This document shows positions 1 to 64,000 of a stretch of 64,000 nucleotides of DNA, piece after piece. Source of the stretch: Clavibacter californiensis (GTDB taxonomy: Bacteria; Actinomycetota; Actinomycetes; Actinomycetales; Microbacteriaceae). The notes beneath the pieces are model-generated. The model made no database searches, was not told where the DNA came from, and was given only the letters and a program-made list of their open reading frames with translations. The position numbers and the translations under genes are program-made. Positions within the stretch are counted from its first letter, which is position 1. Each line of letters begins with the position of its first letter. Where the stretch lies: positions 62,001 through 126,000 of the forward strand of contig NZ_CP040792.1 of NCBI RefSeq assembly GCF_021952865.1. The letters are read 5' to 3'.

Positions 1-132
1 GTGGGGGCCGGCCGAATGGACGAACCCTGATCGGTGCGCTCCTGGCCCGCCCGGCGCACCGACTTCACGGCACGACACGAGCGCACGCCTGAGCGCACAC
101 CCCCGCTACGATACAGTTCCGCGACTCGCCGG

Positions 133-558
133 TCAAACGGTGGACGAGGGGCCGCGGGCGGCCAACGCGACGGCGCCGAGGCCCAGGAGCACCGAGATCC
201 CCAGCACGGCGACGCCGAACGGATCCACGAGGTGCCTGAGGGCGAACGCGAGGCTCGCGAACACGTCCGCGCCGGCCAGGAGGTAGAGGACGGCGCCGAG
301 GATCCCGTACGCGAGCCAGGCGCCCACGCCCCAGCCGATGACCGGCAGGACGGGGATCCGGCGCTCGCGGTCGGCCTCGCGCGTGGTGCGGATGAGGCCG
401 ACGGCGAAGACCAGCGTGGCGCTCACGACCATCACGGGTCCGAGCAGGACGCCGGCATCTCGCTCGGGGATCACCTCGTCACCGCCGAGCAGGGCGACGA
501 AGCCGAAGACGCACACGACGAGCGCGACGTGCATGACGGCGGCCAGGAGGGGGATCAC
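133..558 (-). CDS. small four-helix membrane protein
   Basis: Unknown function. The 141-residue product is almost entirely hydrophobic, with four likely membrane helices (about residues 2-26, 38-60, 70-95 and 113-135) and a short charged loop after the second. It starts with GTG; a CAGGCT hexamer lies six bases upstream, so it may be leaderless, although it sits only 19 bp behind the larger membrane-protein gene on the same strand and may be co-transcribed. It resembles the uncharacterised DUF6121-type proteins of Microbacteriaceae, but that family call is from memory and weak. The 132 bp beyond its stop, at the window edge, hold no gene I can support. Confidence 0.7.
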   Translation of the reverse strand: MIPLLAAVMHVALVVCVFGFVALLGGDEVIPERDAGVLLGPVMVVSATLVFAVGLIRTTREADRERRIPVLPVIGWGVGAWLAYGILGAVLYLLAGADVFASLAFALRHLVDPFGVAVLGISVLLGLGAVALAARGPSSTV

Positions 559-577
559 TCCCCCAGCCTGACACGCG

Positions 578-1600
578 TCAGCGGTGGTCCGGCTGCTCCG
601 CCAGCTTGCGGTCGTACTCGGCGCGGGCCTCGGCGTTCTTGGCCTTGATGCGGCGGCCGCGCGCGCTGATGCCGGCGCCGAGCCACGTGACGAGCTCGCG
701 GGCGAGGAAGCCCGCGAGGATCCCGTCGGGGAAGGTCACCGTGCGCTGGAGCAGGAGCGCCTGCTCCGACGGGGCCAGGTCCACGACGCCGCCCTGGAGG
801 AGGCGCGTGCCGACGTACGCGGCGTAGACGAGGATCGCGACCGGCAGGCCCCCGAGGACGAACGCCCACCACTTGCCCCGGTTGACCAGGAGCGCGAGCA
901 GGACGAAGAACACGAGGAACGCGATCGTGGGCACGTAGAAGACGGGCGACGCGATGTAGCGGCCGAAGACGTCGCCGAACGCGTCGGGGTTGCGCACCGA
1001 GGCGAGGAGCGCCGTGCCCAGCGAGTAGAGCAGGGCGAAGAGGATGGCGGCGACGACGGCGATGAGCACGCCGAAGCCGCGGTTGCCGCGCTTCTCCGGC
1101 GGGACCGGGGCCTGCACGTAGATGGGCTGCGACTGCGACTGGCGCGCGGTCTCCTCGTCGCGGGCGCGGCGGTCGCGCTCCTCGCGCTCGCGGGCGTCGG
1201 CCTCGCGGGCCTCGCGCTCGCGGCGCTCCCGGTCCTCGACGTCGCGCTGGCGGGCCTCCGCCTCGCGTGCTCCTGCCTCACGCGCCTCCGCCTCACGCGC
1301 CTCGGCCTCGCGGGTCTCCGCCTCGCGGGTCTCGCGCTCGCGGTCGTCGCGCGCCCGGGCCTCGGCGACACGGGCCTCCGCCTCGCGTCGCTCGCGCTCG
1401 CGCGCGTCGTGGTCCTCGTCGACGGGGGCGGCGAACGCCGTCTGGTCGAAGGTGGAGGTGTCGGAGTGCGCGGACTCGGCGCTCCGGTCGGCGGGGCCGT
1501 CGTCGAAGGCGGCGGCGGCGCGCTCGTCCGGGGTGCGGGGATCCAGCGGCTGGTCGGCCTCGTCGGGCTGTCGGTGCGGGGCGGGCCTGTCGTCGGTCAT
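578..1600 (-). CDS. membrane protein with long charged coiled-coil N-terminus
   Basis: Unknown function. The 340-residue protein has an acidic, disordered start, then a very Arg/Glu/Ala-rich stretch (about residues 64-152) built of repeated REAEA units that should form a coiled coil or single alpha-helix. Four membrane helices follow at about 176-200, 219-241, 246-266 and 292-312, ending in a basic tail. The ATG is preceded at exactly six bases by TAGGTT (minus strand, 1607-1612), a leaderless-type promoter. The smaller membrane protein follows 19 bp downstream, so the two probably form an operon. The helical repeat could act as a cytoplasmic spacer or scaffold; that is inference. Confidence 0.75.
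   Translation of the reverse strand: MTDDRPAPHRQPDEADQPLDPRTPDERAAAAFDDGPADRSAESAHSDTSTFDQTAFAAPVDEDHDARERERREAEARVAEARARDDRERETREAETREAEAREAEAREAGAREAEARQRDVEDRERREREAREADAREREERDRRARDEETARQSQSQPIYVQAPVPPEKRGNRGFGVLIAVVAAILFALLYSLGTALLASVRNPDAFGDVFGRYIASPVFYVPTIAFLVFFVLLALLVNRGKWWAFVLGGLPVAILVYAAYVGTRLLQGGVVDLAPSEQALLLQRTVTFPDGILAGFLARELVTWLGAGISARGRRIKAKNAEARAEYDRKLAEQPDHR
1247..1333 (-). repeat. imperfect in-frame repeats coding REAEA units
   Basis: Codons for residues about 90-118 of the membrane protein repeat a 12-15 bp unit encoding Arg-Glu-Ala-Glu-Ala with minor variation. Copy number may vary between strains by slippage. Confidence 0.6.
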
Positions 1601-1673
1601 GGCACGAACCTACCTCGGCGGCGCTCCGCCGCCCGGGCGGCGTGCCGGTGAGCGGCCAGTTGGCGGCGAGCGG

Positions 1674-2519
1674 CTAGAACGGCTCGAGGAGCCGCTGCAG
1701 GAAGCGGCGCGTGCGCTCCTCGGTCGGGTGCTGCAGGACCTCGGACGGGTGCCCGCGCTCGACCACGACGCCGCCGTCCATGAACACGACCTCGTCGGCC
1801 ACCTGGCGGGCGAATGCCAGCTCGTGGGTGACGATCACCATGGTCCACGCCTCGTCGGCGAGCTCCTTGATGACGCTGAGCACCTCGCCCACCAGCTCAG
1901 GATCGAGGGCGGACGTCGGCTCGTCGAACAGGAGGATCTGCGGTCGGAGCGCCAGCGCGCGCACGATCCCCACGCGCTGCTGCTGCCCGCCCGACAGCTG
2001 GAACGGGTGCTGGTCGCGCTTGTCGGCGAGGCCGACGCGGGCGAGCAGCTCCTCGGCCTCGCGCGTCGCCTCGGCCACGGGGCGCCGCTGGACCTGCACC
2101 GGGCCCTCGATGACGTTCTCCAGCACGGTCTTGTGCGGGAACAGGTTGTACTGCTGGAACACCATCGCCGAGCGGTCGCGGAGGGCGAGCAGCTCGCGGT
2201 GCCTCGGCTTGGCGGCGAAGTCGACGCGGAGGGGGCCCGTCGTGCGGGACCGGGAGTCGGCGTCGGCAGCGGCGACCTCGACGACGCCCTCCTCCGGCAC
2301 CTCGAGCCCGTTGAGGGAGCGCAGGACCGTGGTCTTGCCGGATCCGCTCGGGCCGATGAGCGCGGTCACGCCGCCGCGACGGACCTCGAGGTCGATGGAG
2401 CGGAGCACCTCGTTGTCGCCGAACGACTTGCGGAGGCCGCGGACGGTGAGGACGGGCTCCCCGGGCGTGCGGTGCGGGGCGGGCGCGGCTGCGGGGTCGA
2501 CGGGATCAGTGGGCGACAT
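1674..2519 (-). CDS. polar amino-acid ABC transporter ATP-binding protein
   Basis: ATPase subunit of an importer of the polar amino-acid uptake family (GlnQ/HisP/TcyC type). The 281 residues show Walker A GPSGSGKTT, the Q-loop, the signature LSGGQQQR, Walker B ILLFDEPTSALD and the switch histidine in VIVTHE. An insertion of about 20 residues, rich in Asp/Ser/Arg, lies between Walker A and the Q-loop. Its start codon lies inside the permease gene (14 bp overlap), which implies translational coupling. It is the last gene of the order binding protein - permease - ATPase. Amino-acid specificity cannot be read from this subunit. Confidence 0.95.
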   Translation of the reverse strand: MSPTDPVDPAAAPAPHRTPGEPVLTVRGLRKSFGDNEVLRSIDLEVRRGGVTALIGPSGSGKTTVLRSLNGLEVPEEGVVEVAAADADSRSRTTGPLRVDFAAKPRHRELLALRDRSAMVFQQYNLFPHKTVLENVIEGPVQVQRRPVAEATREAEELLARVGLADKRDQHPFQLSGGQQQRVGIVRALALRPQILLFDEPTSALDPELVGEVLSVIKELADEAWTMVIVTHELAFARQVADEVVFMDGGVVVERGHPSEVLQHPTEERTRRFLQRLLEPF

Positions 2520-3171
2520 ACCGGTCGAGCCTCCTCTCGAGGCGGGTCTGCGCGAACGACAGCACGAGGCAGACGAGCCAGTAGATCAGGGCCGCCTCGA
2601 GGTACAGCAGCATGTACTCGAAGGTGGACGAGGCGATGAGCTGGGCCTGCTTGAAGAGCTCGGTCACGAGGATCACGGAGGCGAGGGACGTGTCCTTCAC
2701 CAGGCTGATGAACGTGTTCGACAGCGGCGGCACCGACACGCGGGCGGCCTGCGGCACGATGATGCGGCGCAGCGTCAGCGCGCGGGACATGCCGATGGTG
2801 TGGCCGGCCTCCCACTGCCCGCGCGGCACCGAGAGGATCGACGCGCGGATGATCTCCGCCGCGTAGCCGCCGACGTTCACCGACAGGGCGATGACCGCGC
2901 TCGGCCACGGCGGCAGCACGACGCCGATGGACGGCAGACCGTAGAAGATCACGAAGAGCTGCACCAGGAGCGGGGTGCCGCGCACGACCGAGATGTAGAA
3001 GCGCGCGATGCCGGACACGAGCCGGTTGCCGTAGAGCCGCATGAGCGCGAGCCCCAGCGCGATCGCGAGGCCGAGGGCGAAGGTGACGAGGGCGAGCGGG
3101 ATGGTGCCGCGGATCGTCTCGAGCGCGAGCGGCCCGAAGGACGACCAGAACAGGTCCCACTCCCTCGACAT
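2506..3171 (-). CDS. polar amino-acid ABC transporter permease
   Basis: Membrane subunit of the same importer, 221 residues, typical for the HisM/GlnP family. About five membrane helices are visible. The cytoplasmic EAA-type coupling loop is present (EAGHTIGMSRALTLRRIIVPQA region, about residues 141-162). A single permease gene suggests it works as a homodimer. It lies 44 bp downstream of the binding-protein gene and overlaps the ATPase gene by 14 bp. The start has a GAGGGGAT ribosome-binding sequence just upstream. Confidence 0.95.
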   Translation of the reverse strand: MSREWDLFWSSFGPLALETIRGTIPLALVTFALGLAIALGLALMRLYGNRLVSGIARFYISVVRGTPLLVQLFVIFYGLPSIGVVLPPWPSAVIALSVNVGGYAAEIIRASILSVPRGQWEAGHTIGMSRALTLRRIIVPQAARVSVPPLSNTFISLVKDTSLASVILVTELFKQAQLIASSTFEYMLLYLEAALIYWLVCLVLSFAQTRLERRLDRYVAH

Positions 3172-3215
3172 GCGATCCCCTCGTCTCGTCCTCGTCCGTC
3201 AGCGTACGCGGCGGT

Positions 3216-4064
3216 CTACTGCGAGACGTCCGCGCCGAAGTACTTCTCCGAGATCGACGCGAGCGTGCCGTCGGCGCGCAGGTCGGCGAGGGCCTGGTCG
3301 ACCGCGGTCACGAGGTCGTCGCTCCCCTTGCGGAAGACGAGCGCGCTGAGCGACGGGTCGTCGGTCTCCGCGGCGACCTCCAGGTCGGAGTCGCCCTGCT
3401 GCTTCTGGTAGTCGAGGAGCGTGAGGCGGTCGTTGATCGTCGCGTCGACGCGGCCCTGCTGGAGGAGCGTCACCGCCTGCGCGAAGCCCTCGACGGCCTC
3501 GACCTTGGCGCCGCTCTGGGTCGCGAGATCGTTCCAGTTGCTCGTGAGCGACTGGGCCGTGGTCTTGCCCGCGAGGTCGGCGAACGAGCTGATGCCCGAG
3601 TCGGAGCCCTTCACGATGATCACGCCGGGCGAGACGGTGTACGGCTCGGAGAAGTCGTAGACCGTCTTGCGCTCGTCCGTGATGGAGATCTGGTTGGCGA
3701 TGACGTCCCAGCGCCCGGCCTCGAGGCCCGCGAAGATGCCGTCGAACTGGGTCTCCTCGAAGACGAGCTTCACGCCCAGCTTGTCGGCGACCGCGGTCGC
3801 GACCTCGACGTCGTAGCCCGTGAGCGCGCCCGACCCGGATCCCTCGTGGAAGGAGAACGGCGAGTACGTGCCCTCGGTGCCGATGACGAGCTCGCCCTTG
3901 GCCTTGACGTCGGAGAGGCTCGTCGCGGCGGCGGGGGTGCCGGAGGTGCCGTCGGCGGATCCGGTGCCCGCGTCGCCCGAGGCGCAGCCCGCGAGGCCGA
4001 GGGCGGCCGCGGCCAGGAGGCCGGTGAGGGCGAGGGAGGGGCGGAGGCGGGAGCGGAGCGTCAT
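3216..4064 (-). CDS. amino-acid ABC transporter substrate-binding lipoprotein
   Basis: Extracellular binding protein of family 3 (SBP_bac_3), 282 residues. The chosen ATG gives a proper lipoprotein signal peptide: basic n-region, hydrophobic core and lipobox LAGC with the lipidated Cys at position 27. An open frame runs further upstream, but only this start places the signal at the N-terminus. The mature part shows the family pattern LVIGTEGTYSPFSF, LTGYDVEVATAVADKLG and WDVIANQISITDERK. It is the first gene of the transporter operon. The family includes cystine, glutamine and histidine binders; the ligand is not resolved. Confidence 0.93.
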   Translation of the reverse strand: MTLRSRLRPSLALTGLLAAAALGLAGCASGDAGTGSADGTSGTPAAATSLSDVKAKGELVIGTEGTYSPFSFHEGSGSGALTGYDVEVATAVADKLGVKLVFEETQFDGIFAGLEAGRWDVIANQISITDERKTVYDFSEPYTVSPGVIIVKGSDSGISSFADLAGKTTAQSLTSNWNDLATQSGAKVEAVEGFAQAVTLLQQGRVDATINDRLTLLDYQKQQGDSDLEVAAETDDPSLSALVFRKGSDDLVTAVDQALADLRADGTLASISEKYFGADVSQ

Positions 4065-4258
4065 GGGGGTCCTTGCGGTCACGGCGGACCCCTGGTGCGG
4101 GGTCGCCTCGTGCGGGTGCTGTGTTCGCGGTGATGGGGCGTCGGATGCCCGGAACCCGTCCGGGTGCGCCGACCGCCATGGTCTCAACGCCCTCGCCGTG
4201 TCGGTATTCCCGTGTCGCCGGATGACGGGCGGCGTCCGCCGGCCCGCTCGCCCTGTGG

Positions 4259-4738
4259 CTAGAAGAGCGGCTCGGGCTCGCTCCCGTCGCCGTCGTCGGC
4301 GACCTGCCCGATCTCGCCCTCGAGCTCCTGGAGGCGCAGGGCCACGAACCGGTCGAGCGCCTGGCGGATGACGGGCGCGAGCGGGGCGAGCTCGCGCGCC
4401 ATCGCGTCGTCCACGACCCGCTGGATGTCGTCCTCGCGCTCCCCGTAGTCGACGAACGCGGGCATGCCGAAGGGGTGGTCGCGGTAGAGGGGACCCCGGG
4501 TCTCGCGGTAGAGGCGCTCCGCGGCATCGCGGGCCGCCTCGGCGCGTGCGACCTCGAGCGCGGCGACGAGCGGGTGGATCGCCGTGTGGGGCGCGTCTCG
4601 CGGGATCGCCTCCTGGTCCGTGAACGGCGATGCGTCGCAGGCCGGGCAGGAGCCGGATCCGCTGCCCGACGAGGTCGAGGTGTCCGTGGCGTAGCGGAGA
4701 GCGTGCGCCCGCCACGCCAGGACCACGTCCTCCAGCAT
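4259..4738 (-). CDS. hypothetical acidic protein
   Basis: Unrecognised 159-residue protein, rich in Ala, Glu and Arg, largely alpha-helical by composition and ending in an acidic tail. A single CPAC pair near residue 32 could bind metal but has no partner. The start is uncertain: ATG at 4738 is 10 bases after GAGGAGG, and an in-frame GTG at 4744 is only 4 bases after it. A longer frame upstream crosses the rpoC terminator side and is unlikely to be used. It stands alone between the transporter and rpoC, on the same strand as both. Confidence 0.6.
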   Translation of the reverse strand: MLEDVVLAWRAHALRYATDTSTSSGSGSGSCPACDASPFTDQEAIPRDAPHTAIHPLVAALEVARAEAARDAAERLYRETRGPLYRDHPFGMPAFVDYGEREDDIQRVVDDAMARELAPLAPVIRQALDRFVALRLQELEGEIGQVADDGDGSEPEPLF

Positions 4739-4872
4739 CCGCACGACGCCTCCTCGGGTCCCCGTGCGTCGGCCGGCGCCGGGTCCGCCCACTGTATCGC
4801 CGGGACGGGCCCCGATCCGTGAGCCCGGCGGTGCGGGGCGGAGCGCGCGACCCGCGCCCCCGGGAGACGAGG

Positions 4873-4898
4873 AAGGGCCCCGCCGGAGCGGGGCCCTT
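4873..4898 (-). terminator. rpoC intrinsic terminator
   Basis: An 11-bp perfect stem (AAGGGCCCCGC / GCGGGGCCCTT) with a CGGA loop sits about 30 bp after the rpoC stop. On the minus strand it is followed by TTCCTCG, a weak pyrimidine tail typical of high-GC actinobacteria. Confidence 0.75.
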
Positions 4899-4926
4899 CT
4901 CATCGTGCGCTCACGCGCCGGCGGTC

Positions 4927-7900
4927 CTAGTTGTAGGTGCCGGGCGTGTAGTCGTCCGAGCTGAAGCTGTCGAAGTCGACGAAGCTCAGGTCGGACTCGT
5001 TGAACACCGACTCATCCGTGAAGATGCGGTTCGGGTAGCGCTCGGCCTTGGCCTCCTCCGTCGCGGTGACGGTGACGTCGCGGTACTTCGCGAGCCCCGT
5101 GCCGGCCGGGATCAGCTTGCCGATGATGACGTTCTCCTTGAGGCCCATCAGCGGGTCGGACTTGCCCTCCATGGCGGCCTGCGTGAGCACGCGGGTCGTC
5201 TCCTGGAAGGACGCGGCCGACAGCCACGACTCGGTCGCGAGCGAGGCCTTGGTGATGCCCATGACCTCCTGGCGGGCGGAGGCGGTCTTCTTGCCCTCCG
5301 TCAGCGTGGCGCGGTTGACCTCGTTGTAGCGGGCCCGGTCGACCAGCTCACCGGGGAGGAGGTCCGTGTCGCCGTGCTCGACGACCGTGACCTTGCGCAG
5401 CATCTGCCGCACGATGACCTCGATGTGCTTGTCGTGGATCGGGACGCCCTGCGAGCGGTAGACGCCCTGGACACCGCCCACGAGGTGCTTCTGCACCTCG
5501 CGCACGCCCTTGACCCGGAGGACCTCCTTCGGGTCGATGGCGCCGACGTGCAGCTGCTGCCCGAGCTCGACGTGCTGGCCGTCCTCGACGAGGAGGGTCG
5601 CGCGCTTGAGCACCGGGTAGATGTGCGGCTCGTCGCCGTTGTCCGGGGTCAGGATCACCTTGCGGCTGCGATCCGTGTCCTCGATCGTGATGCGACCCGC
5701 GGCCTCCGCGATGGGCGACGCGCCCTTGGGGGTGCGGGCCTCGAAGAGCTCCTGCACGCGGGGCAGACCCTGCGTGATGTCGTCCGCCGATGCCACACCA
5801 CCCGTGTGGAAGGTGCGCATCGTGAGCTGCGTGCCGGGCTCGCCGATCGACTGGGCCGCGATGATGCCGACGGCCTCGCCGATGTCCACGAGCTTGCCGG
5901 TGGCGAGCGAGCGGCCGTAGCAGGCCGCGCACACGCCGACGGCGGACTCGCACGTGAGGACCGAGCGCACCTTGATCTCGTGCACGCCGGCCGCGATCAG
6001 GTGGTCGATCAGGACGTCGCCGACGTCGCTGCCCGCGGGGGCGACGACCTCGCCTGCCTCGTTGACCGCGTCGGCGGCCAGCGAGCGGGCGTACACCGAG
6101 TTCTCCACGTTGGAGTCGCGGACGGACGAGCCGTCGGCGCCCTTCGTGGCGATCGGCAGGTCGAGCCCACGGCCCGTGCCGCAGTCGTCCTCGCGGATGA
6201 TGACGTCCTGCGACACGTCCACCAGACGACGGGTGAGGTACCCGGAGTCGGCGGTGCGGAGCGCGGTGTCGGCCAGTCCCTTGCGAGCACCGTGGGTGGA
6301 GATGAAGTACTCCGCCACCGTCAGGCCCTCGCGGTACGAGTGGACGATCGGGCGGGGGATGATCTCGCCCTTCGGGTTCGACACGAGGCCGCGCATGCCG
6401 GCGATCTGGCGGACCTGCATCCAGTTGCCTCGTGCCCCGGAGGACACCATGCGGTTGATGTTGTTGTCGGCGGGGAGGTTGTCCTCCATCGCCTTCGCGA
6501 CCTCGGCGGTGGCCTTGTTCCAGATCTCGATGAGCTCCTGACGACGCTCGGCGTTCGTCGTGAGTCCCTTCTCGAACTGGCCCTGGACCTTGGCGGCCTG
6601 CTTCTCGTAGCCCGACAGGATGGCCGCCTTGGTGGGCGGGGTCAGCACGTCGGAGAGGGCGACCGTGACGCCGGAGCGCGTGGCCCAGTAGAAGCCCGCG
6701 TCCTTGATCCGGTCGAGCGCTGCTGCGACCTCGACCTTGGGGTACCGCTCGGCGAGGTCGTTGACGATCTCGGAGAGCTTGCCCTTGTCGGCGACGGCCT
6801 CGATGTAGGGGTAGTCGACCGGCAGGGTCTCGTTGAACAGCGCGCGACCGAGGGTGGTCTCGAGCAGCACGGGTCCGACCGTCTTGCCCTTCTCGTCGAG
6901 CTCGACGCCCTCGGGCGCCTCGCCCTCGCCGAAGTAGATGTCGTGCAGGCGGATGCGCACCTTGGCGTTGAGGTCCAGTGAGAGCTGGTCCTTCGCCAGG
7001 ATGGCCTCGGCCACCGAGCTGAACGCGCGACCCTCACCGGCGACGCCCTCCTTGAGGGTGGTCAGGTGGTGCAGGCCGATGATCATGTCCTGCGTGGGCA
7101 GGGTGACCGGGCGTCCGTCCGACGGCTTGAGGATGTTGTTCGAGGCGAGCATCAGGATGCGCGCCTCGGCCTGGGCCTCGACCGACAGGGGCAGGTGGAC
7201 GGCCATCTGGTCGCCGTCGAAGTCCGCGTTGAACGCGGCGCAGACGAGCGGGTGCAGCTGGATGGCCTTGCCCTCCACGAGCTGGGGCTCGAACGCCTGG
7301 ATGCCCAGGCGGTGGAGCGTGGGCGCGCGGTTGAGCAGCACGGGGCGCTCGCGGATGATCTCCTCGAGCACGTCCCAGACCTGTCCGCGGCTGCGCTCGA
7401 CCATGCGCTTGGCGGCCTTGATGTTCTGGGCGTGGCTCAGGTCGATCAGGCGCTTGATGACGAACGGCTTGAACAGCTCGAGCGCCATCTGCTTGGGCAG
7501 ACCGCACTGGTGCAGCTTGAGCTGCGGCCCGACGATGATGACCGAGCGGCCCGAGTAGTCCACGCGCTTGCCGAGCAGGTTCTGGCGGAACCGGCCCTGC
7601 TTGCCCTTCAGCATGTCGCTGAGGGACTTGAGCGCGCGGTTGCCGGTACCCGTGACGGGACGACCGCGGCGGCCGTTGTCGAACAGCGCGTCGACGGCCT
7701 CCTGCAGCATGCGCTTCTCGTTGTTGACGATGATCTCGGGGGCGCCGAGGTCAAGCAGACGACGGAGGCGGTTGTTGCGGTTGATCACGCGGCGGTACAG
7801 GTCGTTCAGGTCGCTGGTCGCGAAGCGGCCGCCGTCGAGCTGCACCATCGGGCGCAGCTCGGGCGGGATGACCGGGACGACCTGCAGCACCATCGCGGCC

Positions 7901-8826
7901 GGCGAGTTGCCGGTCGCGAGGAAGGAGCTGACGACGCGCAGGCGCTTGATGGCGCGGATCTTCTTCTGGCCCTTGCCGGTGGCGATCTGCTCGCGGAGCA
8001 GCTCCCCCTCGGCCTCGAGGTCGAAGGCCTCCAGGCGCTTCTGGATCGCCTCGGCGCCCATGTGGGCCTCGAAGTAGATGCCGAAGCGGTCCTGCAGCTC
8101 GTGGAAGACGGCGTCCTCGGGCTTGAGCTCGCCGACCTTGAGGCTGCGGAACTCCTCCCAGACTCGCTCGAGACGGGAGATGTCCTCGTCGAACGCCTTG
8201 CGCGTCTGACCCATCTCCTTCTCGGCGCCGTCCTTCGCGCGGCGCTTCTGGTCGCTCTTGGCGCCCTCGGCCTCCAGTGCGGCCAGGTCGGTCTCCAGGC
8301 GCCCGAGGCGCTCGGCGATCTGGCTGTCGCGCTGGTCCTGCAGGGTCTTGATCTCGAGCCGGAGCTCGTTCTCGAGGCCGGGCATGTCCTCGTGGCGAGC
8401 ATCCTCGTCCACGCTGATCACCATGTACGCGGCGAAGTAGATGACCTTCTCGAGGTCCTTCGGCGCCATGTCGAGCAGGTAGCCGAGGCGCGACGGGACG
8501 CCCTTGAAGTACCAGATGTGCGTGACGGGCGCGGCGAGCTCGATGTGGCCCATGCGCTCGCGGCGGACCGCGGACTTGGTGACCTCGACGCCGCAGCGCT
8601 CGCAGACGATGCCCTTGAAGCGCACCCGCTTGTACTTGCCGCAGGAGCACTCCCAGTCGCGGCTGGGTCCGAAGATCTGCTCTCCGAAGAGGCCGTCCTT
8701 CTCGGGCTTCAGCGTGCGGTAGTTGATGGTCTCGGGCTTCTTGACCTCACCGTGCGACCAGCGGCGGATGTCGTCGGCCGTGGCCAGGCCGATCCGCAGC
8801 TCATCGAAAGTTGTTACGTCGAGCAA
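4927..8826 (-). CDS. rpoC: DNA-directed RNA polymerase subunit beta'
   Basis: Catalytic large subunit of RNA polymerase, 1299 residues, the usual actinobacterial length. The N-terminal zinc-binding site is formed by C60, C62, C75 and C78. The active-site magnesium loop NADFDGD is at about residue 535. A second zinc cluster is visible in CGTGRG and [13 protein letters not shown]. The rifamycin-distal and trigger-loop regions look intact. The start is TTG, set by a strong AAGGAGAGAAGGA ribosome-binding region and by alignment of the N-terminus ([14 protein letters not shown]) to the family. It lies 48 bp downstream of rpoB in the conserved rpoBC operon and ends at a clear terminator. Confidence 0.99.
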
Positions 8827-8874
8827 TTTTCCTTCTCTCCTTGGAAAGCTTCGAGTCGAAAGTCTTGAGCGGGC

Positions 8875-12363
<3,489 letters not shown>

Positions 12364-12668
12364 GGAAATTACCTCCGTGGGCCCCGTCGGGCTCCGATGT
12401 CGTCGATACGCCGAGACCGACCCGGGACGTGACCCGTGCCGATCCTGATGGAGTTGCTCGCCACACCTCGCGGGATGGGCTCGGGATGGACCCGAGCGCA
12501 CACGATGACCGACCGCAATATGAAGGCAAAAGGGAGTGGGAGCGCAAAGGATCACCATACGGGTCGCGACGCGCCATGTCCAGCGGAATCTTGCATCCTC
12601 GGCGTGTCTCGGTGTATAACCTGCGGCTGCCCTGCCGGGCGACCCCTCGGGCCGCGTAGCGTCGGGGC
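12364..12668 (-). promoter_or_regulatory. rpoB leader and divergent promoter region
   Basis: This 305-bp gap separates rpoB from the divergent hydrolase gene. The rpoB transcript should begin near 12547, giving an untranslated leader of about 185 bases. The leader contains a small CTCGGG-tccat-CCCGAG hairpin and the GGAGGT ribosome-binding site. No open frame here looks coding. On the plus strand TAGCGT (12657-12662) lies six bases before the hydrolase ATG. A second plus-strand candidate, TTGCAT-18-TATAAC, spans 12591-12620. Confidence 0.6.
12554..12582 (-). promoter_or_regulatory. rpoBC sigma-70 type promoter
   Basis: Read on the minus strand, TGGACA (12577-12582) is followed after exactly 17 bp by TATGGT (12554-12559). 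This is a good match to the vegetative TTGACA-17-TATAAT pattern and is the strongest promoter in the region. Confidence 0.7.
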
Positions 12669-13337
12669 ATGAGCGCACCCTGGCACGTGTCCCCCGGCGG
12701 CCCCTCGCACGTGCACGTGGCGGGCGACGTGGAGGTCAGGAAGGCCTCCGTCGGGCCCATGGACAACGACGCGTACCTCCTCACCGACCTCGACTCCGGC
12801 GAGCGCCTGCTCGTCGACGCGGCGGCCGACGTCGACCGGCTGCTCGCCCTCGTGGAGGAGCCGGATCCCGCGGGCCGCCTCGCCGTCGTGGTCACGACCC
12901 ACGGCCACGCCGACCACCACGGCGCGCTCGCAGCCGTGCTCGACGCGACCGGCGCGTCCTCGGCCGCGGGCGACGCCGACGCAGGCGACCTGCCCGTCGA
13001 CGTCGACCGTCGGCTCGCGGACGGCGACCGGGTGGCGTTCGGCGGCGTGACGCTCGAGGTCGTCGCCCTCCGCGGGCACACGCCGGGCAGCGTGGCGCTC
13101 GTGCTGCAGCCGGGCGACGGCAGCACGCACCTCTTCACGGGCGACTCGCTCTTCCCCGGCGGCGTCGGGAGCACGCAGGGCGACGCCGGCCGCTTCCGGC
13201 AGCTGATGGACGACGTGGAGGAGCGGCTCTTCGCGCGCTTCCCCGACGACGCCCACGTGCACCCCGGCCACGGCGACTCGACGACGCTCGGCGCGGAGCG
13301 CGGATCCCTCGCCTCGTGGCGGTCGCGCGGCTGGTGA
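12669..13337 (+). CDS. metallo-beta-lactamase-fold hydrolase
   Basis: Probable zinc hydrolase of the glyoxalase II-like subgroup, 222 residues. The metal-binding motif THGHADHHG is at about residues 78-86. A downstream GHTPGS carries the next histidine, [10 protein letters not shown] the bridging aspartate and [10 protein letters not shown] the last histidine, so the active site is complete. Substrate is unknown; glyoxalase II-like thioesters or lactones are typical. It is transcribed divergently from rpoB. TAGCGT six bases before ATG, with no Shine-Dalgarno sequence, suggests a leaderless transcript. Confidence 0.88.
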
Positions 13338-13390
13338 CGGGTCGCCCGGCACCCGGGTCCCGGCGCCGGGCGGACGCCTAGGCTGAGGAG

Positions 13391-14248
13391 ATGCCCGAGC
13401 ACCCGTCGACCGTCCTGTCCCTGAGCGGGCACAGGGCCGTCATCGAGCCCGACCGGTTCGTGCCGGGCGCCTACCAGCTCGTGGTCGACGGCACCCCCCA
13501 GTCGCACGTCAACATGGACGACCCGGGCGAGCTGTTCTTCGAGTACGTGCAGCGCATGGGGCACGTCATCGACCTCGTCGGCGACCCGGGGCAGCCGATC
13601 ACCGCCCTGCACCTCGGCGCCGGCGCGCTCACCATCCCGCGGTACGTCGAGGCGACCCGGCCCGGATCCCGCCAGCAGGTCATCGAGCTCGAGCAGGACC
13701 TCGTCGACCTCGTGCGCGAGCACCTGCCCTGGTCCAGGAAGGCCTCCATCCGGCTCCGCTACGGCGACGCGCGCGAGGTGATGGGGCGGCTGCCCGAGGG
13801 GCTCCGCGGATCCGTCGACCTCGTCGTGGTGGACGTCTTCAGCGGCGCGCGCACGCCCGCCCACATCACGAGCCGCGACTTCTACGCGGACGCCACGGCC
13901 TTCCTCGCACCGGGCGGGATCATGACGGTCAACGTCGCCGACGGCCACGGCCTCCGGTTCGCGCGCGGGCAGGCCGCCACGATCCAGGACGTGCTGCCGC
14001 ACGTGGCCGCGCTCGCCGAGACGCAGGTGCTCAAGGGCCGCAGGTTCGGGAACGTCGTGTTCGCCGCGTCCGCGACGCCGCTGCCCTTCGACTTCGTGCC
14101 GCGCCTGCTCGCCGGGGGCCCGCATCCCGCCAAGGTCGTCGAGGGCCGCGAGCTCGCCGACTTCATCGCCGGAGCGTCCGTCGTGACCGACGCCACGGCC
14201 GTCCCGTCCCCCTCCCCCGCCCGCAGCGTCTTCCAGACGAAGCCGTGA
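13391..14248 (+). CDS. spermidine-synthase-like methyltransferase-fold protein
   Basis: 285-residue protein with the Rossmann core of spermidine synthase-like proteins. ALHLGAGALTIPRYVEATRP matches the nucleotide-binding loop and VIELEQDLVDLV the acidic strand-2 end. RYGDAREVMGRLP and DLVVVDVFSGARTPAHIT match the catalytic-loop region. Actinobacterial genomes carry several such proteins whose polyamine synthase activity is not established, so the substrate is left open. TAGGCT lies six bases before ATG; GAGGAG directly abuts the ATG with no spacer and is unlikely to act as a ribosome-binding site. It precedes the dehydrogenase lipoprotein gene by 41 bp and may be co-transcribed. Confidence 0.82.
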   Translation: MPEHPSTVLSLSGHRAVIEPDRFVPGAYQLVVDGTPQSHVNMDDPGELFFEYVQRMGHVIDLVGDPGQPITALHLGAGALTIPRYVEATRPGSRQQVIELEQDLVDLVREHLPWSRKASIRLRYGDAREVMGRLPEGLRGSVDLVVVDVFSGARTPAHITSRDFYADATAFLAPGGIMTVNVADGHGLRFARGQAATIQDVLPHVAALAETQVLKGRRFGNVVFAASATPLPFDFVPRLLAGGPHPAKVVEGRELADFIAGASVVTDATAVPSPSPARSVFQTKP

Positions 14249-14289
14249 CCGGTCCGGGCACCGAGGCCCGCCGAACCACCGGAGTCCCC

Positions 14290-15474
14290 ATGAACCGCCG
14301 CTCCCGCACCCGCCCGGCGCGCGTCGCCGCGCTCGGCTTCGCCGCCCTCGTCGCGCTGACGGGCTGCACGAACGACGACGGCTCGCCCGTGGACGTGCGC
14401 GCGACCGAGCCGCCCGCGCCCTCCCCCACCAGCACGGACGCCGCGCCGGCCGGCGTCGCGCCGTCGGGCACGCCCACTGCGCTCGCGTCCGACCTCGTCT
14501 CGCCGTGGTCCGTCGCCGAGCTGCCGTCCGGATCCCTGCTCGTCAGCGAGCGCGACACGTCGCGCATCGTCGAGGTGCTCGGCGACGGCACCACGCGGGT
14601 CGCCGGCACGATCGCGGGCGTGGGGCCGCAGGGCGAGGGCGGCCTGCTCGGGATAGCGGTGCGCGAGGCGGACGGCGGCACCCAGCTCTACGCGTACTAC
14701 ACGAGCTCCACCGACAACCGCATCGTGCGCATGGACGTGACGGGCGAGCCGGGGTCGCTCGGGCTCGGGGTGGCCGAGGACGTGGTGACGGGGATCCCGC
14801 GCGACACGACCCACAACGGCGGCCGCATCGCGTTCGGCCCCGACGGCATGCTCTACGCCACCACGGGCGACGCGAACCTCCGCGACGCCGCGCAGGACCC
14901 GTTCTCGCTCGCGGGCAAGATCCTCCGACTCACGCCCGACGGACAGGGGGCGGCCGACAACCCGACGCCGGGGTCGCCCGTCTACTCGATGGGCCACCGC
15001 AACCCCCAGGGCATCGCGTGGGACGCCGAGGGGAACCTCTGGGCGGCCGAGTTCGGGCAGGACACCTGGGACGAGCTGAACCTGATCGAGCCCGGCGGGA
15101 ACTACGGCTGGCCGGTCGTCGAGGGCGCGACGGACGACGCAGCGGACGACGCGTACATCGACCCCGTCCGACAGTGGGCCACCGACGACGCGAGCCCGAG
15201 CGGCATCGCGATCTCCGGCGACACGATCTTCATGGCGGGGCTCGGCGGCCAGCGCCTCTGGGTGATCCGGCCGGGCGCGGTGGTCACCGACCCCATCCCC
15301 GACGACCGCGTGACCGAGTTCTACACGCGGGAGTTCGGCCGGATCCGGGACGTGCAGGCCGCGCCCGACGGCTCCCTGCGCATGCTCACCGGCAACACCG
15401 ACGGCCGCGGGACGCCGCGCCCGGGCGACGACAAGCTGCTCCGGGTCGAGCTCATGCCGATCCAGGCGGGATAA
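14290..15474 (+). CDS. PQQ-type sugar dehydrogenase lipoprotein
   Basis: 394-residue secreted lipoprotein of the soluble glucose/sorbosone dehydrogenase family, a six-bladed beta-propeller that may use PQQ. The lipobox LTGC follows a basic, hydrophobic signal. Family motifs include LVSPWSVAELPSGSLLVSER, THNGGRIAFGPDGMLYATTG, GHRNPQGIAWDAEGNLWAAE and NYGWPVVEG. A frame extending 15 codons upstream is ignored because the ATG at 14290 gives the proper signal peptide. Whether the cofactor is really bound, and which sugar is oxidised, cannot be told from sequence. Confidence 0.88.
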   Translation: MNRRSRTRPARVAALGFAALVALTGCTNDDGSPVDVRATEPPAPSPTSTDAAPAGVAPSGTPTALASDLVSPWSVAELPSGSLLVSERDTSRIVEVLGDGTTRVAGTIAGVGPQGEGGLLGIAVREADGGTQLYAYYTSSTDNRIVRMDVTGEPGSLGLGVAEDVVTGIPRDTTHNGGRIAFGPDGMLYATTGDANLRDAAQDPFSLAGKILRLTPDGQGAADNPTPGSPVYSMGHRNPQGIAWDAEGNLWAAEFGQDTWDELNLIEPGGNYGWPVVEGATDDAADDAYIDPVRQWATDDASPSGIAISGDTIFMAGLGGQRLWVIRPGAVVTDPIPDDRVTEFYTREFGRIRDVQAAPDGSLRMLTGNTDGRGTPRPGDDKLLRVELMPIQAG

Positions 15475-15484
15475 TCTCTAACTC

Positions 15485-16015
15485 GTGACAGGCACCGCGA
15501 TCATCATCGGCTACGACAGGGACACCCTCCGGGAGAAGGTGGACCTGCGGGCGGCCGGCGAGCGCCTGGACGAGCTGGAGGCGCTCCGGAGCCTCTCCGC
15601 CATCACCGAGAAGGTCGCGCTGCTGCGCATGCTGGGCCGCCTCGACGAGGCGTGGGACATGGCGAACGCGGCCGTCCGCCAGGCGCGCTTCACGGGCGAC
15701 CGGGAGACGCTGCTCGCGTGCCGGATCCGCCGCGCGCAGGTGCAGCAGTACCAGGGCAAGCTCGACATCGCGCTGCAGGACCTCGGCGGCTGCGTCGACG
15801 AGGCCCGCGCGCACGAGTGGTACGCGCTGGAGGCGTTCGCGCTGCAGCACCGCGGCAAGGTCCACTTCGACCGGGGCGACTACCGCCTCGCGCTCTCCGA
15901 CTTCGAGGACGCGTACACGCTGCGCACGCGCGAGGGCCTGCCGAGCGACCAGCTCGAGAGCTCGGCGCTCGCGATCGACGTCGCCAAGGAGCGCATCGCC
16001 GCCCAGCCGGCGTGA
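15485..16015 (+). CDS. TPR-like hypothetical protein
   Basis: 176-residue soluble protein made of paired helices resembling tetratricopeptide repeats, for example LRMLGRLDEAWDMANAAVRQ, QYQGKLDIALQDLGGCVDEA and HFDRGDYRLALSDFEDAYTL. Such repeats usually bind other proteins; the partner is unknown. The start is GTG, ten bp after the dehydrogenase stop. TAATCT (15472-15477) lies seven bases before the GTG and no Shine-Dalgarno is visible, so it may have its own leaderless promoter overlapping the upstream stop. It begins a tight run with the SprT-like and CGNR genes. Confidence 0.7.
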   Translation: MTGTAIIIGYDRDTLREKVDLRAAGERLDELEALRSLSAITEKVALLRMLGRLDEAWDMANAAVRQARFTGDRETLLACRIRRAQVQQYQGKLDIALQDLGGCVDEARAHEWYALEAFALQHRGKVHFDRGDYRLALSDFEDAYTLRTREGLPSDQLESSALAIDVAKERIAAQPA

Positions 16016-16051
16016 TGGGCCCGCTCGCTCCCCGGCCGACGGCGGCCGGCC

Positions 16052-16561
16052 GTGGCTGACCTCGCCCGGGTGCGGATCTGGGCCGACGCCCTGATCGCGC
16101 TGCACCTCGACCCCTCGTGGACCTTCGCGTTCGACCACGCCCGCACCCGCGCCGGCGCCTGCCACTACGGCGAGAAGCGGATCACGGTCTCCCGGCACCT
16201 GGCGGGGCGGTTCGAGGACGACGAGATCCACCAGGTCCTGCTGCACGAGGTCGCGCACGCGCTCGCCGGATCCCGCGCGGGCCACGGGCCGAGGTGGAAG
16301 GCGACGGCCGCCGAGCTCGGCTACGAGGGATCCCGGCTGCACTCGGGCGCCGTCGCCGAGGAGCTCGCCCCGTGGGTGGGCGCCTGCCCGGCCGGCCACG
16401 CCCACTTCCGCTACCGGAAGCCGACGCGCCCGCTCGCCTGCGGGCTGTGCTCGAAGCGGTTCGACAAGGCGCACCTCATCGCGTGGACGAAGCGCGAGGT
16501 GCCGTCGGGCGCCGCCGTGTCGCGGGCATCGGCCACCGATCGCCGCGAGGGGGCCGCGTGA
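16052..16561 (+). CDS. SprT-like zinc metalloprotein
   Basis: 169-residue protein of the SprT-like family. The zinc-protease motif HEVAHALAG is at about residues 66-74, with a distal RAGHGPRWK histidine as third ligand. A C-terminal zinc ribbon is suggested by a Cys near residue 112 (ACPAGHAHFRY) and the CGLCSKRF pair. SprT/Spartan relatives cut DNA-protein crosslinks in other organisms; the same role here is inference. The GTG start is 37 bp after the TPR-like gene, and its last bases overlap the CGNR gene start by 4 bp (GTGA). Confidence 0.8.
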   Translation: MADLARVRIWADALIALHLDPSWTFAFDHARTRAGACHYGEKRITVSRHLAGRFEDDEIHQVLLHEVAHALAGSRAGHGPRWKATAAELGYEGSRLHSGAVAEELAPWVGACPAGHAHFRYRKPTRPLACGLCSKRFDKAHLIAWTKREVPSGAAVSRASATDRREGAA

Positions 16562-17235
16562 GCCGGGCGCCGGGATCCGAGCGGCCCACCGGCCAGTGGA
16601 TCACCGACCCCGACGGCCTGCGCTGGTTCCTCGACACGGGCGTCGTGAGCCTCGACCTCGCCTACACGGGCGCGCTCGGGGATCCGGAGCCGCGCGAGAC
16701 GCTGCCGGACGCCGCGGCCCTCGGCGCGTGGCTGAGCGAGCACCTCGCGCCCGTCTCCGAGCCCGGCGAGCGCGACCTCGCGGACATGCGCACGCTCCGG
16801 CAGGCGATCGGCGACATCGCGGCGGCCATCGCGGACGGCGGGGAGCCCGCGCCGCGGGACGTCGACGTGCTCAACCTCTACGCGGCCACGCCCGACCTGC
16901 CGCCCGCGCTCGGCGGCGGATCCCGCCAGGCCGGCCGCGCGCTCGCCCGGCCCGCGCAGGCGCTCGCGTCGGCGGCGCGCGACGCGGTGATGGTGTTCGG
17001 GGCGGGATCCGAGCGGATCCACCGCTGCTCGGCCGACGACTGCACCGTGCTCTACCTCGACACCACGCGCTCGGGCACCCGGCGCTGGTGCTCGATGCGG
17101 CGCTGCGGCAACCGCGCGAAGGTGCGCGCCCACCGCGCCAGGCAGCTGCGGGAGCGGCGGACGGGGATCCCGGCGCGCGTCGCGCCCGCGCGTCCCGCGG
17201 CCTCCCCCGGGTACGACGACGGCCCGGGAGCCTGA
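16558..17235 (+). CDS. CGNR zinc-finger (ABATE-domain) protein
   Basis: 225-residue putative stress-responsive regulator. The N-terminal half matches the ABATE ligand-like domain (WFLDTGVVSLDLAYTGALGD onward). The C-terminus carries the CGNR zinc finger: CSADDC, then TTRSGTRRWCSMRRCGNRAK, followed by a basic tail. The start is GTG, which overlaps the stop of the SprT-like gene in a GTGA junction, so the two are translationally coupled. Members of this family are presumed transcription regulators; the target is unknown. The stop lies within an inverted repeat that may terminate transcription. Confidence 0.88.
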   Translation: MSRAPGSERPTGQWITDPDGLRWFLDTGVVSLDLAYTGALGDPEPRETLPDAAALGAWLSEHLAPVSEPGERDLADMRTLRQAIGDIAAAIADGGEPAPRDVDVLNLYAATPDLPPALGGGSRQAGRALARPAQALASAARDAVMVFGAGSERIHRCSADDCTVLYLDTTRSGTRRWCSMRRCGNRAKVRAHRARQLRERRTGIPARVAPARPAASPGYDDGPGA

Positions 17236-17248
17236 GCCCCCGGGCCGT
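17219..17248. terminator. possible bidirectional terminator
   Basis: A 10-bp stem, ACGGCCCGGG with CCCGGGCCGT, encloses a 10-base loop containing the CGNR stop codon. It lies between two convergent genes. There is no T-run on either side, so it is only a candidate. Confidence 0.45.
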
Positions 17249-17263
17249 GCGCGCGGATCCGCG

Positions 17264-17566
17264 TCACTCGCTGACGCGGACCTCCTTCCAGAACGCGACG
17301 TAGCCGCTGTAGTCACGGCCGACGCGGTCGAACGACGACGGGATGGGCGTCGGGTACGACCAGGCGCGGTCCTGCAGCACGGTGTCGCCGTCCTTGACGG
17401 AGTAGTACTGCGTGTCGCCCTTCCACGGGCAGTGGTACGGCGTGCTGGTTTCCGCCAGGAGCGACATGTCGACGCTCTGGGGCGGGAAGTACCAGTTGCC
17501 CTCGATCTCGATGAGCTCGTCCTTGGGCGCCTCCGCGACGGTGACGCCGTTGATGAGTGCCTTCAT
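17264..17566 (-). CDS. DUF427 domain protein
   Basis: 100-residue DUF427 protein, complete for the family. Typical features are the N-terminal KALINGVTVAEAP strand pair, IEGNWYFPPQSV, and the conserved TPYHCPWKGDTQYYSV block. The C-terminal YVAFWKEVRV strand completes the beta-rich fold. Its function is not established. It is the last of three minus-strand genes, 123 bp after the ComB-like gene, and converges on the CGNR gene. The ATG follows a GGAAGGTCATC ribosome-binding region. Confidence 0.92.
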   Translation of the reverse strand: MKALINGVTVAEAPKDELIEIEGNWYFPPQSVDMSLLAETSTPYHCPWKGDTQYYSVKDGDTVLQDRAWSYPTPIPSSFDRVGRDYSGYVAFWKEVRVSE

Positions 17567-17689
17567 GTGATGACCTTCCGGTTGCGTGGCGTCGTCCCGG
17601 GTGCGGCGCCTGATGCACAGGGGAACACACGCTCCTGGGTGCCCATTCCGGACGGGCGCTGAGCGGATGCCGCGCGGCGGCGCGCGGAC

Positions 17690-18280
17690 TCAGGCGTCGC
17701 GGTGCAGGCGGTGCACGACCACGTCGACGGGGCCTGCGGCGAGCGCCTCGGCGACCAGCCCGTCGTGTCCCGCGGCGTCGAGCCGGCGCGCGGAGACGCT
17801 CGCGGTCACCAGGTGGCCGACGGCCGGCCGGAGCTGCTGGAACGCGGCGCACGCGACGGCGGCCTCGGGCGAGGTGGCGTCGATCCCCAGGGCGGCGAGC
17901 GCGTCCACCACGGCGCCGGCGGCGAGCTGGTCCTCGGCGCACGCGCGCCAGGATCCGTCGGCCTCCACCGTGCCGGCGGCGACGACGGCCACGAACGCGC
18001 GGCGGCCGAGCGCGGTCTGCAGGGCGAGGATCCAGTCGGCGACGGCCGGGGCGTCGGCGAGCCCGGCGCTCACCACCGCCGGGCGCGCGGGCATGGTCGC
18101 GAGGACCTCGTCCCTGCGGGCGGCCGTGGGCGGCGGGACGGAGGGCAGGGCGTCGACCCAGACGATGACGTCGGCCCCTGCGGCGATGCGGCGGGCGCCG
18201 GCCACGCCGCCGTCGAGCCGGACCTGGTAGCGGGCCTGCGTCGACGGGTCGGGGTGCGCGGCGTCAGCGGAGGAGGTCAC
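17690..18280 (-). CDS. ComB-like (2-phosphosulfolactate phosphatase family) protein
   Basis: 196-residue protein with the look of the ComB fold: an N-terminal VIVWVDALPS strand with catalytic-type Asp, an AVVSAGLADA segment and the family motif WRACAEDQLAAGAVVDALAA. ComB hydrolyses 2-phosphosulfolactate in coenzyme M synthesis in archaea. This organism should not make coenzyme M, so the real substrate is probably different. The start is GTG inside the 3' end of the EVE gene. On the minus strand TAGCAT (18287-18292) sits six bases before it, so it may have a leaderless promoter within the upstream gene. Confidence 0.75.
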   Translation of the reverse strand: MTSSADAAHPDPSTQARYQVRLDGGVAGARRIAAGADVIVWVDALPSVPPPTAARRDEVLATMPARPAVVSAGLADAPAVADWILALQTALGRRAFVAVVAAGTVEADGSWRACAEDQLAAGAVVDALAALGIDATSPEAAVACAAFQQLRPAVGHLVTASVSARRLDAAGHDGLVAEALAAGPVDVVVHRLHRDA

Positions 18281-18764
18281 GATCCGATGCTACGGGCGTC
18301 CACGGACCTGACCCGCCGCGGATGACGCGGCGCGACGGCTCGGGCGCCCCGCGGCGCATGGCCTGGCGGATCACCTCGAAGTCGTCCCGCGTGATCTCGA
18401 GGAGCCCCGGCGCGAGCTTCCGACCCCACTCGAGGGAGTCGCGCGTGAAGTCGAGTACGGGGACGAGCGGGCGGATAGGGGCGTCGACCGCGCCGAGGTC
18501 CCACTCCATCCGCCGGCGCCACGGCCGCCACTCGCCCACGCGACCCTGGTACGGCGCGGCGTCGGCGACACGGCCGATCGCGGTGAACGCACGGAGGAGC
18601 TGCCCGTCGGGGTACGACTCGCGCGGCGAGTAGTAGACGAACCCGTCGGCCTCGCCGAGCCGCTCGACCGGCTCGCGGGCGCCGCGGTTGACCTGCGCGA
18701 TGCCGAGGTCCAGGCCGTCGAGCACGCGGTCGCGCGAGACGACGCCCACCCAGTACCTGATCAT
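18264..18764 (-). CDS. EVE-domain protein
   Basis: 166-residue EVE-domain protein, a PUA-like fold that binds modified nucleotides in RNA or DNA. It matches the UPF0310-type pattern: start IRYWVGVVSRDRVLDGLDLG, then QVNRGAREPVERLGEADGFVYYSPR and a C-terminal LEWGRKLAPGLLEITRDDFEVI. The ATG is chosen because the family begins here; an upstream extension in the same frame has shadow-like composition. It overlaps the ComB-like gene by 17 bp. A role in sensing base modification is inferred from the fold only. Confidence 0.87.
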   Translation of the reverse strand: MIRYWVGVVSRDRVLDGLDLGIAQVNRGAREPVERLGEADGFVYYSPRESYPDGQLLRAFTAIGRVADAAPYQGRVGEWRPWRRRMEWDLGAVDAPIRPLVPVLDFTRDSLEWGRKLAPGLLEITRDDFEVIRQAMRRGAPEPSRRVIRGGSGPWTPVASDRDLLR

Positions 18765-18833
18765 GTCCGTCCCATCCTGTCCCACGGCGGCGGGACGCCG
18801 GGCACGCCCAGCCGGGCGGAGCACACTGGTCCC

Positions 18834-19376
18834 ATGCGCGTGCTGCTGAAGACCATCCTCGACTGCGATCCCGACGCCGCCTGGCGCGCGCTCCACTCGC
18901 CCACCGTGATGCGGGAGGTCGCGGGCCCGCTCGTCGACTTCGTGCCGCTCGAGGACGGCGGCTTCCCCTCCAGCTGGGACGGCCGCGAGCACGTCGCCGC
19001 GATGCAGACCGGACCCTTCACGGCGGGACGCCAGAGCATCCGGCTCCGCGACATGAAGCCGCGCGTCGAGGGCGTGCGCATCGTGCGCGACGACGGCCAC
19101 GGGCTCTCGGGGCTCATGTCGATACCCACGAGCATGCGGCACAGCATGGCCGTCTCGGCGGATCCCGCCGGCCCCGACGCCGATGGCCGCGTCAAGACCC
19201 TCTTCCGCGACCAGCTCGAGTTCGAGGCCGGACTCCTCGGCCCCGCGATGTGGCCGACCTTCTGGGCCTTCTGGCAGTGGCGCGCGTTCCGGCTCCGCCA
19301 GCTCGCGCCGACGTGGGCGTACGACTGGGAGCCCGAGGCGGATCCCGACGCGGACCCCGCGGCCTCCGACGCATAG
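18834..19376 (+). CDS. hypothetical protein
   Basis: Not recognised. The 180-residue product starts MRVLLKTILDCDPDAAWRAL, a pattern reminiscent of START/SRPBCC-type domains where a strand is followed by a helix after an alanine-rich loop. I cannot confirm that family. The C-terminus has an aromatic cluster (MWPTFWAFWQWRAFRLRQLA) and an acidic Asp/Ala tail. CACACT lies six bases before ATG and no Shine-Dalgarno sequence is present, fitting a leaderless transcript. It is divergent from the EVE gene, 69 bp away, and convergent with a lipoprotein gene. Confidence 0.65.
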   Translation: MRVLLKTILDCDPDAAWRALHSPTVMREVAGPLVDFVPLEDGGFPSSWDGREHVAAMQTGPFTAGRQSIRLRDMKPRVEGVRIVRDDGHGLSGLMSIPTSMRHSMAVSADPAGPDADGRVKTLFRDQLEFEAGLLGPAMWPTFWAFWQWRAFRLRQLAPTWAYDWEPEADPDADPAASDA

Positions 19377-19383
19377 CGCCGGG

Positions 19384-19851
19384 TCAGCCCTCCGTCGGCC
19401 GCTGCTGGAGGAGCTCCCGCGACCCGACCGGCTCCGTGAGCGGGATGCGCGCGACCATCGGGAATCCCGCGTCGCCGCACGCGGCTCCACCGGCGGCGGG
19501 GCGCCGCTCCCCCCGCTGCAGGTCCACGACGACGCGGTCGCCGGTCTCCTGCACCCGCGCGCCCTCCACCTGCTCGCCGCAGCGCGGATCCCCTGCGATC
19601 CACGAGATGTCCACCCAGGGGCCGTCCGGCACGGCATCCGACGGGTTCCACGGCACGATCGCGTCGCCGTCGATCGGCGCGGAGGCGTCGAGGAGCTCGG
19701 GATCGGCGAACGGGACGCCGGCCGGGATCGGCCGTGCATCGCGGGCGACGAGCGGCTGGTCGTCGACGCCTGACCCCTCGGCCGTGCATCCCGCGAGGGC
19801 GGCCGCGAGCGCGGGCAGGGCGACGACGAGCAGCAGGCGGGGAGCGCGCAT
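19384..19851 (-). CDS. small secreted lipoprotein
   Basis: 155-residue predicted lipoprotein of unknown function. The signal peptide RLLLVVALPALAAALAGC ends in the lipobox ALAGC with the modified Cys near residue 19. The mature protein has two further Cys pairs (RCGEQ and AACGDAG) that could form a disulphide. The ATG at 19851 places the signal at the N-terminus; an ATG nine bases upstream is also possible. Longer frames cross the divergent DUF1684 gene and are rejected. The stop is 7 bp from the end of the convergent hypothetical gene. Confidence 0.72.
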   Translation of the reverse strand: MRAPRLLLVVALPALAAALAGCTAEGSGVDDQPLVARDARPIPAGVPFADPELLDASAPIDGDAIVPWNPSDAVPDGPWVDISWIAGDPRCGEQVEGARVQETGDRVVVDLQRGERRPAAGGAACGDAGFPMVARIPLTEPVGSRELLQQRPTEG

Positions 19852-19918
19852 GGCCGGCATCCGATCCGCGGCACGACCTCCCGCGGACCCGCGCCGCCCG
19901 TCCGCGTACGGTGGGCGC

Positions 19919-20566
19919 ATGCCCTCCGCCGTCACCGCCCTCCACGTCGCCGACTGGCGCCGCCGCACGCACGAGATGTACGCGGAGGTGCGCTGGGTCG
20001 CGCAGACGGATCCGGCCGCCGCCCACGACCTCTGGCGCCGCACGCGCGACGACATGTTCCGCGGCCACCCCGCGACGCCGCTCCTCCCCGAGCACCGCGA
20101 CGGCTTCGACCGCCTGGACGTCAAGGACTACGACCCGGCCTGGCGGTTCGAGCTGGAGATCCAGGACGACCGCGGCGACGAGCGCCACGACGTCGAGACC
20201 GGCACGGACGGCGTCGTGCCGTTCGAGCTGCTCGGCTCCGTGCACCTGCCCGCCGCCGACGGCCGCGAGGCCGGCAACCTCGACGTCTGGCGCCTGGCGA
20301 GCTACGGCGGCGGCCTGCACCTGCCCGTCAAGGACGCGTCGCACCGGCGCGAGGGCGGCACCTACGGGGGCGGACGATACCTGCTCGACACGGTCAAGGG
20401 ATCCGACCTCGGCCCGGGCGCGCCGGGCTCGATCGTGGTCGACCTCAACTTCGCCTACAACCCGTCGTGCGCCTACGACCCGGAGTGGGCGTGCCCCCTC
20501 GCACCGGCCGGCAACGTGCTCGGCTTCGAGGTCCCCGTCGGCGAGATGGGCTTCTCCCCGGCCTGA
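19919..20566 (+). CDS. DUF1684 domain protein
   Basis: 215-residue DUF1684 protein, near the usual family length. The family signatures are visible: WRRRTHEMYAEVR early, WRRTRDDMFRGHPATPL, FELLGSVHLP, and the C-terminal DLNFAYNPSCAYDPEWACPL block with conserved Cys. Function is unknown. TACGGT (19907-19912) is exactly six bases before ATG and there is no Shine-Dalgarno, so translation is probably leaderless. A much longer upstream frame overlaps the lipoprotein gene on the other strand and is not credible. Confidence 0.88.
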   Translation: MPSAVTALHVADWRRRTHEMYAEVRWVAQTDPAAAHDLWRRTRDDMFRGHPATPLLPEHRDGFDRLDVKDYDPAWRFELEIQDDRGDERHDVETGTDGVVPFELLGSVHLPAADGREAGNLDVWRLASYGGGLHLPVKDASHRREGGTYGGGRYLLDTVKGSDLGPGAPGSIVVDLNFAYNPSCAYDPEWACPLAPAGNVLGFEVPVGEMGFSPA

Positions 20567-20571
20567 CCTGC

Positions 20572-20800
20572 TACGGTGGGATGACTTGCGAGCACATCTG
20601 TGCTCCCTGCGTCGAGAGAACGCGTTCCCTCCTCGCCCCGATCAGATCGCCGAACAGGCCGACGGGGTCGAGTGACATCTTTCTTTTGGCGAACGGATGC
20701 GCCCATCGGCGCCTTCGCCATCCTCCGCTTCCGTGCGTCTCACGCACATCCCGAGAACGCACACCGGGGCGGACCCCTGCCTGGAAGGCAACTCCCCCGC
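20572..20800 (+). promoter_or_regulatory. structured leader of the RNA helicase gene
   Basis: TACGGT (20572-20577) is a likely -10 hexamer, giving a transcript start near 20584 and an untranslated leader of about 217 bases. The leader opens with a perfect 7-bp hairpin, GAGCACA-TC-TGTGCTC (20590-20605), then the palindrome GAACGCGTTC and an attenuator-like element at 20632-20687. A 77-codon frame starting at ATG 20581 runs through the leader and overlaps the helicase start, but its composition is not convincing as a protein. Confidence 0.55.
20632..20687 (+). terminator. candidate attenuator in helicase leader
   Basis: CTCGCCCCG (20632-20640) can pair with CGGGG-T-CGAG (20663-20672), one bulged base. 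The stem is followed within a few bases by ATCTTTCTTTT, a T-rich run that stands out in this high-GC DNA. Hairpin plus U-run is the form of an intrinsic terminator inside the leader. Confidence 0.5.
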
Positions 20801-22342
20801 ATGACCACTGACACCTTCGGCGCGCTCGGCGTGCCCGCCCCCCTCGTCTCCGCCCTGACGGCGAACGGCATCACGACGCCGTTCCCCATCCAGGTGGACA
20901 CGCTCCCCGACACCCTGAACGGCCGCGACGTGCTCGGCCGCGGCAAGACGGGCTCCGGCAAGACGCTGGCGTTCGCCATCCCGATGATCGCGCGCCTCGG
21001 CGGCGGGCTCGCCGGCGGCCGTCGTCGTCCGGGCCGCCCGCTCGGCCTGATCCTCGCGCCGACCCGCGAGCTCGCCACGCAGATCACCGCGGCCATGGCG
21101 CCGCTCGCCGAGGCCTACAACCTGTCCACCACCACGATCTTCGGCGGCGTCTCGCAGCAGCGCCAGGTCGCGGCCCTCAAGGCCGGCGTCGACGTGGTCG
21201 TGGCCTGCCCCGGCCGCCTCGAGGACCTCATGAAGCAGGGCTTCGTGAACCTCGACGCCGTGGAGATCACCGTGCTCGACGAGGCCGACCACATGGCCGA
21301 CCTGGGCTTCCTGCCCGTCGTCACGCGGATCCTCGACAAGACCCCGAACACCGGCCAGCGCATGCTGTTCTCCGCCACGCTCGACAACGGCGTGGACAAG
21401 CTCGTCCGCCGCTACCTGCACGACCAGGTGCTGCACTCCGTCGACGAGGCGAACTCGCCCGTCGCCGCCATGACGCACCACGTCTTCGAGGCGACCGACG
21501 TCGAGGCCAAGCGCCTCCTCGTCCAGAAGCTCGCGGGCGGCACCGGCCGCCGCATCCTCTTCATGCGCACCAAGCACCACGCGAAGAAGCTCGCGAAGCA
21601 GCTCACCGACGCGGGCATCCCGTCGGTGGACCTGCACGGCAACCTGTCGCAGGTGGCCCGCGACCGCAACCTCGCGGCGTTCTCCGCGGGCGACGTCAAG
21701 GTCCTCGTGGCCACCGACGTCGCGGCGCGCGGCGTGCACGTCGACGACATCGAGCTCGTGATCCACGTCGACCCGCCGGCCGAGCACAAGGCGTACCTGC
21801 ACCGCTCGGGCCGCACGGCGCGCGCGGGCTCCGCGGGCGACGTCGTCACGATCATGCTGCCGGCGCAGCGCAAGGACGTGCAGCTCCTGATGCGCAAGGC
21901 CGACATCCACGTCACGCCGCAGCAGGTCACCGAGTCCTCCCCCGCGGTGGCCGAGCTGACGGGCGCCGTCGCGGCGTACGTCAAGCCCGCGCCGCGCGAG
22001 ACGAAGTCGGTCCGCGAGTCCACCCAGCGCCAGTCGCAGGGCGGCCGCGCGAACGGCGGCGGACGCTCGCAGGGCGCCAACGCGCAGCGGAAGCGCGCGG
22101 CCCGCGACGGCGCGCCCGTCGGCGGCGGTCGTCGTGACGGCGCCTCGTCCGGTCGCCGCGACGGCGCCTCGGGCGGACAGCGCGGAGGTGCGCCCCGCAA
22201 CTTCAGCACCTCGTCCGAGGGCTTCGGCGGCGGCTCGTCCGTCGGCACCGCCCGTCCCCGCCAGGAGCGCCCCGCGGCGTCCGGCGGCGCCTCGGCCGGC
22301 GGCCGCGAGCGCACCCACCGCCGCGTCTCCAGCGGACGCTAG
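20801..22342 (+). CDS. DEAD-box ATP-dependent RNA helicase
   Basis: 513-residue RNA helicase. The ordered motifs are the Q-motif (FPIQVDTLP), motif I KTGSGKT, APTRELATQ, motif II VLDEADHMADLG, motif III SAT, and C-terminal ATDVAARGVHVDDIELVIH with HRSGRTARAG. After about residue 390 comes a long basic, Gly/Arg/Ser-rich tail with RRDGAS repeats, likely to bind RNA non-specifically, as in DeaD/CsdA- and RhlE-like cold-shock helicases. The ATG at 20801 starts the conserved domain; the upstream frame is leader. The long structured leader suggests post-initiation control, perhaps by temperature or by the helicase itself. Confidence 0.95.
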   Translation: MTTDTFGALGVPAPLVSALTANGITTPFPIQVDTLPDTLNGRDVLGRGKTGSGKTLAFAIPMIARLGGGLAGGRRRPGRPLGLILAPTRELATQITAAMAPLAEAYNLSTTTIFGGVSQQRQVAALKAGVDVVVACPGRLEDLMKQGFVNLDAVEITVLDEADHMADLGFLPVVTRILDKTPNTGQRMLFSATLDNGVDKLVRRYLHDQVLHSVDEANSPVAAMTHHVFEATDVEAKRLLVQKLAGGTGRRILFMRTKHHAKKLAKQLTDAGIPSVDLHGNLSQVARDRNLAAFSAGDVKVLVATDVAARGVHVDDIELVIHVDPPAEHKAYLHRSGRTARAGSAGDVVTIMLPAQRKDVQLLMRKADIHVTPQQVTESSPAVAELTGAVAAYVKPAPRETKSVRESTQRQSQGGRANGGGRSQGANAQRKRAARDGAPVGGGRRDGASSGRRDGASGGQRGGAPRNFSTSSEGFGGGSSVGTARPRQERPAASGGASAGGRERTHRRVSSGR

Positions 22343-22377
22343 ACCGCGCGGCGCGCACCGCGCGCGGGCATGACATC

Positions 22378-22407
22378 GAGGGCCCCCGTCCAGGGACGGG
22401 GGCCCTC
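22378..22407 (+). terminator. terminator after RNA helicase
   Basis: A perfect 13-bp stem, GAGGGCCCCCGTC with GACGGGGGCCCTC, and a CAGG loop lie 36 bp after the helicase stop. The downstream tail is only weakly T-rich. Confidence 0.7.
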
Positions 22408-22521
22408 CGTCGTGCCCGGAGGGACGCACGACGACGCGTCCGTGCCCCGAGTCCCCACAGCTGAGGCAGCGCCTGTTGACGGTCGCGCGGACGCCCGGCG
22501 GCATCCGGTTACGGTGAGCCA

Positions 22522-23145
22522 ATGACTCGCGCCGCCCTCGCCACCCGTGGCCCGTACCGCAAGGGCGTGGAGCGCAGGGAGCTCCTCATCCGCACCGCCA
22601 TCGAGGTCTTCGCCGAGCAGGGGTACCGCAGCAGCTCGCTGCGCGAGATCGCGTCCCGGGCCGAGATCACGCCGGCCGGCCTGCTGCACCACTTCAGCGG
22701 CAAGGAGGAGCTGCTGCTCGCCGTGCTCGAGCGCCGCGAGGAGCGTCTCGCCGCGGCCATCGAGCTGCACCGCCCGCGCAGCGTCGCGGAGCACGCGGCC
22801 GTGGTCATCGCGGACGGGGAGCAGAGCGCCTGCCTCACGCGCGTCATCGCCGTCGTCTCGTCGGAGGCCTCGGCCGCCGGCCACCCGCTGCACGAGCTGT
22901 TCCGCGAGCGCCGCGCGCGCGAGCTCGAGCGCATCACGGCGGGCGTCGTCGTGGACCAGGCGCGCGGCCTCATCGACCCCCACCTCGACCCGGAGGCGGC
23001 GGCCGCCGTCGTGCTCTCCGCCATGGACGGCCTGCACGTGCAGCGCTGCTACGGCGTCGGCGCAGCCGCGAGCCAGGCCTTCGAGGACCTCCGCCGGCAC
23101 TACCTCGAGCCGCCGCAGTTCGCCGAGCGGGCCGCCGCCGTCTGA
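22522..23145 (+). CDS. TetR-family transcriptional regulator
   Basis: 207-residue TetR regulator. The N-terminal helix-turn-helix spans about residues 18-60: IRTAIEVFAEQGYRSSSLRE, then IASRAEITPAGLLHHFSGKEELL. The remaining helices form a ligand-binding and dimer domain of unknown specificity. TACGGT (22510-22515) is six bases before ATG with no Shine-Dalgarno, fitting a leaderless transcript. The regulator stands alone on its strand after the helicase terminator, so its target is not obvious; the convergent NUDIX gene is the nearest neighbour. Confidence 0.92.
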   Translation: MTRAALATRGPYRKGVERRELLIRTAIEVFAEQGYRSSSLREIASRAEITPAGLLHHFSGKEELLLAVLERREERLAAAIELHRPRSVAEHAAVVIADGEQSACLTRVIAVVSSEASAAGHPLHELFRERRARELERITAGVVVDQARGLIDPHLDPEAAAAVVLSAMDGLHVQRCYGVGAAASQAFEDLRRHYLEPPQFAERAAAV

Positions 23146-23222
23146 TCCCGTCGGGCGCCAGCAGGCCGCCCGACCCCGGCCCCCGGCGTCCGGCCCTCCG
23201 AGGTCCCGGGTCCGCGGTCCGC

Positions 23223-23777
23223 CTAGGGCAGCACGCCCACCGAGGCGAGGGCCGCGCGGAGCAGCGCGCCCCGGCCGCCCTCCATGTCGGCCGAGACCGC
23301 ATCGGACGCCGCCTCCTCGGGCGTCATCCACGTGATCTCGAGCGCGTCCTGGCGCGGATCGCACGTGCCGGTCACCGGCACCACGTACGCGAGCGACACG
23401 GCGTGCTGCCGGTCGTCCGTGTACGGGCTCGCGCCGGGGAACGGGAAGTACTCGGCGACCGAGAACGGCGTCGGGCTCGCGGGGAGCTGCGGGAACGCCA
23501 TCGGCCCGAGGTCCTTCTCGAGGTGGCGGAAGAGCGCGTCGCGCAGTGTCTCGCCGTACATCACGCGGCCGGAGACGAGCATGCGGGTCATCTGGCCGGT
23601 GACCGTGGCGCGCAGCAGCACGCCGATGTCCTTCACCTGGCCCATGCCGTCGACCCGCACGGGCACGGCCTCCACGTAGAGGAGGGGCAGCCGCTGCCGG
23701 ATCTGCGCGAGCTCCACGTCCGACAGCCAGCCGGAGTTCGGGTCGGGGATGTTCGGGTCCGGGGTGCGAACGGTCAT
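23223..23777 (-). CDS. NUDIX-like DUF4916 protein
   Basis: 184-residue protein resembling DUF4916, a NUDIX-fold family found in actinobacteria. It starts with a proline-rich PDPNIPDPNSGWLSDVELAQ segment. It then shows YVEAVPVRVD, a NUDIX-box-like stretch LVSGRVMYGETLRDALFRHLEKDLG, and HAVSLAYVVPV. The canonical GX5EX7REUXEEXGU box is degenerate, so hydrolase activity is uncertain. The ATG gives the family N-terminus; the same frame stays open antisense to the whole lhr gene, but that extension is a compositional shadow. CACAAT lies five bases before the ATG. Confidence 0.8.
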   Translation of the reverse strand: MTVRTPDPNIPDPNSGWLSDVELAQIRQRLPLLYVEAVPVRVDGMGQVKDIGVLLRATVTGQMTRMLVSGRVMYGETLRDALFRHLEKDLGPMAFPQLPASPTPFSVAEYFPFPGASPYTDDRQHAVSLAYVVPVTGTCDPRQDALEITWMTPEEAASDAVSADMEGGRGALLRAALASVGVLP

Positions 23778-23894
23778 GGTCCATTGTGACCCACGGCCGG
23801 AGCGCGGCGGCCACCCGGCGCGCGGACCGGCTGCCGGGGGCGGATGCGAGGATGGGCGGGCCCGACGACCCGCATCCCACCCGAACAGGACACC

Positions 23895-24536
23895 GTGACC
23901 GCTCTCCCGCTGGATCCCGACGCCGTCCTCTGGTCGGCCTCCTCCGCCGAGCTCGCGGACCGGCCGCTGCTCGTGCTGCTGCACGGCTACGGCTCGCACG
24001 AGGGCGACCTCTTCGGGCTGTCGCCGTACCTGCCGCTGGGGCCGGTCGTCGCGTCGCTGCGCGCGCCGATCCCGCTGCAGGGCGGGTTCGCGTGGTTCCC
24101 GATCGTGCCCGGATCCACCGGCAACCCGGATCCCGATGCCGCCGACGCCGCCGCGCAGGGCGTGCTCGACTGGCTCGACGCGCTGCCCGAGCCGCCGCGG
24201 TCGGTGGGTCTCCTCGGCTTCAGCCAGGGCGGCGCCACCGCGCTCCAGCTCCTGCGGCTCGCGCCCGGGCGGTTCTCGTACGCGGTGCAGCTCAGCGGCT
24301 TCTCGGTGCGGGGCGATCACGCGGGGGACGCGGCCAACGCCGCCGCGCCGACGCCGGTGTTCTGGGGCCGCGGCACTGCCGACCAGGTGATCCCGGACGA
24401 GGCGGTCGCGCGCACGGCCGCGTGGATCGGCGACCACAGCGCCCTCACCGAGCGCATCTACGAGGACCTCCCGCACTCCGTCTCCGCGGCCGAGCTGCGG
24501 GACGTGTCGGCGTTCATCCGGGAGCACGCGGGCTGA
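23895..24536 (+). CDS. phospholipase/carboxylesterase-family alpha/beta hydrolase
   Basis: 213-residue esterase of the phospholipase/carboxylesterase (YpfH-like) family. It has the oxyanion segment LLVLLHGYGSHEGDLFGL and the nucleophile elbow GFSQGG. The acid is in FWGRGTADQVIP and the catalytic His in LPHSVSAAEL, so the triad is complete. Substrate is unknown. The start is GTG with AGGAC a few bases upstream; an in-frame ATG at 23844 would add 17 residues without family similarity. It lies 81 bp upstream of lhr on the same strand. Confidence 0.88.
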   Translation: MTALPLDPDAVLWSASSAELADRPLLVLLHGYGSHEGDLFGLSPYLPLGPVVASLRAPIPLQGGFAWFPIVPGSTGNPDPDAADAAAQGVLDWLDALPEPPRSVGLLGFSQGGATALQLLRLAPGRFSYAVQLSGFSVRGDHAGDAANAAAPTPVFWGRGTADQVIPDEAVARTAAWIGDHSALTERIYEDLPHSVSAAELRDVSAFIREHAG

Positions 24537-24617
24537 GGCGCGGGGCGGCCCGCGCGGCCGTCGTCCGCCGAGCGCCCGGGCGGACGCGTTGTCGGTGGTC
24601 CGGAGGAGGATGGGCAG

Positions 24618-27600
24618 ATGGATCCCGTCCTCGCGCGCTTCTCCCCGGCCACCCGGGAGTGGTTCCAGGGCGCGTTCCCCGGCCCCACCGCGGCGCAGAC
24701 CGGCGCGTGGGACGCCGTGCAGAAGGGGTCGCACGCGCTCGTCGTGGCGCCGACCGGATCCGGCAAGACGCTCGCGGCGTTCCTGTGGTCCATCGACCGG
24801 CTGGCCTCGCGGCCCGCGCCGGAGGATCCGATGCGGCGCACGCGCGTCCTCTACATCTCGCCGCTCAAGGCGCTCGCGGTCGACGTGGAGCGCAACCTCC
24901 GCTCGCCGCTCGTGGGCATCGTGCAGACGGCGAAGCGGCTGGGAGCCGAGCCGCCCGAGGTCACGGTGGGCGTGCGCTCCGGCGACACCCCGGCCGGAGA
25001 CCGGCGCGCGCTCGCGAAGACGCCGCCGGACATCCTCATCACCACGCCCGAGTCGCTGTTCCTCATGCTCACCTCGGCCGCGCGCGAGACGCTCGCGGGG
25101 GTCGAGACGGTCATCGTCGACGAGGTGCACGCGGTCGCGGCCACCAAGCGCGGCAGCCACCTCGCGCTCTCGCTCGAGCGGCTCGACGCGCTGCTGGAGA
25201 CGCCGGCCCAGCGGATCGGGCTGTCGGCCACGGTGCGGCCGCCCGAGGAGGTGGCGCGGTTCCTCGGCGGACGCTCGCCCGTCTCGATCGTGTCGCCGAA
25301 GAACACGAAGGAGTTCGACCTCCGCGTCATCGTCCCGGTCGACGACATGACCGAGCTCGGCACCACGGCGCCGCTCGAGGGGTCGGCGGCGCAGGGGGAC
25401 GCGCCGCAGCAGGGATCCATCTGGCCGCACGTGGAGGAGGGCATCGTCGACCTCGTGCTCCAGCACACGTCGTCCATCGTCTTCACCAACAGCAGGCGGC
25501 TCGCGGAGCGGCTCACGGCCCGGCTCAATGAGATCTACACGACGCGCATCGAGGACGGGCGCATCGACGCGGCGGGGAACGCGGTCGTGGGCGGAACCGC
25601 GGCGGGTTCCGCGACGGCCGACGCCGTGCCCGTGCTGGCGGGCGCCGCGGCAGGATCCGGGTCGTCGCGATCCGCCGACGCCACCGCGTTCTCCGCCACG
25701 CGCCGCACCGCCGCCCGGCCGCCCGCCGAGGTCATGGCGCAGGCCGGGAGCACGGAGGGCGCGGATCCGGTGCTCGCCAAGGCGCACCACGGATCCGTCT
25801 CGAAGGAGCAGCGCGCCCTCATCGAGGACGACCTGAAGTCCGGCCGGCTCCGCTGCGTGGTCGCCACCTCGAGCCTCGAGCTCGGCATCGACATGGGCGA
25901 CGTGGATCTGGTGGTGCAGGTCGAGGCGCCGCCCTCGGTCGCGAGCGGCCTCCAGCGCGTCGGCCGCGCCGGGCACCAGGTGGGCGAGGTCTCGCGCGGC
26001 GTCATCTTCCCCAAGCACCGGGCCGACCTCATCCACTCGGCCGTCGCCGCGGAGCGCATGGCGAGCGGGCAGATCGAGTCGCTGCGCGTGCCGGCGAACC
26101 CGCTCGACGTGCTGGCGCAGCAGACGGTGGCGGCCGTCGCGCTCGAGCCGCTGGGCGTCGAGGAGTGGTTCGACATCGTGCGGCGGAGCGCGCCGTTCGC
26201 GACCCTGCCGCGCTCCGCGTACGAGGCCACGCTCGACCTCCTGAGCGGCCGCTACCCGTCCGACGAGTTCGCGGAGCTGCGACCGCGCATCGTGTGGGAC
26301 CGCGACGAGGGCACCATCGAGGGGCGGCCGGGCGCGCAGCGGCTCGCGGTCACCTCGGGCGGCACCATCCCGGATCGCGGCCTGTTCGGCGTATTCATGG
26401 TGGGCGAGAAGGCGTCGCGTGTGGGCGAGCTCGACGAGGAGATGGTCTACGAGTCGCGCGTCGGCGACGTGTTCGCGCTGGGGGCCACGAGCTGGCGGAT
26501 CCAGGAGATCACGCACGACCGCGTGCTCGTGACGCCCGCGTTCGGCGAGCCCGGCAAGCTGCCGTTCTGGAAGGGCGACGGGCTCGGCCGGCCGCTCGAG
26601 CTGGGGCGCGCCATCGGGGCGTTCGTGCGCGAGCTCTCCGGATCCGCGGCGGACGACGCCAGGACCCGCGCAGGCCGCGTGGGCCTCGACGACCGCGCCG
26701 TGAACAACCTGCTCGCGTTCCTCGACGACCAGAAGAAGGCCACCGGCCACGTGCCGAACGACCGCACGCTCGTGGTCGAGCGCTTCCGCGACGAGCTGGG
26801 CGACTGGCGCGTGGTGCTGCACTCCCCGTACGGGATGCAGGTGCACGCGCCGTGGGCGCTCGCGGTCGGCGCGCGGGTCACCGAGCTGTACGGCATCGAC
26901 GGCGCGACCATGGCGAACGACGACGGCATCGTGGTGCGCATCCCCGAGACCGACGGCGAGCCGCCGGGGGCGGACCTGTTCGTGTTCGAGCCGGACGAGC
27001 TCGACGCGATCGTCACGCGCGAGGTCGGCGGATCCGCCCTGTTCGCGTCGCGCTTCCGGGAGTGCGCCGCCCGCGCGCTCCTGCTGCCGCGCTACAACCC
27101 GGGCCGCCGCTCGCCGCTCTGGCAGCAGCGCCAGCGCGCGTCGCAGCTGCTCGACGTCGCGCGGAAGTTCCCCGCGTTCCCGATCGTGCTCGAGACCGTG
27201 CGCGAGGTGCTGCAGGACGTCTACGACCTGCCCGCGCTCACGTCGCTCGCGAAGGACATCGAGGCGCGACGCATCAAGATCGTCGAGACCACCACGGAGG
27301 ACGCGTCGCCGTTCGCACGCAGCCTCCTCTTCAGCTACGTCGGCGCGTTCATGTACGAGGGCGACAGCCCGCTCGCCGAGCGCCGGGCGGCCGCGCTCTC
27401 GCTCGACGCGGGCCTGCTGTCCGAGCTGCTGGGGCGGGCGGAGCTGCGCGAGCTGCTGGATCCGGCGGTCATCGCGCGGACCGAGCTCGAGCTGCAGCGC
27501 ACCGCACCCGACCGGCGCGCCAAGGGGCTGGAGGGCGTGGCCGACCTGCTGCGGATCCTCGGGCCGCTCGACGCCGAGGAGGTCGCCGCGCGGCTCGAGC

Positions 27601-29438
27601 CCGAGGAGACCGGATCCGCCGCCGAGCACCTCGACGCGCTCGTCGCCGGCAGGCGCGCTCTCCGGGTCTCGTTCGGCGGGAAGCCGCGGGTCGCCGCCAT
27701 CGAGGACGCCAGCCGTCTGCGCGACGCGCTCGGGGTTCCGCTGCCCATCGGCACGCCGATGGCGTTCGTCGAGCCCGTGGCGGATCCGCTCGGCGACCTC
27801 GTCGGCCGGTACGCCCGCACGCACGGCCCCTTCACCATCGCGGACGCGGCCACCGGCATCGGGCTCGGATCCGCCGTCATCGCCGACACGCTCGCCCGGC
27901 TGGGCGCGCAGCGGCGCGTGGTCGAGGGCGAGTTCCGACCGGGTGCGTCCGGCAGCGAGTGGTGCGACGTCGAGGTGCTGCGGCGCCTGCGCAGCCGCTC
28001 GCTCGCGGCGCTCCGCAGCGAGGTCGAGCCGGTCGAGCGGGCCGCGTACGCCAGGTTCCTCCCGGCGTGGCAGCACGTGGCCGGCGCGGATCGCGAGCGC
28101 GGGCTCCGGGGGGTGGACGGCGTGCTGCAGGTCATCGAGCAGCTCGCGGGTGCGCCCGTGCCCGCATCCGCGTGGGAGACGCTCGTGCTGCCCGCGCGGG
28201 TGCGCGACTACACGCCCGCCATGCTCGACGAGCTCACGTCCACGGGCGAGGTCATCTGGTCGGGCGCAGGCACGCTCGCGGGCGCCGACGGCTGGGTGAG
28301 CCTGCACCTCGCCGACCAGGTCGCGCTCACGCTGCCCGAGCCCGACGCGCACGATACCGACGAGCTGCAGCGCGAGATCCTCACCACGCTCGGCACGGGC
28401 GGCGGCTACTTCTTCCGGCAGCTGAGCGACGCCGTCGGGTCCACGGACGATAAGGCGCTCGTCACCGCGCTGTGGGACCTCGTGTGGGCGGGCCTCGTCA
28501 CGAACGACACCCTGTCGCCGCTCCGGGCGCTGCTCGCCGGCGGATCCACGGCGCACAAGACACCGCAACGGGCGCCGCGCGGGCGCATGTACCGGGGCGG
28601 ACGCATGCCGCGGCCCGACATGCCCACCCGCACCGGACCGCCGACCGCGGCCGGGCGCTGGTCCATCGTGCCGCTCGCGGAGACCGACGCCACCGTGCGC
28701 GCGGCGGGCACGGCCGAGCTGCTGCTCGAGCGGTACGGCGTCGTCACGCGTGGATCCGTGATGACCGAGCGGGTGCCCGGCGGGTTCGCGCTCACCTACA
28801 AGGTGCTCGCGGGCTTCGAGGACACGGGACGCGCCCGACGCGGGTACTTCATCGAGACGCTGGGAGCGGCGCAGTTCTCCACGGGCGGCACGGTCGACCG
28901 GCTGCGCGGGTTCACGCGGGATCCGGACGCGGGCGAGCAGCCGCTGGTCGCGCTGACGCTCGCGGCCACGGATCCGGCGAACGCGTACGGGGCCGCGCTG
29001 CCCTGGCCGCGGCTCGACGGGTCGTCGCCCGACGGGGACGGCGGTGCGGTCACGGGCGCCGGCACGGAGGCGGGCGTCGACGCAGGAGTCGGCGACGCGT
29101 CGTCCGCGATCGCGGAGTCCGGCAGCGTCGACGCGCGCGGCGAGCGGCCCACCGGCCACCGCGCCGGCCGCAAGGCGGGCGCGCTCGTGGTGTTGGTCGA
29201 CGGCGAGCTCGTGCTCTACGTGGAGCGCGGCGGGAAGACCGTGCTGCTCTTCGACGACGACGAGGCGGTGATCCGCGCGGCGGCCGAGTCGCTCGGCGGC
29301 ATCGTCCGGCGCGGCGGGGTCGCGAAGCTCGCGATCGAGAAGGTCAACGGCGCGTTCATCCTCGGCACGCCGCTCGGCACCGCGCTCCAGGAGCACGGCT
29401 TCTCGGCGACGCCTCGCGGGCTGCGGATGCGGTCGTGA
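24618..29438 (+). CDS. lhr: ATP-dependent DNA helicase Lhr (large helicase-related)
   Basis: 1606-residue superfamily 2 helicase. RecA-like domain 1 carries VVAPTGSGKT (Walker A, about residue 46) and IVDEVHAV (DEVH box, about 170). Domain 2 carries SSLELGIDMGDVDLVVQ and SGLQRVGRAGHQVG. A winged helix and the long Lhr C-terminal domains follow. Lhr unwinds RNA:DNA hybrids and 3'-tailed DNA and is linked to DNA damage responses in mycobacteria. Two low-complexity Ala/Ser/Gly-rich insertions are notable: about residues 315-385 between the RecA domains, and about 1472-1515 near the end. The ATG is six bases after a GGAT/GGGCAG region. The Nei glycosylase gene follows 27 bp downstream, the conserved actinobacterial pairing. 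Confidence 0.97.
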   Translation: MDPVLARFSPATREWFQGAFPGPTAAQTGAWDAVQKGSHALVVAPTGSGKTLAAFLWSIDRLASRPAPEDPMRRTRVLYISPLKALAVDVERNLRSPLVGIVQTAKRLGAEPPEVTVGVRSGDTPAGDRRALAKTPPDILITTPESLFLMLTSAARETLAGVETVIVDEVHAVAATKRGSHLALSLERLDALLETPAQRIGLSATVRPPEEVARFLGGRSPVSIVSPKNTKEFDLRVIVPVDDMTELGTTAPLEGSAAQGDAPQQGSIWPHVEEGIVDLVLQHTSSIVFTNSRRLAERLTARLNEIYTTRIEDGRIDAAGNAVVGGTAAGSATADAVPVLAGAAAGSGSSRSADATAFSATRRTAARPPAEVMAQAGSTEGADPVLAKAHHGSVSKEQRALIEDDLKSGRLRCVVATSSLELGIDMGDVDLVVQVEAPPSVASGLQRVGRAGHQVGEVSRGVIFPKHRADLIHSAVAAERMASGQIESLRVPANPLDVLAQQTVAAVALEPLGVEEWFDIVRRSAPFATLPRSAYEATLDLLSGRYPSDEFAELRPRIVWDRDEGTIEGRPGAQRLAVTSGGTIPDRGLFGVFMVGEKASRVGELDEEMVYESRVGDVFALGATSWRIQEITHDRVLVTPAFGEPGKLPFWKGDGLGRPLELGRAIGAFVRELSGSAADDARTRAGRVGLDDRAVNNLLAFLDDQKKATGHVPNDRTLVVERFRDELGDWRVVLHSPYGMQVHAPWALAVGARVTELYGIDGATMANDDGIVVRIPETDGEPPGADLFVFEPDELDAIVTREVGGSALFASRFRECAARALLLPRYNPGRRSPLWQQRQRASQLLDVARKFPAFPIVLETVREVLQDVYDLPALTSLAKDIEARRIKIVETTTEDASPFARSLLFSYVGAFMYEGDSPLAERRAAALSLDAGLLSELLGRAELRELLDPAVIARTELELQRTAPDRRAKGLEGVADLLRILGPLDAEEVAARLEPEETGSAAEHLDALVAGRRALRVSFGGKPRVAAIEDASRLRDALGVPLPIGTPMAFVEPVADPLGDLVGRYARTHGPFTIADAATGIGLGSAVIADTLARLGAQRRVVEGEFRPGASGSEWCDVEVLRRLRSRSLAALRSEVEPVERAAYARFLPAWQHVAGADRERGLRGVDGVLQVIEQLAGAPVPASAWETLVLPARVRDYTPAMLDELTSTGEVIWSGAGTLAGADGWVSLHLADQVALTLPEPDAHDTDELQREILTTLGTGGGYFFRQLSDAVGSTDDKALVTALWDLVWAGLVTNDTLSPLRALLAGGSTAHKTPQRAPRGRMYRGGRMPRPDMPTRTGPPTAAGRWSIVPLAETDATVRAAGTAELLLERYGVVTRGSVMTERVPGGFALTYKVLAGFEDTGRARRGYFIETLGAAQFSTGGTVDRLRGFTRDPDAGEQPLVALTLAATDPANAYGAALPWPRLDGSSPDGDGGAVTGAGTEAGVDAGVGDASSAIAESGSVDARGERPTGHRAGRKAGALVVLVDGELVLYVERGGKTVLLFDDDEAVIRAAAESLGGIVRRGGVAKLAIEKVNGAFILGTPLGTALQEHGFSATPRGLRMRS

Positions 29439-29465
29439 GCGGCCGCTCGATGACGGGATCGGCGC

Positions 29466-30269
29466 GTGCCTGAGGGCGACACCGTCTGGCGCACCGCGTC
29501 GCACCTGCACGAGGCCATCGGCGGCCAGGTGCTCACCCGCAGCGACTTCCGCGTGCCGAAGTTCGCGACGCTCGATCTCGCGGGCCAGGAGGTGGACGAG
29601 GTGGTGAGCGTCGGGAAGCACATCCTCCATCGCGTCGGCGACCTCACGATCCACAGCCATCTCAAGATGGAGGGCTCCTGGCACATCTACCAGCACGGCA
29701 CTCCGTGGCGGCGGCCGGCGTTCGAGGCGCGCGTCGTGCTCGAGACGGCGGAGCGCGTCACGGTGGGCTTCGCGCTGGGGGTGCTCGAGGTGATCCCGCG
29801 CGACCAGGAGCACACGGTCGTCGGGCACCTGGGACCCGACATCCTGGGGCCGGACTGGGGCGACGAGGCGGCCGAGGAGATCGTGCGCCGCATCAGCGCT
29901 CAGCCGGATCGGGCGATCGGGCTGGCGCTGCTGGATCAGCGGAACGCCGCCGGCATCGGCAACGTCTACCGGGCCGAGCTCTGCTTCCTCCGCGGGGTGC
30001 TGCCCACGCGGCCGGTCGCCGAGGTGCCGGACCTGCCCGCGATGATCGCGCTCGCGCGCCGCACCATGCGCGCCAACCGCGACCGCATCGAGCGCACCAC
30101 CACAGGCGACCTCCGCCGCGGCCGCACCGACTGGGTGTACGGGCGCAAGGGCAAGCCGTGCCTCCGCTGCGGCACGCGGATCCAGCAGGGGCAGCTCGGC
30201 GACCCCGTGCGTCCCGGCATGGGCGCGCAGGACCGGGTCACCTACTGGTGCCCGCGCTGCCAGACCTGA
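29466..30269 (+). CDS. nei: Fpg/Nei-family DNA glycosylase (endonuclease VIII-like)
   Basis: 267-residue base-excision repair enzyme. After removal of the initiator (GTG-encoded), the N-terminal PEGDTVWRTA supplies the catalytic proline and glutamate of Nei enzymes. The helix-two-turn-helix region is at NAAGIGNVYRAE. The C-terminal zinc finger is CLRCGTR plus YWCPRCQT. The PEGDT start favours Nei/Nei2 (oxidised pyrimidines) over Fpg. It lies 27 bp after lhr and probably forms a repair operon with it, as lhr and nei do in mycobacteria. Confidence 0.94.
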   Translation: MPEGDTVWRTASHLHEAIGGQVLTRSDFRVPKFATLDLAGQEVDEVVSVGKHILHRVGDLTIHSHLKMEGSWHIYQHGTPWRRPAFEARVVLETAERVTVGFALGVLEVIPRDQEHTVVGHLGPDILGPDWGDEAAEEIVRRISAQPDRAIGLALLDQRNAAGIGNVYRAELCFLRGVLPTRPVAEVPDLPAMIALARRTMRANRDRIERTTTGDLRRGRTDWVYGRKGKPCLRCGTRIQQGQLGDPVRPGMGAQDRVTYWCPRCQT

Positions 30270-30288
30270 GGCGCGGCCCGCGGATGGA

Positions 30289-31821
30289 TCAGTCCCGCGG
30301 CGTCGACGCCGTCGGCAGCTCGGGCGCGGGCGCGCCGCCCGCCGCGATCCGCGCCTCCTCCTTGCCGACCAGCGAGTGGCGGCGGCCGTAGAGGAAGTAG
30401 ACCGCGAAGCCGAGTGCGAGCCAGGCGACGAAGCGGACCCAGGTGAGGGTCGTGAGGTTGAGCATCAGCCACACGCAGAGCACGGCCGAGAGGATCGGCA
30501 GCCACGGCATGAGCGGCACGCGGAACGACGCGCGGATGTCCGGGCGCTTCTTCCGCAGCACGATCACGCCGATGCTCACGAGCACGAACGCGGACAGCGT
30601 GCCGATGTTGATCATCTCCTCGAGCACACCGACGTCGGTGAACCCGGCGAGGGCCGCGACCACGACGCCCGCGATGATCTGCACCCGCACCGGCGTGCGG
30701 CGCTTCGCCGACGTGCGGCTGAGGCCGCGCGGCAGCAGCCCGTCGCGGCTCATCGCGAAGACGACGCGGGCGAGCCCGAGCAGCAGCACCATGAGCACGG
30801 TGGTGAGGCCGAGCAGCGTGCCGATGGAGATGACCTGCGCCGCCCATCCGGCGCCGACCGCGGTGAAGGCGGTCGTGAGCGACGGCTTCTCCGCATCCGC
30901 GAGCACCGTGTACGGGACCATGCCGGTGAGCACGAGGGTCACGAGCACGTAGAGCACGGTGACGACCGCGAGTCCCGCGAAGATCCCGCGTGGCAGGGTG
31001 CGCTGCGGGTCCTTCACCTCCTCGGCGCTCGTGGCGACCACGTCGAAGCCGATGAACGCGAAGAACACGAGCGAGGCGCCAGCGAGCAGGCCGTAGAGGC
31101 CGTACTGCGTGGGCTCCTGGCCGCTCGCCCAGGAGAAGAGGGACTGGGTCCAGACGTCGGCGGACGCGCCCTCGGCCGGGCGCTGCGGCGGGATGAACGG
31201 CGAGTAGTTCTCCGGCCTGACGTAGAACGCGCCCACGACGATCACGAACAGGACGACCGCGACCTTGAGCACGGTGAACACGCTCGAGACGCGGCTGGAG
31301 AGCTTGGTGCCGAGCACGAGCAGCACGGTGAAGATCGCCGTGATGAGCACGGCGCCCCAGCTGATCCCGAGCCCGAACACCGTGATGGTGGACGGGATGT
31401 CGAGCCCCGCGAGCTGCAGCGCCGACTCCAGGTAGATGCCCCAGTACTTGGCGATGACCGCGGCCGCCGTGAGCATCTCGAGGATGAGGTCCCAGCCGAT
31501 GATCCACGCGAGGAGCTCGCCCATGGTCGCGTAGGTGAAGGTGTACGCGCTGCCCGCGACGGGCACGGCGGAGGCGAACTCGGCGTAGCACATGATCGCG
31601 AGACCGCACGTGACGGCGGCGAGCACGAACGCGAGCGTCACCGAGGGACCGGCGTAGCTGCCCGCGGCCTTCGCGCCGACGGAGAAGATGCCGGCGCCGA
31701 CCGCGACGGCGACGCCCATGAGCATGAGGTCCCAGGTGCCGAGGGAGCGGGTGAGGCTGCGTTCGCCTCCCGCGGCGTCGGCCAGCGACGACTCGATGCT
31801 CTTCGTGCGGAACAGGCTCAT
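30289..31821 (-). CDS. APC-family (cationic) amino-acid permease
   Basis: 510-residue integral membrane transporter with about 12 helices. The first helix has the APC substrate-binding glycine motif VAVGAGIFSVGAKAA. The loop FFAFIGFDVVATSAEEVKDPQR is the classic consensus of the cationic amino-acid transporter (CAT) branch, so arginine, lysine or ornithine are likely but unproven substrates. The C-terminal tail is hydrophilic. It is convergent with nei (19 bp apart) and divergent from the sigma-factor gene. No obvious promoter was found in the 254-bp gap upstream. Confidence 0.93.
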   Translation of the reverse strand: MSLFRTKSIESSLADAAGGERSLTRSLGTWDLMLMGVAVAVGAGIFSVGAKAAGSYAGPSVTLAFVLAAVTCGLAIMCYAEFASAVPVAGSAYTFTYATMGELLAWIIGWDLILEMLTAAAVIAKYWGIYLESALQLAGLDIPSTITVFGLGISWGAVLITAIFTVLLVLGTKLSSRVSSVFTVLKVAVVLFVIVVGAFYVRPENYSPFIPPQRPAEGASADVWTQSLFSWASGQEPTQYGLYGLLAGASLVFFAFIGFDVVATSAEEVKDPQRTLPRGIFAGLAVVTVLYVLVTLVLTGMVPYTVLADAEKPSLTTAFTAVGAGWAAQVISIGTLLGLTTVLMVLLLGLARVVFAMSRDGLLPRGLSRTSAKRRTPVRVQIIAGVVVAALAGFTDVGVLEEMINIGTLSAFVLVSIGVIVLRKKRPDIRASFRVPLMPWLPILSAVLCVWLMLNLTTLTWVRFVAWLALGFAVYFLYGRRHSLVGKEEARIAAGGAPAPELPTASTPRD

Positions 31822-32075
31822 GGGGCGTCCGTTCGATGGTGGCGGCTCGGGGAACGGGGATCGAGCCTACCGGCGGGCGGGCAGCGCCCCCGTCCGAGGG
31901 CGCTGCTCCGCGCTGGTGCGGATGCGCGGGCCATCGACACGCCCGGCCCGCGGAGAAGCCGGAGAAGCGCCGAGGAGAAGTGATCGGAGGACCTAGGCAC
32001 CCTCGAGGAGCAGTGCTTCCCTGGAGGAGCGGTCAAGCAGCGTGCCGCATCCGACACGAGTCCGGAAGGTCCTCA

Positions 32076-33065
32076 GTGACCGCAACGCCGCGCACGCGCG
32101 CCCTCGCCGCCGCCCCGACCGCCACGTGCGGATCCTCCACCCGCGGATCCGCCGCGACGCTCCCGCGGGCGACCCCGCTCCCACGCCCGACGCCGCTCGC
32201 GCCCGACCTCACGGCGGCGCGCGCCGAGAAGCGCCGGCTGACGCACGACCGTTTTGTGCGCGCGGCCGCCGCGGCAGAGGATCCGGCGGGCGACGCCGAG
32301 CGCCGCCGCCTGCACGACCAGATCGTGCTCGACCACCTCGAGCTCGCCGATCAGCTCGCCCGCCAGCACTCCGGCCGCGCGCACGACTGGAGCGACCTCC
32401 GCCAGGTCGGCTACCTCGGCCTCGTGAAGGCCGCGCGCCGCTACGACCCGGGCTTCGGCGCGCCGTTCGTGTCGTTCGCGATCCCCACCATCTCCGGCGA
32501 GATCAAGCGCCACCTCCGCGACAACGGGTGGGTGGTCCGCCCACCCCGGCAGGTGCAGGAGCTGCGGCACGCGCTGCTCGCGGTCGTGCCCGCGCTCACG
32601 CAGCGCCTCGGCCGCGCACCCACCGACGCCGAGCTCGCGGCGCACACCGGGCACCCGCGCGAGGAGGTCGCCGAGGCGCTCGCCGCCCACTCCAGCCTCC
32701 GACCCGCGTCGCTCGACTTCACGGTGCACGAGGACGAGGGCATCTCCCTCGCGGACACCATCGGCGCCGACGACCCCGGCTACGCGCGCGCCGAGCGCAC
32801 GGTGCTGCTGGACGCGGCGCGCGGCGTGCTCAGCGATCGCGACCGGCGGATCCTGCACCTGCGCTTCGTCGACGAGTGCAGCCAGAGCGAGATCGCGGCC
32901 GAGCTCGGGGTGACGCAGATGCAGGTGTCGCGGCTGCTCGCGCGGATCCTCGGGCAGTTGCGCGCGGAGCTGACCCGCGGCGAGGCGGAGGCCCTGCCCG
33001 AGGTGGCGCAGCTGGCCGCCGTGTCGCCGATCCGCCCGAGCGAGGCCGACCGCCGCACGGCCTGA
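32076..33065 (+). CDS. SigB/SigF/SigG-family RNA polymerase sigma factor
   Basis: 329-residue alternative sigma factor. A variable Ala/Pro/Thr-rich N-terminus of about 45 residues precedes region 2 (DWSDLRQVGYLGLVKAARRY, then FVSFAIPTISGEIKRHLRDN). Region 3 and region 4 follow (LSDRDRRILHLRFVDECSQS with the helix-turn-helix EIAAELGVTQMQVSRLLARI). This arrangement is typical of general-stress SigB/SigF proteins. The GTG start at 32076 is preceded by GGAAGG six bases away. Anti-sigma and anti-anti-sigma genes are not adjacent. The GAF-like/ANTAR regulator lies convergently downstream. Confidence 0.92.
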   Translation: MTATPRTRALAAAPTATCGSSTRGSAATLPRATPLPRPTPLAPDLTAARAEKRRLTHDRFVRAAAAAEDPAGDAERRRLHDQIVLDHLELADQLARQHSGRAHDWSDLRQVGYLGLVKAARRYDPGFGAPFVSFAIPTISGEIKRHLRDNGWVVRPPRQVQELRHALLAVVPALTQRLGRAPTDAELAAHTGHPREEVAEALAAHSSLRPASLDFTVHEDEGISLADTIGADDPGYARAERTVLLDAARGVLSDRDRRILHLRFVDECSQSEIAAELGVTQMQVSRLLARILGQLRAELTRGEAEALPEVAQLAAVSPIRPSEADRRTA

Positions 33066-33120
33066 GGCGGGCGCCGCCGGGCGACCGGACGGACGACCGG
33101 GCGGACGCCGGCGGATCCGC

Positions 33121-33699
33121 TCAGGCCTTCGGCAGCGCGCCCGTCTGCACGACCTGGCGCGCGACGTCCACGAGCTTCACGTTGCCGTCCTGCGAGTGGC
33201 GGCGGAGCACCCGGAACGCCCGGTCGGCGTCGAGCGAGAAGCGCTCCATCAGGATCCCCTGCGCCTGCCCGATGACGGATCGCGATGCGAGACCCCGTGC
33301 GAGGTCGTCCGCCGTGTCCCAGGCGGCGAGCGCGATGCGCGCGTGCACGGCGACCTCCTCGGCCACGGCGCGGTCGGCCGTGCCGAGCGCGCCGGTCGCG
33401 CGGTGCAGCGCGACGGCGCCGCCCGCATCCGGGCGAGCGTCGGCGGCGGCGTCCAGCGCGACGAGCAGCAGCTGGGAGCCGAGGGGCGGCACGGGCCCGG
33501 CGAGGAGCGCCCCGAGGACGGCGCCGCTCTCCCCCGTGACCGCGACGCCGGACGCGCGCGGCAGCATCACGGCGGCGCCCGTCGCGGACGACGCGTCGAG
33601 GAGCGCGGCGAGCAGCAGCTCGACGCCGGCGGCGCGGCTCGGGGCGGCGTGGAACGCGGCGACGACGCGAACGGGCAGGGCCGAGCGGTGCTGCTCCAT
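33121..33699 (-). CDS. GAF-like/ANTAR RNA-binding regulator
   Basis: 192-residue protein with a divergent GAF-like sensor in residues about 15-130 and a C-terminal ANTAR domain (SRSVIGQAQGILMERFSLDA, then DRAFRVLRRHSQDGNVKLVD). ANTAR domains bind tandem hairpins in nascent RNA and prevent termination, so this is probably an antiterminator. The ATG at 33699 follows GGAGGGG and is preferred over upstream starts in the same frame, which cross a promoter-like gap. It converges on the sigma-factor gene. A 12-bp palindrome lies 118 bp upstream. Confidence 0.87.
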   Translation of the reverse strand: MEQHRSALPVRVVAAFHAAPSRAAGVELLLAALLDASSATGAAVMLPRASGVAVTGESGAVLGALLAGPVPPLGSQLLLVALDAAADARPDAGGAVALHRATGALGTADRAVAEEVAVHARIALAAWDTADDLARGLASRSVIGQAQGILMERFSLDADRAFRVLRRHSQDGNVKLVDVARQVVQTGALPKA

Positions 33700-33798
33700 C
33701 CGACCCCTCCGCGTGATGGGACGACGGCGGCTCCTCGGGCCACGCACGGCCCTCACCCGCAGCGTCGCGGGGAGACGCCGAGCCCCGGCTCGACCTTT

Positions 33799-33828
33799 CG
33801 AGTATTGCACCATGGGTTTGGGCCCAAA
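33799..33828 (-). promoter_or_regulatory. promoter-like site with TTTGGGCCCAAA palindrome
   Basis: On the minus strand TTGGGC (33822-33827), a 17-bp spacer and TACTCG (33799-33804) resemble a weak promoter for the ANTAR gene. The -35 element lies inside the perfect 12-bp palindrome TTTGGGCCCAAA (33817-33828), a possible operator. Confidence 0.4.
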
Positions 33829-33904
33829 GCATCGGGGGCGAGAACTCTCGGGGAGCCGTTCGCGGGCGGCGCGGGCCGTGGCGGGTCGCCGCGGGCCCGC
33901 CGCG

Positions 33905-34729
33905 TCAGGCCGCGACGGTCGTGCTGCGCCAGGCGAGCGAGTCGCCGCCGACCTGCCACACGAGCGTGACCGCATCCGGCGTCTCGTCGTCGTCGGTCCA
34001 GGCCGAGGTGTCGAGCTCGAGCAGGCGGCCGGATCCCGCGGCGGCGAGCGCGACGGGCACCTCGCCGCCGTCGATCCACGCCCACGCCGTGTCCGGGTAG
34101 CCGATGAGCCCGCCGTCCTCCGTGCCGTCCTCCGGGGCGGCGAACGCGACCGACATCGGGCGCGCGGTGTCGACCGCGGGCGCTGGGTCGACGGACTCCT
34201 CGGGCCCGGCCGCCGGGTTCTGCCACTCGTAGGGCGTCGCGCCGGTCGGGGGCACGACGTGGTCGTCGAGCAGGAGCCCCTGGTCGGTCTCGCGCACGAT
34301 CCAGGCATCGGCGAGGTCGCCGTCCACCGCGGACACCAGCGTGAACGCGCCCTCGGGCCCCTCCGCCGAGACGGGATCGACGGCGCGCAGCCGCTCCGCC
34401 TCCTCGGGCGAGACGGTCCCGGCCCGGCCGAAGTAGGAGACGTACGACTCCCGGGATCCCGCCGAGGCCTGCGCCTCGGGCGTGAGCATGGCCCACGCGG
34501 CGTCGACGTCGCCCGCCGCGACGGCGTCGAGGTACCCGGCCACGAGGGCGGTCTCGGCGGTGGCGGTCTCGGCGGTGCCGCCCTCGGCGGCGGACCCCGA
34601 GGCGGCCGAGGTCGCGACGGACGAGGGCACCGGCAGCGGGACGGGCGCGACCTCCTCCGGGCTCGAGCACGACGTCAGGACGACCGCGGACGAGGCGATC
34701 AGGACCAGGGGCAGGGTTCGGATCCTCAT
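33905..34729 (-). CDS. secreted lipoprotein, unknown function
   Basis: 274-residue predicted lipoprotein: signal RTLPLVLIASSAVVLTSC with lipobox VLTSC, then an Ala/Ser/Thr/Glu-rich linker (about residues 25-65). The folded part starts VAGYLDAVAAGDVDAAWAML, resembling the helix-rich DUF4878/NTF2-like lumenal domains seen in many actinobacterial lipoproteins. The family call is tentative. TAGCGT (minus strand, 34736-34741) is exactly six bases before ATG, suggesting a leaderless transcript. It is divergent from the PspC-domain gene. Confidence 0.78.
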   Translation of the reverse strand: MRIRTLPLVLIASSAVVLTSCSSPEEVAPVPLPVPSSVATSAASGSAAEGGTAETATAETALVAGYLDAVAAGDVDAAWAMLTPEAQASAGSRESYVSYFGRAGTVSPEEAERLRAVDPVSAEGPEGAFTLVSAVDGDLADAWIVRETDQGLLLDDHVVPPTGATPYEWQNPAAGPEESVDPAPAVDTARPMSVAFAAPEDGTEDGGLIGYPDTAWAWIDGGEVPVALAAAGSGRLLELDTSAWTDDDETPDAVTLVWQVGGDSLAWRSTTVAA

Positions 34730-34846
34730 GCTTCGACGCTAATTCCGGTAAGCGAGGGAATCCAGTCATTCGCACGGGCTGCCCAGCCGCGGATCGCAGG
34801 GGCGCCCGTCTGGCGGCGACGCAGCCGCCCCTGCCATGCTCGATGC

Positions 34847-35029
34847 ATGGCCTCCCTCACCCGTCCCCGTCGCGGCAAGATCATCGCCGGCGTCTGCGCC
34901 GCCCTCGCCGACCGCTTCGGCATCAGCCGCTTCCTCGTCCGCCTGCTGTTCGTGCTCTCGATCGTGCTGCCGGGCCCGCAGGTGCTGCTGTACCTGATCC
35001 TCTGGATCGTCTTCCCCAAGCAGCGCTGA
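34847..35029 (+). CDS. PspC-domain membrane protein
   Basis: 60-residue PspC-domain protein. It contains the family opening RRGKIIAGVCAALADRFGIS and one membrane helix (VRLLFVLSIVLPGPQVLLYL onward), ending in the usual ILWIVFPKQ. PspC proteins take part in envelope stress responses; here there is no PspA neighbour. CATGCT lies six bases before ATG, near to the leaderless pattern seen elsewhere in the window. It is complete for a stand-alone PspC protein. Confidence 0.9.
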   Translation: MASLTRPRRGKIIAGVCAALADRFGISRFLVRLLFVLSIVLPGPQVLLYLILWIVFPKQR

Positions 35030-35081
35030 CCCGGGATCGTCCCGCGGCCGAAACGCCCCGGCAACACCTGATTCCCAGACT

Positions 35082-35099
35082 GGGGAGACACATCTCCCC
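35082..35099 (+). other. short hairpin before amidase gene
   Basis: GGGGAGA-CACA-TCTCCCC forms a 7-bp stem with a four-base loop, 17 bp before the amidase start. It may end the PspC transcript or lie in the amidase leader. Confidence 0.4.
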
Positions 35100-35116
35100 C
35101 GCCTGGATGGATCCGC

Positions 35117-36985
35117 ATGCCCGCTCGTCGCCGCGCCCGTGCCCGGATCCACGCAGGCGGTCGCTCCCTCGCCGCGGCGGCGCTCGCGGTCGGCCTGGCG
35201 GCGGGCGGCGGGATCGCGGCGGACCCGGCCCGAGCATCCGCCGACGCCGGGACCCCGTCCGCGTCGCCCGCGGCGAGCACCCCCGCCGTCGTCGACCTGG
35301 GCGTCGCCGACGCGGTCGCGCTCCTGGACGCCGGATCCACCACCTCCGTCGTGCTGACCCGCGCCTACCTCGCGCGCATCGCCGCGTACGACGACCGGGA
35401 CGCCGCCGGGCCGGGCCTCCAGGCGGTCATCACCACGAACCCGGACGCGCTCGCGACCGCCGCCACGCTCGACGCGGAGCGCGCTGCCGGCACGATCCGC
35501 GGGCCGCTGCACGGCGTCCCGATCGTCGTGAAGGACAACCACGCCACGGCCGACATGCCCACCACCGTCGGCAGCGCGGCGCTCCGCGACTACCGCACGG
35601 CGGCTGACTCCACCGCGGTCGCGCGGCTGCGGGCGGCCGGAGCGATCATCCTCGCGAAGACGAACATGTCCGAGTTCGCGTGGCACGGCACGTACACGCT
35701 GAGCTCCGCGCGCGGCCGCACGGCGAACCCGTACGAGCGGTCGTGGAGCGCGAGCGGATCCAGCGGGGGCACGGCGGCGGCGGTCGCGGCCGCGTACGCG
35801 CCGGCGGGCCTCGGCACGGACTCGTGCGGATCCATCCTGGGGCCGGCCGCGCACCAGTCGCTCGTGGGCTTCCGGCCGACGATGGGCCTCACGAGCACGG
35901 CCGGCATCGTGCCGCTGTCGCCACGGCAGGACGTGTCCGGCCCGATGACCACGACGGTCGCCGACGCCGCGCTGATCACGGAGGTGCTCGCGGGGCGCGA
36001 CCCGGCGGATCCGCTCACGGAGATCGCCGACCAGCAGGACACCGACGCGTACGTCTCCGGGCTGTCGACCGCGGCGCTCGCCGGGAAGCGGATCGGCTGG
36101 GTGCGCTGGGACATCCCGGAGGATCCCGAGAAGCCGGGCCTCGCCGAGACGACCGCGCTCATGGAGCAGGCAGTGCGCGATCTCGAAGCCCAGGGCGCCG
36201 AGGTCGTCGAGGTGCCGCTGACGCAGGAGTTCGTGGAGCAGACGCTGCGGAGCGGCGGGTGGCGCGACATGCGCCCGGCGATCGACCGGTTCCTCCGCGA
36301 GACGCCCGCCACCTGGTCGACGCGCGTGGCGGCGCGCACCGCACCCGCCGACGTGCTCTCCTTCGCCGACGTGATGGCCGACCGGCCGAGCGCGCTCACC
36401 GACAGCGACATCGCCTACTTCCTCGGCCACGAGGACGTCCCGAACCCCGACTACGACCGGTCGATCGCGGAGCAGGACGCGGGGAAGACGGCGATGGACG
36501 CGTTCTTCGTCGAGCAGGGCATCGACGCGCTCGCGATGCCGACGAGCGCCACCAGCGCGACGCCGACCTGGGCGGGCACCACGTTCTGCGACGTCGGCGC
36601 GAACACCGGGATCCCGACGATCTCCGTCCCCGCCGGCTTCACCTCGGCGGGCGCTCCCGTCGGCCTCGAGCTCGCCGCGCCCCGCAGCCACGACGGCGAC
36701 CTGCTCGCGATGGCCTACGCGTACGAGCAGGCGACCGGGCACCGGGTCCCGCCGGGGACGACGCCGGAGCTGGCCGCGGATGTGGAGCCGAGGCCCGCGG
36801 CAGCGGAGGCCCCGGCCGCCGCGCCCGCCGACCCCGCTCCGCAGGCGCTCGGCGCGGTCCGCACGGCCGGCATCGGGGTGAACACCCTCGCCGAGAACCT
36901 CGCCATCGCCGCGGGACTCGCCGTCGTGGGCGTGATCGTGGTCGCCGCGGGACTCCTGCGCCGCCGACGTCGCGTGCCGGCCTGA
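35117..36985 (+). CDS. exported, membrane-anchored amidase
   Basis: 622-residue amidase-signature enzyme. The Ser-cisSer-Lys triad is visible as K139 (PIVVKDN), S216 (SGSSGGTAAA) and S239 (TDSCGSILGPA). In the last motif the usual Gly before GS is Cys. Residues 1-41 form a signal peptide with ARA-S-type cleavage. The C-terminus has a hydrophobic helix (about 592-614) and RRRRR, a membrane anchor without an LPXTG motif. An Ala/Pro-rich linker precedes the anchor. Family members hydrolyse diverse amides; the substrate is outside the cell but unknown. A strong terminator follows. Confidence 0.92.
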   Translation: MPARRRARARIHAGGRSLAAAALAVGLAAGGGIAADPARASADAGTPSASPAASTPAVVDLGVADAVALLDAGSTTSVVLTRAYLARIAAYDDRDAAGPGLQAVITTNPDALATAATLDAERAAGTIRGPLHGVPIVVKDNHATADMPTTVGSAALRDYRTAADSTAVARLRAAGAIILAKTNMSEFAWHGTYTLSSARGRTANPYERSWSASGSSGGTAAAVAAAYAPAGLGTDSCGSILGPAAHQSLVGFRPTMGLTSTAGIVPLSPRQDVSGPMTTTVADAALITEVLAGRDPADPLTEIADQQDTDAYVSGLSTAALAGKRIGWVRWDIPEDPEKPGLAETTALMEQAVRDLEAQGAEVVEVPLTQEFVEQTLRSGGWRDMRPAIDRFLRETPATWSTRVAARTAPADVLSFADVMADRPSALTDSDIAYFLGHEDVPNPDYDRSIAEQDAGKTAMDAFFVEQGIDALAMPTSATSATPTWAGTTFCDVGANTGIPTISVPAGFTSAGAPVGLELAAPRSHDGDLLAMAYAYEQATGHRVPPGTTPELAADVEPRPAAAEAPAAAPADPAPQALGAVRTAGIGVNTLAENLAIAAGLAVVGVIVVAAGLLRRRRRVPA

Positions 36986-37010
36986 GCCTCGCGGGCGCCC
37001 GCGTGACGCC

Positions 37011-37047
37011 GAGAGGGGCGGGCGGCCATCGGCCACCCGCCCCTCTC
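37011..37047. terminator. bidirectional terminator, amidase/PAP2 phosphatase
   Basis: GAGAGGGGCGGG pairs with CCCGCCCCTCTC, then one C.A mismatch and GGCC/GGCC around an ATC loop. It lies between convergent genes and can serve both strands. Confidence 0.75.
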
Positions 37048-37067
37048 TCGCGAGGAATCGGATCCGG

Positions 37068-38279
37068 TCAGCGCTTCCCGGTCTTCACCAGCGACACCGT
37101 GCCGTCGGCCGTCACGACCACCTTCGCGGCCATGGCGGCCGGGAGGTCGATGCGCTGCCAGCTGCCCTCGGTGCCCTCGTCGAGCGGCTCGCCCGAGTCG
37201 ATCGCGGTGAGCGCGAGCACCTGGCGGCGCTGCTCGGGCGTGAGGTCGGGGTGGCTCGTGATCAGGAGCGACTCGGCGCCCGTGGGGACCGTGATCGGCT
37301 GGCCCGTGTCGCCGACGCGCGGGAAGTCGTAGCTCATGCGCTGCTCGTAGACCTCGAGCGCCTGCGTGGTGGTCAGGTACGCCTTGTCCTTCGCGATGCA
37401 GACCGCGAGCGTCGCGCCGCACTTGGCCTCGAGCACGGTGCGCAGCTCGGTGGACGCCTGCTCGAACAGCGTGCGGAACTCGGGGTCGGACCAGCGGCGC
37501 TCGACGATCTTCTGGCCCATCATGCGGCCCGCCATCACGTCGAGCGGGTAGTGCGCGCCCATGATGATGCGGTTGTTGCCGGCGTCGGAGGCGCGGGCGA
37601 GGATCTGCGGGGCGAGCTCCGGCAGCATCGTCGCGAGCGCCGTGCCCTGCCAGAACGCCTGCGAGGTGTGGCCGCTCGGGTACGAGCCGTCCTTCCCTGC
37701 CCACGCGTTGCCGTTCGGCTTGTCGCGGTGCTTGAGCTTCAGCGGGAACGCGACGTAGGGCCGCGGGTTGGCGAAGTACGTCTTCACCGGGTTGGTGGAG
37801 GAGTACTTGCCGACGAGGCCGCCGTTCTTGGCGAGCAGCGCGTCCGTCTTCGGGAGCTGGCCCGCCTCGCGCGCCGTGCGGTAGATCTCGCCGAGGTTCT
37901 TGCCGAGGCCGTCCGACATCGTGATGGACATGTCGGCGTACTGGTCGATGATCGCCCGGGCCGACTGCGCCTTCGTGGCGGCCTGGTTGATCCTGATGGT
38001 CTTCGTGTCGTTGAGCTTCATGATGTCGGGCCGGTTCGCCTTCAGCGAGGTGAACTGGTCGAGCATCGGCACGAAGTCGTAGGTGCTGTTCGACGGGTAC
38101 GGAGCGTCGAGCGCGGCCTGGTCGAAGGGCGCGATGGCCGGGGCACTGGTGGACGCGGTGGATGCGTCGGCGGCGGTCGCGGCGGTGACGCCGGTGCCGG
38201 TGAGCAGCAGGCCGAGGATCGCGGTGGACGACAGCAGCGTCGCGATACGGGCGCGGGGACGCCGGAACGGGGTGGGGAT
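37068..38279 (-). CDS. exported PAP2-family acid phosphatase
   Basis: Class A acid phosphatase-like PAP2 enzyme with KTYFANPRP (KX6RP), PSGHTSQAFW and NRIIMGAHYPLDV (RX5HXXXD). The active-site Lys, Arg and His residues are present. The first canonical start in this frame is GTG at 38072, but that removes about 69 in-frame residues upstream. Those residues read as a clear signal peptide (basic RRPRARIATLLSSTAILGLL, then a hydrophobic core and an Ala-rich cleavage region). The frame upstream has no ATG, GTG or TTG before a stop; two ATC codons lie 4 and 7 bases after GAGAGG. I therefore extend to 38279 as a non-canonical start; 38072 is the conservative alternative. Confidence 0.7.
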   Translation of the reverse strand: MPTPFRRPRARIATLLSSTAILGLLLTGTGVTAATAADASTASTSAPAIAPFDQAALDAPYPSNSTYDFVPMLDQFTSLKANRPDIMKLNDTKTIRINQAATKAQSARAIIDQYADMSITMSDGLGKNLGEIYRTAREAGQLPKTDALLAKNGGLVGKYSSTNPVKTYFANPRPYVAFPLKLKHRDKPNGNAWAGKDGSYPSGHTSQAFWQGTALATMLPELAPQILARASDAGNNRIIMGAHYPLDVMAGRMMGQKIVERRWSDPEFRTLFEQASTELRTVLEAKCGATLAVCIAKDKAYLTTTQALEVYEQRMSYDFPRVGDTGQPITVPTGAESLLITSHPDLTPEQRRQVLALTAIDSGEPLDEGTEGSWQRIDLPAAMAAKVVVTADGTVSLVKTGKR

Positions 38280-38416
38280 GATCGTGCCTCTCGTCGGGAG
38301 CGGGCGGCCGTGCGGCCTCCGGCACCGTACGGATCACGCGTGACGCGGACCCTTCCGGGAGGTGGAGCGGAGGTGGCCGGGCGGTTCGCGCCCGGCCGCC
38401 TGCTCGCGGGACGGCC

Positions 38417-39799
38417 TCAGGCGCGCGACCGCGGCACCATCACCCGGGTCCAGGGCTCCAGCGTCATGCCGCCGCCCGCGCGGATCCGGTCGACGGAGCC
38501 GTCCGGCGCCCGGTCGACCGTGACCTCCTCGCCGACGGATCCGAAGCCGTCGCCCTCGACGATGCGCGCCGAGGAGTCGCCCGTGCGCTCGAGCACGTCC
38601 ACGGACTCGAGCGGGTGCTCCGCGGTCGGGTCGATGCGGAGGAAGCGGTCGCCGATCACCTGGAGGTCCTGCAGGCCCCAGACGTTCGCGAAGCGGCCGG
38701 CGAAGGGCGCGTCGACCGCGGCGCGCTCCTCCTCGGTGGCGGCGGAGTCGGCGAGCAGCAGCTCGAGGATGCCCGTGCTGAGCGCGCTCGCGGGGCCGTC
38801 GATCGCGTTCGTGAGGACGGTGACGGCCCAGCCGCTCGCGGGATCCACCGCCGTGCGCGTGATGTGGCCGGGGTACCCGCCCGAGTGGCCGACGACCGTG
38901 GCCTCGTGGGCGCCGGATCCGACACGCTCGATGATCAGGCCGTAGCCGTAGCGGCGGGTGCCGGCCGGATCCGTGCTGGAGGAGTACCGCGGCCGCTGCT
39001 GGACGCGCTTCGACGCGGCCGAGATGAGCCGCTCGTCGTCGGGCAGCACGAGCGCGGAGAAGAAGGTGACGAGCTCGGACGCGGTGCTCGTGACCCCGGT
39101 GGCCGCGGCCATGGCGCGCGTGTCGACGTGCGGGAGGACGGTGCGCTCGCGCGACGTGCGGAGCGAGGTGGACGCGGCCGCGTACTCGTCCGCGCGCTCC
39201 GGGACGTACTCGGCGGTGGTGTCGCGGAGGCCGAGCGGTGCGGCGATCCGCTCGGCGAGGTAGTCCGCGAACGACAGGCCGGACGCCGCCTCGATCACGA
39301 GGCCGAGCAGCGAGTACCCGATGTTCGAGTAGTTGAACGCGGTGTCGGGGGCGACCTTCGCGATGCCGGGCGAGGTCGCGATGGCGATCAGGTGCGCGCG
39401 GTCGGGGAACGGGCCGGAGTGCTGCCAGTGGTCGCCGTCGAACCCGTCGCGGAGGACGCCCGCGCCGTGCTCGAGGAGGGCGGCGATCGTGACGTCGGCG
39501 AGCTCGGATCCCGCCTCCGCCAGCTCGGGCACGTGCTGGCCGAGCGTGTCGTCGAGGCGGAGGGCGCCCTGCTCGGCGAGCTGGAGGACGGCAGCGGCGG
39601 CGAACGACTTGGAGTGCGACGCGACCCGGAAGAGGTGCGCGGGGGTCAGCGGCGCGTCGGTGGTGGGATCCGCGACGCCGAACGCCTCGGACAGCACGAC
39701 CTCGCCGTGCCGGGCGATGGCGACCTGCGCGCCGGGGACGCGGGTCTGCCAGACGCGGTGGTCGAGCCAGGTGCGGACGTAGTCGAGGATCTCGGTCAT
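38417..39799 (-). CDS. serine hydrolase, beta-lactamase/D-aminopeptidase family
   Basis: 460-residue member of the class C beta-lactamase-like serine hydrolases. SHSK (about residues 61-64, in FRVASHSKSFAAAA) is the SXXK nucleophile motif and YSN in FNYSNIGYSLLG is the second motif. A C-terminal lipocalin-like beta domain of about 130 residues follows. There is no signal peptide, so it is probably cytoplasmic, with an esterase or D-aminopeptidase-like role rather than drug resistance. The ATG at 39799 starts the domain; the frame upstream is antisense shadow of the next genes. Confidence 0.9.
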   Translation of the reverse strand: MTEILDYVRTWLDHRVWQTRVPGAQVAIARHGEVVLSEAFGVADPTTDAPLTPAHLFRVASHSKSFAAAAVLQLAEQGALRLDDTLGQHVPELAEAGSELADVTIAALLEHGAGVLRDGFDGDHWQHSGPFPDRAHLIAIATSPGIAKVAPDTAFNYSNIGYSLLGLVIEAASGLSFADYLAERIAAPLGLRDTTAEYVPERADEYAAASTSLRTSRERTVLPHVDTRAMAAATGVTSTASELVTFFSALVLPDDERLISAASKRVQQRPRYSSSTDPAGTRRYGYGLIIERVGSGAHEATVVGHSGGYPGHITRTAVDPASGWAVTVLTNAIDGPASALSTGILELLLADSAATEEERAAVDAPFAGRFANVWGLQDLQVIGDRFLRIDPTAEHPLESVDVLERTGDSSARIVEGDGFGSVGEEVTVDRAPDGSVDRIRAGGGMTLEPWTRVMVPRSRA

Positions 39800-40010
39800 G
39801 GGGGTGCTCCGGGGATCGGGGACGGCGGGCGTGCCGGACTCTACGCGACCCGCGCTCGCCCCCGCCTGATCCGTCGAGCGAACCGCGGGGACCCGGCCGC
39901 ATCCGCGGAGCGAACGTCTGGCGCTCCCCGCTGGGCGCCTCCTGGACGGGCGGGACGATCGGCGGCCCCGTCCCGTCTGCTGGGTGACGCACCACCCGAC
40001 AGGAGCAGCC

Positions 40011-40133
40011 ATGAACGACCCGACCCGCGGATCCCGTGCCGCGCAGACCGCATCCGCATCCCCCCGCCCGACCGGCGCGGTAGCCGGCGGTGCGGCGGCC
40101 GTCGGCGCCGACGTCCGCGGAGCCGCGCGATGA
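40011..40133 (+). CDS. 40-residue small protein
   Basis: Short reading frame MNDPTRGSRAAQ..., low-complexity Ala/Gly-rich. ATG is preceded by AGGAG at a good distance. Its TGA overlaps the ATG of the next membrane-protein gene in an ATGA junction, so it may act as a translated leader that couples ribosomes to that gene. Function as a protein is doubtful. Confidence 0.5.
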   Translation: MNDPTRGSRAAQTASASPRPTGAVAGGAAAVGADVRGAAR

Positions 40134-40537
40134 GCGCCCGCGCTGCCGGCCCCGTCCTCCGCCGCCGCCCGCGGGCCACGCGCGCCGCCGCCGTCACCGG
40201 CCTCGTCGTGGTGATCGTGGTCGTGGTCGTCGCGCTGCTGCCCGTGCTCGGGTTCATCGGCGCGGCCGACGCGGCCACCGCCGGCCAGCTCGACGTGCCC
40301 GTGACGCTCATCGCGCTCGGCGTGGGCGTGTCGCTGGTGGTCGCGGTCGTGATGCTCGGGATCGCCGCCCGCACCCGGGACGGCCGCGTCGCCTGGGTCG
40401 CCGCCGTCTCCGCCGTGGTGGCGACGCTCGTGGGATCCGCGTGGCCGCTCGTCGCCACCGTGATCGCGAGCGTCGACCAGGTGCAGGACGCGATCCCCTT
40501 CGTGCAGGACCTCATCGGGCGCGTGCTCGGGGGCTGA
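40130..40537 (+). CDS. small membrane protein
   Basis: 135-residue protein of unknown function with three likely membrane helices (about residues 20-43, 56-78 and 87-110) after a basic N-terminus, RRRPRATRAA. The C-terminal 25 residues are amphipathic (VDQVQDAIPFVQDLIGRVLG). It starts at the ATGA junction with the 40-residue frame, with no Shine-Dalgarno of its own that I can see. It ends 36 bp before a strong terminator shared with the convergent nitroreductase gene. Confidence 0.72.
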   Translation: MSARAAGPVLRRRPRATRAAAVTGLVVVIVVVVVALLPVLGFIGAADAATAGQLDVPVTLIALGVGVSLVVAVVMLGIAARTRDGRVAWVAAVSAVVATLVGSAWPLVATVIASVDQVQDAIPFVQDLIGRVLGG

Positions 40538-40572
40538 CACCTGCTCCCCGGGTGCCGTGCCCCGGACGCACG

Positions 40573-40604
40573 AGCGGCCGCCGACCCGTGGGTCGGCGGC
40601 CGCT
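40573..40604. terminator. bidirectional terminator
   Basis: A perfect 15-bp stem, AGCGGCCGCCGACCC with GGGTCGGCGGCCGCT, and a two-base apex lie between the convergent membrane-protein and nitroreductase genes. Confidence 0.8.
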
Positions 40605-40618
40605 GTCGTGAGCGGCGG

Positions 40619-41227
40619 CTACTCGCGGACGAGCACCAGCTCGGAGAGCGGGAGGCGCGAGCGCGGCGCGGTCTCGCGCTCGGCGAGCGGGCCCTCGAGC
40701 GCGTCGGCGGGCGCGACCGTGCCGACCGCGGTGACGGTGAGCGGCTGCAGGTTCTCGGGCAGGTCGAACGCGGCGGACAGCTCGTCGAACTCGACGCCGG
40801 CCATCTGGTGCGTGTGCAGGCCCTCAGCCTGCGCCTGGACGGAGAGGTGGGCGACGGCCTGGCCGAGGTCGTACGCGGCGTAGGGGCGCTTCTCACCCTC
40901 GACCGTGGAGGTCTCGGCGATCGCGACGACGAACGCGGAGGCGTTCACGGCCCATGCGGCGTTGAAGCCGACGAGCGCGTCGACGATGGTGTCGAACGCG
41001 TGCGTGCCGCGGCGGGCGGCGATGAAGCGGCGCGGCTGGTGGTTGCTGGCGGACGGCGCCCAGCGCGCGGCCTCGAGCAGCGCGTCGAGCTGCTGGTCGG
41101 AGACGGTGGCCTCCGCGTCGAAGGAGCGCGGGCTCCAGCGGGCGTCGAGCTCGCGCACGATCGGCACGGCGGTGTCGGCGGTGCGGGCGGTGGATGCGGA
41201 GGTGGTGGCGTCCTCGGTGAGGGTCAT
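40619..41227 (-). CDS. nitroreductase-family FMN oxidoreductase
   Basis: 202-residue flavin enzyme. The family pattern is present: LDARWSPRSFDAEATVSDQQ (FMN-phosphate Arg and Ser), LLEAARWAPSASNHQPRRFI, then VAHLSVQAQAEGLHTHQMAG and a C-terminal LPLSELV. It probably reduces quinones or nitro compounds with NAD(P)H; the substrate is not resolved. The ATG at 41227 follows GAAGGA six bases upstream. It is separate from the Gfo/Idh gene by 117 bp on the same strand. Confidence 0.92.
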   Translation of the reverse strand: MTLTEDATTSASTARTADTAVPIVRELDARWSPRSFDAEATVSDQQLDALLEAARWAPSASNHQPRRFIAARRGTHAFDTIVDALVGFNAAWAVNASAFVVAIAETSTVEGEKRPYAAYDLGQAVAHLSVQAQAEGLHTHQMAGVEFDELSAAFDLPENLQPLTVTAVGTVAPADALEGPLAERETAPRSRLPLSELVLVRE

Positions 41228-41344
41228 GGCGAATCCTTCGGTCGATGTCGGGGATGCGGCACAGCGTCGGGCCTCGCGGATCACAATGCGGGACGCCGCC
41301 CGGCTATTCCTGGGTGACGCCGAGCAGCATCCCCGCCGCGCGGC

Positions 41345-42490
41345 CTAGCCCGCCAGCGGGTCGCGCACGTCCTCGAAGAGGCCCGACTCCGCGGAACGGC
41401 CCGCCGCCTCCATCAGCGCGAGGCTGCCGAGGTTGTCGCGGCCGCTCGTCTCGGGCGGCGGGCCGCCGAGGATCGAGAGGGCGAATGCGCGCAGGCCCGC
41501 GGCCCGGCCGATGAGCGGCAGGGTCTCGAGGTCGAGCTCGCGCTCGGAGCCGTCCGCGTCCCGGATCCCGACCCGGTCGGCCGAGACGCCCTCGCCGCGG
41601 CTCGTGAAGGTCAGCTCGCCGTCCTCGCCGGAGATGCGCCACTCGCCCGCCCACGGCGTGACCGGTCCGCGGTGCAGCCAGCTGCCGCGGTAGTCGACGA
41701 TCAGGCCGCCCTCCAGCTCGATGACCATGGAGGCGACCGCGGGGTCGCGGTAGTGGCTGAACGACGGGCGGCTGGTGCGCGCGAACACGCGCACGGCCTC
41801 TCGGCCGGTGACCATGCGGATCAGGTCGAAGTGGTGGATCGCCATGTCGTTGATGATCGGCTGCGGGAACCGGTAGTGCGGGTAGTCGTCGGGCTCGTCG
41901 TTGTCCCACTGGCGGAAGTCGATCTCGATGGTCGCGACCTCGCCCAGCGCGTCGGCCGCGAGCAGCTCGCGCACGCGGCGCGGTGCCGGGTACCAGCGGT
42001 AGTTCTGGCTGACCTGCACGATGAGACCGAGCTCCTCAGCCCTGCGGACCACGGCGGCGGCCTCGGCGGTCGAGTTCGCGAACGGCTTCTCGACGATCAC
42101 GTGCTTGCCCGCCTCGAGCGCCTCCAGCGCGAGCGGGGCGTGCGTGACGGCCGGAGCCGTGACGATGACGGCGTCCGCCTCCACCGCGGCGAGCGCGTCG
42201 GCGAGCGAGGCGAAGGCAGCGGATGCGGGGAGGCCGAGCAGCGCGCGGACCTTCTCGCGGGTGGGCTCGCTCGGATCCACGATCGCGGCGACCTCGATCT
42301 CGGCGACGCGGGGCACGGCGTTGCGCGCCCAGTCGCCGCCCCAGCCGCCGAGGCCGACGTGGATCACGCGGACGCGGGGGCCGGAGTGGGAGGCCGCGGG
42401 CGCGGGCGACCCGGCCGGACTGGGCGCGTGCGCCGGGCCGGGCTTCGGTGCGGCGGCCGGAGTCGCGGGCGTGTCGCTCGCGGCGCTCAT
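41345..42490 (-). CDS. Gfo/Idh/MocA-family sugar oxidoreductase
   Basis: 381-residue NAD(P)-dependent dehydrogenase. A low-complexity Ala/Pro-rich N-terminal tail (about 37 residues) precedes the Rossmann motif VIHVGLGGWGGDWARNAVPR. VEKPFANS carries the conserved EKP lysine. The C-terminal substrate domain has HHFDLIRMVTGREAV. It overlaps the ThuA-domain gene by 4 bp (ATGA), which implies coupling. ThuB, the partner of ThuA in Sinorhizobium trehalose oxidation, belongs to this family, so conversion of a sugar to a 3-keto derivative is a reasonable inference. Confidence 0.92.
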   Translation of the reverse strand: MSAASDTPATPAAAPKPGPAHAPSPAGSPAPAASHSGPRVRVIHVGLGGWGGDWARNAVPRVAEIEVAAIVDPSEPTREKVRALLGLPASAAFASLADALAAVEADAVIVTAPAVTHAPLALEALEAGKHVIVEKPFANSTAEAAAVVRRAEELGLIVQVSQNYRWYPAPRRVRELLAADALGEVATIEIDFRQWDNDEPDDYPHYRFPQPIINDMAIHHFDLIRMVTGREAVRVFARTSRPSFSHYRDPAVASMVIELEGGLIVDYRGSWLHRGPVTPWAGEWRISGEDGELTFTSRGEGVSADRVGIRDADGSERELDLETLPLIGRAAGLRAFALSILGGPPPETSGRDNLGSLALMEAAGRSAESGLFEDVRDPLAG

Positions 42491-43218
42491 CGGGCGAGGA
42501 ACCAGTCGCGCCGGTGCTCGTCGGCCGTGAGGTCGGCGCGGCCGTCCCGCGGCGCGACCCAGCGGGCGGCGTTCGCGAGCACGCGGCGGATGTCGGGGTG
42601 GTGGTACACGGGGTACTCCTGATCACCCGGCGAGAAGTAGAAGACCCGGCCGCGCCCGCGGTGGTACGCGACGCCCGAGCGGAAGACCTCGCCGCCCGCG
42701 AAGGTGGAGAGGAACACCTCCTCGTCGGGGCGCGGGATGTCGAACTGCTCGCCGTACATCTCCTGCCGGTCGATGACGATCGGGTGCGGGATCCCGGCGG
42801 CGATCGGGTGCTGCGGCGCGATGGTCCAGACCAGCTCGCGCTCGCCGTCGTTCCGCCACTTGAGCGAGCACGTCGTGCCCATCAGGCGCGTGAAGACCTT
42901 CGAGTAGTGGCCGGAGTGCAGGACGACGAGGCCCATGCCGGCGTGCACGTGGCGGATCACGCGCGCGACGACCTCGTCGGACACCTCGCCGTGCGCGACG
43001 TGGCCCCACCAGTAGAGGACGTCGGTGGCGGCGAGGCGCTCCTCGGTGAGGCCGTGCTGATCCTCCTGGAGGGTCGCGGTGCCCACGCGCGCGTCGTCGC
43101 CCAGCAGCTCGCGGAGGCCGTCCGCGACGACGGCGTGGATCCCGTCCGGGTAGTGCGACAGGACGGTCGCGTCCCCCCGGCTCTCGTGCACGTTCTCGTT
43201 CCAGACGACGATGTCCAT
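42487..43218 (-). CDS. ThuA-domain protein (trehalose utilisation-like)
   Basis: 243-residue ThuA-like protein, a glutamine-amidotransferase-like fold without confirmed enzyme activity. Landmarks are VVWNENVHESRGD, DVLYWWGHVAHGEV, GMGLVVLHSGHYSKVF and a conserved YHRGRGRVFYFSPGDQEYPV. The ATG at 43218 has GAGGAG four bases upstream; an in-frame ATG at 43230 overlaps that ribosome-binding site and is less likely. It is translationally coupled to the Gfo/Idh gene and divergent from a TIM-barrel isomerase, suggesting one pathway for a disaccharide or keto-sugar. Confidence 0.92.
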   Translation of the reverse strand: MDIVVWNENVHESRGDATVLSHYPDGIHAVVADGLRELLGDDARVGTATLQEDQHGLTEERLAATDVLYWWGHVAHGEVSDEVVARVIRHVHAGMGLVVLHSGHYSKVFTRLMGTTCSLKWRNDGERELVWTIAPQHPIAAGIPHPIVIDRQEMYGEQFDIPRPDEEVFLSTFAGGEVFRSGVAYHRGRGRVFYFSPGDQEYPVYHHPDIRRVLANAARWVAPRDGRADLTADEHRRDWFLAR

Positions 43219-43287
43219 GGCGCTCCTCATCGGGCGGTGGTCGGGGTGGTCGGGCGATCGCGCGACCGGCTCGACCCGTGATCGGCC

Positions 43288-43316
43288 GTGACGCGGCGGA
43301 TGCCCGCGCCTACGAT
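43288..43316 (+). promoter_or_regulatory. promoter for isomerase gene
   Basis: GTGACG (43288-43293), a 17-bp spacer and TACGAT (43311-43316) match the -35/-10 pattern. The -10 ends seven bases before ATG 43324, so the transcript would start at or next to that codon. Confidence 0.55.
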
Positions 43317-43323
43317 CGTACGC

Positions 43324-43398
43324 ATGCCCCGCGCCGACGCGGGCGACCCGGGAGGCCGCATGACCGCCAGCGACGACGACCGCGGAGCGATCCGGTGA
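43324..43398 (+). CDS. 24-codon upstream reading frame
   Basis: MPRADAGDPGGRMTASDDDR plus four residues. It begins at the predicted transcript start and its TGA overlaps the GTG of the isomerase gene (GTGA). An internal GGAGG and ATG (43360) could restart ribosomes within it. It may be a leaderless coupling peptide rather than a functional protein. Confidence 0.4.
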   Translation: MPRADAGDPGGRMTASDDDRGAIR

Positions 43399-44276
43399 GC
43401 GGGCCGACCGGGGCCGCCGGGCCGACCGGCGCCGACCGTCCCACCGCGTCCACCCGTCCGACCGACAAGGCCGTGCACGCGTGGTCCCTCGACGGGACGC
43501 TCGGGCGGCCGCGCGTCCCCGGGCCCGATGGATCCGGCCCGAGCACGGCAGGCGGCCGAGCAGCGGACGCGCTCAACCTCCTCGACCTGCCCGCCGAGCT
43601 CGCGCGGCGCGGCTACCGGGCCGTGCAGATCACCCACTTCCAGCTGCCGACGCGGGACGCCGGCTACCTCGCGGAGCTGCGCGCGTCGCTCGCGGCGTCG
43701 GGGATCACGCTCGACGCGTTCCTCGTCGACGACGGCGACCTCACGCACCCGACCGATGCCGACCTGCACGAGCGGTGGATCTCGGACCAGCTCGACGACG
43801 CCGAGACGCTCGGCGCGCACCACGCCCGCGTCGTCGCCGGCCGGAGCGCACCGACGCCCGAGCTGCTCGCGTCGAGCGCGCGGCGTCTGTCGCGGCTGGC
43901 CGCCGCGCACCCGGCCGTCGCGGTCGTCACCGAGAACTGGCGCGAGCTGCTGCCCGACGCGGACGCGGTGCTCGCGCTCCTGGCCGACGCCGTCGACGTG
44001 CGCCTCCTCATCGACCTCGGCAACTGGACCATGCCCCACAAGCACGAGCAGCTCGCCCGCATCGCGCCGCACGCGGTCACCTGCCATGCCAAGGCCCACC
44101 GCGACGAAGCCGGCCGCCTCGACGACGTCGACTACGCCCGCTCCCTCCGCGTGCTGCAGGACGCGGGCTACCAGGGCGCGCTCGCGATGGTCAACGAGTC
44201 GACCCGGCCCGACGGATCCGACGAGTGGGACGGCCTCGAGCAGGAGCACGACGTGGTGCGGCGGGTCTTCGGGTGA
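43395..44276 (+). CDS. sugar-phosphate isomerase/epimerase-like TIM-barrel protein
   Basis: 293-residue member of the xylose-isomerase-like TIM-barrel superfamily. After a Pro/Thr-rich N-terminus (about 55 residues) come LPAELARRGYRAVQITHFQL, SGITLDAFLVDDGDLTHP, VAVVTENWRELL, VRLLIDLGNWTMPH and the metal-site segment VTCHAKAHR. The start GTG has GGAG seven bases upstream and overlaps the short upstream frame. It is divergent from the ThuA-Gfo/Idh pair. Related enzymes isomerise or cleave keto-sugars; the exact reaction is unknown. Confidence 0.85.
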   Translation: MSGPTGAAGPTGADRPTASTRPTDKAVHAWSLDGTLGRPRVPGPDGSGPSTAGGRAADALNLLDLPAELARRGYRAVQITHFQLPTRDAGYLAELRASLAASGITLDAFLVDDGDLTHPTDADLHERWISDQLDDAETLGAHHARVVAGRSAPTPELLASSARRLSRLAAAHPAVAVVTENWRELLPDADAVLALLADAVDVRLLIDLGNWTMPHKHEQLARIAPHAVTCHAKAHRDEAGRLDDVDYARSLRVLQDAGYQGALAMVNESTRPDGSDEWDGLEQEHDVVRRVFG

Positions 44277-44286
44277 CGGGAGCCCC

Positions 44287-44316
44287 GGTGAGCTGAGCCC
44301 CTGGTGAGCTGAGCCC
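44287..44316. repeat. tandem 14-bp repeat
   Basis: GGTGAGCTGAGCCC occurs twice, at 44287-44300 and 44303-44316, in the gap between convergent genes. It looks like a slippage duplication and has no clear function. Confidence 0.6.
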
Positions 44317-44334
44317 GCGTGGGGCGAGCCCGGA

Positions 44335-46233
44335 TCAGCCCAGCGCCGACTCCGCATCCGCCGCGACGGCCTTCTGCACCGCGAACTGGGTGCGGTGCAG
44401 CTCCTCGTACCGGCCGCCCGCGGCCAGCAGCTCCTCGTGCGTGCCGCGCTGGACGATCGTGCCGTCCTCGACCACGAGGATCAGGTCCGCGTGGCGGATG
44501 GTGGAGAGCCGGTGGGCGATCACCAGGGCCGTGCGCCCCTCGAGCGCCTCGCTGAGCGCGGCCTGCACCGCGGCCTCCGACGTCGAGTCGAGCGCCGCCG
44601 TCGCCTCGTCGAGGATCACGACGCGCGGCTGGGCGAGCAGGAGCCGCGCGATGGTCATGCGCTGGCGCTCGCCGCCGGAGAGCCGGTAGCCGCGCTCCCC
44701 CACCATGGTGTCGAGCTGGTCGGGCAGCGAGCGGATGAGCGGCTCGAGCCGCGCGCGTCGGACGGCGTCCCACACCTCGTCCTCGGTGGCCTCCGGCCGC
44801 GCGAGGCGCAGGTTGGACAGGATCGTCTCGTGGAAGAGGTGGCCGTCCTGGGTCACCATGCCGAGCGTGTGCCGCATGGACGCGAAGGTCACGTCGCGCA
44901 CGTCGGTCTCCGCGAGCCGCACGGCACCGCTGTCGACGTCGTACAGGCGCGAGAGGAGCTGCGCGATCGTGGACTTGCCGGCGCCTGACGTGCCGACGAG
45001 CGCGACGGTCTGCCCCGGCTCGATGCGGAAGGACACGCCGTGCAGCACCTCCTCGCCGCCGCGTGTGTCGAGCGTCGAGACCTCCTCGAGCGAGGCGAGC
45101 GACACCTTGTCCGCCGACGGGTAGGCGAAGCGGACGTCGTCGAACTCGACCGCTACCGGGCCCTCGGGGACGCGGACGGAGTCGGGCTTCTCCTGGATGA
45201 GCGGCTCGAGGTCCAGCACCTCGAAGACGCGCTCGAAGCTGACGACCGCGCTCATGATCTCGACCCGCGCGTTCGCCAGGCCGGTCAGCGGCGCGTACAG
45301 GCGCGTCAGGAGCAGCGCGAGGGTGACGACCTCGCCGGTGTCGAGCTGCCCGCCGAGCGCGAGGGCGCCGCCGAGCCCGTAGACCAGCGCGAGCGCGAGG
45401 GCGGAGACGAGCATCAGCGCGGTGACGAAGACGAACTGCAGCATCGCGGTGCGGACCCCGATGTCGCGGACGCGGGCGGCACGGACGCGGAACTCCGCGG
45501 ACTCCTCGTCCGGGCGGCCGAACAGCTTCACGAGGGTCGCGCCGGGTGCCGAGAAGCGCTCGGTCATCTGAGTGCTCATGGCGGAGTTGTGGTCGGCGGC
45601 CTCGCGGCGGAGCGCGGCGAGGCGACCGCCCATGCGGCGTGCGGGGATCAGGAACACGGGGAGCATGATCACCGCGAGCACGGTCACGAGCCACGACGTG
45701 CTGAGCATGACGATCAGGGTGAGGATCAGCGACACGACGTTCGTGACCACACCCGACAGCGTGCCGCTGAAGGCCTGCTGCGCGCCGATGACGTCGTTGT
45801 TGAGGCGGCTCACCAGGGCGCCGGTGCGCGTGCGGGTGAAGAACGCGATGGGCATCTTCTGGACGTGGTCGAAGACGGCGGTGCGGAGGTCGAGGATCAC
45901 GCCCTCGCCGATGCGCGCCGAGAACCAGCGCGTCACGAGCGACACGGCGGCGTCGGCCACGGCCACGAGCGCGATGACGACGGCGAGCCGGACGATCGTG
46001 GCGGTCTCGCCGCGGGCGACGATGACGTCGACCACCTGGCCGGCGAGCACCGGGGTCGCCACCGCGAGGAACGCGCCGACGACGGACAGCCCGATGAAGA
46101 CGAGCAGCTTCGCCCGGTACGGCACCGCGAACGTCATGATCCGCTTCACGGACTCGCGGGAGATCCCGCGCGACCCGTCGCGGGCGCTGGAGATCTTGTA
46201 GAGCGAGCTCCAGGCGACGCCTTCCATGCTCAT
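44335..46233 (-). CDS. ABC exporter (fused membrane and ATPase domains)
   Basis: 632-residue type IV ABC exporter half-transporter (MsbA-like). Six membrane helices in residues about 45-330 are followed by an ATPase domain with ALVGTSGAGKST (Walker A), VTQDGHLFHETI (Q-loop), YRLSGGERQRMTIARLL (signature) and VVILDEATAALDSTSE (Walker B). The switch His is in VIAHRLSTIRHAD. The expected TEVE-type partner is absent, so it probably forms a homodimer. The ATG at 46233 (MSMEG) has AGAGGAA upstream. Substrate is unknown; lipids and drugs are common for the group. Confidence 0.94.
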   Translation of the reverse strand: MSMEGVAWSSLYKISSARDGSRGISRESVKRIMTFAVPYRAKLLVFIGLSVVGAFLAVATPVLAGQVVDVIVARGETATIVRLAVVIALVAVADAAVSLVTRWFSARIGEGVILDLRTAVFDHVQKMPIAFFTRTRTGALVSRLNNDVIGAQQAFSGTLSGVVTNVVSLILTLIVMLSTSWLVTVLAVIMLPVFLIPARRMGGRLAALRREAADHNSAMSTQMTERFSAPGATLVKLFGRPDEESAEFRVRAARVRDIGVRTAMLQFVFVTALMLVSALALALVYGLGGALALGGQLDTGEVVTLALLLTRLYAPLTGLANARVEIMSAVVSFERVFEVLDLEPLIQEKPDSVRVPEGPVAVEFDDVRFAYPSADKVSLASLEEVSTLDTRGGEEVLHGVSFRIEPGQTVALVGTSGAGKSTIAQLLSRLYDVDSGAVRLAETDVRDVTFASMRHTLGMVTQDGHLFHETILSNLRLARPEATEDEVWDAVRRARLEPLIRSLPDQLDTMVGERGYRLSGGERQRMTIARLLLAQPRVVILDEATAALDSTSEAAVQAALSEALEGRTALVIAHRLSTIRHADLILVVEDGTIVQRGTHEELLAAGGRYEELHRTQFAVQKAVAADAESALG

Positions 46234-46585
46234 GGTGGTTCCTCTCGTGGGCGCCCGCTCGGTGCGCGCGGGGTTCGCCGGGGCTGGGTCCTCTGCGGCG
46301 GACCGTGCATCCGCGTCCATGCACCGACCGGGACGTGGTCGTCGTGACCGGATCCGCGGACGAGCCTGGACGGATCGTCGTGCCGGTGGGCGCATGCCCA
46401 TCATGAGCCACGGACGGACGCGATCGCGCCCGTCGGGCGAAGCGTCACCGGATGGCCGTCGGGCGGAGGACGGATCCGGGTCCGCCGCGCGGACCACCTC
46501 GCCGCCGCAGGATGCGCCCTGGCGACTCCCGGAGTACCTCCTGCGCCCGGCGAGGCCGGCGCATCGTCGTTCCTAGCGTGAGGGC
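46234..46585. other. divergent intergenic region with a dyad
   Basis: This 352-bp gap separates the ABC exporter from the ferritin-like gene. It contains the 20-bp dyad GTGCAT-8-ATGCAC (46305-46324), a possible operator for the exporter. TAGCGT (46574-46579) lies six bases before the ferritin-like ATG. No credible coding frame was seen. Confidence 0.45.
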
Positions 46586-47410
46586 ATGACCTCGATCACG
46601 CAGACACCGACGCCCGCACGCCCCGCCGCGGCCACCGCCCGCATGGGCACCGCCGCCGACTGGATCGCACACTTCCACGCGAACGCCGACCGGCACCGGA
46701 CGCCCGAGGAGCTGATCCCCGACGACGCGCCCTCGCCGATGGACGCCCGCACCCGCCGCGCCTTCGTCCGCTCGTTCCAGCGGTTCGCGCTCGGCGAGAG
46801 CGGCGACGGCGTCCACCTCCTGCGGATGGCGACCGCGGCGGGCGATCCCGCCTACACGCACGCGCTCGCGCTCCTCGTGCAGGAGGAGCAGAAGCACGCG
46901 GCGCTCTTCCTCCGCGCGCTCGACCACCTGGACGCGCCCGCCCTCCCCGCGCACTGGACGGACGCCGCCTTCACCCGGCTGCGGCACCTCATCGGGCTGC
47001 GGACGGAGATCAGCCTGTTCCTCATCGCGGAGACGGTCGCGACGGGCTACTTCCACGCCCTCGCCGACCACGCCCCGGATCCCGCGCTTCGCGCCCTCGG
47101 GCAGCGGATCGCGGACGACGAGCGGGACCACGTCCGCTTCCAGATCGACCGCCTCCGCACCGGCTTCCGCGACACCCCCGCTCCCCTGCGCGCGCTCATC
47201 GGCGCCGCCTGGACGGTCGTCGCGGCAGGCGCGGCGACGGTGATCGTGGTCGACCACCGGGCGGCGCTGCGTGCGTGCGGGGTCGCGCCGCGCGCGTACT
47301 GGCGGCGGGCGATGCACGGCTTCGGTGCCGCGGCGCGCTCGGTGCTGGTGGATCCGCGGGCGCCGCTGCTGGGGCCGACCGACGCGGCGGGCGACCCCGC
47401 CCGCGCCTGA
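46586..47410 (+). CDS. ferritin-like diiron-fold protein with C-terminal hydrophobic helix
   Basis: 274-residue, mostly helical protein. The spacing of FALGESGDGVH, LVQEEQKHAALF, TEISLFLIAETVATGYF and ADDERDHVRFQ matches the four-helix carboxylate/His pattern of ferritin-like diiron proteins (E, EXXH, E, EXXH). A hydrophobic stretch near residues 208-228 may associate with the membrane. The exact enzyme type (desaturase-, oxygenase- or storage-like) cannot be told. The leaderless-type TAGCGT-6-ATG promoter precedes it. Confidence 0.7.
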   Translation: MTSITQTPTPARPAAATARMGTAADWIAHFHANADRHRTPEELIPDDAPSPMDARTRRAFVRSFQRFALGESGDGVHLLRMATAAGDPAYTHALALLVQEEQKHAALFLRALDHLDAPALPAHWTDAAFTRLRHLIGLRTEISLFLIAETVATGYFHALADHAPDPALRALGQRIADDERDHVRFQIDRLRTGFRDTPAPLRALIGAAWTVVAAGAATVIVVDHRAALRACGVAPRAYWRRAMHGFGAAARSVLVDPRAPLLGPTDAAGDPARA

Positions 47411-47425
47411 CCCGGGCAGACGGAA

Positions 47426-47458
47426 AGGGGCGGGCCGCCTCCTCGGCGACCCGCCCCT
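47426..47458. terminator. bidirectional terminator
   Basis: AGGGGCGGG and CCCGCCCCT form a 9-bp stem extended by CGCC/GGCG after one mismatch, around a TCCTC loop. It lies between convergent genes; the minus-strand tail TTTCCG is mildly T-rich. Confidence 0.72.
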
Positions 47459-47524
47459 CGTCGTGCTCCACTACCGGCGGTCCTCAGGAGCGCGCCAGCG
47501 CGTCCAGGGTTCGCCCGGCCGTGT

Positions 47525-47803
47525 TCAGCGGCGAACGGACTTGCGGCCGCCGACCTTCACGTAGATGAGCAGCACGATGATCGAGCCGATGATCGAGCCG
47601 ATGATGCCGGCGGGCTGGAAGAAGCCGTCCATGGCGTCGCGCTGGAACAGCAGGAACGCGAGGAACCCGCCGACGAACGAGCCGACGATGCCGAGCACGA
47701 TGGTCATGAGGATCGACATGCTCTGGCGTCCGGGGATGACGGCCCGGGCGATGAAACCGGCGATGAGGCCGATGACGATGAGGCTGATGATGAGTCCGAG
47801 CAT
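47525..47803 (-). CDS. GlsB/YeaQ/YmgE-family stress membrane protein
   Basis: 92-residue transglycosylase-associated protein family member with three membrane helices: MLGLIISLIVIGLIAGFIAR, then ILMTIVLGIVGSFVGGFLAF and GIIGSIIGSIIVLLIYV, ending in a basic tail. Members are induced under stress in other bacteria and their role is undefined. The ATG at 47803 is preceded by AGAGAGAT. It is divergent from the LuxR regulator, and a 62-bp dyad lies between them, so that regulator may control it. Confidence 0.9.
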   Translation of the reverse strand: MLGLIISLIVIGLIAGFIARAVIPGRQSMSILMTIVLGIVGSFVGGFLAFLLFQRDAMDGFFQPAGIIGSIIGSIIVLLIYVKVGGRKSVRR

Positions 47804-47865
47804 GGTGATCTCTCTTCTGTGCGAGCACGTCAGGAAGACGCGCGGTGGTGCCCGTTCGGGGCGAA

Positions 47866-47927
47866 GGATCCAACGTCCCACCCTGCGGGGTGTGGCGGCA
47901 CACCCCTGGGGGTGGGATGGTGGATCC
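47866..47927. promoter_or_regulatory. large interrupted palindrome before LuxR gene
   Basis: Nested inverted repeats: GGATCCA/TGGATCC (47866-47872, 47921-47927), TCCCACCC/GGGTGGGA (47876-47883, 47910-47917) and GGGGTGTG/CACACCCC (47887-47894, 47899-47906). The last bases abut the regulator ATG. It could be a multi-dimer operator or an RNA hairpin that masks the start. Confidence 0.65.
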
Positions 47928-48596
47928 ATGCCCGCCACCCGCACCCGCCCCGTCACGATCGCGCTCGTCGACGACTACGACGTGGTGCTGACGGGCCTCG
48001 CCCATATGTTCGACGACTACCGCGACCGCGTGCTGGTCGCCGAGATCGACGCGAACGCGGCCCTCTCCGACGACATCGACATCGTGCTCTACGACTCGTT
48101 CGCGCAGCCGGAGTCGGACCACCACGAGATCGCGGAGCTGGTGCGGAACCCGCGGGCCCGCCGCGTGGTGGTCTACACCTGGAACTTCCAGCCCGAGCTG
48201 ATCGCCGACGCCCGCCGGCAGGGCGTGCAGGGCTACCTCTCCAAGGCGCTGCCGGCGCGCGAGCTCGTGGAGGCGCTCGAGCGGATCCACTCCGGCGAGG
48301 AGCTGTTCAACGACGCGCCTCTCCGGGCCGCGAGCGCGCCGTCGCTCGACTGGCCCGGCAAGCGGGAGGGGATCACGGACCGCGAGTCGGAGATCCTCGC
48401 GCTCATCACGCAGGGTAAGAGCAACCAGGAGGTCGCGGCGCTCACCTACCTCTCCCCCAACACGGTGAAGAGCTACATCCGCTCGATCTACCGCAAGATC
48501 CAGGTGCAGAGCCGCACCCAGGCGGTGATCTGGGGCGTGGGGCACGGGTTCAGCCCGGACCACCACCGGATCGACCATTGGCTGGGCGGGCCGTAG
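47928..48596 (+). CDS. LuxR/NarL-family response regulator
   Basis: 222-residue regulator. The N-terminal receiver-like domain has VTIALVDDYDVVLTGLAHMF with acidic DD. The usual phospho-acceptor strand reads IDIVLYDSFAQ, with Asp near the expected place, and GYLSKALPARELVEAL carries the conserved Lys. The C-terminal GerE helix-turn-helix reads LTYLSPNTVKSYIRSIYRKI. No histidine kinase is adjacent, so it may be orphan. The start codon lies directly after the large dyad, which suggests autoregulation. Confidence 0.92.
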   Translation: MPATRTRPVTIALVDDYDVVLTGLAHMFDDYRDRVLVAEIDANAALSDDIDIVLYDSFAQPESDHHEIAELVRNPRARRVVVYTWNFQPELIADARRQGVQGYLSKALPARELVEALERIHSGEELFNDAPLRAASAPSLDWPGKREGITDRESEILALITQGKSNQEVAALTYLSPNTVKSYIRSIYRKIQVQSRTQAVIWGVGHGFSPDHHRIDHWLGGP

Positions 48597-48637
48597 GGCG
48601 GGACGCCAGCCGCGCCTAGAGGAAGCCTCATATGGCG

Positions 48638-48651
48638 TACGACCTGTCGTA
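48638..48651. promoter_or_regulatory. 14-bp palindrome TACGAC-CT-GTCGTA
   Basis: Perfect 6-bp arms around CT, between the LuxR gene and the lower-GC island. A candidate operator; the binding protein is unknown. Confidence 0.4.
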
Positions 48652-48718
48652 GGTGGGATTCTCTCCGTCAAGGTGGACGACACGTTCGAGGCGCATATCA
48701 TCTACAGGATTTATCTTG

Positions 48719-48768
48719 TATACTGTCAAAGCAGCTTGTGGATAAATTTGTGGACAACCTGTGCATAG
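48719..48768 (+). promoter_or_regulatory. promoter and three DnaA-box-like repeats
   Basis: TATACT (48719-48724) is a good -10 hexamer. Downstream are TGTGGATAA (48737-48745), TGTGGACAA (48749-48757) and TGTGCATAG (48760-48768). The first two are the reverse complements of the DnaA-box forms TTATCCACA and TTGTCCACA. The copies are spaced 12 and 11 bp, about one helical turn. They sit just before the metallopeptidase gene. Confidence 0.5.
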
Positions 48769-48787
48769 ACGAGGGAAGGATCGAGCC

Positions 48788-49285
48788 TTGATTCAGCGGA
48801 CGCCAGCCCAAGACGCCTATAGCACGCATAAAAAGTTTTGGGCCGACACTGGTGACGATTTGGATATCCCAATTGACCCCTTTGTGATCGCCACGTCAAT
48901 GGGAATCAAGGTGTACGACGCGATACTGGGCCCCGGTCGCTCTGGGTATCTCGATCTCGACCCGTCTGGACAACCAGTCATGTTCTTAAATGAGTCACAT
49001 TCACTAACTCGCAAACGTTTTACGTGTGCGCACGAAATTGGTCATTATGTGGATGCGACAAACAGGGGCGCCAAGGCGGGCACTTTTGATCGTGACGAGC
49101 GCGCATCAACAGGAACCGATCCCGACGAAGTATATGCAAACAGGTTTGCCGCCGCTTTACTTATGCCCAAGCCTGCACTCGTAAAGCAGCGAGCGCTCGG
49201 CATGAGCGCATCTGAGCTGTCCAACAGGTTCCGTGTCTCCCGCGAAGCAATGGAGTGGCGTCTAACCAATCTCGGACTGATCTAA
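48788..49285 (+). CDS. ImmA/IrrE-family metallopeptidase
   Basis: 165-residue zinc peptidase of the ImmA/IrrE group, whose members cleave XRE-type repressors in mobile elements or DdrO in Deinococcus. The zinc motif is HEIGHYVDA (in FTCAHEIGH), with the downstream Glu likely in DPDEVYANRFAAALLMP. TTG at 48788 is chosen because AAGGA lies seven bases upstream; an in-frame GTG at 48761 adds nine residues but lacks a site. Codon use and GC are visibly lower than the surroundings, a sign of transfer. The membrane-protein gene follows after only 5 bp. No XRE repressor gene is adjacent. Confidence 0.9.
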   Translation: MIQRTPAQDAYSTHKKFWADTGDDLDIPIDPFVIATSMGIKVYDAILGPGRSGYLDLDPSGQPVMFLNESHSLTRKRFTCAHEIGHYVDATNRGAKAGTFDRDERASTGTDPDEVYANRFAAALLMPKPALVKQRALGMSASELSNRFRVSREAMEWRLTNLGLI

Positions 49286-49290
49286 CGCGA

Positions 49291-49752
49291 ATGAGCACCG
49301 AAATCCCTGATCAGGTAGCGGATGAAGGGGAAGGCGCCGGCAGCCCCCTCCCTCCCCCTCAGGCGGGCGAAGACGACGCCGATCCCAGACCCGACTCCTT
49401 TCCCAATCGCGTCGTGAACGCTTGGAAAATTCTCACGGGTCAGGCCATCAGCCAAAGGATCACTGCTGATCCTGACGCGCAGTTGCGACACCGTAGGCTT
49501 ACGAGCGAGAATTGGTGGCGTAATATATACGCATTCGTTTTACTTATAGCAATGCTTTGGCAAATCGGTAATGCCAACGTGTTTTTTGGCCATTATGCCC
49601 GCGCTAACGATTACGACCTAGACCCCTCTGTCATGGTCGCTTTCCTTAGTGCGGTTGTGGTGGAGGTAATCGGATTAGTGCTCGTCATCACCCGATCACT
49701 GTTCCCAAGAGACATGTCGCCCCCTGCGTTACAACCGCCCCCAAAGGAGTAG
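49291..49752 (+). CDS. two-helix membrane protein paired with ImmA-like peptidase
   Basis: 153-residue protein of unknown family. An acidic, proline-rich N-terminus (about 45 residues) is followed by a cytoplasmic stretch (NAWKILTGQAISQRITADPD) and two membrane helices (about 84-104 and 120-140), with a short Pro-rich tail. It starts 5 bp after the peptidase stop, so the two are surely co-transcribed and probably act together. The peptidase might cleave the N-terminal segment, or this protein might anchor or sense for it; both are inference. GC is lower than in neighbouring genes. Confidence 0.75.
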   Translation: MSTEIPDQVADEGEGAGSPLPPPQAGEDDADPRPDSFPNRVVNAWKILTGQAISQRITADPDAQLRHRRLTSENWWRNIYAFVLLIAMLWQIGNANVFFGHYARANDYDLDPSVMVAFLSAVVVEVIGLVLVITRSLFPRDMSPPALQPPPKE

Positions 49753-49851
49753 TAAGGGCAGCAAACGCAGCTTAAGGGCCTTGGATCTGAGTGCGAGTCG
49801 AAGATCAACGATCACCACGTAGCCCATGCCTTGATCTGGTTGCATGAGCGC

Positions 49852-50916
49852 ATGATCCCCTCCACCTCGTCCCGGTTCCGCAAGTCCGTGCCCAAGGCGA
49901 AGGCGGGAGACAGGGTGGCGGTGCTGAGCCCTGCGTTCGCAGCCCCCGGGATCGCGCCGGAAGTGCACGAGCAGGCGATGCGGCGGCTGCAGGAGGCGAC
50001 CGGGCTGATCCCCGTCGAGTACCCGACCACCAGACGTCTCGGTGCCAGCGCCGAGGACCGCGCGGCCGACATCACGGCCGCGTTCGCCGACGACTCGATC
50101 CGCGCGATCGTCTCGACCATCGGAGGGGACGACCAGGTCACGGTGATCCCGCACGTCGACATCGAGGAGCTGGCCCGGAACCCCAAGCCGTTCCTCGGCT
50201 ACAGCGACAACACGAACCTGCACAACCTGCTTGCCGGGCTCGGCATCCCGAGCTTCTACGGCGGATCCACCCAGGTGCACCTCGGCGCGGGCCCCGGCAT
50301 CGACGACGTGCACCTGCGCTCGCTGCGGGCGGCGCTGATCGAGGGCGGGGAGCTGGAGATCACCGAGCCCGGGGAGTCCGAGGACTTCGGGATCGACTGG
50401 ACGGATCCCCGCGCGCTCACCGAGCACGGAGAGCGCCACGCGACCGAGCCGTGGAAGTGGGCCGGGCCGGCGCGCACGGTGGAGGGGCCGACGTGGGGCG
50501 GCTGCATCGAGGTGATCGACCAGATCGCCATGGCCGGCCGCATGCCCGAGACCGCGAAGCTCGAGGGCGGGATCCTGCTGCTGGAGACGAGCGAGGAGGT
50601 GCCGTCGGCCGACAGCGTGAAGCGTTGGGTCCGCGGTCTCGGCGAGCGCGGGATCCTCGACGTCGTCGCGGGCGTGCTCGTCGCCCGGCCGGTGACCATC
50701 GTCATGGGCGCGCCGGTGCCGTCGCCCGAGGAGCGCGCGCGGCTGCGTGCCGAGCAACGCGACACCGTCATCGAGCAGATCGCCCGCTACAACCCGCGCG
50801 CTGTGGTGTGCGTGGGCGTGCCGTTCGGCCACACGCGGCCGCAGTGGATCCTGCCGCACGGCGGGACGGTGCGGCTCGACGGGGCGGCGAAGACGGTGTT
50901 CGCGGACTTCAGCTGA
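49852..50916 (+). CDS. S66-family peptidase (LD-carboxypeptidase / MccF-like)
   Basis: 354-residue peptidase S66 member. The nucleophile is S118 in FLGYSDNTNLH. Glu is in GGILLLETSEEVPSAD and His in GVPFGHTRPQWILPHGG, completing the Ser-Glu-His triad. IVSTIGGDDQ and GIPSFYGG are further landmarks. The group includes LdcA (murein recycling) and MccF (self-immunity to microcin C-type toxins); the wide loop and length fit MccF-like proteins, but the choice is open. GC is again high. It lies between two lower-GC segments, and its 3' end is partly duplicated at 52095-52215. The ribosome-binding site is poor. Confidence 0.9.
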   Translation: MIPSTSSRFRKSVPKAKAGDRVAVLSPAFAAPGIAPEVHEQAMRRLQEATGLIPVEYPTTRRLGASAEDRAADITAAFADDSIRAIVSTIGGDDQVTVIPHVDIEELARNPKPFLGYSDNTNLHNLLAGLGIPSFYGGSTQVHLGAGPGIDDVHLRSLRAALIEGGELEITEPGESEDFGIDWTDPRALTEHGERHATEPWKWAGPARTVEGPTWGGCIEVIDQIAMAGRMPETAKLEGGILLLETSEEVPSADSVKRWVRGLGERGILDVVAGVLVARPVTIVMGAPVPSPEERARLRAEQRDTVIEQIARYNPRAVVCVGVPFGHTRPQWILPHGGTVRLDGAAKTVFADFS

Positions 50917-50974
50917 GGACGGGGAGGGAGCGACAACCCCCGCTCCTCACTGGCCTAGCGCCCCGACCTTTCTG

Positions 50975-51127
50975 TCAGGGCTCGACGCCCGATCCGCGGC
51001 ACAGACGACAGTCGGAAGTTCCGTTGAACGCGCTACAGGCGTTCTGCTGCAGCGTGCCCTCGGCACGCCAGCCGGTTCCGCTGCACGTTTCGCACGCCCC
51101 GGTTCCTGCACAGGCTGAGCACTTCAT
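50975..51127 (-). CDS. 50-residue CXXCXGXG zinc-ribbon-like microprotein
   Basis: Small protein beginning MKCSACAGTGACETCSGTGW and ending DCRLCRGSGVEP. It contains three CXXCXGXG units (Cys 3/6, 12/15 and 40/43) and one extra Cys31. This is the repeat type of the DnaJ zinc domain, but no J-domain is present. GAGGAA lies five to six bases before the ATG. It should fold around one or two zinc ions; a chaperone-like or RNA-binding role is only a guess. It lies antisense and downstream of the S66 gene, inside the atypical segment. Confidence 0.7.
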   Translation of the reverse strand: MKCSACAGTGACETCSGTGWRAEGTLQQNACSAFNGTSDCRLCRGSGVEP

Positions 51128-51489
51128 TCGGCTTCCTCATCCATATGTGATTCCGGTGCTGAGGAAATGGGCCCGTCAATCTTGTCTCGCGAGCGAAAAC
51201 CTCGCCTCGATTAATGATTACCTCAAGGCCGACGCGTTAGTTTCGAGATACCCACTGTCGAAAACTCAATTATCAAAACCCCTCGGCGAACGAGTCATCT
51301 GATTACGAGTACGCCGCCAGTCAGCAACGCCTTGCGTATTGGACTCGCTCACGCTTCGTGGTTTCATGCAACGGGCCCTGTGGACAAGACCCGATCTTGA
51401 TCGGACCAGGCCAGTACCTTGCCCTTGTAATCGCAAACCCTCCATCCAGCGAATGACTGGTTCATGCAACGCGCACGGAAGGCGCCAAC
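51128..51489. other. non-coding lower-GC stretch with a direct repeat
   Basis: No convincing gene was found in these 362 bp. TTCATGCAACG occurs twice in direct orientation, at 51363-51373 and 51461-51471, 98 bp apart, just ahead of the secreted-protein gene. These could be regulator sites. GGAAGG near 51476 is the likely ribosome-binding site of the next gene. Several short frames cross here but lack starts or codon bias. Confidence 0.4.
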
Positions 51490-52032
51490 ATGCACAAAAC
51501 AATCGGTGTCATTGCAAACATTGCCCTTGCGATGGCTGTCACCGCAGCTGCACCAGCTGCCGCGTACGGTGCAACCGCCGCACCGAGCAGACATGCCACC
51601 CATCACTATGTCGTAGTCACGGCAGCAATGCCTAAATCAATGATTGACGCAGCATTAAAGCATGAGGCAGTAGCGCAACCGGACGAAGCGAGCCCAGTTA
51701 GCACTCGCTGGCAGGATTATAAGGACCGGCTCGTCGTCCTGCGAATCGAGGCGCAGAATAAGATTTACTTCAAGCACAACTTGAGCTACACAGCAGTTCG
51801 TGTCGCGACCCAGCAACCCGATAGCGGACAACCGGACGCCGGTGACGCATGGAAGTACCTGACCACCTTTTTGAAGGTGGATCCCGAGACAGGGGAAATT
51901 GAAGACTCAGTAGTGGTCAAAACTATAGCCGATTTCCGAAACGTAGACGGAGATCCGCAAGGGGTGGTTACTTCCTACTGTGACGGAATTGAAGGAGCAT
52001 GCCCTTCCTGGGTGAATGAGACAGTGAGCTGA
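51490..52032 (+). CDS. secreted protein of unknown family
   Basis: 180-residue exported protein: a signal peptide (HKTIGVIANIALAMAVTAAA, cleavage near AYGA) then a hydrophilic domain. No known motif is recognised. Two Cys near the C-terminus (SYCDGIEGACPSW) may form a disulphide. The mid-region has alternating charged and hydrophobic residues (RLVVLRIEAQNKIYFKHNLS). GC and codon use are lower than the chromosome average. A strong hairpin follows the stop. It may be an effector or surface protein acquired with the segment; there is no direct support for that. Confidence 0.7.
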   Translation: MHKTIGVIANIALAMAVTAAAPAAAYGATAAPSRHATHHYVVVTAAMPKSMIDAALKHEAVAQPDEASPVSTRWQDYKDRLVVLRIEAQNKIYFKHNLSYTAVRVATQQPDSGQPDAGDAWKYLTTFLKVDPETGEIEDSVVVKTIADFRNVDGDPQGVVTSYCDGIEGACPSWVNETVS

Positions 52033-52038
52033 CGCCAT

Positions 52039-52069
52039 GTTGCCGCGGGGCATCATGCCCCGCGGCAAC
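52039..52069 (+). terminator. strong hairpin after secreted-protein gene
   Basis: GTTGCCGCGGGGCA pairs over 14 bp with TGCCCCGCGGCAAC around a three-base loop, 7 bp after the stop. There is no T-run, so it may act as an RNA-stabilising or factor-assisted terminator. Confidence 0.6.
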
Positions 52070-52094
52070 GCTGCCGCATCGCGCAACAAGCGGC

Positions 52095-52215
52095 ATCGAA
52101 TCGTTGTTTAGCGTGGGTGTACCGTTCGGCAAACGCGGCCGTAGCTGATCTCACCCTACGGCGGTACGTTTCGGATCGACGGGGCGGCGAGGACGATGCT
52201 TGCGAACTACACTCG
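52095..52215 (+). pseudogene. decayed copy of the S66 peptidase 3' end
   Basis: This stretch aligns with 50793-50916 of the S66 gene. GTGGGTGTACCGTTCGG matches GTGGGCGTGCCGTTCGG, and ATCGACGGGGCGGCGAGGAC matches CTCGACGGGGCGGCGAAGAC. It translates as pieces of GVPFG, then RP-stop-LISPYGGTFRIDGAARTMLANY, against RPQWILPHGGTVRLDGAAKT in the intact gene. Single-base indels and a CAG-to-TAG stop have broken the frame. It has no start region, so it was probably left by a partial duplication or by insertion at the gene's 3' end. Confidence 0.8.
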
Positions 52216-52237
52216 ACAGCGTAAAGAGGGCCTGAAG

Positions 52238-52738
52238 ATGGAACATTCGAACCTGCCGCGCGGCGCGACGTTCCGCGGGAACCTACTGTCGCGGCTGACG
52301 CTCGTGGAGCGGTCGCAACCGGAGGGCGTCGCGATCGTCGAGGGCATCGAGTTCGCCGACGCCTCGACGACGCTGCTCACGACCTCCGGGGACCGGATCC
52401 GCGTGCCGGGGTGGGCGACGAGCGAGGAGATCCATGAGGCACTCGCCGCCGTGATGCCGCTCGCGCTGCTGGACACGAACTGCTGGCAGAGCTTCCCTTC
52501 CGACATGACGCCGTGGGCGATCTGGCTGACGCTGCACTACGACCTCTCGTCGCTCGAGGGTCACCTCGACGACAACGTGCCGGGGCTGCACCTGGTCGAG
52601 GTGCATCGCGACGGCGAGCTCGCGCGCATCGTGACGGGGCTCGGCGACGAGCGCTTCCGGCACGAGGTGCCGCTCACGGAGCAGCCACTCGCGATCCCGG
52701 TGGACCTCGCGTTCGAGGTCATGCGGCTGCGGCGCTGA
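52238..52738 (+). CDS. hypothetical protein
   Basis: Unrecognised 166-residue soluble protein. It has a beta-rich start (GATFRGNLLSRLTLVERSQP) and a helix-rich middle (TSEEIHEALAAVMPLALLDT). Conserved-looking aromatic residues occur in NCWQSFPSDMTPWAIWLTLHYDLSS. The ATG at 52238 has GAGGG seven bases upstream; an ATG at 52196 lies inside the S66 remnant and is rejected. GC is high again, so the gene belongs to the core side of the junction. Confidence 0.68.
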   Translation: MEHSNLPRGATFRGNLLSRLTLVERSQPEGVAIVEGIEFADASTTLLTTSGDRIRVPGWATSEEIHEALAAVMPLALLDTNCWQSFPSDMTPWAIWLTLHYDLSSLEGHLDDNVPGLHLVEVHRDGELARIVTGLGDERFRHEVPLTEQPLAIPVDLAFEVMRLRR

Positions 52739-52793
52739 GCTGAGCGATCGGCCGGGCGGTGGCGCGGGTCCGCCCGGTGGATAGGCTTCGCGC

Positions 52794-53837
52794 GTGACGC
52801 TGCAGAACCACCCCGGCGAGGTCGAGTTCCCCGTTCGCGCGCGCGTGCGCTACGCCCAGATGCTCAACGCACAGCGGATGAAGCCGCGCGGAGGGAGTGG
52901 GAAGCGCGCGCTGCTCATCACGGCCTTCGCGCTGCCGTTCGGCGTCGTCGGCAGCGGGCTCGGGATCCTCGTGGCGACGTCCGGTGAGCCGGAGGGCGGC
53001 CCGGCGATGCCCATCGTGCTGTTCGCGCTCGGGCTGGGCATCGGCATGCTCGTCGCCTCGATCGTGTTCCAGCAGATCGACGCGCGGGCGCCTCGGCGGG
53101 ACCAGCTCGATTACGTGGCCCAGGCGCGGATCCGACCGGTCACGCTCGAGGAGCAGCAGCTGCTCGCGCTCGACGCGGTGAGCGACTACTCGTTCGGTGG
53201 CTGGAACTCGTCGCTCGCGTTCCAGCCGACGTGGGCCGAGATGCCTGCGGAGCTGCGCGCGAAGCACGCCGACGGCGCGACCGGGCACGAGTGGGTCGGC
53301 CTGCCGATGACGACGCTCGCCCAGCATCGAGCCGCCCTCGACACGCAGTTCCGCATCGCGTCGCGCGACGACATCGAGCTGTTCGTGGCGGATGCGCTGG
53401 CGCAGGGGCCGCAGTCGGCGCGCTTCGCGGAGCTGGCCGCGTCCGAGGAGGCGGAGCGCATGGTGTCGCGCATGGCCGCCCTCACCGGCCGGAGCGAGTT
53501 CGAGATCATCGACCTGACCCGGCCGCACGACGGCCGGCCGCCCGTGCTGCTGCTCGCGGGCGACAGCGAGCGCACCATCGGCGCGATCCGCTACGCCTAC
53601 ATGGCCGGGTACCTGTCCGCGGACGACGCGTGGGCGCTGATCCGGCAGATCGGCGCCCGGGTGTTCGCGACCTACGACGGCTGGGACGCCTACTGGGCGG
53701 ACGTGTCGCTCGCGCTCGCCTTCCGCACCGACAGCCTCGACGCGGTGATGTCGCAGCGGCGGGTGCGGGATGCGCTCGTCGCGTCCGCGTGGCCGGCGGC
53801 GACGGTGCCGTGGCCGGCCGGGGTGCGGGTCAGCTGA
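52794..53837 (+). CDS. DUF1266-domain membrane protein
   Basis: 347-residue protein. Two membrane helices near residues 41-62 and 72-91 are followed by a soluble part whose C-terminal half matches DUF1266: AYMAGYLSADDAWALIRQIG, then ARVFATYDGWDAYWADVSLA. Function is unknown; DUF1266 proteins appear with secretion and toxin loci in some bacteria. The GTG start has TAGGCT exactly six bases upstream and no Shine-Dalgarno, a leaderless arrangement. Its end overlaps the convergent XRE gene by 8 bp. Confidence 0.82.
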   Translation: MTLQNHPGEVEFPVRARVRYAQMLNAQRMKPRGGSGKRALLITAFALPFGVVGSGLGILVATSGEPEGGPAMPIVLFALGLGIGMLVASIVFQQIDARAPRRDQLDYVAQARIRPVTLEEQQLLALDAVSDYSFGGWNSSLAFQPTWAEMPAELRAKHADGATGHEWVGLPMTTLAQHRAALDTQFRIASRDDIELFVADALAQGPQSARFAELAASEEAERMVSRMAALTGRSEFEIIDLTRPHDGRPPVLLLAGDSERTIGAIRYAYMAGYLSADDAWALIRQIGARVFATYDGWDAYWADVSLALAFRTDSLDAVMSQRRVRDALVASAWPAATVPWPAGVRVS

Positions 53838-54420
53838 CCGGATGCGTCGGAGCTGCCGCGGGCGTCGCGACCGCGGGCGTCACCGTCGAGGCAGCCGCGG
53901 CAGCCGCGGTCGCCGCGGTCGCCGCGGTCGCCGAACGATGCTCGCGGCGGCGCTGGCGGCGGGTGCGGGTGCTGCGGCTGAGCGGGTAGTGCGCATCCAG
54001 CCGCGGCTCCAGGAGGAGCCGCCGGAGGGCGAGCGCGATGAGCGTGCCGCCCAGCCAGTAGGCGAGGAAGAGGGCGAGGCCGTTCGAGATGGTGAAGGCC
54101 ACGAGGGTCAGGACGATGCCGACACCGACGAAGAGCAGCACCCAGGCGCGCGTCAGGCGGTCGCGGTCGCCCTGCTGATCGCTCGTGCGGGATTCCAGGG
54201 AGTCGACGCGGCTGTTGAGGTCGGCGTCGTCGATGGCGGAGAAGAGGTCGCGGACGGTGACGCGCAGCGCCTCCGCCACGAGCGAGAGCGTCTCGAGGCT
54301 CGCGTCCTCCCCCGCCTCCAGCCGTTGGACGGTGCGGACGCCCACTCCGCTCTCGGTGGCGAGGCGCTCCTGGGTCCAGCCCTGCGCCTGACGTAGTTCG
54401 ATGATCCGTGTCGTGTTCAT
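53830..54420 (-). CDS. XRE helix-turn-helix protein with membrane helices
   Basis: 196-residue protein: an N-terminal XRE-type helix-turn-helix (IIELRQAQGWTQERLATESG, then VGVRTVQRLEAGEDASLETL), then a short coiled linker and two membrane helices (about residues 94-115 and 118-137). The C-terminus is basic, then Ala/Thr-rich from a 9-bp tandem repeat. It is probably a membrane-tethered transcription regulator. The ATG at 54420 is chosen; an ATG nine bases upstream is also possible. It converges on the DUF1266 gene with an 8-bp overlap. Confidence 0.85.
   Translation of the reverse strand: MNTTRIIELRQAQGWTQERLATESGVGVRTVQRLEAGEDASLETLSLVAEALRVTVRDLFSAIDDADLNSRVDSLESRTSDQQGDRDRLTRAWVLLFVGVGIVLTLVAFTISNGLALFLAYWLGGTLIALALRRLLLEPRLDAHYPLSRSTRTRRQRRREHRSATAATAATAAAAAASTVTPAVATPAAAPTHPVS
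53892..53933. repeat. 9-bp tandem repeat in XRE gene
   Basis: About 4.7 copies of (C/T)(A/C)GCCGCGG-type units encode an Ala/Thr-rich run near the C-terminus. The array could change length between strains without breaking the frame. Confidence 0.7.
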
Positions 54421-54572
54421 GCGTCCCATGCTCGATCCGCCCCTCCCGCCAGCACCACGCCAGCGACCCGCCGGTGACCCGCCGGGCGGCCGCCATCGAC
54501 CCGCCAGCCCATGCTCGCAGGGATACGCGGCCGCGTCGGGCCCCGGTTCGGGGCGGGAGGCAGCCGCGCGGA

Positions 54573-55637
54573 TCAGTCGCGCGGCTCGCCCGTGAGGGGG
54601 CGGATCACGCGGTGGCCGTCGAGGGAGCGGGCCGCCTCGAGGACGTGGGCGGGCGTGATCGCGAGGAGCGCCGGATCCGGGATCGCGGAGAACGTGTCGC
54701 CGAGGCGCTGCGACGCGTCGGTCAGCACGATGTGCGGGCCGGACGCGGGCGGGCCCCACTCCTCGGGCGGGGCCGGGCCGAAGATCACGACAGAGGGGAT
54801 GCCGTATGCGGTCGCGAGGTGGGCGGCGCCGGTGTCGGCGGAGATCACGAGGTCGGCGGCGGCGATGATGCCGGCGAAGGCGTCGAGGGCCAGCTCGCCC
54901 GCGAGCACGGTCGATGTGGGCATGCCGGCGAGGGAGGCGACCTCGAGGGCGCGTTCGCGCTCCTTGTCGGAGCCGGTGAAGACGACCGTGCGCCCCTCGT
55001 CGGCGAGCGCGCGGGCGACCTCGGCGAAGCGGTCGACGGGCCACTGGCGGGATCCGTAGGCGGCGCCCACGTGGATTACGACGGCGTGCTCGGCGACGGG
55101 CGGCTCGACGGGCACGAGGATGCCGACGTCCTCGGGATCCGCGGGCATGCCGTGCCACGAGACAAGCCGGGCCCAGCGGTACCGCTCGAGGACGTGGTCC
55201 TCCCAGGCGGGGCCGTCGGCGGCGGGCATCCCGTCGAGCTCAGGCGCAGCATGGCCGAGCGTGCGGTGCGCGCGCAGCTCGTGGAGGAGGGTGCGGCTCT
55301 CGATCCCGGCGCCGTGCAGGTTGATCGCGAGGTCGACCGTGCCGGGTTCGCGCGCGATGGGGTGGTCGAATCCCTGCTGCGGGAGGTGCTCGTCGACCAT
55401 GCCGAGGAGCGTGACGACCGGCGCCAGCCAGCCGGTGGTGGCGAGCGAGATGCGGGCGTCGGGGTGCGCGCGGCGGATGGCGCGGAGCGCGGGGACGGCC
55501 ACGAGGATGTCGCCGAGCTTGATGGCGCGGAGGACGAGGACCTCTTCCGGGTGCGGCTCCCCGGTCGCGGCGTCCGCGGATCCGGCGGTCGCGGGCCGGG
55601 CTTCGGGGAAGGCGTCGGGGACGCCGGGGGTCTGCAT
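54573..55637 (-). CDS. glycosyltransferase family 9 (heptosyltransferase-like)
   Basis: 354-residue GT9 protein. VLVLRAIKLGDILVAVPALR is the typical N-terminal glycine loop. The C-terminal donor-binding part has VVIHVGAAYGSRQWPVDRFA, VVFTGSDKERE and the signature VISADTGAAHLATAYGIPSV. GT9 enzymes add heptose to lipopolysaccharide in Gram-negatives. In this Gram-positive the product must be another envelope polymer, perhaps a cell-wall glycan. A second GT9 domain occurs at 62163. CAGGCT lies seven bases before the ATG. Confidence 0.9.
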   Translation of the reverse strand: MQTPGVPDAFPEARPATAGSADAATGEPHPEEVLVLRAIKLGDILVAVPALRAIRRAHPDARISLATTGWLAPVVTLLGMVDEHLPQQGFDHPIAREPGTVDLAINLHGAGIESRTLLHELRAHRTLGHAAPELDGMPAADGPAWEDHVLERYRWARLVSWHGMPADPEDVGILVPVEPPVAEHAVVIHVGAAYGSRQWPVDRFAEVARALADEGRTVVFTGSDKERERALEVASLAGMPTSTVLAGELALDAFAGIIAAADLVISADTGAAHLATAYGIPSVVIFGPAPPEEWGPPASGPHIVLTDASQRLGDTFSAIPDPALLAITPAHVLEAARSLDGHRVIRPLTGEPRD

Positions 55638-55704
55638 GGATTCCAGCCTGGCAGAGGGGACGTGCGGCGGTCGGGTCGTGCCGCCGCCGGGACCCGGGCG
55701 CCTG

Positions 55705-56370
55705 TCAGGCCGCCCGCACCCGACGGATCAGCCGCGACACCACGAACCACACCACGAGCAGCGCGATGATCCCGATGGCCGCGTAGGAGATCAGGCCGCT
55801 CCACTCCTCCAGCACCGGGCGGATCGCCGGGCCGAACGCGAAGCCGAGGCCCACCCAGATGGCGTTCCAGGCTCCGGATCCGATCACGGTGTAGAGGGAG
55901 AACCGCCAGATCGGCATGCGCTCGATGCCCGCGGGAATGGAGATGAAGGAGCGCACGAGCGGCACGCACCGGCCGAGGAGCACGGCCGTGCCGCCCCAGC
56001 GCGCGAAGAAGGCCTCGGCCTTGTCGAAGTCGGCGTGGTCGAGCAGCGGGATACGGCCGACGAGGCGGCGCGTGCGGTTCCGGCCGAGCGCGGCGCCGAT
56101 CGCGTACCAGATGAGCGCGCCGAGGAGCGCGCCGACGGTGGCCGCCGCCCACGCGCCCCACGCGCTCATGCGGCCCTCGTAGGCGAGGAAGCCGGCGACG
56201 GGGAGGATCGCCTCGGACGGGATCGGCGGCACGAACGTCTCGATCAGCACCGCGAGGCCGACACCCACCTCCCCGAGCGTCTCGATGAGCGAGAGGACCC
56301 AGCCGACGAAGCCGTCGTAGCCCTCGCTCGGATGGATCTCGCCGGGGGTCACTGCCTGGATGGCGCTCAT
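55705..56370 (-). CDS. DedA/VTT-family membrane protein
   Basis: 221-residue DedA-family (SNARE-associated) protein with about five membrane helices. Landmarks are FVPPIPSEAILPVAGFLAYE, the membrane-embedded AFFARWGGTAVLLGRCVPLV and RSFISIPAGIERMP (conserved Arg and Gly). DedA proteins are implicated in undecaprenyl-phosphate and lipid flipping. The ATG has GAGAGG upstream. The GT9 gene follows 67 bp downstream on the same strand. Confidence 0.93.
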   Translation of the reverse strand: MSAIQAVTPGEIHPSEGYDGFVGWVLSLIETLGEVGVGLAVLIETFVPPIPSEAILPVAGFLAYEGRMSAWGAWAAATVGALLGALIWYAIGAALGRNRTRRLVGRIPLLDHADFDKAEAFFARWGGTAVLLGRCVPLVRSFISIPAGIERMPIWRFSLYTVIGSGAWNAIWVGLGFAFGPAIRPVLEEWSGLISYAAIGIIALLVVWFVVSRLIRRVRAA

Positions 56371-56580
56371 GCGGCCTCTCGTTCTCTCGGGGGGTCGGGC
56401 GTCGTCGTCCCGGGAATCCTAGGGAACGCATTTCCACGTCCGCTGAATCGGGCGCGTGGTCCGGCCGGGGCCCCTGCCTCCACCCCTCGGGGGACGACGT
56501 GCGCGTCGCCGCGGGAGAGGCTGGATCCGCGGCCGACGCGCCGCATCGCACCCGCCCGACGCCTCCCGAGGAGCTCCGCC

Positions 56581-57549
56581 GTGATCCACCCCGCCCCCTC
56601 CACGCGCCTCGCGCTCGCCGCGACCCTCGCGACGACCCTGCTCGCCGGATGCGCGGCCCCCGCCGCCGAGGCGCCGACGGCCCCGCCCGCGTCCGCATCC
56701 CCCGCGCCCTCCGCATCCGCCGCCCCCGCGGTCGACCAGGCGGCCGCCGACGCCGCGTTCACCGCGCTCGAGGGGCGCTTCGGCGCGCGCCTCGGCGTGC
56801 ACGCGGTCGACACCGGCACGGGCGCGGAGGTCTCCTGGCGCGGGGACGAGCGGTTCGCGTACGCGTCCACCATCAAGGCCCCGCTCGCGGCCGCGCTGCT
56901 CGACCGCGTCGGCATCGCCGGGATGGAGCGCGCCGTGCCGATCGAGGCGGCCGACATCCTCTCCTACGCGCCCGTCACCGAGACGCGCGTCGGCGGCACG
57001 ATGACCCTCCGCGAGCTCGCCGATGCCGCCATGACCCGCAGCGACAACACCGCCGCCAACCTCCTGCTCGAGGCGCTCGGCGGCCCGGCCGAGCTGGACG
57101 CGGCGCTCACCGCCCTCGGCGACGACACCACCGTCGTCTCCCGCACCGAGCCGGACCTCAACGAGGCCACCCCGGGCGACGACCGCGACACCACGACACC
57201 GCGCGCCGCCGCCGCGCTCCTCCGGGCGTACGCGCTGGGCGATCCGGGCGCCATCGCGGATCCCCTCGACGCCGACGAGCGCGCCCTCTTCACCGGCTGG
57301 CTGAAGGCCACGCAGACCGGCGCGACGCTCGTGCGCGCCGAGCTGCCCGCGGACTGGACGGTCGGCGACAAGTCCGGCAGCGGCGCCTACGCCAGCCGCG
57401 GCGACGTCGCGGTGATCTGGCGGCCCGACGCCGCGCCCATCGTCATCGCCGTGCACTCCTCCAAGGACCAGCAGGACGCGACGGCCGACGACGCCCTGAT
57501 CTCCGGCGCCGCGAAGGCCGCGGTGCAGGCCCTCGGGGCGCTCGACTGA
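56581..57549 (+). CDS. class A beta-lactamase lipoprotein
   Basis: 322-residue secreted serine beta-lactamase. All class A motifs are present: S96-T-I-K99 (SXXK), S154-D-N156, E190-PDLN194 (omega loop) and K264-S-G. The lipobox LLAGC puts the lipidated Cys at position 24, followed by an Ala/Pro/Ser linker. The GTG start has GAGGAG seven bases upstream. An open frame extends far upstream but is shadow of minus-strand genes. It should hydrolyse penicillins at the cell surface; the spectrum is unknown. The nearest regulator (TetR) is convergent and not of the BlaI type. Confidence 0.95.
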   Translation: MIHPAPSTRLALAATLATTLLAGCAAPAAEAPTAPPASASPAPSASAAPAVDQAAADAAFTALEGRFGARLGVHAVDTGTGAEVSWRGDERFAYASTIKAPLAAALLDRVGIAGMERAVPIEAADILSYAPVTETRVGGTMTLRELADAAMTRSDNTAANLLLEALGGPAELDAALTALGDDTTVVSRTEPDLNEATPGDDRDTTTPRAAAALLRAYALGDPGAIADPLDADERALFTGWLKATQTGATLVRAELPADWTVGDKSGSGAYASRGDVAVIWRPDAAPIVIAVHSSKDQQDATADDALISGAAKAAVQALGALD

Positions 57550-57585
57550 CGCGACGGGACGCCGCCCGGCGAGCGCGCGTCGGGA

Positions 57586-58209
57586 TCAGCGCCCGCCGTC
57601 CTCCGCGAGCAGCGCCAGCGCCCGGGACAGATCCCCGACCGCCCGCTCGGCAGCCCGATCGGCCCCGTCGTCCCGGCGCGCGAGCCAGGCGCCGATGATC
57701 CCCCGCATGCCCGCGACCGCGAGCGCCGCGCACCGGTCGGCGCGCGCGCCGTCGAGGCCGGCCGCCGCGAACCGGCGGCGCGTCTCCTCCACGTAGCGGC
57801 CGTGCTCCCAGGCGGGCAGGTCGGCGAGCGCCGGGATCCGCTGCACGGTCGCGGCGAGATCGATGAGCACGCGCTGGCGGTCGGGCTCGCGGCGCACGCG
57901 GTCGAGCTCGGCGCGGAGGGTCAGGGCGACGACATCGCCGAGCGGCGCGCCCGCGGGATCCTCGGCGGCCTCCAGCTGCGCGACGACCGCATCGACCTCC
58001 TGCCGCAGCAGCGCGCCGAGCAGCTCCTCCCGCACGCCGAAGCAGTAGTGGAAGGCGCCGTGCGCGAGCCCGGCCTCCGCGGTGATCGCCCGCGTGCTCG
58101 CTCCCGCGACGCCCGTCACGGCCATCACCCGCACCGCGGCATCGAGCAGCTCGGCCCGCCGGGCGTCCCGAGATCCGTAAGCGCGGGTGCTCTCGGAGGC
58201 GGCCTTCAT
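57586..58209 (-). CDS. TetR-family transcriptional regulator
   Basis: 207-residue TetR repressor. The helix-turn-helix spans about residues 18-60 (LLDAAVRVMAVTGVAGASTR, then AITAEAGLAHGAFHYCFGVR). It is divergent from the GNAT acetyltransferase gene, with a perfect 24-bp palindrome between them. TAGCTT (minus strand, 58216-58221) is six bases before the ATG. The palindrome covers the predicted -35 regions of both genes, so the protein very probably represses itself and the acetyltransferase. Confidence 0.93.
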   Translation of the reverse strand: MKAASESTRAYGSRDARRAELLDAAVRVMAVTGVAGASTRAITAEAGLAHGAFHYCFGVREELLGALLRQEVDAVVAQLEAAEDPAGAPLGDVVALTLRAELDRVRREPDRQRVLIDLAATVQRIPALADLPAWEHGRYVEETRRRFAAAGLDGARADRCAALAVAGMRGIIGAWLARRDDGADRAAERAVGDLSRALALLAEDGGR

Positions 58210-58232
58210 GGGAGAAAGCTACCAAGCGGGAC

Positions 58233-58256
58233 AGATTCGGCCATGTGGCCGAATCT
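58233..58256. promoter_or_regulatory. perfect TetR-type operator
   Basis: AGATTCGGCCA-TG-TGGCCGAATCT is a perfect inverted repeat with 11-bp arms. It overlaps the -35 positions of both divergent promoters (minus -10 at 58216-58221; plus -10 TAGCGT at 58263-58268). Confidence 0.8.
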
Positions 58257-58274
58257 CTGATCTAGCGTCGGAGC

Positions 58275-58913
58275 ATGAGCACCGACCGCCCCATCTCACC
58301 CGCCATCCGCACGGCCCGCGTCGCCGACCTCGAGGACGTCACGCGCGTCCTCGCGGAGGCCTTCGCCGAGGATCCCGTGCTGGCCGGCTTCGTCCCCGCC
58401 GGCCCCCGGAAGCGCGAGCGCCTGGCACTGCTCTTCGCCGCGCTCCTGCGCAGCGGCCCGCTCCCCGACGGGACGGTCGACGTCGCGGTCGACGCGCGCG
58501 GCGGGATCCTCGGCGCGGCGGTCTGGGAGGCACCCGGCGGCATCCCCGCGCACCGGACCCTCCGTCAGGCGCCGACGTTCCTGCGCGCCCTCGGCGTCGC
58601 GGGCGCCCTCCGCGCGGCCACGCGCCTCCGCACCCTCGACCGCGCGCGACCGGGACTCCCGCACTGGCGCCTGGCCGAGGTCGGCGTGGGCGCGGCGGCG
58701 CGGGGTCTCGGCGTCGGATCCGCGCTCCTCGCCCACGGCCTCACCCGCGTCGACGCCGACGGATCCGCGGCCTACCTCGAGTCGTCGACCGAGCGGAACC
58801 GCGCGCTCTACCTCCGCAACGGCTTCGCCGAGCTGGGGCCGCTGACGGGCCTGGACGGCGCACGGCCGGTGGCGATGTGGCGGGCGGCGCGGGTGGAATT
58901 GCCGGTTCGCTGA
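58275..58913 (+). CDS. GNAT-family N-acetyltransferase
   Basis: 212-residue acetyltransferase. The N-terminal IRTARVADLEDVTRVLAEAF and the acetyl-CoA-binding GVGAAARGLGVGSALLAHGL (variant of Q/RXXGXG/A) are clear. AAYLESSTERNRALYLRNGF is the last core strand and helix. The substrate is unknown; small-molecule or drug acetylation is typical. It is divergent from its probable repressor TetR and shares the palindromic operator. TAGCGT six bases before ATG indicates a leaderless transcript. Confidence 0.93.
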   Translation: MSTDRPISPAIRTARVADLEDVTRVLAEAFAEDPVLAGFVPAGPRKRERLALLFAALLRSGPLPDGTVDVAVDARGGILGAAVWEAPGGIPAHRTLRQAPTFLRALGVAGALRAATRLRTLDRARPGLPHWRLAEVGVGAAARGLGVGSALLAHGLTRVDADGSAAYLESSTERNRALYLRNGFAELGPLTGLDGARPVAMWRAARVELPVR

Positions 58914-58930
58914 GGCGCCGGCGCGCGGGA

Positions 58931-59167
58931 TCAGACCGGGCAGCGCACCTGCGTGCGCGCTCCAGACCGGTCGATGTCGTGGTCGGGCATCGGCTTCCCG
59001 CACATGGGGCAGAGGCGCGACTGCGGCTCCGGCACCGGGTCGTCGGTGTACGGGCCGAGCGGGGGCGCGCCGAGGTACGGACGGAGCCGCTCGTTGAACC
59101 GCTCGACGGCCGCCCCGAACCCGCGCTCGCGCCGCGGGCCACCGTCTCGATCTTTACCTCGTGTCAT
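58931..59167 (-). CDS. small zinc-ribbon protein
   Basis: 78-residue hypothetical protein with a single zinc-ribbon-like end: RLCPMCGKPMPDHDIDRSGA then RTQVRCPV. The N-terminus is basic and Gly/Arg-rich. On the minus strand TACACT (59175-59180) is seven bases before the ATG and no Shine-Dalgarno is visible. It is divergent from the MarR gene and convergent with GNAT. Function unknown. Confidence 0.72.
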   Translation of the reverse strand: MTRGKDRDGGPRRERGFGAAVERFNERLRPYLGAPPLGPYTDDPVPEPQSRLCPMCGKPMPDHDIDRSGARTQVRCPV

Positions 59168-59212
59168 AGTATTCAGTGTACGCGGTAATTCAGCAGGCGG
59201 CGAGGAGCTGGC

Positions 59213-59683
59213 ATGGCACACGAGGGCGCGACGCGCACGGATCCCCTGGCGCTCGAGAGCCAGGTCTGCTTCGCGGCGGTGCTGGCGGCGAGATCGGTCG
59301 TCGCGCTGTACCGGCCGATCCTCGAGCCGCTGGGCCTCACGCATCCGCAGTACCTCGTGATGCTCGCCCTCTGGGAGCGCGACGGCCGCTCGATCTCCGA
59401 CCTCGGCGGCGCGCTCGCCCTGGAGCCCGCGACCATCACGCCGCTCCTGAAGCGCCTGCAGTCGGCCGGCCTGCTCGAGCGCGCGCGCAGCGTGGAGGAC
59501 GAGCGCGTCGTGCGCGTCACGCTCACCGAGGCGGGCCGCGCGCTCCGCGGCCAGGCCGAGCGGGTGCCCGCACGTGTGGCCGAGCGCACGGGCATGACCC
59601 CTGCGGAGCTCGGCAGGATCCGCGACGACCTGCACGCGTTCCTCGCGCGCATCGACGCCGCCCCGGATATCGCGGGCGCCTAG
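59213..59683 (+). CDS. MarR-family transcriptional regulator
   Basis: 156-residue winged-helix regulator. The recognition part reads GRSISDLGGALALEPATITP followed by LLKRLQSAGLLERARSVEDE and the wing RVVRVTLTEAGRAL, as in MarR/OhrR proteins. The N-terminus has a Cys (LESQVCFAAVLAARS) at the position used for peroxide sensing by OhrR, so it may sense organic peroxides; no ohr gene is nearby. The ATG has GAGGAG five bases upstream. The divergent zinc-ribbon gene may be co-regulated. Confidence 0.92.
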   Translation: MAHEGATRTDPLALESQVCFAAVLAARSVVALYRPILEPLGLTHPQYLVMLALWERDGRSISDLGGALALEPATITPLLKRLQSAGLLERARSVEDERVVRVTLTEAGRALRGQAERVPARVAERTGMTPAELGRIRDDLHAFLARIDAAPDIAGA

Positions 59684-60003
59684 CCCTGGTACTGGATGGC
59701 CACCCCTGAAGTGCCACCGCCGTCGCCTCAGGCTCCGACCCTCACCTCTCTGAGGCGACCTCGAGCGCTCACTCCGACACCGCCGCCGTCGTCATCTCCG
59801 GCAGGAAATGATGATGCTCTCACCTCGTCCGACTGCCTTTCTCACCGCTTCTTGGTCATCCGACAGAAGCCTGAGCAACAACGGAATGGCGCATTCTTAA
59901 ACGGCGAATGCGCTTATGCCAATTTCCAACGGAAGTTCGCCGATGAATGCCCCATCGAGTCGCACTTCGACCACATACGACCCTGCATCGACAATCTGCG
60001 GAG
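59684..60003. other. non-coding stretch, lower GC
   Basis: These 320 bp between MarR and the toxin remnant hold no gene I can support. A plus-strand frame of 119 codons (59696-60055) lacks a ribosome-binding site and has irregular composition. On the minus strand, a frame shifted from the toxin remnant runs to a TAA at 59897-59899 (ending YVVEVRLDGAFIGELPLEIG plus ISAFAV), perhaps the tail of a lost gene. Confidence 0.4.
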
Positions 60004-60192
60004 CTACGCCAATCCGTGCATCAGGGCGGCGGCCTTGTCGAACGAGCTGGGATAGGGATCGACGCCACCGAATCCGTTGAACGCCCTGCCGACTGCCGCG
60101 TGCACGCCGTTGGCATCCCGCACCCCGGCACCACGCCCGCCGAACTCCAGATTGATCTGGACGACCGCCTCGAAGGAGAGGGCGACGACCAT
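60004..60192 (-). pseudogene. truncated Doc/Fic-type toxin
   Basis: 62 codons that match the N-terminal half of death-on-curing toxins: VVQINLEFGGRGAGVRD, then FGGVDPYPSSFDKAAALMHG. It stops right after ALMHGLA, where intact toxins continue into the catalytic HPFXDGNKR motif, so it should be inactive. The ATG overlaps the upstream antitoxin TGA (TGATG), the usual coupled arrangement. Reading continues in another frame for about 35 codons without Doc similarity, consistent with a deletion. Confidence 0.75.
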
Positions 60193-60353
60193 CAGGCCAG
60201 GCGGCGGAGCAGCTCTGCGTGTCGCTTCGCGAGGATCCGGGCGACTCTCATGGTCTCCTCGACCGATGCGACACGGTCGTCGCGAGGAGAGTCGATCGCG
60301 GAGTCAGGCTGGCTGAAGCCGACCACCTGCTGCTCGCTCTCCCGCACACCCAT
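60192..60353 (-). CDS. antitoxin-like small protein (Doc partner)
   Basis: 53-residue protein starting MGVRESEQQVVGFSQPDSAI and ending MRVARILAKRHAELLRRLA, an amphipathic helix of the type that caps toxins. No DNA-binding fold is obvious. Its stop overlaps the toxin-remnant start. On the minus strand TACCGT (60361-60366) is seven bases before the ATG. Assignment as antitoxin rests on position and size. With the toxin broken, it may be decaying too. Confidence 0.6.
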   Translation of the reverse strand: MGVRESEQQVVGFSQPDSAIDSPRDDRVASVEETMRVARILAKRHAELLRRLA

Positions 60354-60573
60354 GGCGTCTACGGTAGTCGACCGAGGTGAGGAGGTCCATGGATCCGGTC
60401 GCACCCGTGGACGAACGGCACGCTGTCACGTTCTCCGGGTACGCCCCAGGACCATTCGGCCAAGCCGGACCCCTGGGGCGGTCGTCTTCTCCGGCCACGA
60501 GGAGCACGCGCCCGCCCGTGACGGTTCCCCGCCAGGGACGCTCGGCACCGGCGCTCTGGGGGACGATGGACCC

Positions 60574-61419
60574 ATGACCCTCAGCGCCGACGGCACCCTC
60601 ACGGACGGACGGGCGCTCGTCGGCCCGGTCGACGCCCCCGAGCTGCACGTGATGACGTACAACATCCGGCGCCTGTTCCGCCGGTACCGGCCGGGCAGCC
60701 CCGACCGCTGGGCCGACCGCGAGCCGCTCATCGCCGAGGTCCTCCAACGCGAGCAACCGGCGCTCCTCGGCACGCAGGAGGCGATGCCCACACAGGGGCG
60801 CGCGCTGTCGCACGCGCTCGGGCGGCACTACCGGCGGATCGGGCACGGCCGCAACGCCGACGGCCACGGCGAGGGCTGCCCCACCTTCTACGACACCCGC
60901 CGCCTCGAGCTCACGAGCTGGCGCCAGGTCGCGCTGTCGGACACGCCCGCGGTCGCCGGATCCCGCAGCTGGGGCAACATGGTGCCGCGGATCGCCGTGG
61001 TCGCCGACTTCGTGGACCGCGCGACGGGCCTGCCGCTGCGGCACGTGAACACGCACTTCGACCACCTGTCGTGGCGGTCGCGCGAGGAGTCCGCGCGGAT
61101 GATGCTCGAGATCGTCGCCGAGGTGCAGGTGCCCACGATCGTCTCGGGCGACACCAACGCGGGCGTCGACACCGCGCCGCACCGGCTGCTCGTGGAGTCG
61201 GGCGCGCTCGTGGACGCGTGGCCCGCGGCCCGCGAGCGCCTCACGCCCGAGTGGGGCACGTGGTCGAACTACAAGGCGCCGAAGCGCACGACCCGCCGCA
61301 TCGACTGGATGCTCGTGACGCCCGACATCGAGGTGGAGCGGGTCGGCATCAACACCACGCGCGTCGGCGGGCGCGCGCCGAGCGACCACGAGGCGCTGCA
61401 GGCGGTGGTGCGGTGCTGA
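60574..61419 (+). CDS. endonuclease/exonuclease/phosphatase-family protein
   Basis: 281-residue EEP-superfamily hydrolase. HVMTYNIRRLFRRY contains the metal-site Asn. LLGTQEAMPTQ carries the catalytic Glu, LRHVNTHFDHLS the His, TIVSGDTNAG the DXN motif, RIDWMLVTPDI the Asp and SDHEALQAVV the final His. The active site is complete and depends on Mg2+. Substrate could be a phosphodiester or phospholipid. The ATG at 60574 has GACGAT six bases upstream. The stop overlaps the start of the next membrane-protein gene by 7 bp. Confidence 0.92.
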   Translation: MTLSADGTLTDGRALVGPVDAPELHVMTYNIRRLFRRYRPGSPDRWADREPLIAEVLQREQPALLGTQEAMPTQGRALSHALGRHYRRIGHGRNADGHGEGCPTFYDTRRLELTSWRQVALSDTPAVAGSRSWGNMVPRIAVVADFVDRATGLPLRHVNTHFDHLSWRSREESARMMLEIVAEVQVPTIVSGDTNAGVDTAPHRLLVESGALVDAWPAARERLTPEWGTWSNYKAPKRTTRRIDWMLVTPDIEVERVGINTTRVGGRAPSDHEALQAVVRC

Positions 61420-62072
61420 CGGATCCCACGTCGCCGATCCCGCCGGACGCGCCGGCTCCGCCCGAGGACGTCGCGGCCTTCGCCGGGCTGGCCGGCCTCA
61501 CCTTCCTGCAGCCGCCGCGCGGGATCACGGCGATCCTCGCCGACGCCGTGCGCGTGATCGGGCTGCTCACGTTCCTCTTCTCCGTGTTCGCGTGGACGGG
61601 CGTCACCTCGGCGATGTTCGCGCTCGCGCTGCTCGGGCTCGTGGCGCCGCGGGGTCTCGGGGCGAGGCCCGGGCTGGATCTCGCCATCGGGATCACGACG
61701 CTCGTCTCCGCCGCGAGCAACCGGCTCGACCTCTACGAGCTGCTGCCGTGGTGGGACATCCCCGCGCACCTCGTCACGACGGCGGCCCTCGCCGCGCTCG
61801 TGATCCTGCTGGCCGACCGCGCAGGCGTGATGGTCGACCGGCGGCCGCTGCCCCTCGGGTTCCTCGCGCTGACCGTGGGCCTCGCGCTCTCGGCGCTGTG
61901 GGAGCTCGGCGAGTGGGCGGGGCAGGCGTGGCTCGACCCGGAGATCCTCACCGGGTACTCCGACACCATCGGCGACATGGCGGTCGGCGGGCTGGGCGCG
62001 CTGCTCATCGCACCGCTCATGCCGATGCTGCTGGCGCGGTCGCGGTGGATCGCGGAGGCGCCGGCGCGCTGA
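61413..62072 (+). CDS. multi-helix membrane protein
   Basis: 219-residue membrane protein with about five helices and a proline-rich N-terminus. NRLDLYELLPWWDIPAHLVTTAAL and ALWELGEWAGQAW carry conserved-looking Asp/Glu, and GYSDTIGDMAVGGLGALLIA ends the core. This pattern resembles the VanZ/DUF2238-like group of actinobacterial proteins, but I am not certain. The GTG start overlaps the EEP gene (GTGCTGA), so the two are coupled and may act on the same substrate. Confidence 0.75.
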   Translation: MLTDPTSPIPPDAPAPPEDVAAFAGLAGLTFLQPPRGITAILADAVRVIGLLTFLFSVFAWTGVTSAMFALALLGLVAPRGLGARPGLDLAIGITTLVSAASNRLDLYELLPWWDIPAHLVTTAALAALVILLADRAGVMVDRRPLPLGFLALTVGLALSALWELGEWAGQAWLDPEILTGYSDTIGDMAVGGLGALLIAPLMPMLLARSRWIAEAPAR

Positions 62073-62162
62073 CGGCGAGGGGGCACGGAGGCGATCCGAC
62101 TCCCCGAGGAGAAGTGCTCCGGGCTGGGTTTGGGTGGGGGAGCAGTCGGGTACGGGCCGATC

Positions 62163-63746
62163 ATGCGCTCGCCCGGGAACGACCTCGAGGCCGTCCTGTT
62201 CGACCGGGACGGGACGCTCGTCGTCGACGTGCCGTACAACGGGGATCCGGCCCTCGTCGAGCTCATGCCCGGTGCCCGCGAGGCGGTCGACGCCGTGCGC
62301 GCCGCAGGACTCCGCATCGGGATGGTGACCAACCAGTCCGGCATCGCGCGCGGTCTCATCACGCGCGCGCAGGCCGATGCTGTCAACGCGCGCGTGCAGG
62401 AGCTCCTCGGCGCGTTCGACCTCGTGCTGCTGTGCCCGCACGGATCCGACGACGGCTGCGACTGCCGGAAGCCCCGGCCCGGCATGGTGCTCGAGGCCTG
62501 CCGGACGTGGGGCGTGGATCCGTCGCGCGTCGCGGTCGTCGGTGACATCGCGGCCGACATGGGCGCCGCCCGGGCCGCGGGCGCGCGCGGCGTGCTCGTG
62601 CCGACGCCCGTCACGCGCGAGGAGGAGGTGGCCGAGGCGGAGCTGGTGGCCCCGACGATCCTCGACGCGGTGCACCTGCTCATCCCCGAGCCCGCGCCCC
62701 GCCGCGTGCTCGTCGTGCGGCTCGACTCCGTGGGCGACGTGCTGATCTCGGGGCCCGCGGTGCGCGCGGCCGCCGCCGACCACCGCGTCGAGGTGCACCT
62801 GCTCTGCGGTCCGCGCGGCGCATCCGCCGGCCGGCTGCTGCCCGGCGTGCACGCGGTGCACGTCTGGGACGCGCCGTGGATCTCCTCCCCCGCGCCCGCC
62901 GCCGACGCCGCCTCGGTCGACGCCCTGCACGCGATCCTCGCCGAGGTCGACGCCGACGAGGCCGTGATACTCACGTCCTTCCACCAGTCGCCGCTCCCGC
63001 TCGCGCTGCTGCTGCGGCTCGCCGGCGTCGGGCGGATCACCGGTGCGAGCGTCGACTACGCCGGCTCCCTGCTCGACGTGCGGCTCAAGCCCGGCGAGGA
63101 CCTCGACGAGGACCAGCCCGAGCCCGAGCGCGCGCTCGCGATCGCGGCGGCGGCCGGGCACGCGGTGCCGGCCGACGACGACGGGCGCCTCGCCGTCCTC
63201 CCGGCCGAGCTGCCGTCCGACGTGGACGCGCTCCTCCCCGAGGGCCCCTTCGCGCTCGTGCACCCCGGCGCCGCGGTCGGCGCGCGCTCGTACCCGGCCG
63301 ACCAGCACCGCGACGCGGTCGCGCTGCTGGCCGCGCGCGGGATCCCCGTGGTCGTCACCGGCGGCCCCGACGAGCGCGGCCTCACGGCGCACGTCGCCGG
63401 ATCCACCGCCCTCGACCTCGGCGGCCGCACCGACCTCGCCGGGCTGGGCGCGCTCATGCGCCGCGCGGCCGTGCTCGTGAGCGGCAACACCGGGCCCGCC
63501 CACCTCGCCGCGGCCGTGGGCCTGCCCGTCGTCAGCCTGTTCTCGCCCGTCGTGCCGCCGATCCGCTGGGCGCCGTACCGCGTGCCCGTGACCCTGCTCG
63601 GCGACCAGGACGCGGCCTGCAGGCTCAGCCGCGCGCGCGACTGCCCGATCCCGGGGCACCCGTGCCTCGCGGGCGTCTCGCCCGAGGAGGTCGCCGACGC
63701 GGTCGAACGGCTGATGGCGACGAGCCGGGCGGAGGTCCCCGCATGA
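62163..63746 (+). CDS. fused HAD-IIIA phosphatase and GT9 glycosyltransferase
   Basis: 527-residue two-domain enzyme. Residues 1-178 form a GmhB-like HAD phosphatase: AVLFDRDGTLVVDVPYNGDP (DXDGT), MVTNQSGIARG, then CDCRKPRPGMV and VVGDIAADMGAA. Residues about 185-527 form a GT9 domain: RVLVVRLDSVGDVLISGPAV, FALVHPGAAVGARSYPADQH and VLVSGNTGPAHLAAAVGLPV. In heptose pathways GmhB and heptosyltransferase act in one route, so the fusion suggests a heptose-like sugar in the envelope. The ATG at 62163 starts the HAD domain. The next glycosylation gene overlaps it by 4 bp (ATGA). Confidence 0.92.
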   Translation: MRSPGNDLEAVLFDRDGTLVVDVPYNGDPALVELMPGAREAVDAVRAAGLRIGMVTNQSGIARGLITRAQADAVNARVQELLGAFDLVLLCPHGSDDGCDCRKPRPGMVLEACRTWGVDPSRVAVVGDIAADMGAARAAGARGVLVPTPVTREEEVAEAELVAPTILDAVHLLIPEPAPRRVLVVRLDSVGDVLISGPAVRAAAADHRVEVHLLCGPRGASAGRLLPGVHAVHVWDAPWISSPAPAADAASVDALHAILAEVDADEAVILTSFHQSPLPLALLLRLAGVGRITGASVDYAGSLLDVRLKPGEDLDEDQPEPERALAIAAAAGHAVPADDDGRLAVLPAELPSDVDALLPEGPFALVHPGAAVGARSYPADQHRDAVALLAARGIPVVVTGGPDERGLTAHVAGSTALDLGGRTDLAGLGALMRRAAVLVSGNTGPAHLAAAVGLPVVSLFSPVVPPIRWAPYRVPVTLLGDQDAACRLSRARDCPIPGHPCLAGVSPEEVADAVERLMATSRAEVPA

Positions 63747-64000
63747 GGATCCTGATGTGGCACGTCCACGGCGGCTGGACCGACTCGTTCGTCCTCGGAT
63801 CCCACGAGATCCTGTTCCCCACGACGCCCGCGCGCGACGCATGGGGCCTCGGCCGCGGCGGCCGCGCGTGGCCCACGAGCGCGCGCGAGGTGGATCCGTC
63901 GTCCCTGTACGACGCCGACATCGACCTCGTCCTCCTCCAGCGCGTCGCCGAGATCGCGGAGGCGGAGCGCCTGCTCGGCCGTCGCCTCGGATCCGACGTG
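63743..64000 (+). CDS. glycosyltransferase-like protein, truncated by window end
   Basis: First 86 codons of a gene that continues beyond the window. It begins MRILMWHVHGGWTDSFVLGS, then HEILFPTTPARDAWGLGRGG and LYDADIDLVLLQRVAEIAEA. The opening resembles glycosyltransferases found after HAD-GT9 genes in actinobacteria, but there is too little sequence to name it firmly. It overlaps the HAD-GT9 gene by ATGA and must belong to the same operon. Confidence 0.7.
   Translation, partial: MRILMWHVHGGWTDSFVLGSHEILFPTTPARDAWGLGRGGRAWPTSAREVDPSSLYDADIDLVLLQRVAEIAEAERLLGRRLGSDV

What the first reader, a model, noticed from the sequence alone, without database searches (positions are those of the whole stretch)
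48597..49760. Acquired two-gene unit: ImmA/IrrE peptidase plus two-helix membrane protein
Seen: a lower-GC block with an ImmA/IrrE peptidase (HEIGH) and, 5 bp later, a 153-residue membrane protein with an acidic cytoplasmic N-terminus. No XRE repressor, integrase or phage gene is adjacent, although most ImmA peptidases sit beside their repressor. Inference: the peptidase may cleave or regulate the membrane protein, forming a small regulated-proteolysis, defence or stress module. This is the best candidate for an undescribed system in the window.
Basis: partly seen in the sequence, partly recalled or inferred. Interest (0 to 1): 0.7.

Follow-up and report, generated by a model that had tools for sequence, protein, structure and literature searches.

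The report
Toxin-antitoxin pair with membrane toxin
Two small foreign genes, a protease and a membrane protein, look like a phage-type toxin-antitoxin pair of a kind already shown in another phage to protect bacteria from viruses, sitting where related species carry other toxin-antitoxin pairs.

Summary
Window 48618-49835 is a low-GC insert (53.5% against 73.0%) with an ImmA/IrrE peptidase and, 5 bp on, a 153-residue two-helix membrane protein. Both are homologous to gp32/gp33 of Gordonia phage Kita (40% and 32% identity). Ernits et al. 2023 (PMC10440598) report a Kita pair of this make-up as a RosmerTA toxin-antitoxin: ImmA protease antitoxin, membrane-depolarising toxin, phage defence in E. 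coli. A small membrane-protein ORF follows the peptidase in 72 of 80 viral and 24 of 80 genomic relatives, against 221 of 3007 other ORFs. In 17 other species of the genus the site is empty within 10 bp in five, holds Fic-motif ORFs in five and ParDE-like ORFs in two. Most likely it is a Kita-type RosmerTA module: a new member of a known kind. How the protease restrains the toxin is open; catalytic residues are invariant (37 of 37) and a juxtamembrane dyad is a candidate cleavage site. No activity was tested for this pair.

The parts
48618..49835 (.). Acquired insert between a LuxR-type regulator gene and an S66 LD-carboxypeptidase gene
   Evidence: Flanks are contiguous, with a 2-bp overlap of the two matches, in four related species (L191, L193, L200, L202); GC 53.5% against 73.0%
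48618..48787 (+). Upstream leader of the pair; one sigma-70-like match at 48674-48701, at chance level
   Evidence: 1 promoter-like site found in 48560-49880, shuffle mean 0.7
48788..49285 (+). ImmA/IrrE (M78) zinc peptidase, 165 aa, no N-terminal HTH: predicted antitoxin (RmrA, D25-type)
49291..49752 (+). Two-helix membrane protein, 153 aa: predicted membrane-depolarising toxin (RmrT, D5-type)
   Evidence: BLASTP to Kita gp33 32%, E 2.3e-11, 43.9 bits against at most 23.1 bits over 1000 shuffles; first-ranked BFVD fold match is the Gordonia phage Polly membrane protein, E 4.9e-3, probability 1.00
49516..49521 (+). Codons for W76-R77, a juxtamembrane hydrophobic-basic dyad: candidate cleavage or contact site (inference)
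   Evidence: Dyad present in 34 of 36 aligned relatives; PprI cuts DdrO between Leu and Arg (PMC4374696, passage)
49663..49707 (+). Codons for residues 125-139, with the conserved second-helix signature E125, G128, L137-F138-P139
   Evidence: In 36 aligned: E125 is E in 28 and Q in 8; G128 in 28; L137 in 35; F138 in 35; P139 in 22
47928..48596 (+). Left flank: LuxR/GerE-type regulator (host gene, not part of the unit)
   Evidence: Pfam GerE E 4.4e-17
49852..50916 (+). Right flank: S66 LD-carboxypeptidase (host gene; start codon approximate)
   Evidence: Pfam Peptidase_S66 E 6e-27; found in 18 of 18 genomes of the genus

Best explanation
A phage-derived RosmerTA-type toxin-antitoxin of the Kita kind. 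The ImmA/IrrE peptidase (RmrA-like) is the antitoxin and its gene comes first; the two-helix membrane protein (RmrT D5-like) is the toxin. In the resting cell the peptidase holds the toxin down. When an infecting phage disturbs the peptidase, the toxin opens the inner membrane, the cell loses its potential and phage production stops with it. Shown here: homology of both genes to the Kita pair, recurrence of the pair, acquisition, intact catalytic residues. Inferred from the published Kita data: toxicity, neutralisation and defence. Conjecture: the trigger, and that neutralisation is proteolytic.
For: Kita gp32/gp33 overlap by 4 bp and lie between tail genes and the DNA-binding-protein and integrase genes. 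The window proteins match them at 40% (E 3.9e-31) and 32% (E 2.3e-11). Ernits et al. (section 11 part 1): Kita RmrA D25 protease plus D5 toxin; the toxin depolarises and permeabilises E. coli; the pair defends against some BASEL myophages. Pair recurrence: 72 of 80 viral loci (48 of 55 clusters) and 24 of 80 genome loci against 221 of 3007 control ORFs. D5-like family of 49 members: 6 seeds, 14 from genome contigs, 29 from viral contigs. HExxH in 49 of 49, with the further Glu pattern in 48 of 49. The same chromosomal site carries Fic-motif or ParDE-like ORFs in 7 of 17 other species. First-ranked viral fold match is the Polly membrane protein, identical to Kita gp33.
Against: Nothing was tested on these two genes in a cell. 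Identity of the toxins is low (32%) and rests mostly on the membrane part; the BFVD fold match has E 4.9e-3 and none of 33 matches reaches 0.001. The passages that I saw give no accession for the Kita pair; I identify it as gp32/gp33 from the annotation. PADLOC models match the membrane family only in single members and not as RmrT, and the RmrA models match only in their peptidase part. In Kita the antitoxin neutralised the toxin only partly and AlphaFold gave no reliable complex. 54 of 103 small membrane partners are not detectably D5-like, and 56 of 80 genome relatives have no such partner. The paper's text and figure legend disagree on which phages are blocked.
Confidence: 0.82

Rival explanations
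1. Superinfection exclusion or entry-block module: the membrane protein itself blocks phage DNA entry and the peptidase regulates its level; no cell killing.
For: The Kita and Polly pairs lie between tail genes and integrase, and a membrane protein is a natural entry blocker (general knowledge).
Against: The published Kita toxin stops translation, transcription and replication and depolarises cells when expressed alone.
Confidence: 0.07
2. The peptidase is an activator: it cuts the membrane protein to release an active fragment on stress.
For: Catalytic residues invariant in 37 of 37; IrrE/PprI acts by cutting a partner at a Leu-Arg bond (PMC4374696 passage).
Against: In Kita the toxin acts alone and the protease relieves it, if partly.
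Confidence: 0.05
3. ImmA-type antirepressor left over from a prophage, its XRE repressor lost; the membrane gene is a bystander.
For: COG2856 peptidases are mostly found with Xre proteins (Makarova 2009, PMC2701414, passages).
Against: Partner is a small membrane protein in 72 of 80 viral relatives against 221 of 3007 control ORFs; correlated divergence; the insert holds the two genes and a leader.
Confidence: 0.02
4. Selfish addiction module without defence role, kept at a site that takes up toxin-antitoxin pairs.
For: The same site holds Fic-motif or ParDE-like ORFs in 7 of 17 other species.
Against: The Kita homologue protects E. coli against phages; addiction and defence do not exclude each other.
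Confidence: 0.04

Closest known systems
RosmerTA of Gordonia phage Kita (RmrA D25 plus RmrT D5; Ernits et al. 2023, PMC10440598; gp32/gp33 by my reading of the annotation)
   Same: Same gene order, stand-alone ImmA/IrrE peptidase, overlapping or adjacent two-helix membrane partner; both proteins homologous
   Different: Window pair is chromosomal and the genes next to it are not phage genes; toxin is longer (153 against 119 aa) with a longer N-terminus; 32% identity; no activity data
RosmerTA as modelled in PADLOC (RmrA profiles of 357-400 positions)
   Same: Peptidase domain matches, best RmrA E 2.8e-14
   Different: The match covers only the peptidase part; no HTH; no RmrT match for 36 members of the membrane family at E 0.01
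CapP of CapH-CapP (CBASS regulator)
   Different: No CapH-like repressor or CBASS gene in the insert or as flanking gene
ImmA-ImmR of ICEBs1 and IrrE/PprI-DdrO
   Same: Same peptidase family and fold, invariant HExxH and Glu
   Different: No Xre repressor partner; a membrane protein instead
Panacea-neutralised membrane toxins PanT (PMC8832971, passages)
   Same: Membrane toxin that depolarises, next to a promiscuous antitoxin domain
   Different: The antitoxin domain is Panacea (DUF4065), not ImmA

Membership tests
RosmerTA, Kita type (RmrA D25 + RmrT D5) | ImmA/IrrE peptidase as one partner | tested here: met
RosmerTA, Kita type (RmrA D25 + RmrT D5) | Adjacent partner homologous to the validated D5 membrane toxin | tested here: met
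   BLASTP E 2.3e-11 to Kita gp33; D5-like profile family; first-ranked BFVD match. That gp33 is the tested toxin is inferred from the annotation
RosmerTA, Kita type (RmrA D25 + RmrT D5) | Pair conserved across genomes | tested here: met
   Small TM ORF next in 72 of 80 viral and 24 of 80 genome loci; control 221 of 3007; 49 D5-like
RosmerTA, Kita type (RmrA D25 + RmrT D5) | Toxicity of the membrane protein and neutralisation by the peptidase | not testable with these tools
   Needs expression; reported for Kita
RosmerTA, Kita type (RmrA D25 + RmrT D5) | Defence against phage | not testable with these tools
   Reported for Kita
RosmerTA as modelled in PADLOC | Full-length match to an RmrA model, including the part before the peptidase | tested here: not met
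   Best RmrA match covers profile positions 173-267 of 363. Ernits et al. say D25 proteins 'often' have an N-terminal HTH, so I do not take it as defining for the Kita type; Kita gp32 (178 aa) aligns from its residue 32
ImmA-ImmR regulator | Adjacent Xre-family repressor | tested here: not met
   Neighbours are LuxR, membrane protein, S66; an XRE-like ORF lies about 4-5 kb away
CapH-CapP of CBASS | CapH-like repressor and CBASS genes next to the peptidase | tested here: not met
   Insert holds the two genes; flanking genes are LuxR and S66. The rest of the window was not scanned for CBASS

The most novel reading that the evidence does not exclude
The pair belongs to a class of toxin-antitoxin in which the antitoxin works as an enzyme: the ImmA peptidase destroys the toxin by cutting it at the conserved hydrophobic-basic bond just before the first membrane helix (W76-R77 here), so that phage interference with the peptidase lets uncut toxin build up and open the membrane. 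The conserved acidic or amide residue in the second helix (E125; E or Q in 36 of 36) would line the pore.
Probability: 0.25. Interest if true: 0.65.

Novelty: new member of a known kind. Interest (0 to 1): 0.38.

Why it matters
It places a defence pair, validated in one Gordonia phage, in a bacterial chromosome of another family, and shows that the membrane-toxin family is widespread: 49 members found here, among genome contigs from Actinobacteria, Clostridia, Proteobacteria and candidate phyla by their titles, although Pfam and PADLOC models match it only in single members. The invariant catalytic residues and the juxtamembrane dyad make an open question testable: does an ImmA antitoxin neutralise by cutting its toxin?

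Tried and rejected
Toxin search by direct homology gave little at first: no match in 50,697 phage records (E up to 1) and one 37.5% piece at E 0.5 in plasmids. A six-sequence profile matched 3 of 396 genomes of the phylum at E up to 0.001: the own one, one frame with a stop, and G482 (E 1.4e-7), which I did not follow. P0004 alone found no viral relative; P0006 found only a contig of Kita's length. Searching with the peptidase worked.

The G011 match near the same contig position (E 3.2e-4) I take as chance: its locus shows an ilvC-like gene (name recalled) and overlapping ORFs, and no peptidase beside it. In one search I followed the three matches at E up to 1.6e-4 (L003-L005) and none of the weaker ones, among them a second place in the own genome.

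Considered and rejected: CapP/CBASS (no such genes next to it), ImmA-ImmR (no repressor), orphan peptidase with bystander (pair statistics). The juxtamembrane motif [LYWFM][RK][RK] is enriched in the D5 family (27 of 44 against 18 of 244 control TM1s) but far less in the other membrane partners (6 of 35), and D5 members share descent, so it is a lead and not evidence of cleavage. The N-terminus is net negative in only 28 of 44 family clusters, so an acidic N-terminus is not a family trait. Family libraries say little: Pfam matched three of 36 members, each with a different unlikely family or a holin; PADLOC gave single matches to 4TM effectors and one candidate; PHROG 5346 matched 15 of 36 and PHROG 35754 13 of 36, both without known function; the window's own protein matched none at E 0.001.

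Bias and rows dropped: L003-L005 were found through the toxin, so the bin '23 of 24 closest' holds loci chosen for having it and I do not rest on it. The 80 viral and 80 genome loci were found through the peptidase alone, though the alignment that seeded the scans includes peptidases of L003-L005. Three genome and two viral loci had no room for a partner and stay in the denominators. The control counts mechanical ORFs of at least 80 aa in the 142 cluster representatives, not annotated genes, so its rate of 7.4% may understate that for true neighbouring genes. Correlated divergence may partly reflect shared ancestry of the hosts. In one search the best reversed decoy had E 0.0033 in round one; members were accepted at 1e-4.

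Literature searches. Papers: PMC10440598 section 11 part 1 and passages; PMC9519451, PMC2701414, PMC12323379, PMC8832971, PMC12322248, PMC10023795, PMC12421847 and PMC4374696 passages only; all others as search listings. Millman et al. 2022 I saw only as a reference. In what I saw, the only description of an ImmA plus membrane-toxin pair was the Kita one; most subscription papers are not held.

Full report
WHAT IS THERE. The insert lies at 48618-49835. It holds an M78/ImmA-IrrE peptidase of 165 aa (48788-49285, TTG start with GGAAGG upstream) and, 5 bp on, a membrane protein of 153 aa (49291-49752). GC is 53.5% against 73.0% for the rest of the window, and third-position GC is 0.56 and 0.59 against 0.98 and 0.95 in the flanking LuxR-type and S66 genes.

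ACQUISITION. The S66 gene is in 18 of 18 genomes of the genus; the peptidase, at E up to 1e-8, is in 1 of 18, the own one. In four of the 17 other species (L191, L193, L200, L202) the sequence left of window 48617 joins that right of 49836 with a 2-bp overlap, and in L192 8 bp lie between. Five others (L187, L189, L195, L199, L201) hold about 1.4 kb there with an ORF bearing HSFREGNTR; Pfam calls the L189 one Fic (E 3.6e-12). L190 holds ORFs called ParD (E 3.3e-35) and ParE (E 2.9e-21), and L197 carries ORFs like both (Pfam was run on the L190 ones). Two small ORFs of the kind beside the Fic ORFs matched no Pfam family at E 0.01. L188, L194, L196 and L203 hold 81-547 bp of other sequence; in L198 the left flank matches only over 47 bp. 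So the site takes up toxin-antitoxin genes. The mechanism of insertion is unknown; I saw no integrase in the insert.

THE PAIR RECURS. Peptidase relatives from genome contigs (best 80 of 275) and viral contigs (best 80 of 519) were fetched. The longest ORF of at least 80 aa on the same strand starting -60 to +120 from the peptidase stop is a small (up to 260 aa) protein with a hydrophobic segment in 24 of 80 genome loci and 72 of 80 viral loci (48 of 55 viral clusters at 80% identity); for all other ORFs in these loci it is 221 of 3007. An iterated profile from six seeds gathers 49 partners homologous to the window's membrane protein: the seeds, 14 from genome contigs and 29 from viral contigs; the other 54 of 103 small membrane partners are not detectably related. 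In 44 clusters the divergence of peptidase and partner correlates, r 0.672, reached by 0 of 5000 permutations.

WHAT IT MATCHES. Gordonia phage Kita (NC_031233.1) has the same order at 27740-28632: gp32 metallo-protease and gp33, overlapping by 4 bp, between tail genes and the DNA-binding-protein and integrase genes. The window proteins match at 40% (E 3.9e-31) and 32% (E 2.3e-11; 43.9 bits against at most 23.1 over 1000 shuffles). Polly gp30 is identical to Kita gp33 and is the first-ranked BFVD fold match of the window's membrane protein (E 4.9e-3, probability 1.00, rmsd 19.4; no match reaches E 0.001). Ernits et al. 2023 (PMC10440598, section 11 part 1) describe the Kita system as a new RosmerTA member: D25 protease antitoxin and D5 toxin; the toxin abrogates translation, transcription and replication, depolarises and permeabilises E. 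coli, and the pair blocks some BASEL myophages (text and legend differ on which). I saw no accession in the text, so equating it with gp32/gp33 is my inference. RosmerTA is also reported among the defence systems of actinobacterial prophages (PMC10023795, passage).

HOW IT LIKELY WORKS. The peptidase restrains a membrane-depolarising toxin until phage infection upsets the balance. That the catalytic residues do not drift argues that the peptidase is active, but does not say on what. PprI cuts DdrO between Leu108 and Arg109 (PMC4374696, passage), and the D5 family keeps a similar dyad next to helix 1; this is a lead. The positive-inside rule (recalled) could explain the basic residues alone.

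WHERE IT COMES FROM. The first 20 kb of the genome's second contig match 44 plasmid records, 26 of Clavibacter and 14 of Curtobacterium, so the genus is probably Clavibacter; the species is not known.

VERDICT. A genuine, acquired, functional-looking two-gene module, of a published kind. New are the chromosomal occurrence at a site shared with other toxin-antitoxin genes, the breadth of the D5 family and the cleavage-site lead.

Noticed in passing
Between window 48617 and 49836 in related species: L187, L189, L190, L195, L197, L199, L201: The LuxR-S66 intergenic site takes up toxin-antitoxin genes in this genus: Fic-motif ORFs with a small partner ORF in five species, ParDE-like ORFs in two.
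   Followed up: partly
L018:2471-3647, also L142, L143, L145, L150-L152, L154, L162, L164-L166, L168, L169, L171, L174, L177: A P2 phage record and several viral contigs carry an ImmA peptidase followed by a 199-252 aa two-TM protein that the D5 profile does not reach: possibly another toxin class of the same design.
   Followed up: no
window 51237-52032: A second low-GC stretch beyond the S66 gene, with ORF 51490-52032 of unknown family; of the 17 related loci only L194 matches it, 86% over 796 bp, but the loci reach only about 1.5 kb past S66.
   Followed up: partly
window 50810-50911 and 52111-52211: A roughly 100-bp repeat at 78% identity: the end of the S66 gene is repeated at 52111-52211, perhaps a trace of a duplication.
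   Followed up: no
G000:C2:34719-35057 (L205): The 78-kb second contig carries another M78 peptidase match (E 7.6e-12) near an ORF that looks like an AbiEii-type nucleotidyltransferase (recalled from the sequence).
   Followed up: no
window 53830-55158, - strand: An ORF contains an XRE-type HTH followed by hydrophobic stretches (by eye), about 4-5 kb from the pair; not treated as its partner.
   Followed up: no
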